In this document: in pieces, positions 1 to 40,169 of the stretch
How positions within the stretch are numbered: position 1 is the stretch's first letter
Layout: each line of letters begins with the position of its first letter
DNA from: Alphaproteobacteria bacterium
GTDB lineage: Bacteria; Pseudomonadota; Alphaproteobacteria; JABAAW01
Reading direction: 5' to 3'
Assembly (NCBI GenBank): GCA_014238315.1
Contig: JABABG010000114.1
Coordinates: 1-40,169, forward strand
Length of the DNA: 40,169 nt
Made by a program: the position numbers and the translations under genes
Notes under the pieces: generated by a model
What the model was told of the DNA's origin: nothing
Database searches by the model: none
Seen by the model: the letters and a program-made list of their open reading frames with translations, nothing else

Positions 1-59
1 GTCAAGGCGATTTCCACGCGTTTTGCGTTGGGGATATTTACGCCAGCGATTCGCGCCAC
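1..59 (-). CDS. rpsM: 30S ribosomal protein S13, 5' end only (truncated by window edge)
   Basis: Reverse complement of 59..1 reads GTG GCG CGA ATC GCT GGC GTA AAT ATC CCC AAC GCA AAA CGC GTG GAA ATC GCC TTG = (M)ARIAGVNIPNAKRVEIAL, the S13 N-terminal signature; purine-rich GGGGGAGG Shine-Dalgarno just upstream (about 66-73 on minus strand). Not in the ORF track because it is short and truncated. Confidence 0.93.
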   Translation of the reverse strand, partial: MARIAGVNIPNAKRVEIAL

Positions 60-165
60 TATGCGCCTCCCCCAACCGACATTTGCCAAACCGATACTTG
101 CATAGTTTTTATTTCCAGCCTTTAAAATTTCTTTTATAACACACAACATAGCATGCACAGTCAAA

Positions 166-210
166 CGAGTCTGCTTCCAGCGAGCCTGCTTCCAGCGAGC
201 CTGCTTCCAG
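166..210. repeat. 15-bp tandem repeat x3 (CGAGYCTGCTTCCAG)
   Basis: cgagtctgcttccag / cgagcctgcttccag / cgagcctgcttccag read directly, in the divergent rpsM-gpmI intergenic region. Confidence 0.95.
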
Positions 211-414
211 TAGATTTATTTTCACAAGAGCACTCGCGCAAACAACCCACTCGAATCGATGACCCGAAATGCCACTATGGTGCAATAAAGATTTAAGGAA
301 CGAATCCTATAGTGAGTATTTTAAAAACTTTTAAGGCTTTTAAGTCAAGGAATATGATTTCAGCTTGTAGTTTAGAACTTATGATTTTGTATATAATAAT
401 GTCTATGCTTTACT

Positions 415-2232
415 ATGCTAGCTATGCCTCGCTCCCGTCTTTACCCAAGGCTTTCTTTTGATTGCCTGATTTTATGTATACTTGATGGTTGGGGCGAGGC
501 GTCCAGTGCCTGTGACGCGGTTGCGACTGGTAACGCGATTGCTTTAGCCGAGGCTCCTACTTGGCGCAAGCTTTGCGGTTCGCGCTTGCAGAGTCTTGTT
601 GCGACTAGCGGAGCCACGGTTGGCTTGCCTGCGGGTCAAATGGGTAATTCGGAAGTGGGTCACCTTCATATTGGTGCTGGCAGAGTAGTTCAGCAAAGTT
701 TGCAGCGGATCAATGAATCGATTTCACCGCCTGTCTATTCTAGCTCGCCTCAGAACGATTTTTCTGGGAGTTTTTTCACAAACCCATCTTTATCCAACTT
801 GGCTACATCTATGCTGCAGCGCGCTGGCAGTTCGGAGGGAGCGCGCAAATCGGTTATGCATATTATGGGAGTTTTTTCCGACGGCGGAGTCCACGGGCAC
901 GAGGATCACCTTTTAGCATTGTTGCGCTTTTTTTCTCGCGCGGGGGTTGAAACTCGCCTGCATGCTTTTTTAGATGGACGAGATAGCTCTCCTTGCTACT
1001 CGCGCGCGGGGTTACCGCGTTTTTTAGCACGCTGTCGAGAGGTGCGTCTTTGCCCTTCTGACGCTACGCCGATTTTTGCGAGCATCTGTGGTCGTTACTA
1101 CGCTATGGATCGTGACAACAATTGGGATAGGACAAAGCTAGCGTGGCGTGCTATTGCGCGAGCTGATGGAGAAAAGGAGGACTGCCCAGAGGAGGCTTTG
1201 GCTAAGCGTTATGCGGCAGGCAAGATTGAGGGCAGGGTTGTTGGCAAGACTATTGGCAAGACTATTGGCAAGACTATTGGCAAGACTATTGGAGAGTCTA
1301 GTTATAAGTCTGCCGATACATACAGCGATGAATTTGTCTCGCCGATTGTTTTTCCGCAGCACGATGGCATTTTTGCAAGCGATGGTATTATGTTTGCGAA
1401 CTTTCGTAGCGAGCGAATGAGACAACTAGCATCAGCCCTGTCTCTGCCTAACGAAGACTTTAGTGCTTTTGACCGAGGTTCCTATAGCCCCCCCCGTACC
1501 ATTGGCTCGCTATTTCCCTACGGCGAGGCTTTCTCGAAAGTTATACAAGCAGCGTTTGTGCCCTCCCAGGTCTCGCATACTTTTGGTGAGCAACTATCTA
1601 GCGCAGGCATAAAGCAGCTTCGTCTTGCGGAGACCGAGAAATACGCGCATGTCACTTATTTTTTAAACGGCGGTCGAGAATTACCTTTTGTAGGCGAGGA
1701 ACGGCAACTAATTCCCTCGCCGAAGGTAGCAACCTACGACATCACCCCGGCGATGTCTGCGAACGAGGTTACGGACGCATTGCTATCGGCGTTGCAAGGG
1801 GGCGAATACGGTGTGATTGTTGTTAACTATGCGAATGCGGATATGGTTGGGCATAGTGGCAAGCTTGGTGCGGCGATAGCGGCGATTGAAGCCGTAGATG
1901 GCTGCTTATCGAGGCTTTTAGGTAGAAAGAATGGTTTTAACGATAAGATTGTTGTAGAGCAGGATGAGCGCAAGGTTGCATTTATGTTTTTTGCCGACCA
2001 TGGCAACGCGGAGACTATGCGAGACATCTCTAACGGTGCGCCGCACACAAGGCATACCTGTAACCCTGTTAGGCTAATTATTTCGAGTCAGCCCTCTTCG
2101 TTGCTCGACCCGATAGTTTCTTTGCGAGCTAGCGGTAGCTTGATAGATATAGCACCGACAGCTCTTGCTCTTTTGGGTTTGCAACCGGCTGCGGCGATGA
2201 CGGGCTCTTCGCTATTGCAATGGAGAGATTGA
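415..2232 (+). CDS. gpmI: 2,3-bisphosphoglycerate-independent phosphoglycerate mutase
   Basis: LILCILDGWGEA...GNAI, QMGNSEVGHLHIGAGRVVQQSLQRIN, GGVHGHEDHLLALL, DGRDSSP, NYANADMVGHSGKLGAAIAAIEAVDGCL, FFADHGNAETM, HTRHTCNPVRLI: canonical iPGM motifs. Alternative start ATG at 424. Confidence 0.96.
   Translation: MLAMPRSRLYPRLSFDCLILCILDGWGEASSACDAVATGNAIALAEAPTWRKLCGSRLQSLVATSGATVGLPAGQMGNSEVGHLHIGAGRVVQQSLQRINESISPPVYSSSPQNDFSGSFFTNPSLSNLATSMLQRAGSSEGARKSVMHIMGVFSDGGVHGHEDHLLALLRFFSRAGVETRLHAFLDGRDSSPCYSRAGLPRFLARCREVRLCPSDATPIFASICGRYYAMDRDNNWDRTKLAWRAIARADGEKEDCPEEALAKRYAAGKIEGRVVGKTIGKTIGKTIGKTIGESSYKSADTYSDEFVSPIVFPQHDGIFASDGIMFANFRSERMRQLASALSLPNEDFSAFDRGSYSPPRTIGSLFPYGEAFSKVIQAAFVPSQVSHTFGEQLSSAGIKQLRLAETEKYAHVTYFLNGGRELPFVGEERQLIPSPKVATYDITPAMSANEVTDALLSALQGGEYGVIVVNYANADMVGHSGKLGAAIAAIEAVDGCLSRLLGRKNGFNDKIVVEQDERKVAFMFFADHGNAETMRDISNGAPHTRHTCNPVRLIISSQPSSLLDPIVSLRASGSLIDIAPTALALLGLQPAAAMTGSSLLQWRD
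1243..1290. repeat. 12-bp tandem repeat x4 (GGCAAGACTATT), in frame inside gpmI
   Basis: Four identical copies encode GKTIGKTIGKTIGKTI. Confidence 0.97.
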
Positions 2233-3428
2233 AGATGCCTAGCTTTTTAGCCCTTAGGTTTTTTTTCTTTTGTTTTACCTACTTGCTTTTCTGCTCGCCA
2301 GTTTTGGCGCAAGAATCCATGCAAGAGTCAGCGCAAGGATTACTGCGTGGCTCCACCCCGCAACCGAATAGCACGGCGAGCGTAGACGCAAGAGACAAAC
2401 CGAGCGTAGAGAATCCTCGTGCGCGAGCCTTGCGCGAAGAGACGGTAGAGATAGCAGCAAAAGTACGTTCGCTAGAGCTACTGACTGCGAGTTTAGACAA
2501 GCACGTTACGCGCTTGCAAAAACAGGAGCGTAAGGAACGCGAGCGTTTATTTGAGCAATATGACCGCTTGAGCTTAGTTTTACAGTCGTTGTTATTTTTG
2601 GAACGCGCTCCGGAATGGGGTCTTTTTCTCCACCCCAATGACGCTTTAGCCGCCAACCGCGGACAGAGCGTTATGGCTTGGCTGGCTTCCTATAGCTCTC
2701 GAGTTGCGCAGCTTTTGGAAAGCGATCTACGGCGTATATCTGCTCTACAGCGAGAGATCGACCGCAAGAAGGAACAATTAAGCACTCGTCTAGAGGATGT
2801 TGCGAACTACCGCCAGCGTATTGTGCGCTTGTCGGCGCGCAAGCAGCGTCTTACGCGCCTTACGCCTAAGGAACAAACTGCTCTCAAGGCGCGCGCGCAA
2901 AGCTTGTCGCAAGACGCGGATTCGCTACGGGCTTTGTTGATGCGATTGGACCAAGATAGCTTATCTTTTCCGATGAACGCTCCTCGCCGTCTACGAAATT
3001 TTCCAGCTAAGGGACAGGCGTTTGATCAGCAACAAGGTGAGGTAATTGCGCCTATAAGCGGAGTTTGGCTACAACGCTTTGGTAGCTCGGACGGTTTTGG
3101 ACAAACATTGCGCGGTATTTTGATAGCGGCGGACGCCTCGGCGCAGGTTTTGGCACCGTTTGATGGTAGGATCGTATTCGCGGATTCTTTTCTCGATCAA
3201 GGTAAGTTATTGATTATTGAGCATAAGGGAGGCTACCATACGGTCGTAGCACAGGTTTCGGAATTTTTTGTTTCGCTAGGGCAGTGGGTTTTAGCGGGCG
3301 AGCCGATTGGTCGTATGGGTGAAAAGAAGGGAGCACTTTATTTCGAGATTCGGCATAAAGGAAAGACACAAAACCCACAGCAGTGGATTAAGGAAACTCC
3401 CCGTAGCCGTGCATTTCTTTTTCACTAA
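2220..3428 (+). CDS. EnvC-like murein hydrolase activator / M23 family peptidase
   Basis: Signal peptide, long coiled coil, C-terminal LytM domain (GVWLQRFG...GILIAADASAQVLAPFDGRIVFADSFLDQGKLLIIEHKGGYHTVVAQVSEFFVSLGQWVLAGEPIGRMG...LYFEIRHKGKTQNPQQWI). Start could be 2235. Confidence 0.88.
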   Translation: MERLKMPSFLALRFFFFCFTYLLFCSPVLAQESMQESAQGLLRGSTPQPNSTASVDARDKPSVENPRARALREETVEIAAKVRSLELLTASLDKHVTRLQKQERKERERLFEQYDRLSLVLQSLLFLERAPEWGLFLHPNDALAANRGQSVMAWLASYSSRVAQLLESDLRRISALQREIDRKKEQLSTRLEDVANYRQRIVRLSARKQRLTRLTPKEQTALKARAQSLSQDADSLRALLMRLDQDSLSFPMNAPRRLRNFPAKGQAFDQQQGEVIAPISGVWLQRFGSSDGFGQTLRGILIAADASAQVLAPFDGRIVFADSFLDQGKLLIIEHKGGYHTVVAQVSEFFVSLGQWVLAGEPIGRMGEKKGALYFEIRHKGKTQNPQQWIKETPRSRAFLFH

Positions 3429-3480
3429 CGACTACAAGAAGCTATCAACGAACATAGATTGAGAGATAGAAGAAATTATT

Positions 3481-4851
3481 ATGACTTTTGGGAAAATTTT
3501 AACTAGGCTGATTTTGGGGACATTTTTTTTGACGAAAAGATTTTTCGCCATATCCTTTAGAAGCATACCCTCCTTTCTTTTTGGTGCTGTTGTTGCGCTA
3601 GGCGTGGTTGGCTTTCTTTCGATCCAGAACGGTAGTTTTGGTTCGACCTCTGGTAGCTCGCAGTCGCAGAGCACCTACTCATTATTGGACGCCTTTGGCG
3701 AAGTTTTTCAGCGCGTTCGCCGCGATTATGTGCGCGAGGTTGATGACGAAGCTCTTATAGAGGCAGCCATTGAGGGCATGGTATCTAGTTTAGACCCTCA
3801 TTCTGCGTACTTGAATCCGCGCCGCTATCGCGACCTTCAGGTAAACACGCACGGCGAGTTTGGCGGTTTGGGTATCGAGGTTACTTTAGACGAAGAAACT
3901 GGGGCTGTTAAGGTTATTTCGCCGCTTGACGACACGCCAGCTTCGAAGGCTGGCATTAAAAGCGGCGACTTGATCGTTCGCATAGGCGATACGGCTGTCA
4001 GAGGCTTAACTCTTGACAAGGCGGTAGACATTTTGCGTGGCCCTGTTGGCAAATCGGTTAGGTTGACGATACAGCGCGGTAAGGAGAAGCCTTTTGAGCT
4101 AACTCTTACGCGGCAGTTGATAAAATTGCGTGTTGTGCGAGCGCGTTTAGAAGGAACGGCCAAGCAGGGGATAGTTGGTTTTGTGCGCCTAGCGGGTTTT
4201 AGCGAAAATGTTGCATCTACGATAATGGAAGAGATTGAAAAGCTAAAAAAAGAAGCTACTGCCCCGATCGTTGGCTATGTTTTGGACTTACGCAACAATC
4301 CTGGCGGGCTATTGGATCAGGCTATTGCGGTTAGCGATTTGTTTCTTAGCGGTGGAGAAATTGTTTCTGTGCGAGGTCGCGGTGGCAAGGATCACCAACG
4401 TTTTCAGGCTTCGAAGGACGATATTACGGATGGCAAGCCGATAGTCGTTATGATTAATGGTGCATCGGCTTCGGCTTCCGAGATTGTCGCGGGAGCGTTA
4501 AAAGATCATAACCGCGCGAAACTGCTTGGAGAGAAATCTTTTGGCAAGGGCTCGGTGCAAACGCTAATTTCGCTGAATAACCGTCGCGGAGCTGCGCTGA
4601 AACTCACGGTGCAACATTATTACACACCCAGCGGAGTGCTCATCCACGGCAAAGGTATCGAGCCAAACATTTTGCTGGCACCAGCCGTCAGCGAAGCGGA
4701 TGAGGCGGATGAGGAAGAAGGTAATTCCGAAGACGAAGATGGCAACACTGACACAGAGCAAAAGCAAGACGAGAAAGAAGTGAAAGAAGTAGAGGACTTG
4801 CAATTGCAGCGTGCTTTGGAGGTGGTTCGTAGCGAATCAGCATCCCTGTGA
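3481..4851 (+). CDS. S41 family C-terminal processing peptidase (CtpA-like)
   Basis: PDZ region (GGLGIEV...VISPLDDTPASKAGIKSGDLIVRIGD), catalytic motifs VGYVLDLRNNPGGLLDQAIAVSDLFL, VMINGASASASEIVAGALKDHNRAKLLGEKSFGKGSVQT. Confidence 0.95.
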   Translation: MTFGKILTRLILGTFFLTKRFFAISFRSIPSFLFGAVVALGVVGFLSIQNGSFGSTSGSSQSQSTYSLLDAFGEVFQRVRRDYVREVDDEALIEAAIEGMVSSLDPHSAYLNPRRYRDLQVNTHGEFGGLGIEVTLDEETGAVKVISPLDDTPASKAGIKSGDLIVRIGDTAVRGLTLDKAVDILRGPVGKSVRLTIQRGKEKPFELTLTRQLIKLRVVRARLEGTAKQGIVGFVRLAGFSENVASTIMEEIEKLKKEATAPIVGYVLDLRNNPGGLLDQAIAVSDLFLSGGEIVSVRGRGGKDHQRFQASKDDITDGKPIVVMINGASASASEIVAGALKDHNRAKLLGEKSFGKGSVQTLISLNNRRGAALKLTVQHYYTPSGVLIHGKGIEPNILLAPAVSEADEADEEEGNSEDEDGNTDTEQKQDEKEVKEVEDLQLQRALEVVRSESASL

Positions 4852-5016
4852 GCTATAATTGAGTTTATAGGTTTGGTGGTTTGTAGTTGAGGAATTCACT
4901 AAAGCTAGGTAAGCGGATGTTATGTTGGTCTTTATTGTTGGAATGATCGTAGGCGGGTGTAGGGCTACGATATTACACATTTTTCGGCTGTCTAGTTTTT
5001 GCTTTGTGAGTTTTCC

Positions 5017-6207
5017 ATGACGCATTCCTCGACCCCAGCCACCTCGCGTGCTCCCTCTAGTAGTGGCGCCTTGTCCAAAGATTCATCGGGTGATCTAACT
5101 GGAGACCCCTCTGCCTCTGCGCTTTCTGCTGAAGATCAACCTACCCTTCGTTTCCGCCCTGCTCGTTCCAGTATATGGCGTAGGTTGTATGTTTGGACTT
5201 GGATAGCTACGATTAGCGTTATCGGCGTCACCTTTTTGGGTTTTGAGTTATTACCGCCGCATAGTTTTTCGGAAAATTTCTCTGATGGTCGTCCGCAAGT
5301 TTCTGTGCGGGTAGATCGCATGCTAGCGATTTTGCGAGGTCAGGTATTAGCGGATTCTGACGAAGAGATAATCTCGATGATTCCGTCGCTACTTGAGCCG
5401 ACGGAAATATATGGAATGCTTCCAGTGCGTTCTGCGGATGGCAATAGGGCTTGGCGCGCCTACCGTTCCCGCGAACCAGTTACTGCGGGTAGAGGCAAGA
5501 TAGTAGTTATAGTTTCTGGTTTGGGCTTGGATCGTCGAGTTACCGAGCAGGCTATCGACATGCCAGCCGCGGTCACTCTAGAATTTTCTCCTTATGGCAG
5601 GTCTTTGAGTCGTTGGGCATTGTTTGCGCGTGAGAGGGGGCATGAATTGTTGCTTTCTCTTCCGATGGAAGGCTTTCCTGAGAGTGGCATCGATGCGGGT
5701 AATTTGCAGTTGAGCGTTAAGCAGGGGGCTCCAGAGAATATGCACCGCCTTAAGAGCGCATTAGGTCGCATGACTGGCTATGTAGGTATTTCGACTAGTT
5801 ATAAATCTCCGTTTTTGGAAGACCAAGAGGCTCTTTCGCCTATTTTGCGTGACATTGCGACACGCGGTCTCCTATTTCTCGATGTGGGTTTGTTGAATCC
5901 GAAGACTTTGTCGCAATTACTGCGTGGCTCGCCAACTCGAGGCTCTGCTACGCGTATGCCACTAGCAAAATTAGACTTGTCGTTAGACCAAGCGCAAACG
6001 CGGGAGGAGATAGAGCTAGCTCTAGAAAAGGTTACCTCCAGCACGCGCGGCAAGTCAGCTGCTACGATTATAAGGTTTGCACCTCTACCGGTTACGCTTG
6101 AGGTTCTCGACGAATGGCTCGTTTTGCTAGATTCGTCTAGCAGGCATCAAGTTATCCCGCTCAGCGCGATATTTTCTAAGAATAGCGGCAAACAGAGGAG
6201 ATTTTAG
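5017..6207 (+). CDS. Divergent polysaccharide deacetylase family protein
   Basis: RGKIVVIVSGLGLDRRVTEQAIDMPAAVTLEFSPYGRSLSRWALFARERGHELLLSLPMEGFP, GYVGISTSYKS, SRHQVIPLSAIF; position between ctpA and rppH is typical. ORF extends to 4999; ATG at 5017 is a plausible start. Confidence 0.85.
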   Translation: MTHSSTPATSRAPSSSGALSKDSSGDLTGDPSASALSAEDQPTLRFRPARSSIWRRLYVWTWIATISVIGVTFLGFELLPPHSFSENFSDGRPQVSVRVDRMLAILRGQVLADSDEEIISMIPSLLEPTEIYGMLPVRSADGNRAWRAYRSREPVTAGRGKIVVIVSGLGLDRRVTEQAIDMPAAVTLEFSPYGRSLSRWALFARERGHELLLSLPMEGFPESGIDAGNLQLSVKQGAPENMHRLKSALGRMTGYVGISTSYKSPFLEDQEALSPILRDIATRGLLFLDVGLLNPKTLSQLLRGSPTRGSATRMPLAKLDLSLDQAQTREEIELALEKVTSSTRGKSAATIIRFAPLPVTLEVLDEWLVLLDSSSRHQVIPLSAIFSKNSGKQRRF

Positions 6208-6719
6208 TGATGCCAGACTATGACGATTGCTACCGCGCTTGCGTGGGTATTATGCTTTTGAATCGCCATGACGATATTTTTGTGGGCAAGAGACTAGATC
6301 ACCCGTCGCGTTATTGGCAAATGCCGCAGGGAGGTATCGAGCAAGGCGAGGAGCCGCTAGCCGCGGCAATACGAGAAATGCGAGAAGAAATAGGGAGCAC
6401 GAATGCTCGTTTATTGGCAACCCACCCCGAATGGTTGAAATATGACTTGCCTCCATCATTGCGTGCTGATTTATGGAAGGGTCGTTACCGCGGTCAGCGT
6501 CAGAAATGGTATATCTTTCGTTTTTTGGGCGAGGATAGCGAGCTAACGGTAGAGACCGCCGACCCTGAGTTTTCTGAGTGGCGTTGGTTGCCATTATCGG
6601 ACTTGGTCGGCACGATAGTTCCTTTCAAGGCTGAGGTTTATGCCTCTGTCGTATCTTTTGCGCAAAAGGTTCTTTCGGCTCAAGCGGAGGAGCCGACGCT
6701 AGATCGGGTGGTGGGTTAG
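6207..6719 (+). CDS. rppH: RNA pyrophosphohydrolase (Nudix)
   Basis: YRACVGIMLLNRHDDIFVGKRLD..YWQMPQGGIEQGEEPLAAAIREMREEIGS (Nudix box), KGRYRGQRQKWYIFRFLG. Confidence 0.94.
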   Translation: MMPDYDDCYRACVGIMLLNRHDDIFVGKRLDHPSRYWQMPQGGIEQGEEPLAAAIREMREEIGSTNARLLATHPEWLKYDLPPSLRADLWKGRYRGQRQKWYIFRFLGEDSELTVETADPEFSEWRWLPLSDLVGTIVPFKAEVYASVVSFAQKVLSAQAEEPTLDRVVG

Positions 6720-6722
6720 TTT

Positions 6723-8906
6723 GTGCTAGACCTTGCCACGCCATTGCCCAAGCCGCGTGAGATGGCTGGGCAAGCGCACTATGCGCTACATTCAGACTAT
6801 TGCCCATCGGGGGATCAACCACAGGCTATTAAGAAGCTAGTTTCAAGCTTGAGCTCGTTGAATCGCGATCAGGTTTTGCTGGGCGTTACCGGTTCGGGCA
6901 AGACGTTTACGATAGCGCATGTTATCCGCGAGCTGGGTCGTACGGCGTTAGTTTTAGCGCCAAACAAGACACTGGCAGCGCAGCTTTACGGAGAGTTAAA
7001 GGGATTTTTTCCCGAAAATGCTGTCGAGTATTTTGTTTCCTACTACGACTACTACCAGCCTGAGGCTTATGTGGCGCGTTCGGATACTTACATAGAGAAG
7101 GAGGCGACGATCAACGAGCAGATAGACCGTATGCGCCATAGTGCCACCCGTGCGTTGTTAGAGCGCACTGATACAATTATAGTCGCTTCGGTTTCGTGTA
7201 TCTATGGTTTGGGAGCTGTTGAGACTTACGCTCGTTTAGTGATCGACCTTGTTTCTGGCGAGCGTTTTGAGCAACGGAAGTTGCTACTAGACTTAGTCTC
7301 GCTTCAGTATAAGCGCAACGATCATGATTTTCAGCGCGGTACATTTCGCGTTCGCGGTGACCGCGTAGATATTTTTCCGAGTCATCTTGAGGATTGTGCT
7401 TGGCGCGTTTGTTTTTTTGGCGACGATATAGAGCGGATAGATTCGTTCGACCCACTAACGGGCGCTTTGCTGGAATCTCTTCCGCAGATTAGGGTTTATG
7501 CGAATTCGCACTATGTGACGCCTCGCCCGACTCTACGTCGGGCTATGGAGAGCATACGCGCAGAACTAGCAGAGCGTTTGGCGTCGCTGAAGGCAGACAA
7601 TAGGTTGCTAGAGGCTCAGCGATTAGAACAACGCACGAAGTTTGATTTAGAGATGCTAGAGACGACGGGCATTTGTCAGGGTATAGAGAATTACTCTCGT
7701 CACTTAACTGGTCGCGGGGTTGGCGAGCCTCCTCCGACTCTTTTCGAGTATTTGCCGCAAAACTCTTTACTAATTGTTGATGAGAGCCATGTGACGGTAC
7801 CGCAGCTAGGCGGAATGTATCGAGGCGATTTCAGCCGCAAATCTACGCTCAGCGAGTATGGCTTTCGCCTTCCTTCTTGCATGGACAACCGCCCCTTGAA
7901 GTTTGAGGAATGGATGAGTATGCGTCCGCAGACGGTTTTTGTATCTGCGACTCCTGGCGACTGGGAGATCGAGCGTTCGGGCGATTTTGTCGTAGAGCAA
8001 ATTATTCGTCCTACGGGTTTGCTCGACCCCCAGTGTTTTGTGCGTCCTTCCGAGAATCAGGTAGATGATTTGATTTCTGAATGCCGCTCTTGCGCAGGTA
8101 AGGAGCAGCGGGTTTTGGTAACGACCTTAACGAAACGTATGGCTGAGGATCTGACCGAATATCTATCGGAGGCTGGCTTACGCGTGCGCTACTTGCATTC
8201 GGATATCGACACATTGGAGCGGATAGCGATTATCACGGATTTGCGGCGTGGAGTTTTTGATATTCTTGTAGGTATTAATTTGTTGCGCGAGGGTTTAGAC
8301 ATTCCGGAATGTGCGCTAGTCGTCATTTTGGATGCGGACAAGGAGGGTTTTTTGCGCTCGAAACGTTCTCTGGTTCAAACGATGGGTCGCGCTGCGCGTC
8401 ATGTTGATGGTCGAGTTATTTTATACGCAGACAAGCGTACTGTTGCGTTGGATTACGCGCTTGAAGAGACGCAGCGTCGGCGCGAGAAGCAGCTAGTCTA
8501 TAATTTAAGTTGTGGTATCACGCCTCGTAGCATTAAGAAATCGATCAACGATATTTTGGCATCGAGTAGCGAGCAGGACCGCATAACACTTAGTGAGCGT
8601 GAGGATATACCCGACATTGCTCGTGCGACCGCGCTAGGTGATTACTTGAAGGTTTTGGAAAATGGTATGCGCGCGCATGCTCGCGAGATGAATTTTGAAC
8701 GAGCAGCGTTATTTCGTGACGAAATAAGTAGACTTAGCACTAAGGATTTTTCTATGCCGCTTTCGGTTTTGGACTTAGAGCGTGGAATACTAGACGAGTG
8801 TTTAGAGCGCCTAGGGGCGATAGCGAGTGGTAGTGGCAAGAAGAGTATAAGGGTTAAAAGCACAGCCAGAGACGCCAGAAAGCGTGCGCGCGTTGCGCCA
8901 GAATAG
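6723..8906 (+). CDS. uvrB: Excinuclease ABC subunit UvrB
   Basis: [137 protein letters not shown]-terminal UVR motif. GTG start. Confidence 0.98.
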
Positions 8907-8920
8907 CGAATACTTTCCTC

Positions 8921-9994
8921 TTACCGCTGTTTTTTTGGTGTAGCCCGCATCCATAGTAGTAGGACCAGCACTATTCCTCCTGCGAGCGCGATTGAGACGA
9001 TTTCGTACGATAGGCGGTTATTTAGCACAGCTAAAAGGGTCAACAAGACTAAACCGCCATTTGCCATAGCGACAGCCTTTGCTATCGAGTCGTGGCTTCG
9101 TCCTTTTTGCAATGCCACCTTATAAAAATGTTTTTTGTGTGGCTTCCACCACTTCTCCCTACGTACTATGCGTAGCAATAGGGTTAGACCGGCGTCGCAG
9201 TAATAGTACATGGGTAAAATTATGACGGCTTCCCAGTAACCGTAGCTACTGCACAGTAGCATCAGGCAAGAAAGGAAAAACCCGATTGGAATGCTACCGC
9301 CGTCGCCTAGGAAGATTTTTGCGGGATGCCAATTACAAAACAAGAATCCAATTGTTATGGACATAAGCAACATTGCAGGGAAGCCTATTTCGGAGAAAAG
9401 CTCTGCATTTTCAGTAACTAGTGCTATTGCCGCTAAACCGAGCGTAATCGCAATGGTTTGTACGGCACTCATTCCATCGGAGCCGTCCATAAAATTGAAA
9501 AAATTTGTGAAGGTTACAATAAATAGGAATGCAAATAATCGGTCGAGCCAAAAAGGCGCATATCCCAACAACACATCGCTTGGCAATGCTTTAGTGATCA
9601 GCAGGGCGGCTATTACTTGCACCGCCAGTCGGTATATAACGGATCTGGGTTTAATATCATCGATCAAAGAAAAAAATGATAGAGCGAGCAACAATGCCAA
9701 AAACAAAAAAGAATAGGTTATGTAGTCAGCGAAATGTAAATATAGCACCCATGGTAGGGAGAAGAATCTTTCTACCAACAATGCGCTGACCAGCACGACA
9801 ACGACTACAACTCCTGCGCCATGCGGTATTTTGCCTTTATGATTAGAGCTATCGTTAGGTATGGCAAAACAGTTGTATCGTTTTAAGAATGGTATTGATG
9901 CGATGATCAAGCTATAGGTTGTCACGGCAAGAAACGAGACGACTGCTATCAGGAAAGCAGTAGGTGAAAAGAAGTAGTCAGCGAGAAATGCCAT
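8921..9994 (-). CDS. Glycosyltransferase family 4 protein (WecA/MraY-like polyprenyl-phosphate sugar-1-P transferase)
   Basis: Multi-TM protein with SNHKGKIPHGAGVVVV, LSFFSLIDDIKPRS, TNFFNFMDGSDGMSA, KIFLGDGGSIPIGFFLS motifs. Confidence 0.88.
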   Translation of the reverse strand: MAFLADYFFSPTAFLIAVVSFLAVTTYSLIIASIPFLKRYNCFAIPNDSSNHKGKIPHGAGVVVVVVLVSALLVERFFSLPWVLYLHFADYITYSFLFLALLLALSFFSLIDDIKPRSVIYRLAVQVIAALLITKALPSDVLLGYAPFWLDRLFAFLFIVTFTNFFNFMDGSDGMSAVQTIAITLGLAAIALVTENAELFSEIGFPAMLLMSITIGFLFCNWHPAKIFLGDGGSIPIGFFLSCLMLLCSSYGYWEAVIILPMYYYCDAGLTLLLRIVRREKWWKPHKKHFYKVALQKGRSHDSIAKAVAMANGGLVLLTLLAVLNNRLSYEIVSIALAGGIVLVLLLWMRATPKKQR

Positions 9995-10343
9995 AATGAG
10001 AGTCTATTATATTATCGGATCAATATAAAATAACTAATAGCATAGAGCGCGAAAACTTTTAGCAAATTGCTAATGACCCAAGTTAGGGTTTCTTATGGTT
10101 AGAAAATTTTTTATGCTACTTGCTTCATGCAAGGATTAGCGATAGCTGTTGTCGAGATTGTTACGGATGCTACAAATATGGCTAGCACTATAATGCTGAG
10201 TTTAGTTTTATAGACTTATCCCTGCCTTTACAATTGCCTTTGCCTCGCGATTAATGTTAAGACAGAGTCTTACACATAGTCTTACACTCGCGCGAGCGAA
10301 GATAGGCATTATGGCTTTTGACTTTATAGAGGAGATTTTCCCC

Positions 10344-11414
10344 ATGGTAAAAAAAATAACGAAGAAATCAGTTTTGTTGGACAACAGCGTAGTCCGATTT
10401 TTTACGCGCAACCAGAAAACCCGCAGGTTGACTTATTGCGTGGCATTTGTAGCTGCTTTAGTTTTTGTAATTGTAGCTGTTTGTAGCTGGCTTTATCCAA
10501 CCTCTGCGGGTGCCGAGGAAAAAGGTAAAGTCCTCGCGATCACCGACATCGTAGAGCATCCTGCGTTAACGGCGGTAAGGGAGGGTGTTTTAGAGACCCT
10601 AGCGGAGAAAGGTTTTGTCGAGGGAGAGAACCTAACGGTTATCTACGAAAGTGCGCAAGGCAATGTTGCGACCGCGCAGCAGATAGCCGATTCGTTTGTC
10701 TCTAAGAAACCCGATGTAATAGTCGGCATAGCGACTCCTTCGGCGCAAGCGTTAGTTGGTGCTACTCGTAAAATTCCGATTGTTTTTTCGGCTGTCACCG
10801 ATCCGGTGGGAGCAGATTTGATTCCGCAAATGAGAAAACCCGGAGGCAATGTTACTGGAGTTAGCGATCTATCGCCGATCGACAAGCACCTGAAACTTAT
10901 TCGCAAGATTACGCCGAAGGTCCGTAAGCTAGGCGTTATCTACAATGCTGGTGAGGCGAACTCTGTTTCGTTGGTTAAGTTGATTCGCGAGCATTCTGCT
11001 AAAAACAAGCTAGAGATAAAAGAGGCGACGGTTGCGAAATCATCAGAGGTTTCGCAAGCGACCCAAAGTTTAGTTGGCAAGGTAGATGCTCTTTATGTGC
11101 CTACGGACAACACGGTCGTCTCTGCCTTTGAGTCGGTTGTTCGGGTAGCGAGCGAAGCGAAGCTAGCTATTTATGCGGGCGACACGGACAGCGTTAACCG
11201 CGGAGCTTTAGCCGCTCTAGGTTTTAACTACAAGGATGTTGGCAAACAGACGGGAGAAATTGTTGCCAAGGTTCTTAGGGGTAAAAATGTAGGCTCGCTC
11301 AACGCGGAAGGCGTTGAGATTACCGAGCTTTACTTGAACCAAGGTAAAGCTGACGAACTTGGCATCAAGTTTGGCAAGAAGCTACTGAAAGAAGCTAAAA
11401 AAATCGTGCGCTAG
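10344..11414 (+). CDS. ABC transporter substrate-binding protein (TrpX/PF04392-like)
   Basis: KGKVLAITDIVEHPALTAVREGVLETLAEKGFVEGENLTVIYESAQGN..TAQQIADSFVSKKPDVIVGIATPSAQALVGATRKIPIVFSAVTDPVGADLI. ORF open from 10254, but SD-like agaggaga precedes the ATG at 10344. Confidence 0.87.
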   Translation: MVKKITKKSVLLDNSVVRFFTRNQKTRRLTYCVAFVAALVFVIVAVCSWLYPTSAGAEEKGKVLAITDIVEHPALTAVREGVLETLAEKGFVEGENLTVIYESAQGNVATAQQIADSFVSKKPDVIVGIATPSAQALVGATRKIPIVFSAVTDPVGADLIPQMRKPGGNVTGVSDLSPIDKHLKLIRKITPKVRKLGVIYNAGEANSVSLVKLIREHSAKNKLEIKEATVAKSSEVSQATQSLVGKVDALYVPTDNTVVSAFESVVRVASEAKLAIYAGDTDSVNRGALAALGFNYKDVGKQTGEIVAKVLRGKNVGSLNAEGVEITELYLNQGKADELGIKFGKKLLKEAKKIVR

Positions 11415-11560
11415 ACGCCTAACAGCAAAGACATTACTTTTGCTCCCCTGCCTTTCAAGCGCACCGAGCGTTTGCGTTCTTGACTTGAGGGGCGGGGGTT
11501 TTAGGCATTTTAAGGTTTTAGTTTTAGCGACAAAGTGCGGTAAGAGGAGCGCAGACCTTA

Positions 11561-12463
11561 GTGAGTGCGATAGCCTTTGCGGGAGCTTTAGAGCTAGGAT
11601 TCCTCTATGGGATTGTTGCTGTAGGGGTTTTTCTTTCGTTCCGCATATTTAATTTTCCCGACCTCACTGTTGATGGCAGTTTTCCGTTAGGAGCGGCGGT
11701 TGCTGGTGTTTTGCTAGTTTCTGGTTGGGGAGGCGTATTGGGAGCGTGGTTCAGCCTTTTTCTTGCTTTATTTGCGGGTTTTTTAGCGGGTCTTACGACT
11801 GCGTGGCTGAACCAACGCTTTGGCATTTTGCACCTTCTTGCCTCGATACTTACGATGATGGCACTCTACTCCATTAATTTGCGCATTATGGGTAGGCCTA
11901 ACATCGCTCTTTTGAGCAAAGATACGATAGTTGAATCTTTTCCCGACATTGCTTCTTTATACAAGGGACCTATAGTTATGCTATTTTTTGCATTGCTAGT
12001 TTTTGTGGCACTCGCGTATTTTTTATCGACTAGACAGGGATTGGGTTTTCGCGCGACTGGTGCCAACCCTCGCATGGCTCTTTCGATGGGGGTTTCTGTA
12101 CGCCGTTGCACATATTTGGGTTTAGGAATATCGAATGGTTTAGTTGCTCTAGCGGGAGCATTATTTGTACACCTGAACCGCTTTGCCGATGTCACTTTAG
12201 GTTTTGGAGTCATCATTTTGGGTTTAGCTGCGGTGATTTCTGGCGAGAGTCTTGTTCGCCCGCGAGGTATTATTTTAGCGGTTTTGTCTTGTTTTGTAGG
12301 CGCGGTTTTGTACCGTTTAGTGATTGCTTGGGCTTTGAATGCGGATTTTTTAGGTTTTCGCGCCTCCGACTTGAATTTTTTAACCGCGTTGTTAGTTGCG
12401 CTGGCTTTGATAGCCCCGCGGTTAGGATTAGGAACGAGTCTTCGCGCTAGATTGAAAAAGTAG
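11561..12463 (+). CDS. ABC transporter permease (TrpY-like)
   Basis: GALELGFLYGIVAVGVFLSFRIFNFPDLTVDGSFPLGAAVAG; GVSVRRCTYLGLGISNGLVALAGALFVHLNRFADVTLGFGVIILGLAAVISGESL. GTG start with SD aagagga. Confidence 0.88.
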   Translation: MSAIAFAGALELGFLYGIVAVGVFLSFRIFNFPDLTVDGSFPLGAAVAGVLLVSGWGGVLGAWFSLFLALFAGFLAGLTTAWLNQRFGILHLLASILTMMALYSINLRIMGRPNIALLSKDTIVESFPDIASLYKGPIVMLFFALLVFVALAYFLSTRQGLGFRATGANPRMALSMGVSVRRCTYLGLGISNGLVALAGALFVHLNRFADVTLGFGVIILGLAAVISGESLVRPRGIILAVLSCFVGAVLYRLVIAWALNADFLGFRASDLNFLTALLVALALIAPRLGLGTSLRARLKK

Positions 12464-12480
12464 CGTAAGAAAACAGAGCA

Positions 12481-13278
12481 ATGATAGAGCTATCTTCGAT
12501 TTCTGTGCGTTTTGGAGCTGGCACGCCGCTATCGGTTTGCGCTTTGGACGGCTTGAGTCTATCGGTTAGCCGAGGCGAGTTTATTTCGGTGATAGGCTCG
12601 AACGGAGCTGGCAAGTCTACGCTCCTTAGCTGTTTAGCTGGCGACATTGCTCCTAGTTCTGGTCGAGTTATTATAGACGACTTGGATGTCACGCATTTTC
12701 CGACCGAGCGTAGAGCGGGCATGGTTTCGCGAGTTTTTCAAGACCCATTGACTGGCACTTGTGGTTCTTTGACGATAGAGGAGAACATGGCGTTGTCTAT
12801 GGACAGGGGTAGAAGGCGAGGCTTGGGTTTAGCTTTGAGCTCTCACAAGCGCGCTCACTTTCGCGCCGAGTTGCGCAGGCTGGGTTTAGGTTTAGAGGAT
12901 AGGCTGGGCGAGCGAGTTGATAGGTTATCTGGCGGACAGCGTCAGGCGTTATCGTTATTATTGGCGACTTTGTGCGAGGCGCGAGTTTTTTTACTAGACG
13001 AGCATACAGCGGCTTTGGATCCTCGCATGTCTTCGTTTGTTATGGATTTGACCGAGCGTTTAGTTTCCGAGCGCGGATTGACGACTATTATGGTAACGCA
13101 TAGTTTAGTTCAGGCGTTGCGTTATGGCAGTCGGTTAGTTATGCTGGACGGCGGCAGGATAGTTTTTGAGAGCAGTGGGGCGGAGCGTTCTCGTTTGACT
13201 GTTGAGGATTTGGTATCACGTTTTAGCAGCTCTCGAGGCGAGCTATCGCTGGATTCGGACGAGCTTTTATTGAGTTGA
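12481..13278 (+). CDS. ABC transporter ATP-binding protein (TrpZ-like)
   Basis: Walker A IGSNGAGKSTL, signature RLSGGQRQALSLLLA, Walker B ARVFLLDEHTAALDP, switch His MVTHSL. Confidence 0.93.
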   Translation: MIELSSISVRFGAGTPLSVCALDGLSLSVSRGEFISVIGSNGAGKSTLLSCLAGDIAPSSGRVIIDDLDVTHFPTERRAGMVSRVFQDPLTGTCGSLTIEENMALSMDRGRRRGLGLALSSHKRAHFRAELRRLGLGLEDRLGERVDRLSGGQRQALSLLLATLCEARVFLLDEHTAALDPRMSSFVMDLTERLVSERGLTTIMVTHSLVQALRYGSRLVMLDGGRIVFESSGAERSRLTVEDLVSRFSSSRGELSLDSDELLLS

Positions 13279-13293
13279 GGGATATTTATAGTT

Positions 13294-13797
13294 ATGGCTG
13301 GTAGTTTGAACAAGGTTATGATTTTGGGTAATTTGGGTGCTGATCCGGTTGTGCGTTCGATGTCGAGTGGTGCTAAGGTCGCGAGTTTTTCTGTTGCGAC
13401 TTCTGATAAGTGGCGAGACAAGACTAGCAACGAGCAGCGCGAGCGCACCGAGTGGCATAGGATATCTTTATTTGGCGATGGATTAGTTAGCGTTGTCGAG
13501 CGTTATTTGCATAAGGGTTCGAAGGTTTATATTGAGGGCGAGTTGCGCACGCGCAAATGGACGGATACTAACACTGGACAAGATAGGTATACGACCGAGA
13601 TAGTTGTTCAGGGTATGCGCGGTCAGATGATTATGTTGAGCGGCGGCAGGGGCGAGGGTTCTGGCGGCGATGAGTTTTACGATGGACCGCAGGGACAACA
13701 AGGCGGTCAACAGGGGCAAGGGCAGGGGCAGGCGCAGAGCGGCGGCGGCAAACAACCCTTACCACCCGATGAATTCGAAGACGACATTCCGTTTTAG
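13294..13797 (+). CDS. ssb: Single-stranded DNA-binding protein
   Basis: [43 protein letters not shown]...[40 protein letters not shown], Gly/Gln-rich linker and acidic tip FEDDIPF. Confidence 0.97.
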
Positions 13798-14348
13798 TGG
13801 ATAATCAGGCTCCAGCTCGTAGGATTTATGGCATAGCTGTTGATTGGTCTGTTTTGCTTCAAGGCGTTGCGGAAGTTGAGGATGTTTTCCGCAAATGCCC
13901 GCAGTGGGGCAATGTGGATATGGGTTGTGGGGATATGGCGTTTGGCTGTGGTGTTTCTAGTTGTGTAGCGGCTTGGTATTTACGCGAGGCTTTTGTAACC
14001 GAGCATGTACCGCGTAAGTATCGCGGCAAGTTAGATTTTTCTAATGATTTTGAGCATGGTTCTTATTCTCTATGCTGTGAATTAGGTTTTGATTGGTCGC
14101 GTCGCCCATCACTTGCGCGCGATAAGACACCAGTTGACATCACCGAGGATTTTTTCCGTGAAAATGCGGATTTATGGGGTAACGAATATGGGCATGAAAT
14201 GTTTTACGAAGCGCGAGCTTATGGTAAGCACAATTACGAGCCCTTTACGGTGAAGGATGTTTTGCACCATTGGCAAGGGGTGCGCTCGCGTATTTACTCA
14301 ATAAAGTATTTTTTGTATTCTTCGGGATTTTCTCGCCAATCTTTATAA
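13797..14348 (+). CDS. Hypothetical protein with several Cys residues, translationally coupled to ssb
   Basis: GTG start overlaps the ssb stop (TAGTG); 183-aa uninterrupted ORF (FRKCPQWGNVDMGCGDMAFGCGVSSCVAAWYLREAF...YSLCCELGFDW). No family recognised. The last about 18 codons overlap the convergent GIY-YIG gene. Confidence 0.65.
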   Translation: MDNQAPARRIYGIAVDWSVLLQGVAEVEDVFRKCPQWGNVDMGCGDMAFGCGVSSCVAAWYLREAFVTEHVPRKYRGKLDFSNDFEHGSYSLCCELGFDWSRRPSLARDKTPVDITEDFFRENADLWGNEYGHEMFYEARAYGKHNYEPFTVKDVLHHWQGVRSRIYSIKYFLYSSGFSRQSL

Positions 14349-15214
14349 GATTTTTTGTATTCTGTACCTTTTATTTTCCACTCGCGCCACCCAGATGCTT
14401 GTCCATCAATAACAATACTAGCAGCGGTGCTAGGGCTAGAAAAAAGCACATCTCTTGTAAAAATATAACGGGTTCCATCCTTTTTTAAATACCCTTTATC
14501 AATTAAAAATTGACGTTTAAGCCGATGTTCGCTATGCATTCGCCCTTTCGTAGTGGCGTGCGAATCTTTTAGGACAAAAAAATCTCCGTTAACTTCGTTA
14601 GCTTTTGCGTAAGTTTGCGTATCTTTATGAAAAAGCTCGAACATAAAATATTTAATTTCTTTTGTTCGTGATTGTAATTTTTTAAGAAAGTTAAAATTTA
14701 GAATAGGTAAGACAATTTCTAGATGTTGAAGAAAAACTTCTGCGATTTGTTTTCCACTAGCAGGCAAAGGTATATTTTCTGTGGAGCGTTTTTGCTTGTT
14801 ATGGAGGGTAACGCGGTTTGCATCGACTGTTCTTTCTATAAGCATAGCTTCGATGTAATCACAACGCGTTCCGTATAAGCTGTTATCGCTTGTTGTAATC
14901 ATGCAGGCAGTTTCCCAGAATCCTTTATCATCGTCGCTTGCGTGTCCGCGCAACCTGCTTTTTATCTTGTCGCTACGTCCGATATAGATGCGCTGTTGTG
15001 TTTCTGACTCTGAATTTGGGTCTTTACCTTGCAAAAGATATACGCCAGGTTTTTTTGCATTGTCATGCTCTAGCAACCATTCAACATGACTGCTGTTACC
15101 TCTAACGAGTTCTCCAGACCAGTTAATTAGATTAGCTTCCATTTTTCCATCAGGTGTGCCATCACACAAAAAAAGCTCCACCACCCAACCATTTTGCTGA
15201 ACTTTACTAATCAT
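14294..15214 (-). CDS. GIY-YIG nuclease-like protein with C-terminal DUF4357-like domain
   Basis: PGVYLLQGK...QQRIYIGRSDKIKSRLRGHASDDDKGFWETACMITTSDNSLYGTRCDYIEAMLIE (GIY-YIG fold); C-terminal FFVLKDSHATT...RQFLIDKGYLKKDGTRYIFTRDVLFSSPSTAASIVIDGQASGWREWK matches the DUF4357 pattern. Confidence 0.85.
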   Translation of the reverse strand: MISKVQQNGWVVELFLCDGTPDGKMEANLINWSGELVRGNSSHVEWLLEHDNAKKPGVYLLQGKDPNSESETQQRIYIGRSDKIKSRLRGHASDDDKGFWETACMITTSDNSLYGTRCDYIEAMLIERTVDANRVTLHNKQKRSTENIPLPASGKQIAEVFLQHLEIVLPILNFNFLKKLQSRTKEIKYFMFELFHKDTQTYAKANEVNGDFFVLKDSHATTKGRMHSEHRLKRQFLIDKGYLKKDGTRYIFTRDVLFSSPSTAASIVIDGQASGWREWKIKGTEYKKSYKDWRENPEEYKKYFIE

Positions 15215-15263
15215 AGGAATTTATTTTTTTATTACGAATAGCTTTAATTAATAGAGAATTTAG

Positions 15264-15485
15264 AGAAAAAAGCAAGTAAGAGAGGACTACCTACTAGTTC
15301 AGCGAGTTATCAGAGAGGGAAAAATATCCTTGAGCGGCAGGATGGGACGCTGGATACAACCGCGCACCAAAGGAGCAAAAGACTCGACCTCCCGCGCCTT
15401 CTACGCCCGCCGAGACTTCCTAAGCAAAATCCTCAACATCCCCCACCTCCTAAACCCAACCCAAAGGAATTCAAGCAATGCTTAA
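15264..15485 (+). pseudogene. Open C-terminal-like fragment, possible remnant of a restriction endonuclease-type gene (identity uncertain)
   Basis: Open frame from stop at 15261 to TAA at 15483-15485: RKKQVREDYLLVQRVIREGKISLSGRMGRWIQPRTKGAKDSTSRAFYARRDFLSKILNIPHLLNPTQRNSSNA. GC-rich, C-ending codons unlike neighbours; no ATG (TTG possible at 15330). Overlaps the ATG of the next gene at 15478. Confidence 0.4.
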
Positions 15486-16710
15486 AACAAAACCGAACAA
15501 AAAACCCGCCACCCCATCAAAAAAGCCACAAACCCAAATTAGCGTTTTCTTACTCGTGGTAAAAAAAAGACTTCTCAACGCTTTGGCAAAAAGAGGCCCT
15601 TTCCTAAAGCATTTATATGCTTTTTCAGGACATCTATTTTCCTACTGGGGAAATGTTCGCATTACCATTCTAGGCGTTGCTATTCTTGTAATTTTTTATC
15701 AAGGTATTAGTTTTTTGAGAATTAATGTCGAGTCAGCTTTGTTTTCGTGTATTTATTGCACTAGTTTCTGGATAATGGATAACGCGCCAGTTTTGCGTAT
15801 TTATTTAATTTGTTTATTCTCGCTTTTTTTCTTCTTACTCTTATTCGGATACTGGAAAGAAAATATTAAAATTGTAAAAAGGATTTATAGAAACAGCGAA
15901 GGATTCGTTATCCCTTTGCTAGGAGGTGCCGCCACACTACTAACCTTTCAAGCGGTTAGTTTATTTCGTTCAGCTTCGACTACAGAAGGAAAGACAAATA
16001 TAATCGACGCTTGGTTTATTTTTATAATAATTGAAATTATCGTAGGTATTATTTTTTATTCAATAAAAAAAGCTAACCTAAGAGACGATACAGAAAAATC
16101 ATTAGAAGAAATGTTGAAAAAACATTACGCACCGTATATTTATGCAAAAGAAGAAGGCAAAGTCGAAAATAAATCATTTTATTCTTGGACATACTTAAAT
16201 GCGTCTAGAGTTTCTGACTCCTTGCGTAAATACGTAACCCATAAAAATTTAATTTTCTTTTTCAATAACAATGAAATTGAGATAATGAAAAAAAGGACAA
16301 TTAAAAACTTAGGTGTTTTTATTGAAAGTAATATGAAAAAAATGCCACCTGAAGTTAATGCTAAATTTAAAAAAAATAGCGCAATAGGAATCTCTGAAAT
16401 GATAGATAATAACTTATCACAGAATTATAATTTCCTAATGATTTTAAAAGAAGGCGGAAGAAACAATCCTAAAAATCTTAATCATTTTAAGGTTGATATC
16501 AAGGAGACAAAACCTTCATTCGTTGTCTTTGAAGATTTAAAATCTAGAAAAGACAAAACAAGATTTTTGGATATTAATATTCGGCAAATAGCTTGTGTCG
16601 ATTATGAAGGGGATATGGTAAAGCTCACAATAATTCAGCCGAACGCTTCCCCTAGAACAATTTTCATTTCTTTGTCAGAATGGCTTGTGAATCGGAACGA
16701 CTTATGCTAG
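15478..16710 (+). CDS. Uncharacterised membrane protein (about 4 predicted TM segments plus cytosolic C-terminal half)
   Basis: 410-aa ORF; hydrophobic stretches ITILGVAILVIFYQGISFL, IYLICLFSLFFFLLLFGYW, GFVIPLLGGAATLLTFQAV, AWFIFIIIEIIVGIIFYSI; strongly AT-rich. No family recognised. Confidence 0.75.
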   Translation: MLKTKPNKKPATPSKKPQTQISVFLLVVKKRLLNALAKRGPFLKHLYAFSGHLFSYWGNVRITILGVAILVIFYQGISFLRINVESALFSCIYCTSFWIMDNAPVLRIYLICLFSLFFFLLLFGYWKENIKIVKRIYRNSEGFVIPLLGGAATLLTFQAVSLFRSASTTEGKTNIIDAWFIFIIIEIIVGIIFYSIKKANLRDDTEKSLEEMLKKHYAPYIYAKEEGKVENKSFYSWTYLNASRVSDSLRKYVTHKNLIFFFNNNEIEIMKKRTIKNLGVFIESNMKKMPPEVNAKFKKNSAIGISEMIDNNLSQNYNFLMILKEGGRNNPKNLNHFKVDIKETKPSFVVFEDLKSRKDKTRFLDINIRQIACVDYEGDMVKLTIIQPNASPRTIFISLSEWLVNRNDLC

Positions 16711-16789
16711 GTGTCAACTAGATTCAAGTTTCTTCTTATGTTTATCCACAGAAAAAACATAAAATGTTGATGTAATGGATGTAAGATGG

Positions 16790-16819
16790 AAATAAGTAGG
16801 CAATTTTGACTGCTTATTT
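16790..16819. other. Short inverted repeat AAATAAG...CTTATTT in the intergenic region
   Basis: aaataag (16790-16796) and cttattt (16813-16819) flanking a 16-nt loop, upstream of the 75-aa ORF. Confidence 0.5.
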
Positions 16820-16851
16820 GAACTATTTTTTACAGGAGAAAAGAATGACGT

Positions 16852-17079
16852 ATGACTCGCAACGCAAACCAGTCAATTGCTCCATCTGTTTTGGAGCAAG
16901 AGGATGTCAAGGAAGCTCTTGAATTTCTCAAAGAACACGCATCAGAGCTCAACGAGAGTAGCATGAGCTTCGAAGTTCCTGCCAATTATAAGAATGGAAA
17001 AGTGCAGGAGTTTATCAGAGATAGAATATTAGATGAAGAAAAAAAGTTGCGTACAAGGTTAGGGATTCCAAGCAACTAA
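16852..17079 (+). CDS. Small hypothetical protein (75 aa, charged)
   Basis: MTRNANQSIAPSVLEQEDVKEALEFLKEHASELNESSMSFEVPANYKNGKVQEFIRDRILDEEKKLRTRLGIPSN; AGGAG at 16834-16838 upstream (spacing better for an out-of-frame ATG at 16845). Confidence 0.55.
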   Translation: MTRNANQSIAPSVLEQEDVKEALEFLKEHASELNESSMSFEVPANYKNGKVQEFIRDRILDEEKKLRTRLGIPSN

Positions 17080-17134
17080 AAACAATTATATTGGAATACT
17101 AGCCATCAGGTGGAATATAAACACGGATTCAAAA

Positions 17135-17959
17135 TTAGGTAATACCATTAGCATCTGGGCTGGCTTGCCGCCAGCCCAGATGCTCTCCGCCATCTAGCGC
17201 GAGCATCTGCCCGGTAACAGACTTGCTATCTAAAATATAGTTCAGAGTCCGACAGACATCTTCCAGCGAGACCACCTCGCCCATCGGCGTAGCCTCAGCC
17301 TTTCCGATGAACTCAGCCTCGCTCTGTTGCGCACTCGCGAGCACTTGCCCCAAACCGATACCGACAACTCGCACTTGCGGTGCTAACGCCAACGCCAACA
17401 TCCGCGTCAGCCCCAACAAACCATACTTACTCACCGAGTAGCTCACGAAATGCGGAGTAAGATTTAACACCCGCTGGTCTATCATATTGACGATGACGCC
17501 GCGCCCAACCTTCGCACCAGCCTTCGCGCCAACCAAACCATTACCTAAACCCAAGCCCTTACATAAGCCCTCGCCCACACAACGCGAGAGAATATACGGA
17601 GCCTCCAAGTTCACCGCCAGATGCCTATCCCACCGATCTGGCGTTACGGAATCCCACTCGTCCCGCTCGAAAACCGAGGCATTATTGACCAACAGCGAGA
17701 CCGCCTCCCCCGCCCATTTAGACACTCGCATAACGAGCTCTCCCACCTCGCGCCTATCGGCTAGGTCGGCACGGAAAGCCGAGGCAGCACCGATGTTTTT
17801 TCGCTCACAGCGGATTTTTCCGACGACCTCTTCGGCACTTTCGGCTGAATTGCGATAATGAACGGCTACCCGATAGCCCCTCGCGCCCAAGGAGCTAGCG
17901 ATTGCGCGACCGACTCGCACCCCTGCCCCGGTTACGAGGGCTGTTCCAACAAAATTCAC
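17135..17959 (-). CDS. SDR family oxidoreductase (FolM/pteridine reductase-like)
   Basis: [32 protein letters not shown] (TGxxxxxG-type), LLVNNASVFE, YSVSKYGLLGLTRMLALALAPQVRVVGIGLG, SVTGQMLALDGGEHLGW. Confidence 0.9.
   Translation of the reverse strand: MNFVGTALVTGAGVRVGRAIASSLGARGYRVAVHYRNSAESAEEVVGKIRCERKNIGAASAFRADLADRREVGELVMRVSKWAGEAVSLLVNNASVFERDEWDSVTPDRWDRHLAVNLEAPYILSRCVGEGLCKGLGLGNGLVGAKAGAKVGRGVIVNMIDQRVLNLTPHFVSYSVSKYGLLGLTRMLALALAPQVRVVGIGLGQVLASAQQSEAEFIGKAEATPMGEVVSLEDVCRTLNYILDSKSVTGQMLALDGGEHLGWRQASPDANGIT
17150..17184. terminator. Perfect 15-bp inverted repeat with 5-nt loop at the 3' end of the SDR gene
   Basis: agcatctgggctggc (17150-17164) - ttgcc - gccagcccagatgct (17170-17184). 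No T-tract on either side, so the terminator call is tentative; it lies in the last SDR codons near a convergent junction. Confidence 0.55.
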
Positions 17960-17992
17960 AAAAAAGCCTTAAAAATAAGTGAAATTTTCCTA

Positions 17993-18020
17993 TTGACGTG
18001 AGGCTAAAACTAGCATATTT
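17993..18020 (+). promoter_or_regulatory. Candidate sigma70-like promoter for the corrinoid protein gene
   Basis: TTGACG at 17993-17998 and AT-rich atattt at 18015-18020, 16-nt spacer; by eye only. Confidence 0.3.
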
Positions 18021-18058
18021 GCGAGCAGGTAAGCAAAAGTCACGAGGACAGAAGCACA

Positions 18059-18781
18059 ATGTCAGACGAAGAAAAAGCGGGCGCAGAGGACATCGACCTC
18101 AACGCCCTTTCCGACCAAGAATTAGTCGAACAAATGTGGGACGACCTCTACGATGGCATCGAAGAGCCGATAACAGAGGGAACGAACATCCTACTTTCAC
18201 GCAAATGGCTGCCGTACGACGTACTTACGAAGGCACTTATTGAGGGCATGCGTATAGTTGGCGTAGACTTCCGCGATGGCATTTTATTTGTGCCTGAGGT
18301 TTTGATGTCTGCGGGCGCGATGAAGGCTGGCATGAAGATTTTGCGCCCTTTGCTAGCGGAGACTGGTGCGCCGACCCTTGGCAAGATAGTTATCGGCACG
18401 GTTAAAGGAGACATCCACGACATCGGCAAGAATTTAGTTTCGATGATGCTTGAGGGAGCTGGCTTTGAGATTTTCGACCTTGGCGTTAATGTATCGGTCG
18501 AAATGTATTTAGAGGCATTAGAAAAGCACAAGCCGGACATATTGGGTTTGTCTGCGCTTTTGACGACGACGATGCCATATATGAAGGTTGTGATAGACAC
18601 ACTGAAGGAGAAGAACATCCGCGACGATTATATCGTGCTGGTAGGAGGCGCGCCATTGAACGAAGAATTTGGCAAAGCGGTAGGCGCGGATAGCTACTGC
18701 CGCGATGCTGCGGTAGCGGTCGAGACGGCGAAGGACTTTATGAAACGCAAGCATAACATCTTAGCATCTACACCGAACTAG
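18059..18781 (+). CDS. Cobalamin-binding corrinoid protein (methyltransferase cognate type)
   Basis: Helical cap (EGMRIVGVDFRDGILFVPEVLMSAGAMKAGMKILRPLL) plus B12-binding GTVKGDIHDIGKNLVSMMLEGAGFEIFDLGVNV (DxHxxG), LGLSALLTTTMPYMK. Confidence 0.93.
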   Translation: MSDEEKAGAEDIDLNALSDQELVEQMWDDLYDGIEEPITEGTNILLSRKWLPYDVLTKALIEGMRIVGVDFRDGILFVPEVLMSAGAMKAGMKILRPLLAETGAPTLGKIVIGTVKGDIHDIGKNLVSMMLEGAGFEIFDLGVNVSVEMYLEALEKHKPDILGLSALLTTTMPYMKVVIDTLKEKNIRDDYIVLVGGAPLNEEFGKAVGADSYCRDAAVAVETAKDFMKRKHNILASTPN

Positions 18782-18784
18782 GAC

Positions 18785-19387
18785 ATGCGGGACATCGCTC
18801 CGCGCATATTGTTAATTGCTTGCGGAGCTCTTGCCCGAGAGGTTTTGGCGATTATCGAACAACGGGCGTTGAAGAATGTTCACCTGACTTGCCTGCCTGC
18901 CAAGCTGCATAACTACCCGAGCAAAATACCTGATGGTGTGCGAGCGAAGATAAACGAGGCGCGCGGTCGTTACGATAAAATTTTAGTCCTCTACGGGGAT
19001 TGTGGCACTGGCGGCATGCTTGATGCTGTTCTACAAGAGGAGGGGGTTGAACGGATTCCTGGTCCGCATTGTTACGCGTTTTTTTCTGGTTTGCAACGTT
19101 TTGCGCAAATTATGGACGACGACCCGACCAAATTTTTCCTTACGGATTTTCTCGCGCGCCATTTTGACAAACTAATAGTTTCGGGCTTTGGTTTAGACCG
19201 CAACCCCCAGATAAAGGAACTTTTATTTGGCAACTACCGCGGAGTTATCTACTTGGCGCAGACGCGCGATGCCGAGCTCGTGGGCTATGCGGAGCGCGCG
19301 GCGGAGAAGCTAGGCTTACCACTTGAGATTATCGAGACGGGCTATGGTGAGCTAGGATCGTTCTTGTCGCCTACGACTTTAGCTTAA
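18785..19387 (+). CDS. DUF1638 domain-containing protein
   Basis: RILLIACGALAREVLAIIEQ...HLTCLPAKLHNYPSKIPDGVRAKINEARGRYDKILVLYGDCGTGGMLDAVLQEEGVERIPGPHCYAFFSG; immediately downstream of the corrinoid gene. Confidence 0.87.
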   Translation: MRDIAPRILLIACGALAREVLAIIEQRALKNVHLTCLPAKLHNYPSKIPDGVRAKINEARGRYDKILVLYGDCGTGGMLDAVLQEEGVERIPGPHCYAFFSGLQRFAQIMDDDPTKFFLTDFLARHFDKLIVSGFGLDRNPQIKELLFGNYRGVIYLAQTRDAELVGYAERAAEKLGLPLEIIETGYGELGSFLSPTTLA

Positions 19388-19471
19388 GAACTTTCAGAAG
19401 ATAACCAGAAGCTCCCCAACGATTCTGGCGATTCTGAGTTATTTTCGCACTTATTTCTCGTTCAGCTTTCT

Positions 19472-20296
19472 TTATTTATGTATAGAGTGCGCGCGCGCTA
19501 TGGTTGAGCAAGCTATCACGGTAGCGAAGATTAGTGATGCTGTTGCGATGATCGGTATTTTTGAGAATTCGAGGAAGTTTTGCGCTTCTCGCACGATTAC
19601 ACCCCAACTTGCGTTTGGCGGCGGCAAGCTGAGCCCGAGGTATGCGAGGGCGGATTCGACGAGTATTGCGAGTGCTACTTGCGTTGAGGCGTGCAATAGC
19701 AGCGGGGTTAGTATGTTGGGTAGGATGTGGCGGCGGACAATTCGCCTATCGCTTGCACCGAGCGCGCGCGCGGCGTTTATGAATGGAGCTCGATATAAAT
19801 TTTTTGCGGCGGCGAATGTCAGGCGTAGGAAGACGGGTATATTTAGCAGGGTTATTGCCACGAGAACGGCGAGCAGCCCTGGCTTATATAGGGCTGTTAT
19901 CAAGAGTGCGGTTAGTATGGCGGGAAATGCGAACAGTATGTCTGCGGCGTTTAGCAAGGCTCGTTGCAAGAATACTTTCGTTGTGCGTGCGGCTATTAGA
20001 CCTAGCGGTATAGCGCATAGCATTGCGAGTGCTACGGCAGAGAAGGCGATTGTCAATGACCAGAATCCTCCACGCAAGATCATGACAAGGTTATCTCTGC
20101 CGTAGTGGTCTGTGCCGAGCCAATGCGCGCTTGAGGGTTGTAGGAATCTCTCTGCGATGGCGATACTCGGCGCGGGACTGATTATGAAGATGCAGGAGGA
20201 TGCGAGTATGATGAGCAGAGCGATGAAGGCTACCTGTGCTTGCTGCGTTGCTTTGTGGCGATAACCTTGTCTTTTTCGCATTACTTTTATTGCCAT
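19472..20296 (-). CDS. Peptide/nickel-type ABC transporter permease (DppC-like)
   Basis: HWLGTDHYGRDNLVMILRGGFWSLTIAF, RALGASDRRIVRRHILPNILTPLLLHASTQVALAILVESALAYLGLSLPPPNASWGVIVREAQ. Confidence 0.93.
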   Translation of the reverse strand: MAIKVMRKRQGYRHKATQQAQVAFIALLIILASSCIFIISPAPSIAIAERFLQPSSAHWLGTDHYGRDNLVMILRGGFWSLTIAFSAVALAMLCAIPLGLIAARTTKVFLQRALLNAADILFAFPAILTALLITALYKPGLLAVLVAITLLNIPVFLRLTFAAAKNLYRAPFINAARALGASDRRIVRRHILPNILTPLLLHASTQVALAILVESALAYLGLSLPPPNASWGVIVREAQNFLEFSKIPIIATASLIFATVIACSTIARAHSIHK

Positions 20297-20313
20297 TAGG
20301 CTTTGTTTGATTT

Positions 20314-21288
20314 TTATAACGCTGGAATTTCGTCGTACGTTGTTCTGCGCGGGTCGAGAATTTTAGCGAGCATTTCTGCGATGGCGTTTGCGAGCAACGT
20401 TAGGGCGGCGAATATGATCGCGAGTGCGAGCACAAGGGGTAAGTCTCGAGCTAGTGCTGCTTTCAGGAATAGGCTACCGAGTCCTGGCAAGGAGAAAACG
20501 CTTTCGATGATGACTGTTCCTGAGATAAGGAACGCGCACTGCATGCCACTGAGAGCCAATATTGGTGCTGCTGCTACGGGCAGGGCTTGTCGTATTAGGA
20601 TTTTATTAGGAGTAAGCCCCTTTGCCCTTGCGGTTGTGATGAAGGGAGCTACGAGTATTTCTCGCATAGCGGCTTCGCTAAAACGAGCGAGTATGGCTAT
20701 TTGCGGTAGCGCGAGCGCGAGGGTTGGTAGTAGCAGGTATCGCGCTTGGCTTAGCCATGATTGTTCTGGGCTCACTCCTCCCGTTGGCAATAGCTGCCAA
20801 TGCACTGCGAATACGAGTATTAGCGCGATTGCGACTAGAAAAGAGGGTAGAGCGATGAATAGCTGCACGAATATGGCGAGGGCTTTGCTCGTAGCGGATG
20901 GCTTTGTCATCCATACTCCGATGGTTGTGCCGAGCACGGACGCGAGCAAGAAGCTTGTCAGCGAGAGGGTTAGGGATATGGGTAGACGTTGCGCGATCAG
21001 AGTTTTTACGGGTAGCCCGTATAGCTCGCTTTTTCCCCAATCGCCCTGCAAGAATGCGTATAGCCAAGCGATGTATCTTTGCGGGAAAGGCTTTTCCAGC
21101 TCTAGCGCTACCCGTATGCTTGCGATAGTCTGCTGGTCGCCCTCAGTTGCGAAGATAGTTCCAGTGATGTCGCCTGGTAGCCAAACGAAGAGAGCAAAAA
21201 GTAGTATTGAGAAGAGCCACAAAAACAGAGCGGTTGGCAAAAGGCATAAGATTGCCAATCGAAATAATGAACGAGAGCTTTCTTGCAT
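20314..21288 (-). CDS. Peptide/nickel-type ABC transporter permease (DppB-like)
   Basis: PFPQRYIAWLYAFLQGDWGKSELYGLPVKTLIAQRLPISLTLSL, FSEAAMREILVAPFITTARAKGLTPNKILIRQALPVAAAPILALSGMQCAFLISGTVIIESVFSLPGLGSLFLKA. Confidence 0.93.
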   Translation of the reverse strand: MQESSRSLFRLAILCLLPTALFLWLFSILLFALFVWLPGDITGTIFATEGDQQTIASIRVALELEKPFPQRYIAWLYAFLQGDWGKSELYGLPVKTLIAQRLPISLTLSLTSFLLASVLGTTIGVWMTKPSATSKALAIFVQLFIALPSFLVAIALILVFAVHWQLLPTGGVSPEQSWLSQARYLLLPTLALALPQIAILARFSEAAMREILVAPFITTARAKGLTPNKILIRQALPVAAAPILALSGMQCAFLISGTVIIESVFSLPGLGSLFLKAALARDLPLVLALAIIFAALTLLANAIAEMLAKILDPRRTTYDEIPAL

Positions 21289-21320
21289 GCGTTATGCGCT
21301 TCTATCATTCATCGAATCAT

Positions 21321-22889
21321 TTACGGGTCGAATCGAGCTTTAGTTAGGTCGTTAGCTTGTATGGGGCTATTTTTCCACAAACCATTTAGACTTTGTATCC
21401 GTACCAAGTTTTTGGGTAGTTGTAATAGGAAGATAGCAGGCAGGTCGTTGTGCAAGTGTTTTTGAGCCTTTTGCCTTAGCCTGCGCCGCGTCTTTGCCGT
21501 ATTTGCTTTTGCTAGCTGCTCCATGATTTTATCGAAGGTAGGGCTATCGTATCCGAAGTAGTAGTCTTTGCGTGTATATATTTCCATGTCGTCTGGTTCG
21601 GTATGCGCTACGATAGTTAGGTCGAATTTTTTTTGTCGAAATACTTCCGATAACCATTGCGCCCACTCGACGGGCTGTATTGTAATTGAAAGTCCGATGT
21701 TAGCCAGCTGCGCTGCGATGATCTCACCGCTACGCCTCGCGTAGGATGGAGGAGGTAGCTTGAGCGTTAGTTTTGGCATATTGTTTTTGTCCCATTTGGC
21801 TTTGTGTAGCAATTCGCGCGCGCGTTGCGGGTCGTATGGATATCCTTTAGCGAGGTCAAGGTAATCTGGCGCGTGAGGAGGATAATGGCTACCGATGGGT
21901 TTAGCTGTATTGAACATCGCGCCAGCGATTAATGCCTCACGGTCGATTGCGATCGCGATTGCTTTGCGCACGCGTAGGTCTTGAAAGAAGGGGTTTTGCA
22001 GGTTCATTGCCAGCAGAGTTTCTCCTTCGGTTGTGCCGCTCTCGACGACGAACCTGCTATCTTTTGCGAGTTTTGCGAGCAATTCTGGTGCTGGAAAGTT
22101 AGGAAAAGCGTCTACTTCTTGCGCGCGCAAGGCTGCTTGCGCGGCGAGCGGCTCTGGCAAGAATCGAAAGAGGATAGTGTCTATTTCAGGCATTGCACCC
22201 CAATAGCTTTTATTTTTTTCTAGCAGCAGGTTTGCTCCGCGCCGCCATGCTTTTATGCGAAAGGGACCTGTTCCGATGGGGTTTGAGTGGTTTGTTTTAG
22301 CCGATTCTCGCTGAACGATCACGGCGTCTCCCCAAGCCATTTTGCTGGGAAAGTTTACATCTGGTTCGCGCAATTTTACGAGCAACTTATGAGACGCAAC
22401 GGGCTCAGCGGCTATGATATTCGTAAAGAGTCGTTTTTGCGCATTCCGACTATCTGGTGCGGTGGCGCGAGTTAAGGAAAAGACGACATCTTGTGCCAGC
22501 AGAGGCTTGCCATCGTGAAACAGCACGTTTTTACGCAAGTTAAATGTAAATTGCTTTGCATCTCTGCTACTTTTCCAGCTTTCAGCTATTGACGGTTGAA
22601 GTTTTCCATACTCGTCGATTCGTGTTAACCCTTCGAAAAGATTTGCATATACGACCTCGTCGATCGCCGCCGCTGCGGCGGCTGTGGGGTCTAGGTGCGG
22701 AGGCTCTAAGGCTACACCGATACGCAAATGCCGCCTTTGCTCCGCAGCGCTTGCGCTAACGACTATGGATTTATGTAGTAAAAGGCTGCTTATGCAAAGC
22801 GACAAGGAGAGCAGCATTATGCAGGCAAGCCTTTGCCTTACGGATACGGATGAGTTTTCAACGAGTTTATGGTTTGTATTATTTTCCAT
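21321..22889 (-). CDS. Peptide ABC transporter substrate-binding protein (DppA/SBP_bac_5)
   Basis: LRIGVALEPPHLDPTAAAAAAIDEVVYANLFEGLTRIDEYGKLQPSIAESWKSSRDAKQFTFNLRKNVLFHDGKPLLAQDVVFSL...GTGPFRIKAWRRGANLLLEKNKSYW; signal peptide. Confidence 0.94.
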   Translation of the reverse strand: MENNTNHKLVENSSVSVRQRLACIMLLSLSLCISSLLLHKSIVVSASAAEQRRHLRIGVALEPPHLDPTAAAAAAIDEVVYANLFEGLTRIDEYGKLQPSIAESWKSSRDAKQFTFNLRKNVLFHDGKPLLAQDVVFSLTRATAPDSRNAQKRLFTNIIAAEPVASHKLLVKLREPDVNFPSKMAWGDAVIVQRESAKTNHSNPIGTGPFRIKAWRRGANLLLEKNKSYWGAMPEIDTILFRFLPEPLAAQAALRAQEVDAFPNFPAPELLAKLAKDSRFVVESGTTEGETLLAMNLQNPFFQDLRVRKAIAIAIDREALIAGAMFNTAKPIGSHYPPHAPDYLDLAKGYPYDPQRARELLHKAKWDKNNMPKLTLKLPPPSYARRSGEIIAAQLANIGLSITIQPVEWAQWLSEVFRQKKFDLTIVAHTEPDDMEIYTRKDYYFGYDSPTFDKIMEQLAKANTAKTRRRLRQKAQKHLHNDLPAIFLLQLPKNLVRIQSLNGLWKNSPIQANDLTKARFDP

Positions 22890-22904
22890 TATCGGCAGAG
22901 TTTT

Positions 22905-23909
22905 CTATTTACACGAACTATGGGCGTTGCGGAAACATTTTATGCCTTTTGTCCCCTCCGCATACCATACGCCTTTGGCGATGGCTCTAGCTAGAGTTTT
23001 GCAAGCGATCCTTTCGCACAACTCGAGCCACTCTGGCGATAGCGATACTTTTGTTTTTTCGCTCGAAACAGCGAATATGATGTCGCCATCGAACAAGGTT
23101 AGCGCTGGGTATATTGCTATGGCTAGCGCGCTTTGGGCGGCAGATGCTATTCTCCGCAACAGCCCTTTTGGCAGAGCACAATTGAAGGCGAGCACGCAAA
23201 GGGTTGTATGCTCGCGTATTCTATTTTGTTTAGGTATGAGTTTTTGCTCTTTTTCTGTGTTTTTTTTCGACTTTTTGGTATTTTTTTTATCTGGTGTCAA
23301 GCCTCCAAACTCTCCGAGTTTTTCGAACTCCCACGCCCTGAGCGCGCTCAGGTTTTCGAATGCTGGTGACCCGAACGAGTTTACGACTGCTAGCGCACTT
23401 ACGGTTAGACCAGATTCTTGTGTGGATGCGCTTCCTATTCCGCCTTTGAAAGGCCCTGCGCGCGCGCCCATTCCGGCGCCGAAGTTTCCGAGTTGGAAGT
23501 TTTTTGTAGCATTTTTGATAGCGCGCTGCCCGAGCATTTTATAATCGATTTGCTCCGATGTTTTTTTATCGTATAGATCAAAGATAGCCGCCGCTGGCAC
23601 GATTGGCACATGCCCTGCCGAAGTTAAGAATCCTTTATTTTTTTTGACGAGCGCGTCCATAGCCCCATCTGCTGCGGCGAGTCCGAAGGCGGAACCTCCG
23701 CAAAGCATTATGGCGTCTATTTTTTCGACCAAACCATCTTGATGCAAGATGTCGGTTTCGCGAGTAGCTGGTGCGCCGCCGCAACAATGTAATGCTGCGA
23801 GTAATGGTTTTTCTCCACAAATTGCCGTAACACCAGTTTGATGAGCATCGTCTTCTGCCTGCCCAACGAAAACACCCTCCACGTCTGTCAACAAATCGAG
23901 TTGCGGCAT
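22905..23909 (-). CDS. P1 family peptidase (S58/DmpA-type)
   Basis: GVFVGQAEDDAHQTGVTAI, DGLVEKIDAIMLCGGSAFGLAAADGAMDAL, VPIVPAAAIFDL, NFGAGMGARAGPFKGGIGSAS, ALAVVNSFGSP, HTTLCVLAFNCALPKGLLRRIASAAQSALAIAIYPALTLFDGDIIFAVSS. Confidence 0.9.
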   Translation of the reverse strand: MPQLDLLTDVEGVFVGQAEDDAHQTGVTAICGEKPLLAALHCCGGAPATRETDILHQDGLVEKIDAIMLCGGSAFGLAAADGAMDALVKKNKGFLTSAGHVPIVPAAAIFDLYDKKTSEQIDYKMLGQRAIKNATKNFQLGNFGAGMGARAGPFKGGIGSASTQESGLTVSALAVVNSFGSPAFENLSALRAWEFEKLGEFGGLTPDKKNTKKSKKNTEKEQKLIPKQNRIREHTTLCVLAFNCALPKGLLRRIASAAQSALAIAIYPALTLFDGDIIFAVSSEKTKVSLSPEWLELCERIACKTLARAIAKGVWYAEGTKGIKCFRNAHSSCK

Positions 23910-23915
23910 ATTTTG

Positions 23916-24704
23916 TTACCGCCTTTGTTGCTGATGGCGTACAACCGCCTGGCGGAATAGGTTTCCTATAACTTGGCTAATGGGCTCTCCGTGTAGCAGA
24001 GCATGTTCTGGATGCCACTGTACGGCGAACAGGAATCCTTTTTCCGTTTGCTCTTTTGTTTTTTCTGCTGCTTTGAAATTGCTCACGGCTTCGATGGTCT
24101 CGTCGGAGCTCACGGCTTCTACGGATAGGTACGGTGCGAGTTTGTCGATGGCTTGCTCGTGCAGAGAGTTCACTTTGTATGTTTTAGGGTCATTGGGTTT
24201 TAGGATTTTTTCCAACCACCCTCCGCTTTTGATGTATATTTCGTGCCGAGGTTTATATGCTTCGTCTGCTGTTTTTGTTTTAGGCGCACGATGCTCTTTA
24301 CTAGGGTTGAGTTTATCGTTTTTGATAGTTCCACCCAACGCGACATTTATTTCTTGCAAGCCTCGGCATACGCCAAATAACGGGATTCCTTTTTCGATAG
24401 CCTTGCGGATTAGAGGTAGTGTTGTGCTATCGCGCGCGCGATCTAGATTTTCGCTCTTTTCGCCTCCTTGCACATTATAGGTACGTGGGTCGATATGCGA
24501 TGGGCTACCGGTTAGAAACAACCCATCGATGCAAGCGAGTATTGCCTCAAGGTCGAGTTTTTCGGCACTGAGTGCGGGCAAGCATAGGGGTATGCAACCC
24601 AGCACAGAGTTTGTGTATGTGAGGTATTTTTCGCCGCAACGGTGAACGGGACGAGATTTTTCGTCTTTAGCCTTACAACAAGGCAGCAAAACGATAGGTT
24701 TCAT
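23916..24704 (-). CDS. Class I glutamine amidotransferase-like gamma-glutamyl hydrolase (PuuD-like)
   Basis: GLFLTGSPSHIDPRTY, GIPLFGVCRGLQEINVALGGTI (nucleophile elbow), HEIYIKSGGWL, VNSLHEQAIDKLAP, LFAVQWHPEHAL. Confidence 0.9.
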   Translation of the reverse strand: MKPIVLLPCCKAKDEKSRPVHRCGEKYLTYTNSVLGCIPLCLPALSAEKLDLEAILACIDGLFLTGSPSHIDPRTYNVQGGEKSENLDRARDSTTLPLIRKAIEKGIPLFGVCRGLQEINVALGGTIKNDKLNPSKEHRAPKTKTADEAYKPRHEIYIKSGGWLEKILKPNDPKTYKVNSLHEQAIDKLAPYLSVEAVSSDETIEAVSNFKAAEKTKEQTEKGFLFAVQWHPEHALLHGEPISQVIGNLFRQAVVRHQQQRR

Positions 24705-24752
24705 GGGATGCTCCGAATGTACTGCCAGCCAAGCTAATCCTACTAGGACAAT

Positions 24753-24808
24753 TCTACCAGCCTAACTCTACCAGCCTAGCTCTACCAGCCTAGCTCTACC
24801 AGCCTAGT
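24753..24808. repeat. 14-bp tandem repeat x4 (TCTACCAGCCTARY)
   Basis: tctaccagcctaac / tctaccagcctagc / tctaccagcctagc / tctaccagcctagt, intergenic. Confidence 0.95.
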
Positions 24809-25018
24809 GTAGAGTTTTTTAAAATTAATTTAGCTACAAGCCTACTATACGACACCGCACTAGTCTGTGTCTTATAGGCATTATATGTAGCTAGCAGACT
24901 GTTGTATAGTTGAACTGGATTTTGATTTTAGTTATCTCCCAGCTTGCGAAACTTGCTCTGTGAGTGCCTCTCGTACAGCGGTTATGAGCATGAGCGTTTT
25001 AGGATTAATGGCTATTAT

Positions 25019-25040
25019 CTATAGAGCTTCTATAGAGCTG
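25019..25040. repeat. 11-bp tandem duplication (CTATAGAGCTK x2) upstream of the small lipoprotein
   Basis: ctatagagctt / ctatagagctg, adjacent copies. Confidence 0.8.
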
Positions 25041-25061
25041 GCTATCGAGGAGGTGGATTAG

Positions 25062-25247
25062 TTGCGTATTATTTTGTTGAGCGTTTTAGCGTTTTGTTTC
25101 TGTTTTTTTGCAGTAGGCTGTGGCGGTTATCAGCCCTTGAGTAGCATCGAGCCTATTTCCTCTAGCCTATGGGCTGAGTTGCAGGCTGATGAGGAAGATC
25201 GAGTGATGGTCATCTTGCCGAGCGACTCTCCTATTGCGGAACAATAA
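25062..25247 (+). CDS. Small putative lipoprotein (61 aa)
   Basis: TTG start with strong SD (aggagg) about 8 nt upstream; signal MRIILLSVLAFCFCFFAVGC with lipobox AVGC. Confidence 0.7.
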   Translation: MRIILLSVLAFCFCFFAVGCGGYQPLSSIEPISSSLWAELQADEEDRVMVILPSDSPIAEQ

Positions 25248-25249
25248 AG

Positions 25250-26476
25250 TTATATTTTTTTGTGCGTTAACTGGTTTTTTTGCGCATTAGCTAGCTTCAG
25301 CCGCAATGCGCTGATTTTGATGAAGCCTTCTGCGTCTTTTTGATCGAAGACTTTATCCGCTTCGAAAGTTGCGTATTCTGGTGAATAGAGACTGTGCGGG
25401 CTATCGCGTCCTAACAAAGTTATGGAGCCTTTGTATAGCTGTAGGCGCACGCGTCCGCTTACGAATTGTTGATTGTGTTCGAACAATTTTTGCAAGGCTT
25501 CTCTTTCTGGCGAGAACCATAGTCCATTATAGATCAGTGCTGCGTATTGTGGCACGAGGCTATCGCGTAGCCGTACGAGCTCGCGGTCTAAGGTTATCGA
25601 TTCGATAGCGCGCCGTGCGAACAACCATATAGTCCCGCCTGGCGTTTCATAGACGCCGCGCGACTTCATCCCGACCTGCCGATTTTCGACGAGGTCGAGT
25701 CTTCCAACTGCATTTTCGCCACCAATTTTGTTTAGTTTTTCGAGGCACTCTCTTGCCGACATTCTTTTTTTATCGATTGCCCGAGGGTTTCCTTTTTCGA
25801 ATTCTATTTCGACGACCTTTGGCTTATCTGGTGCTTCTTGCGGCGAGCAGGTACGCGAATACACGAACTCTGGAGCAGGTTGCGCTGGGTCCTCCAAGAC
25901 TTTTCCCTCTGCGGAGATATGCAACAAGTTAGCGTCAACCGAGAAGGGAGCCTCTCCTTTTTTATCTTTAGGTATGGGTATTTGGTGAGCTTGAGCCCAC
26001 TCGAGCAGAGCCTCGCGCCCTTTGAAGTCCCATATTCGCCATGGGGCTATCACCTGCATATCTGGTTCGATTGCGCGATATGCCATCTCGAATCGAACTT
26101 GGTCGTTTCCTTTTCCGGTCGCTCCGTGCGCTATGGCATCAGCGTTGCATTGTTTAGCGAGCGTGATTTGTTTTTCTGCGATTAGAGGTCGAGCTATGGC
26201 TGTGCCTAGCAAGTATGCGCTTTCGTATAATGCGTTAGCGCGAAACATGGGAGCCACGAAGTTCTGCACGAATTCGTCGCGCAAATCCTGAATGAAGACG
26301 TTTTTAGCACCGAGTTGGTAAGCTTTTTTTTCTGCTAGTGCTGTGTCTTCACCTTGCCCGATGTCTGCTGTGTAGCATATCACTTCGGCTTGGTATTTTT
26401 CTTGTAGCCATCGCAGTATTATTGAGGTATCGAGTCCGCCAGAATAAGCAAGGACGATACGTTTAGGCTTCGGCAT
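25250..26476 (-). CDS. argG: Argininosuccinate synthase
   Basis: [113 protein letters not shown]. Confidence 0.98.
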
Positions 26477-26503
26477 ATTATATTTTTAGAATAACGGAGT
26501 ATT

Positions 26504-27937
26504 TCATATATTCAGGGTTGCGCGATCGAGTAGCCCAATTTCGCTCAGTAGTTCGACGTACGCGGAGATCAATCTTCTCTCTGTGTTGAGGAACTGCACC
26601 TGCGTTTTGATAAATTGCGCTTCTAAGTCGACGGCACGAGTAGGGGTTATATTATTTTGTTTTGCTTTATCCCCCTGCGCGTCTTGATCAATTACCTCGC
26701 GCATTGATGATATCAGCATAGCGTTATTGCGTCCGAAACTTTGTTGAGCAGTGTATTGTGCGCTGAGCGATACGAGATTATTCCAAACATCGGCAATTTT
26801 TTCACGATGTTTACTTGCGAATCGCCCCCTCTCTCTTTCAGCGATATTCGCTTCTGCACGAGCCGTGCTAACGAGTCCCTTCAAGCGAAAAGTATCTGCC
26901 AGTTGCCAATTTATCCGTAATCCTGCGTATGCTAGCAGCTCCTGATTTGATTGGTCGTGGAATCGTTCTGGCAAGGGGTTGTATCTATACCTCCCTTCGG
27001 CGACCATCGAGATTTTTGGCAATCCTTTAGAGCGCGCTTTCAGAATGGAGCTTGTCGAGCTCTGTGCTTTTTGCGTTTCTACTAGATATGCTGGGTTTGC
27101 GCGTTGAGCGATCTGCAGGCTTTCCTCGAACGTCCTAGGGATTAGCTCTAGCGGTAAATCGACCCTTGTTAGCTCGTCGATTTTTGGCAAGAATCGGAAG
27201 GTAGCGACGAAGTTCCCACGGCTTATGTCTAGGTTCTTACGACTTTCCAACAGCGCATTTTGCCCTTGTTGAGTAGCTTGCTGTATGTTCCACTTTTCCC
27301 AAACTGGAATAGTATCGTCGTTGCTGGCTATTTTCTGGCTTTGTTGCCGTATCATTTGTTCGCGCTGCTGTGCTCGGTGTAGCAAAGCACGGTATTGTAG
27401 GTCGATGTATCTTTTTAGAGCCTTTGCGATCAATTTTTGCTCTGCGTCTCGCAGGGCTGCTCGAGCTATATTTACAGCGATTCTTTTTTCGCGCAACTCG
27501 GCTTTTCGCTCGCCACCGTCGGCTATTTTTTGTTCGAGCTCTAGCGAGACATCTGCATACGGGCTAAAGCTAGCGGTGCTTTTTGTTGCATCGTTGTTCG
27601 TACCGACTCTAGCGAATGCCCCACCACCTTCTCCACTCAGCAACATACGCGGCACTGCCTCGTATGATATAGCGGATTTTTGAGCTTTTCGCGCCTGCTT
27701 TAGTTTTTGTTGGTGGGCGAGGATATTTTCGTCTGTTTTGAGAGCGCTTGCCACAGCCCCTCTCCAATCGTAGCTCAGCGAGCTATACTTGCTACTTTGC
27801 GCCTGTGCCAAAGCTGTCGAGAGCATAGAGGCTATGAAGAATATGGTATAGAAGACAAAGCTACAGGATAGTTTATTTACTAATTGCCGCCTTGCTTTTT
27901 TGTTAGCGGTTTTTTCTGCTATGGTATTTTTTTTCAT
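26504..27937 (-). CDS. TolC family outer membrane protein
   Basis: Signal peptide, helical repeats with duplicated pattern (ENILAHQQKLKQARKAQKSAISYEAVPRMLLSGEGGG ... SSILKARSKGLPKISMVAEGRYRYNPLPERFHDQSNQELLAYAGLRINWQLADTFRLKGLVSTARAEANIAERER). Confidence 0.85.
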   Translation of the reverse strand: MKKNTIAEKTANKKARRQLVNKLSCSFVFYTIFFIASMLSTALAQAQSSKYSSLSYDWRGAVASALKTDENILAHQQKLKQARKAQKSAISYEAVPRMLLSGEGGGAFARVGTNNDATKSTASFSPYADVSLELEQKIADGGERKAELREKRIAVNIARAALRDAEQKLIAKALKRYIDLQYRALLHRAQQREQMIRQQSQKIASNDDTIPVWEKWNIQQATQQGQNALLESRKNLDISRGNFVATFRFLPKIDELTRVDLPLELIPRTFEESLQIAQRANPAYLVETQKAQSSTSSILKARSKGLPKISMVAEGRYRYNPLPERFHDQSNQELLAYAGLRINWQLADTFRLKGLVSTARAEANIAERERGRFASKHREKIADVWNNLVSLSAQYTAQQSFGRNNAMLISSMREVIDQDAQGDKAKQNNITPTRAVDLEAQFIKTQVQFLNTERRLISAYVELLSEIGLLDRATLNI

Positions 27938-27963
27938 AGTTCACCTATTACTATTTTTCGCTA

Positions 27964-28785
27964 TCAGTCGAGCTTGATGACTTGTCCTTCGCGAGCTGCG
28001 AATGCTACGGGCCATTCTTTTTGAGCTGCGGCTTCGATAGCTTTCATTGCCTCGTCTTCGTGCGAAGTGTCGTGGTGGAATAGAGCGAGCCTTTTTACAT
28101 TTGCCTTGCGGCATAGCTTTATGCCTTGTTGCCAAGTTGAATGCCCCCACCCGATGTGTTTTTTGTATTCTTCGTCGGTGTAGGTAGCGTCGTAGATTAC
28201 CAGATTACTTTCTTTGATGAGCTCTAGTATTTCTTCGTCGAGTTGTCCTTCCCTATGCTCTGTGTCTGTTACATAACATAGAGCCTGTCCTGCGTAATCG
28301 ATTCGATAAGCAGTAGCCCCGTTAGGATGGTTTAGAGGAATAGTTCTTACGGCTATGTCGGAGTTCAGGGTAAAGTTATCCCCTGGCTTGAAATCTGTGA
28401 ATGTTTTCTGTGATACGAGCGCGGATATAGGGATAGGGAAGTAAGGAGCTTTCATTTCAGCCGCCAAGACTTTTTCGATCCCGCCGTATTTTTGTAACCC
28501 CGCTGCCTTTATGTGCAGGGTAGCGTTTTTGTCGAAAGCGGCAGGGAAGAATGGGAATCCCTGCACATGGTCCCAATGAACATGGGAGAACAAGATGTAT
28601 GCGTTGTTTACCTTCCGCTCTCGCATCCTATCGCTAGCCCTTCTTATGCCAGTGCCTGCATCGAGTATGATGAGATGCTCTCCACACCAAACTTCGACGC
28701 AAGACGTATTACCGCCGAATTGCATGAAATTCGGAGAACAAATGGGAAGGCTACCCCTTACACCTCGAAATATTACTTCGAACAT
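27964..28785 (-). CDS. MBL fold metallo-hydrolase
   Basis: RGVRGSLPICSPNFMQFGGNTSCVEVWCGEHLIILDAGTGIRR, ILFSHVHWDHVQGFPFF, YVTDTEH, LVIYDATYTDEEYKKHIGWGHSTWQQGIKLCRKANVKRLALFHHDTSHEDE. Confidence 0.93.
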   Translation of the reverse strand: MFEVIFRGVRGSLPICSPNFMQFGGNTSCVEVWCGEHLIILDAGTGIRRASDRMRERKVNNAYILFSHVHWDHVQGFPFFPAAFDKNATLHIKAAGLQKYGGIEKVLAAEMKAPYFPIPISALVSQKTFTDFKPGDNFTLNSDIAVRTIPLNHPNGATAYRIDYAGQALCYVTDTEHREGQLDEEILELIKESNLVIYDATYTDEEYKKHIGWGHSTWQQGIKLCRKANVKRLALFHHDTSHEDEAMKAIEAAAQKEWPVAFAAREGQVIKLD

Positions 28786-29008
28786 AGGAATACTGTCCTT
28801 GTCGTTTTAACTACACTTTTGCGCATTTTGCTTCTGCTTGTGCGTGGGTAGTTAGGTCGTAGACTGCATATTATTGTATTGCATTTTTATTTTCTGTCAA
28901 CGAATACTTTAATAAATGTTTTCTTTCAAAGAATATGCCTAAGGCTACCGTATTTGGCTTTTTTTTTGCATTTTACAATTTAGATTTTTTTAAGGATTAC
29001 GCATTACC

Positions 29009-31036
29009 ATGGAAATTTCATTACGCGTTGCTCGTTTTCACGATTTTTTATCGAATGGCAATCGTAACCTTGCGCTTTTAGAAATAGCTCAAGGTCAAGA
29101 AGAGGAACCATCGGCGGCTAGCGTTTGGCTTTTTTTGACTGGTTTATTTTTCTTGGGAGAGGGTTTTGGCGGTCGCGCTTTGCGCTCGATGGAGGAAGCC
29201 TTTCGCCTTGAGCCGCAATCCCGCGAGTTTCTCTACGGAATAGCGATGGCGAATAGCTCGTTGGGCTTTTACCAAGAAGTATTATTTTGTGCGAAGATTA
29301 GCTCCACTACTCGCGAGATTGCGCTTGAGAAGGGTTGGGGAGATATACTCACGCCGAGCATGCGTAGCGTCGATCATCTATTGATGGCAGTTGACGAGAA
29401 CGCGGTTCTTTTGCGCATCCGCGATTCTGCCTCGCGCGGCAGCCACTTGCTAGCTGCTCGTATAGCTGAGGATGGTCTTTTAGCATTCGAGCATAACCAT
29501 GCTTGGCGTCGAGCAGCGATCAGGTATTATTTGTTAGCGAACCGTCCTTTTTCTGCGGTGGGTCTTTTGGCTTCTTTTGCTAGTCGTACGGACTTGTCTG
29601 TTGCGGACCAAGCTTTAGCTGGCGATGTTTTTGCTAAACTAGGGCGTATTGATGACAGCCTTGTATGGTTATCGAACGCCGCCTTGCGTTCTAGCGAGGA
29701 GCAGTCGGTGCTCGATACCTTCGTGCGCATTTTTTCTTTCTCCCGCCCGCCTTTACCACAAGCTTTGCTCTCTATGCGTGATCAGGTTGTCGAAGGTCTC
29801 TCTGAGCGTAGTCGTGCTAGAGGTAGCAAGATGCGTGTTGGCAATCGCCTTCGCATTGGTATTGTCTCGTCCGACTTACACGTTGGCGGTCTTATAGAGC
29901 GCGTAGCGTTGTTATTGGAAATGTTCAACAAGAGCAATGTAGAGTTTTTTCTCTACATTGATTCAAATTATCAGGATTCGTTGACGGAGCGATTTTTGGC
30001 TCTTTCGAAGGATCATTATGTAACGCATGGTCTGGACGACAAGACTTTGGCGCATATTTTACGCGAGGATGAAATTGATATTTTTCTAGAACTAGATTCG
30101 TTCGGTATTTACCGTCGTCCGAATGTTGCGCGTTTGAAGCCCGCTTCTTTGCACGTTGTAGCCTTTGGCGACCCGCAAGATGCGCAACGTTGGGGTTACG
30201 ATGCGGTTTTGAGCGATAGATTTTTATCACCGCTACCCACGCTAACTTTGGCTTCGAGCAAAAAAGGCATGGCTACCAGCGGGGTTGCAGGCGAAGTTAT
30301 CAAAGAAGAGGCTATCGATCTTACTACGCCTTGTCCTATTTTACGCCCTCCTGCTGGATTTTTACAGGTTGAAGATATATTTAGAGTTCAGCCTCTATCC
30401 ATTTCCCGTCGCCGTCTTCTACGCGTTGGCATTTCCGCTCCTTACGCTTTTTTTGATACAGACACTCGCGCTCTTCTTGTTCGCTGTCTTGTTGAGGTCC
30501 CGCGCTTTGAGCTAATTTTGGATAGCGATTCTATAGGGGGCGAACAAGCTGCAGCCTCCTTGCTATCCGAGCTTGAGCGGGCATTGACGGAGTCAGAACA
30601 AAGCCGTATTCGCGTTCTACCCGAACATTCCAGTTATGTGAATTTTCTTTCACAAATAGATATTTTTTTGGATGCAAGCTACCCTCGTTCGGCTTATATG
30701 TTTTGGCAAGCCTTGCGTCATGGCATTGCGTCTTTAACCTTGTCTGGCGATGCCATTCTTGCACGTTCGAGTTTATCCATTGCCCATCAAATGTCTTTTG
30801 CGGAGTTTTGTGTTTGTGATGATGAGGATCATTTGCTATCGCGTCTCCGCTCTCTTTGTTTAGCCCCCTCGCAACTTCGTTGCTTTCGTCAGGCTTTGCG
30901 TCGTAAGAAGCAGCCCCGCGTTCAGCAGCGGCTATCTGCCGAGAAGGCTTTGTCTTTTATCGAGACTTTACTCGAAGGAGTTAGCGTTTTGGGTAGAAGA
31001 GGTCGTTATGTATCTCCGCATCTGGAATTGAATTGA
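29009..31036 (+). CDS. TPR-like N-terminus plus GT41/O-GlcNAc transferase-like glycosyltransferase
   Basis: Helical repeat N-terminus; RLRIGIVSSDLHVGGLIERVALLLEMF..VEFFLYID, DEIDIFLELDSFGIYRRPNVARLKPASLHVVAFGDPQDAQRWGYDAVLSD, DASYPRSAYMFWQALRHGIASLTLSGDAILARSSLSIAHQM follow the SPINDLY/GT41 layout. Confidence 0.75.
   Translation: MEISLRVARFHDFLSNGNRNLALLEIAQGQEEEPSAASVWLFLTGLFFLGEGFGGRALRSMEEAFRLEPQSREFLYGIAMANSSLGFYQEVLFCAKISSTTREIALEKGWGDILTPSMRSVDHLLMAVDENAVLLRIRDSASRGSHLLAARIAEDGLLAFEHNHAWRRAAIRYYLLANRPFSAVGLLASFASRTDLSVADQALAGDVFAKLGRIDDSLVWLSNAALRSSEEQSVLDTFVRIFSFSRPPLPQALLSMRDQVVEGLSERSRARGSKMRVGNRLRIGIVSSDLHVGGLIERVALLLEMFNKSNVEFFLYIDSNYQDSLTERFLALSKDHYVTHGLDDKTLAHILREDEIDIFLELDSFGIYRRPNVARLKPASLHVVAFGDPQDAQRWGYDAVLSDRFLSPLPTLTLASSKKGMATSGVAGEVIKEEAIDLTTPCPILRPPAGFLQVEDIFRVQPLSISRRRLLRVGISAPYAFFDTDTRALLVRCLVEVPRFELILDSDSIGGEQAAASLLSELERALTESEQSRIRVLPEHSSYVNFLSQIDIFLDASYPRSAYMFWQALRHGIASLTLSGDAILARSSLSIAHQMSFAEFCVCDDEDHLLSRLRSLCLAPSQLRCFRQALRRKKQPRVQQRLSAEKALSFIETLLEGVSVLGRRGRYVSPHLELN
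29935..29960. other. Perfect 10-bp inverted repeat with T6 loop inside the GT41-like gene
   Basis: caatgtagag (29935-29944) tttttt ctctacattg (29951-29960). Confidence 0.9.
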
Positions 31037-33162
31037 TGACGAGCTTACCTTCTCCTTCTCCTTCGACGTCGACGTCACTTTTTGCATCTAAGGCTAGCAA
31101 CGCCCGAATGTTGCGCAACATAGGATGGCTTAGCAAGGATCACCCTGCTCTTGCTCAGGTGCTTGAGCGTCCGTTACAGCACCGTTTTTACAAACCTATA
31201 ATAGACCGAGGTCGCATTATCAATCTAGAGACTGGCGGCACTAGGCTTTACGATATTGATGCTCGCGAGCATGCGAGCAATGAGTTGAAATCTTATTTTT
31301 CGAGCGGCCCAAGGTATATCGGTCCCCCATCCACCCTTGCCCATTGTTCATCTGTAGATTCTATGGGTCGTCAAGATATGGGTTTTAAGCGAGATTTAGA
31401 TTCTGTTTTTTTGCGCGACCACCGCCTGCACCCCAAGTTGCGCGATGTATTTAGCAAGGATCGTTCTTTATTAGTCATCTTTGGTCTTGGATTAGGTTAC
31501 CACATTGCGCCGCTTATCAGGCGTTTGCGTCCTTGCAATGTCTGCATAATTGAGACTCGTCAAGAGAGTTTATATTTTTCTTCTAGCTTGCACGATTTCT
31601 CTCGCTGGCATAGTTTATGCGAAGCTCGGAATGGTAGCTTATACTTTATATTAGAGAATGACGTTGAGGGATTAGAGTCATCATTCATTAATTTTTTATT
31701 TAATAAAGTATATTTTTTTACGGATAGTTTTTTTTGTTACTCTCATGCGGCGATTTCCGCTACATTGGGACGCCTTTCCTCACGCATTAAGAGCATTATT
31801 AACATCTCTGCTGTCAACATGGGTTATTTTGAGGATCAAGTCCGCATGTTAAAAAACAGCAGACAGAATATTTCTCTTTCGAGCAGTACGCCTATTTTAC
31901 AAGACCCCACGCGTTTGCGTCCGAAGCGCGAGATATTGATTATTGCGAACGGTCCTTCTTTAGACGATTCCTTATCTTATTTGTCTCGCCTTTGCGTTGG
32001 TCGAGTAGTTTTTTCATGCGGCTCTGCGCTTTACACTTTGTTGAAGAATGGCATAGTTCCGGACTACCACTGTGAGATTGAGAACATTTTTCCCAAGTTT
32101 AACCATATAACCAAGGCGATAGAGGATGGTTATTGTTTAGACGATATAATTCTTTTTGCCTCCGTGACTGTACAGACGGATATTGTTTCGGAGTTTAAGA
32201 AACGCGTTTTATTTTTACGCCCTTTGACCCCATTTAGCTATTTAGTCGAACTTGATAGTCTTGATAGTGTTTCGCCTATGGTTGCTAACACGGCTTTATC
32301 TTGTGCGACCACTTTGGGTTTTACGAAGTATTATTTTTTGGGTGTAGATGCGGGTTACAAGGGCGAGCGTAGCCATCACGCTAAGGACGCGGTACACTTT
32401 ATTTATAAGGACTTTGCGGCTCAGCAAGAGAAGCAAATGGCTGATAGCACTTTACTTTTTCGCGGTAATTTTGGAGGCTATGTTAGATCGCAAAGTCTCT
32501 TTTTACTATCGAAGCATATTTTAGAGGCGGAGGTACGAAACCATCCTCGGCATCGCTTCTACAATTGTAGTGATGGAACGAAGTTTAAGGGAGTTATTCC
32601 TCTTTTGCCGACCTTGATAGAGCCTCTCCCTGACTCTGCCCCTGCCCCTTCCTCTAGCGACAGCGAAGACGAGGCGCGATTGTATAACCTCTGCCCGAAG
32701 ATTTCTCCTGCCGACGATAGTATTTTGTTAAGGCTAGAGGAGGCGGATGTGCAGCGTAAATTTTTTGCGGATAGTTTATTAGAGATTCTCACGCGTATTT
32801 CGTCGGTCGATTCGATAGCTGACTTGCAAGATATACATAACTCGTTAAGATTACTTCTTTTTCGTTCAAAAGAAGCTTCGGTTGCAAATAATTATAAGAA
32901 CGAGGAAGTGTATGATTTTTGCGCAAGTTTTTATCAAGGCACTATTTTTATTTTTTTTAGTCAGATTTATAATTATTTTATTAAGATGTCAAATAAGCGC
33001 TGGAGTCGCTTACGCGTTGGTATTGCCGTTCACCTCGAACGCCGATTGAGGCAGATGGATAAAGATTTACAAGATTTATTCTCGAGTTCGCGAGCGCACT
33101 TCATGTCGGCTAGAGAGTTTTTGCAAGAAACAGATTCTAATATAAATTCTAATATAAATTAA
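31036..33162 (+). CDS. DUF115 / motility-associated factor (Maf)-like glycosyltransferase family protein
   Basis: LLVIFGLGLGYHIAPLIRRLRPCNVCIIETRQESLYFSS; REILIIANGPSLDDSLSYLSRLCVGRVVFSCGSALYTLLKNGIVPDYHCEIE; YYFLGVDAGYKGERSHHAKDAVHF. ATG overlaps the stop of the upstream gene (TGATG). Confidence 0.82.
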   Translation: MTSLPSPSPSTSTSLFASKASNARMLRNIGWLSKDHPALAQVLERPLQHRFYKPIIDRGRIINLETGGTRLYDIDAREHASNELKSYFSSGPRYIGPPSTLAHCSSVDSMGRQDMGFKRDLDSVFLRDHRLHPKLRDVFSKDRSLLVIFGLGLGYHIAPLIRRLRPCNVCIIETRQESLYFSSSLHDFSRWHSLCEARNGSLYFILENDVEGLESSFINFLFNKVYFFTDSFFCYSHAAISATLGRLSSRIKSIINISAVNMGYFEDQVRMLKNSRQNISLSSSTPILQDPTRLRPKREILIIANGPSLDDSLSYLSRLCVGRVVFSCGSALYTLLKNGIVPDYHCEIENIFPKFNHITKAIEDGYCLDDIILFASVTVQTDIVSEFKKRVLFLRPLTPFSYLVELDSLDSVSPMVANTALSCATTLGFTKYYFLGVDAGYKGERSHHAKDAVHFIYKDFAAQQEKQMADSTLLFRGNFGGYVRSQSLFLLSKHILEAEVRNHPRHRFYNCSDGTKFKGVIPLLPTLIEPLPDSAPAPSSSDSEDEARLYNLCPKISPADDSILLRLEEADVQRKFFADSLLEILTRISSVDSIADLQDIHNSLRLLLFRSKEASVANNYKNEEVYDFCASFYQGTIFIFFSQIYNYFIKMSNKRWSRLRVGIAVHLERRLRQMDKDLQDLFSSSRAHFMSAREFLQETDSNINSNIN
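33139..33162. repeat. Approximate 12-bp in-frame duplication (TTCTAATATAAA/T) at the DUF115 C-terminus
   Basis: ttctaatataaa ttctaatataaatt, encoding SNINSNIN before the stop; placement approximate to a few bases. Confidence 0.75.
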
Positions 33163-33262
33163 TTTATTGATTAAATAGATAATTATTTATTTATTAATTA
33201 AATATGTATAGCCATAAATATAATATTAATTTATCTATATTATCCTTTATAATTGTCAAACG

Positions 33263-33676
33263 TCAGGCATAAGGTATGTTTTGCAGGTTATAGTGTTTTT
33301 GTCGTAGCACGGCTAGCTGCAGGCTACTTTCTTCGTCAAGATTTGTACCTTTTGCTTCGATTTTTTTGATTTTTTCTAGAGTAGTATGATCGTCTGTGCG
33401 CTTTAGGTCGAAGACTTCTGGCACCAGCAGTGTTACTTTTCTATCGTCAACCCAAGCTGTTCCGCTTGCTACGAAATATCTTTCTGTTGCGTTTAGCATT
33501 TCGTCGAAGATGCATATTACGCCTGGTCGCAATGCGCACAGCATTGGAGCTATGCGCGCCATCACGCCGAGGTCTCCCTCTTGGCTTGGCACGACGACGA
33601 GTGTTACTTCTTTAGCCAAGAAGGGTTTTTCTGGCGTTAGAATTTCTAGCGAAATAGTCTCGTGTTGCTCTGGCAT
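33263..33676 (-). CDS. atpC: ATP synthase F1 subunit epsilon
   Basis: ISLEILTPEKPFLAKEVTLVVVPSQEGDLGVMARIAPMLCALRPGVICIFDE; last gene of the atp operon. Confidence 0.93.
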   Translation of the reverse strand: MPEQHETISLEILTPEKPFLAKEVTLVVVPSQEGDLGVMARIAPMLCALRPGVICIFDEMLNATERYFVASGTAWVDDRKVTLLVPEVFDLKRTDDHTTLEKIKKIEAKGTNLDEESSLQLAVLRQKHYNLQNIPYA

Positions 33677-33697
33677 ATTATTTTTTATCGAGCATTT

Positions 33698-35224
<1,527 letters not shown>

Positions 35225-35249
35225 TTATTGTTTTACAGTTTATTTCAAA

Positions 35250-35297
35250 CAGACAAGTCTGTAGGCAGACAAGTCTGCAAGCAGCCTCGCCCGCAAG
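35250..35297. repeat. 16-bp tandem repeat x3 (CAGACAAGTCTGYARG, third copy degenerate)
   Basis: cagacaagtctgtagg / cagacaagtctgcaag / cagcctcgcccgcaag, in the atpG-atpD spacer. Confidence 0.85.
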
Positions 35298-35305
35298 CAG
35301 TTGAT

Positions 35306-36193
35306 TCACAGAGCTTCCGCCCCAGAGATAATTTCGATCAGCTCTGTAGTTATAGAAGCTTGTCGCAGTCGATTGTAGCGTAGAGATAGCTCGTCGATCA
35401 ATTCGCCGGCGTTTCTCGTGGCATTGTCCATGGCGGTCATTCGAGCCGCCTGTTCGGCAGCAAAAGCGTCGAGCATTGCCTCAAAGATTTGGGCGGCTAT
35501 AATTTGCGGAGCCATATTTTGCAAAAGTATATCTCGCTCTGGCTCGAAAGTTATCTCTTTTTGCTCGTTTTCTGCGTTGGTGTTTTTTGCACTCCCCTCA
35601 GCAGAGATAGGTATCATGGTGTGTGCTACAACCTTCTGCGTCAAGACCGACTCGAAATGGTTATAGAATAAGATGCACCTATCGAACTTTTCTTGTTCGA
35701 ACATGCTGATCATCTCCGTAGCCAATGCATTTGCGAAGGCTTCGTGTGGCACGGGACGGTTTACATCTTCGTGGGTGTATAACAGTCTTTGCCCGATTGC
35801 TTTTTGCAATGTGGGTTTAGCTTTTCTTCCGACCAAAATTGCGGTCGTATTTTCTTTATTATTGTCTTTATTAACGTGGGCTATGATTTTTTTAGCGACA
35901 TTTGCGTTATACCCGCCACAGAGTCCGCGCGCGGACGCGATTGCAAGATATAAAGTTTTTGTCTTCTGCTCTTCTTTTTTGCGCCCGACAAAGATTTGCG
36001 GAGCTGGCTTTGTCAAGCGCCCGGTGAGGCTTTGTGCGAGCTCAATGTATCTTTTCGCGTAAAGTTTAGCTTCTTCTGCGCGCGATTGTGCGCGCCGCAA
36101 CTTTGCTGCGGACATCATCTTCATGGCCGATGTTATTCGCTTTGTGCTCTTTGTTGTCGCTATTGAGCGGCGCAGTTCTTTTAGTCCGGACAA
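35306..36193 (-). CDS. atpG: ATP synthase F1 subunit gamma
   Basis: LKELRRSIATTKSTKRITSAMKMMSAAKLRRAQ, ARGLCGGYNANV, ARMTAMDNATRNAGELIDELSLRYNRLRQASITTELIEIISGAEAL. Confidence 0.97.
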   Translation of the reverse strand: MSGLKELRRSIATTKSTKRITSAMKMMSAAKLRRAQSRAEEAKLYAKRYIELAQSLTGRLTKPAPQIFVGRKKEEQKTKTLYLAIASARGLCGGYNANVAKKIIAHVNKDNNKENTTAILVGRKAKPTLQKAIGQRLLYTHEDVNRPVPHEAFANALATEMISMFEQEKFDRCILFYNHFESVLTQKVVAHTMIPISAEGSAKNTNAENEQKEITFEPERDILLQNMAPQIIAAQIFEAMLDAFAAEQAARMTAMDNATRNAGELIDELSLRYNRLRQASITTELIEIISGAEAL

Positions 36194-36249
36194 TTCATCT
36201 ACTCAAGTTATTTTTGTCGAGCTTTGTCGATTTTGTCTTTAATTTTCTA

Positions 36250-37788
36250 TCAGGGTAATTTTTCAAATTCTTTGACGAATCGTTCAAGCATTGTTGCTAG
36301 CTTTTCTGCGTTTTCGTCGCTGAGTTTTCCGCTCTGGCGAACATCTTTCAGCAAGCCGGCTTGTGTATTTCGCGCTTTTTGTAGCAAAGCTTCCTCGAAG
36401 CTTTCTATTCGCTCTATGGGTATTTTGTCTAGATACCCTTTGACGCCTGCAAAGATTGCGAGCACTTGTTCTTCCATAGGCAGAGGCGAGTATTGCTTTT
36501 GCTTTAGCAATTCGGTTAGTCTCGCGCCTCTTGCGAGTAGCCTTTGCGTTGTTGGGTCGAGGTCTGATGCGAATTGGGCGAAAGCTTCCATTTCTCGATA
36601 TTGGGCGAGCTCTAGTTTAATCGATCCCGCTACGACTTTCATCGCTTTAGACTGGGCTGCGGAACCTACTCGACTAACAGAGATTCCTACATTTATTGCG
36701 GGTCTTATGCCTTTATAGAATAGTTCGGTCTGCAGGAAGATTTGCCCGTCGGTTATGGAAATGACATTTGTGGGGATATAAGCGGAGACATCGCTAGCTT
36801 GCGTTTCGATTATAGGCAAGGCTGTCAGCGAGCCTCCCTTATATTTGTCGCTGAGTTTAGCCGCTCTCTCAAGCAACCTTGAGTGCAAGTAGAATACATC
36901 GCCAGGGTATGCTTCGCGACCTGGCGGTCTTCGCATCAGTAGAGACATTTGTCGATAGGCGTTAGCCTGTTTTGATAGGTCGTCATATACGATAAGCGCG
37001 TGCATACCATTATCTCGGTAGTATTCACCGATTGCGCAGCCGCTGTATGGTGCGAGGAATTGCAAAGGAGCTGGATCAGAGGCTGTAGCGGCGACGATGG
37101 TCGTATAATCCATCGCGCCGTATTCCGTCAAGGTATGCGCCAGTTGAGCGACTGTCGATCGTTTTTGTCCTATCACGACATAGATGCAATATAGTTTTTG
37201 GTTTTCGTCGTCGCTATCGTTGATGGTGCGTTGGTTTATGATAGCGTCTATGGCGAGCGCGCTTTTCCCGGTCTGCCTATCTCCGATGATTAGCTCTCTC
37301 TGCCCTCTTCCTATGGGGACGAGAGTGTCGAGCACTTTGATGCCTGTTTGCACTGGCTCGCATACGGATTGCCTAGGAATGATACCTGGGGCTTTGACAT
37401 CGATTCGCCCTCTATGTGTAGTTACTATATCGCCTTTCCCGTCGATGGGATTTCCCAATGCGTCTACGACTCTACCGAGCAGTGCTTTCCCGGTAGGAAT
37501 ATCGGCGATGCTACCTGTTCTTTTTACGACTTCTCCTTCTTTGACTTCTCTATCGCTTCCGAAGAGCACGATTCCAACCGTGTCTGTCTCCAAGTTGAGA
37601 GCCATTCCTTTGATTCCTGATTCGAACTCGACCATTTCACCTGCGCGCACTAGGTCCAATCCGTATACGCGAGCTACTCCGTCTCCTATGGATACGACAT
37701 GCCCTACTTCTGAAACTTCTGCGATGGCATCGAAGTTAGCTATATTTTTTTTCAATAGAGCTGATATTTCGCTTGCGCTTATTGTCAT
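36250..37788 (-). CDS. atpA: ATP synthase F1 subunit alpha
   Basis: [101 protein letters not shown]. Confidence 0.98.
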
Positions 37789-38357
37789 ATTGCTTGCTCC
37801 GTATTATATAATTTTTGTTTTAGTCTCCGTAGCTCTGATCGTAAGGACAAGTCGATCATACGACTTTGTATAGTTACGACTATCCCGCTGATGAGCGATT
37901 TGTCTTCGTCGAAGTGTAGCGCGAGGGGTGCTTTCCCCAAGCGAGATTTGAAAGCGGCTTCGAGTGATTTTTTTTCTGTTGCATTTAGTTTATTTGCGCT
38001 GACGACTTTCCCTTTTACCTCGCCTCTTTGCTGAGCTTCGAGCTCTTGCAAACGCGCGGCTATTTTGGGAAACAGCGCGAGCCTTCGAGATTGTGCGAGT
38101 ATCTTGAGGCAGTTATGAACTATTTTTCCGAGTTTCATTTTTTTATTTAGCTCCTCTATCACGTTTTCTATGCTTTTTAGCTCGAATTTAGGATTTGCTG
38201 CGAGTCGTTGCAGATCGTAGTTCTCCAGCTGGCAGTCTGCCATGCGTTTTGCAGCTGCCAGAGTTTCTTGCGTGGCTTTTTCTTCTCGCGCAACATCGAA
38301 GAGAGCCTGAGCGAATTGCATAATTGTTTCATTACTGCTGCCTTGATTTTTTTGCAT
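37785..38357 (-). CDS. atpH: ATP synthase F1 subunit delta
   Basis: [114 protein letters not shown]; overlaps the atpA start by 4 nt. Confidence 0.95.
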
Positions 38358-38594
38358 AGTATTTTTACACAGCGATTTTTTATGCCATTTATAATAGTGT
38401 AGGGTTTCTTATTTTTTTAGCATACGGCAGAGCCATCACGCAAGCGAAGTGGTTATAGCTTTACTTGTTGTCTTTGTTTTTTTGGTCTACTATATAAGAT
38501 ATACCGAGCGAGCAAGAAGCGAGCTCGGCTCCACCCCAACATGTAGCATCAAGGCTCGCAATATGTTTTTCCTCAGATTTATAGCTCTTCTAGC

Positions 38595-39119
38595 ATGAGC
38601 CTACCTGCTATCCATCCCAGACTTTACCAGTCGAGACTAGCTTTATTGCGCGTGTTTTTTTTGATTGCACTATCGTTTAGCTATTTTTATTTTTCGAGTG
38701 CTTCAATTGCTGCGGAGCCAGAACCAGACGCTGTGGTTAAGTTCCGTAAGTTTTTGATGCGCGAGATAGAATCCTCGCTTGTTTCGTCTTTTTTACTAGC
38801 TAAGGGTGAGGTATCGGACGCGCCCTCGGTATTGTTGCAGGCTCAGATTCTCTCGCTTGCTGCCGAGCGTTCTGGCGCGTCATTTTCATTCCGCACGCGC
38901 GGTTTGCAAGAGGAGACGAGCGCGCACGATCGAGTTTGGACGGAGTCGGAAGACTTCCAGTCGCTTATGCGCGAGTTTGCTGCATCGGCGAAATCTTTTG
39001 CGGATTTAGCGAAGAGGAGCGAGCAGGACGAGACCCTGCGTGCATCGCTTGGCTCTGCTTTGGGGGGGTTAGGCAAGCAATGCAAGTCTTGTCACAAGCG
39101 CTATCGCATTGACAAGTAA
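38595..39119 (+). CDS. Cytochrome c' (class II c-type cytochrome)
   Basis: Signal peptide, four-helix-like region, C-terminal haem motif CKSCHKRYR (CxxCH). Confidence 0.87.
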   Translation: MSLPAIHPRLYQSRLALLRVFFLIALSFSYFYFSSASIAAEPEPDAVVKFRKFLMREIESSLVSSFLLAKGEVSDAPSVLLQAQILSLAAERSGASFSFRTRGLQEETSAHDRVWTESEDFQSLMREFAASAKSFADLAKRSEQDETLRASLGSALGGLGKQCKSCHKRYRIDK

Positions 39120-39142
39120 TTCGCCTTGCTCGCGCAAGTTTC

Positions 39143-39353
39143 TTTGCCCTAACTTATTTGCCCTAACTTATTTGCCCTAACTTATTTGCCCTAGCTTACT
39201 TTCCCTAGCTTACTTTCCCTAGCTTACTTTCCCTAGCTTACTTTCCCTAGCTTACTTACCCTAGCTTACTTTCCCTAGCTTACTTACCCTAGCTTATTTT
39301 TCCTGGCTTACTTTCCTTGGGTACATTTTCCTTAGCTTATTTCCCCTAGCAGA
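39143..39353. repeat. Degenerate 14-bp tandem array, about 15 units (TTTGCCCTAACTTA -> CTTTCCCTAGCTTA)
   Basis: Unit by unit: 3x tttgccctaactta, tttgccctagctta, 4x ctttccctagctta, cttaccctagctta, ctttccctagctta, cttaccctagctta, then degenerate ttttt/cctggctta, ctttccttgggtac, attttccttagctta, tttcccctagcaga. Confidence 0.95.
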
Positions 39354-39380
39354 ATGTTTTTTGTATTTGTTTTGTAGATT

Positions 39381-40169
39381 ATGATTTCTGGTCTGCAATT
39401 AGTTATGGCGGCGCAGGGAGTTTTACTGCTCGCCCTATCGTTTTCGATGTTAGTCCCGGCCTTTGTAGACTATCTTGGCGCGGGACAATCTTTCAGGTCA
39501 TTTCTTCTTTCGTCTGCGATTATTTTAGTTTTAGGCGGCACGGTTTTACTTTCTTCGATGCGCGCTCTTTCAATTTCGCGCACGCAGATTTCCTATCGAG
39601 ATTCTTTTTTGATTACTGTTGGCGCGTGGGTAGTTGTTGGAGTTTTTGGAGCTTTACCGTTTGTTTTTGCGCTAGACGATTTTTCATATACGGACGCTTT
39701 ATTTGAATCGCTATCTGGTCTTACGACTACGGGCTCTACTGTCATCACTAATTTAGACGATTTGGCGCATGGCTTATTATTTTGGCGCTCGCTACTGCAA
39801 TGGCTCGGAGGTATAGGGATTATCGTAACGACGGTGTTACTATTTCCCTTGCTGCGAGTAGGCGGCATGCAACTTTTCCGTGTCGAGCTTGCTGGTCAAG
39901 GCGAGAAGGCGGTTGCGCGATTAGGACCACTTGTTTCTTGGATTATCGTTATCTACATTTTTTTAACTTTTTCTTGCGGGCTTCTTTACTGGATTTTCGG
40001 GATGTCGGTTTTCGATGCGGTCAACCATGCGATGACGACTGTTGCGACGGGGGGCTTTTCGACCCACAACGAGTCTTTTGGTTTTTTCGATGATTTCCGC
40101 ATAGAGTTAGTTGCGGTAGTTTTCATGATACTAGGCTCGATGCCGTTAGTATTGTATTTACAGATTTTA
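39381..40169 (+). CDS. TrkH family potassium uptake protein, N-terminal part (truncated by window edge)
   Basis: Frame open from ATG 39381 to the window end: MISGLQLVMAAQGVLLLALS...FGALPFVFALDDFSYTDALFESLSGLTTTGSTVITNLDDLAHGLLFWRSLLQWLGGIGIIV...MTTVATGGFSTHNESFG. Absent from the ORF track because it has no stop. Confidence 0.93.
   Translation, partial: MISGLQLVMAAQGVLLLALSFSMLVPAFVDYLGAGQSFRSFLLSSAIILVLGGTVLLSSMRALSISRTQISYRDSFLITVGAWVVVGVFGALPFVFALDDFSYTDALFESLSGLTTTGSTVITNLDDLAHGLLFWRSLLQWLGGIGIIVTTVLLFPLLRVGGMQLFRVELAGQGEKAVARLGPLVSWIIVIYIFLTFSCGLLYWIFGMSVFDAVNHAMTTVATGGFSTHNESFGFFDDFRIELVAVVFMILGSMPLVLYLQIL

Follow-up and report, generated by a model that had tools for sequence, protein, structure and literature searches.

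A 14-bp tandem array upstream of trkH in an uncultured alphaproteobacterium, probably a locus-private minisatellite produced by a genus-wide mutational process

The 14-bp tandem array that separates the cytochrome c' gene from trkH in an uncultured alphaproteobacterium (a draft genome of 1.54 Mb in 130 contigs, 84% complete) is probably a recently born, locus-private minisatellite that has no dedicated function and is a product of a mutational process operating throughout the genus. The array lies near the end of the window, i.e., the whole stretch of 40,169 bp that was analysed, which is contig 78 of this draft, and this part of the window contains the following features:

38595 to 39119, plus strand: cytochrome c' gene, upstream of the array (profile match, PF01322, 1.7e-16).
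39125 to 39138, plus strand: small hairpin followed by TTTCTTT just past the cytochrome c' stop, weakly terminator-like and within chance.
39142 to 39350, no strand: 14-bp tandem array of about 15 head-to-tail units (TRF and shuffles).
39143 to 39198, no strand: left block of three TTTGCCCTAACTTA units plus the hybrid TTTGCCCTAGCTTA (read from the sequence).
39199 to 39296, no strand: homogenised centre of CTTTCCCTAGCTTA and CTTACCCTAGCTTA units (read from the sequence).
39297 to 39353, no strand: right-hand part of degenerate units, including one of 15 bp (read from the sequence).
39381 to 40169, plus strand: trkH, downstream of the array and cut by the contig end (profile match, PF02386, 6e-35).

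An earlier note on this DNA had described some 15 units of 14 bp, and this array is real: TRF reports a period of 14, 14.8 copies, 86% matches, 1% indels, the consensus unit CTTTCCCTAGCTTA and a score of 246, compared with a maximum of 63 when the window was shuffled 30 times with dinucleotides preserved. Also in agreement with that note, the array takes up most of the intergenic gap, about 80% of the 261 bp from the cytochrome c' stop (39119) to the trkH start (39381), and its units are contiguous and head-to-tail, with none of the unique spacers that distinguish a CRISPR array. Reading the units from the sequence recovers the same left variant block, homogenised centre and degenerate right-hand part: three copies of TTTGCCCTAACTTA, the hybrid, four copies of CTTTCCCTAGCTTA, the series CTTACCCTAGCTTA/CTTTCCCTAGCTTA/CTTACCCTAGCTTA, and four degenerate units. 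The alternation in this series suggests a single two-unit, 28-bp duplication, and the degenerate units are probably the oldest part of the array. Block homogenisation together with the two-unit alternation points to expansion via slippage or unequal exchange. Each unit of the main block contains TAG or TAA, which the 14-bp period carries through all frames, so that no protein can be read through the array. Head-to-tail units of about 10–60 bp above chance and a difference between related genomes are the marks of a minisatellite; the TRF score provides the first, and the absence of the array from the same gap in congeners G001, G002 and G004 provides the second.

The comparison covered four congeners (G001–G004) and G005, a member of the same order, i.e., six genomes with the source genome. 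When two consecutive units are searched as a pattern that tolerates as many as three mismatches, the studied locus is the only match in all six. The search for the unit elsewhere in the genome that the earlier note had suggested yields no pairs in the source-genome sequence searched, and the 10-mer CCCTAGCTTA occurs outside arrays twice, compared with 0.9 expected, which is near chance; dispersed copies of the unit are thus rejected. In G004, a lone CTACCCTAGCTTA with the core of the window unit adjoins a 15-bp array at about position 14395 of L160, perhaps by chance. The order of the cytochrome c' gene and trkH is kept in the three congeners whose gap was read (G001, G002 and G004), with both flanks alignable and no array in between; in G004, the closest congener, with a 95% identical TrkH, the gap is about 70 bp. 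From these alignments, the array would have arisen locally after the split from G004 or have been lost there, gain being the simpler reading because the array is absent from all three congener gaps. Given the same gap without an array in the closest congener and two others, the array is probably recent and dispensable for trkH.

The studied array is one of many. A 521-kb sample of the source genome (40 contigs or parts of contigs, three of which are given as N, and the window) contains 337 non-overlapping TRF arrays with many different units, i.e., 64.6 per 100 kb compared with 0.6 in shuffles, and extrapolation gives about a thousand arrays in the whole genome. Among the 337, the trkH-side array is in second place for copy number and in seventh for score; the neighbouring arrays carry other units. 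Strong arrays (at least three copies, score of at least 80) number 22.2 per 100 kb in the source genome and 24.8 in G002 (61 kb sampled), 8.7 in G004 (57 kb), 3.9 in G001 and 3.1 in G003 (32 kb), the samples of G002, G004 and G003 being small, compared with 0.6 in the order relative G005 and, separately, 0.5 in an outgroup of 65 trkH loci from other, mostly alphaproteobacterial genomes, which represents the surroundings of trkH and not a random genome sample. Arrays with at least three copies are thus about 40 times denser here than in the order relative or the other trkH loci. On the window contig itself, the density is 20 per 100 kb for all arrays and 10 per 100 kb for strong ones, the latter about 20 times the outgroup level, as calculated from four arrays. 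By rough ORF calls, there are 43 arrays in 21.8 kb of tandem gaps, 21 in 14.7 kb of divergent gaps and 10 in 11.1 kb of convergent gaps, with no clear preference, so a bias of gap orientation as a sign of regulation was rejected. The strongest array of the sample, a 76-bp unit in 5.7 copies (L127, 2041–2472), is unlike the 10–17 bp class. Three sister arrays in the window were detected by TRF:

166 to 210, no strand: intergenic array of 15 bp x 3, absent in the closest congener.
1241 to 1292, no strand: in-frame array of 12 bp x 4.3 within the gene spanning 415–2232.
24753 to 24807, no strand: intergenic array of 14 bp x 3.9.

Comparison with congeners indicates that such arrays are gained and lost, to judge from aligned flanks. 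For 12 array positions, the flanks could be aligned to G004 or G001; at none of them is the same unit found in the congener, and three of the 12 have a different array close by. Likewise, about 17 kb around recA is collinear with G004 and contains 19 arrays here and five there, with no unit in common. The four-residue repeat encoded at 1241–1292 is absent at that point of the G004 gene copy. A few bases from the matching site, G004 has a 12-bp array of its own with another unit; parallel births of the two arrays in one tolerant loop are possible. For the trkH-side array, a change in copy number is plausible from the sequence comparison, given the absence of the array from congener gaps, the block-wise homogenisation of its units and the arrays at many contig ends.

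The lengths of the duplications suggest a common process. Exact tandem duplications of any period were counted without a score, which avoids the TRF threshold, and with crude gene calls (ORFs of at least 100 aa). In non-coding DNA of the source genome, they form a single peak at 10–17 bp with a mode of 14, the period of the studied array; because the score-free counts give the same peak, the TRF detection threshold was rejected as its origin. Non-coding exact duplications of 9–24 bp amount to 2019 per Mb here, compared with 153 and 73 per Mb in two outgroups. Within ORFs, only periods 12 and 15 stand out, and among the arrays of the genus with at least three copies, the period is divisible by three in 98% within ORFs vs 40% outside. 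The non-coding peak and the two periods in ORFs are most simply read as the outcome of one duplication process that favours a certain step and of purifying selection on the reading frame that filters its products.

The composition of the units is not random either. In the source genome (L110–L149 and the window), CTTG/CAAG is found in 36% of the 10–17 bp units, with 15% expected, and in 41% vs 14% of the units of arrays with at least three copies, a 2.4- to 2.9-fold enrichment that is present separately in coding and non-coding arrays; GGG/CCC is found in 38% vs 21% expected, and CpG and four-base palindromes are depleted. The CpG depletion recurs in G001, G002 and G004; the CTTG enrichment was not seen in the units of G001 or G002. 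This non-random composition counts against plain slippage from local sequence and may reflect a sequence-directed process or selection on the units.

Taken together, the minisatellite would have originated from a genus-wide process in which tandem duplications arise preferentially at a step of about 10–17 bp (mode 14) and would then grow as one or two units at a time are duplicated locally, most likely via strand slippage during replication or repair. Non-coding DNA would accumulate products of any period, and genes would mainly retain the frame-preserving 12- and 15-bp ones. We infer that the array is neutral and that its copy number continues to change, so that it is possibly variable in length. 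Among the repair genes tested, no absence accounts for the excess: MutS, RecA and Pol I with a 5' nuclease domain are present in the source genome, with the motifs of this nuclease apparently intact. The DxE motif that opens the 3'-5' exonuclease domain of Pol I reads DTS here (L251) and DIE in G002 (L254), and the Pol I of G001 (L252) lacks the DxE pattern at this point. By these motifs, proofreading may have been lost in some members of the genus. A tentative suggestion is that a duplication process not described before, and in part directed by sequence, operates in the genus, seeds arrays at a physical step of 10–17 bp (mode 14) and reshapes proteins and gaps throughout the genome, the studied array being among its largest products.

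The earlier note had proposed that the copy number of the array might alter trkH expression through the spacing of the promoter or the leader length, that is, that the array is a contingency (phase-variation) element. The array ends about 30 bp before trkH begins, which suits this idea, and tandem repeats in the 5' leaders of Moraxella uspA1 and uspA2 are a precedent in which such repeats tune the genes (reviewed in PMC4679880). Nevertheless, a trkH switch or spacer is improbable, given that congeners keep the gene pair without an array, with a gap of about 70 bp in the closest. The sequence features examined lend no support to an effect on expression: a search for sigma-70-type promoters finds none in 38900–39500, the array has no ORF, the RNA fold of the gap is within chance (z of -0.13), the minus-strand DNA fold is less structured than in shuffles, no Rfam family is detected in the window at gathering thresholds, and terminators show no clear excess (2 found, 1.1 expected). 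Hundreds of comparable arrays are found within genes and, whatever the orientation of the flanking genes, in gaps, so that the position before trkH needs no special explanation; a trkH-specific role of the array is possible but unsupported. Even less probable is an array of binding sites for a protein or RNA, in which the unit would be a regulator site as in iterons or the TAACTGA repeats of Beggiatoaceae. The near-identical, evenly spaced central units and the GGG that recurs every 14 bp on the minus strand are compatible with it, but a shared regulator would reuse its site, and the unit pair occurs nowhere else in the genome or congeners; moreover, neighbouring arrays have different units, and no replication gene is adjacent.

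A different alternative concerns the origin of the duplications: a nuclease or repair activity that cuts near CTTG or G-rich motifs could produce staggered ends about 14 nt long, and their filling and rejoining would seed arrays. This agrees with the narrow 10–17 bp step and with the enrichment of CTTG/CAAG and GGG/CCC in units of both coding and non-coding arrays. However, the main block of the studied array lacks CTTG, G001 and G002 have a similar range of periods without CTTG enrichment, and the six genomes yielded no Ku. Ku-dependent end-joining of staggered breaks is disfavoured, and the scheme as a whole is about as improbable as the trkH switch; were it correct, it would be the seeding step of the minisatellite explanation and not its opposite. 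An assembly artefact, in which short reads were mis-joined or expanded into the array, is very improbable. The assembly is probably a short-read one because sister MAGs bear NODE-style contig names, and of 61 contig ends, 15 fall within arrays, a sign that assembly was disturbed, so that copy numbers and lengths may be inaccurate and long arrays may be lacking. Still, the variation among the units of the array is ordered, the sequences on either side of it align to the corresponding gap in congeners, and the congener assemblies contain arrays of this kind with units of their own. The contigs of the bin vary in GC (0.44–0.57) and in array density (6–240 per 100 kb, e.g., L126 and L135); the dense ones might come in part from a close relative through mixed binning, or reflect regional heterogeneity.

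Taken alone, the array is an ordinary minisatellite. Taken with its genome, it belongs to a natural record of the lengths of bacterial tandem duplications, free in non-coding DNA and filtered to 12 and 15 bp in genes, and the narrow step of about 14 bp calls for a physical cause such as a polymerase or helicase footprint, a repair patch or a staggered nick. In practical terms, short-read MAGs of such bacteria break at these arrays and under-count them. The arrays resemble bacterial minisatellites and VNTR loci in their short head-to-tail units, block homogenisation, and gain and loss between relatives, but differ in a density and a narrow 10–17 bp step that are far above those of the outgroups examined. 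In another alphaproteobacterium, Ehrlichia ruminantium, tandem repeats are numerous, lineage-specific and variable in copy number, with units of about 150 bp; the arrays described here are likewise numerous and lineage-specific but have far shorter units. The TAACTGA direct repeats of Beggiatoaceae and Cyanobacteria form many short arrays, some just upstream of start codons, and this heptamer is reused at 169 sites, mostly adjoining start codons (PMC4679880). In contrast, the unit pair studied here is private to one locus among six genomes instead of being common to many intergenic sites, and arrays also occur inside genes. There is also a likeness to the long simple sequence repeats of prokaryotes described by Mrazek's group, whose work, as summarised in the review cited below, reports a genome-wide distribution, many units, a preference for multiples of three in genes, heptanucleotides as the commonest class in most genomes among units of 5–11 nt, and a proposed step length linked to the polymerase (PMC4679880). 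The present arrays share the genome-wide spread, the many units and the excess of multiples of three in genes, but their mode is 14 and their range 10–17 bp.
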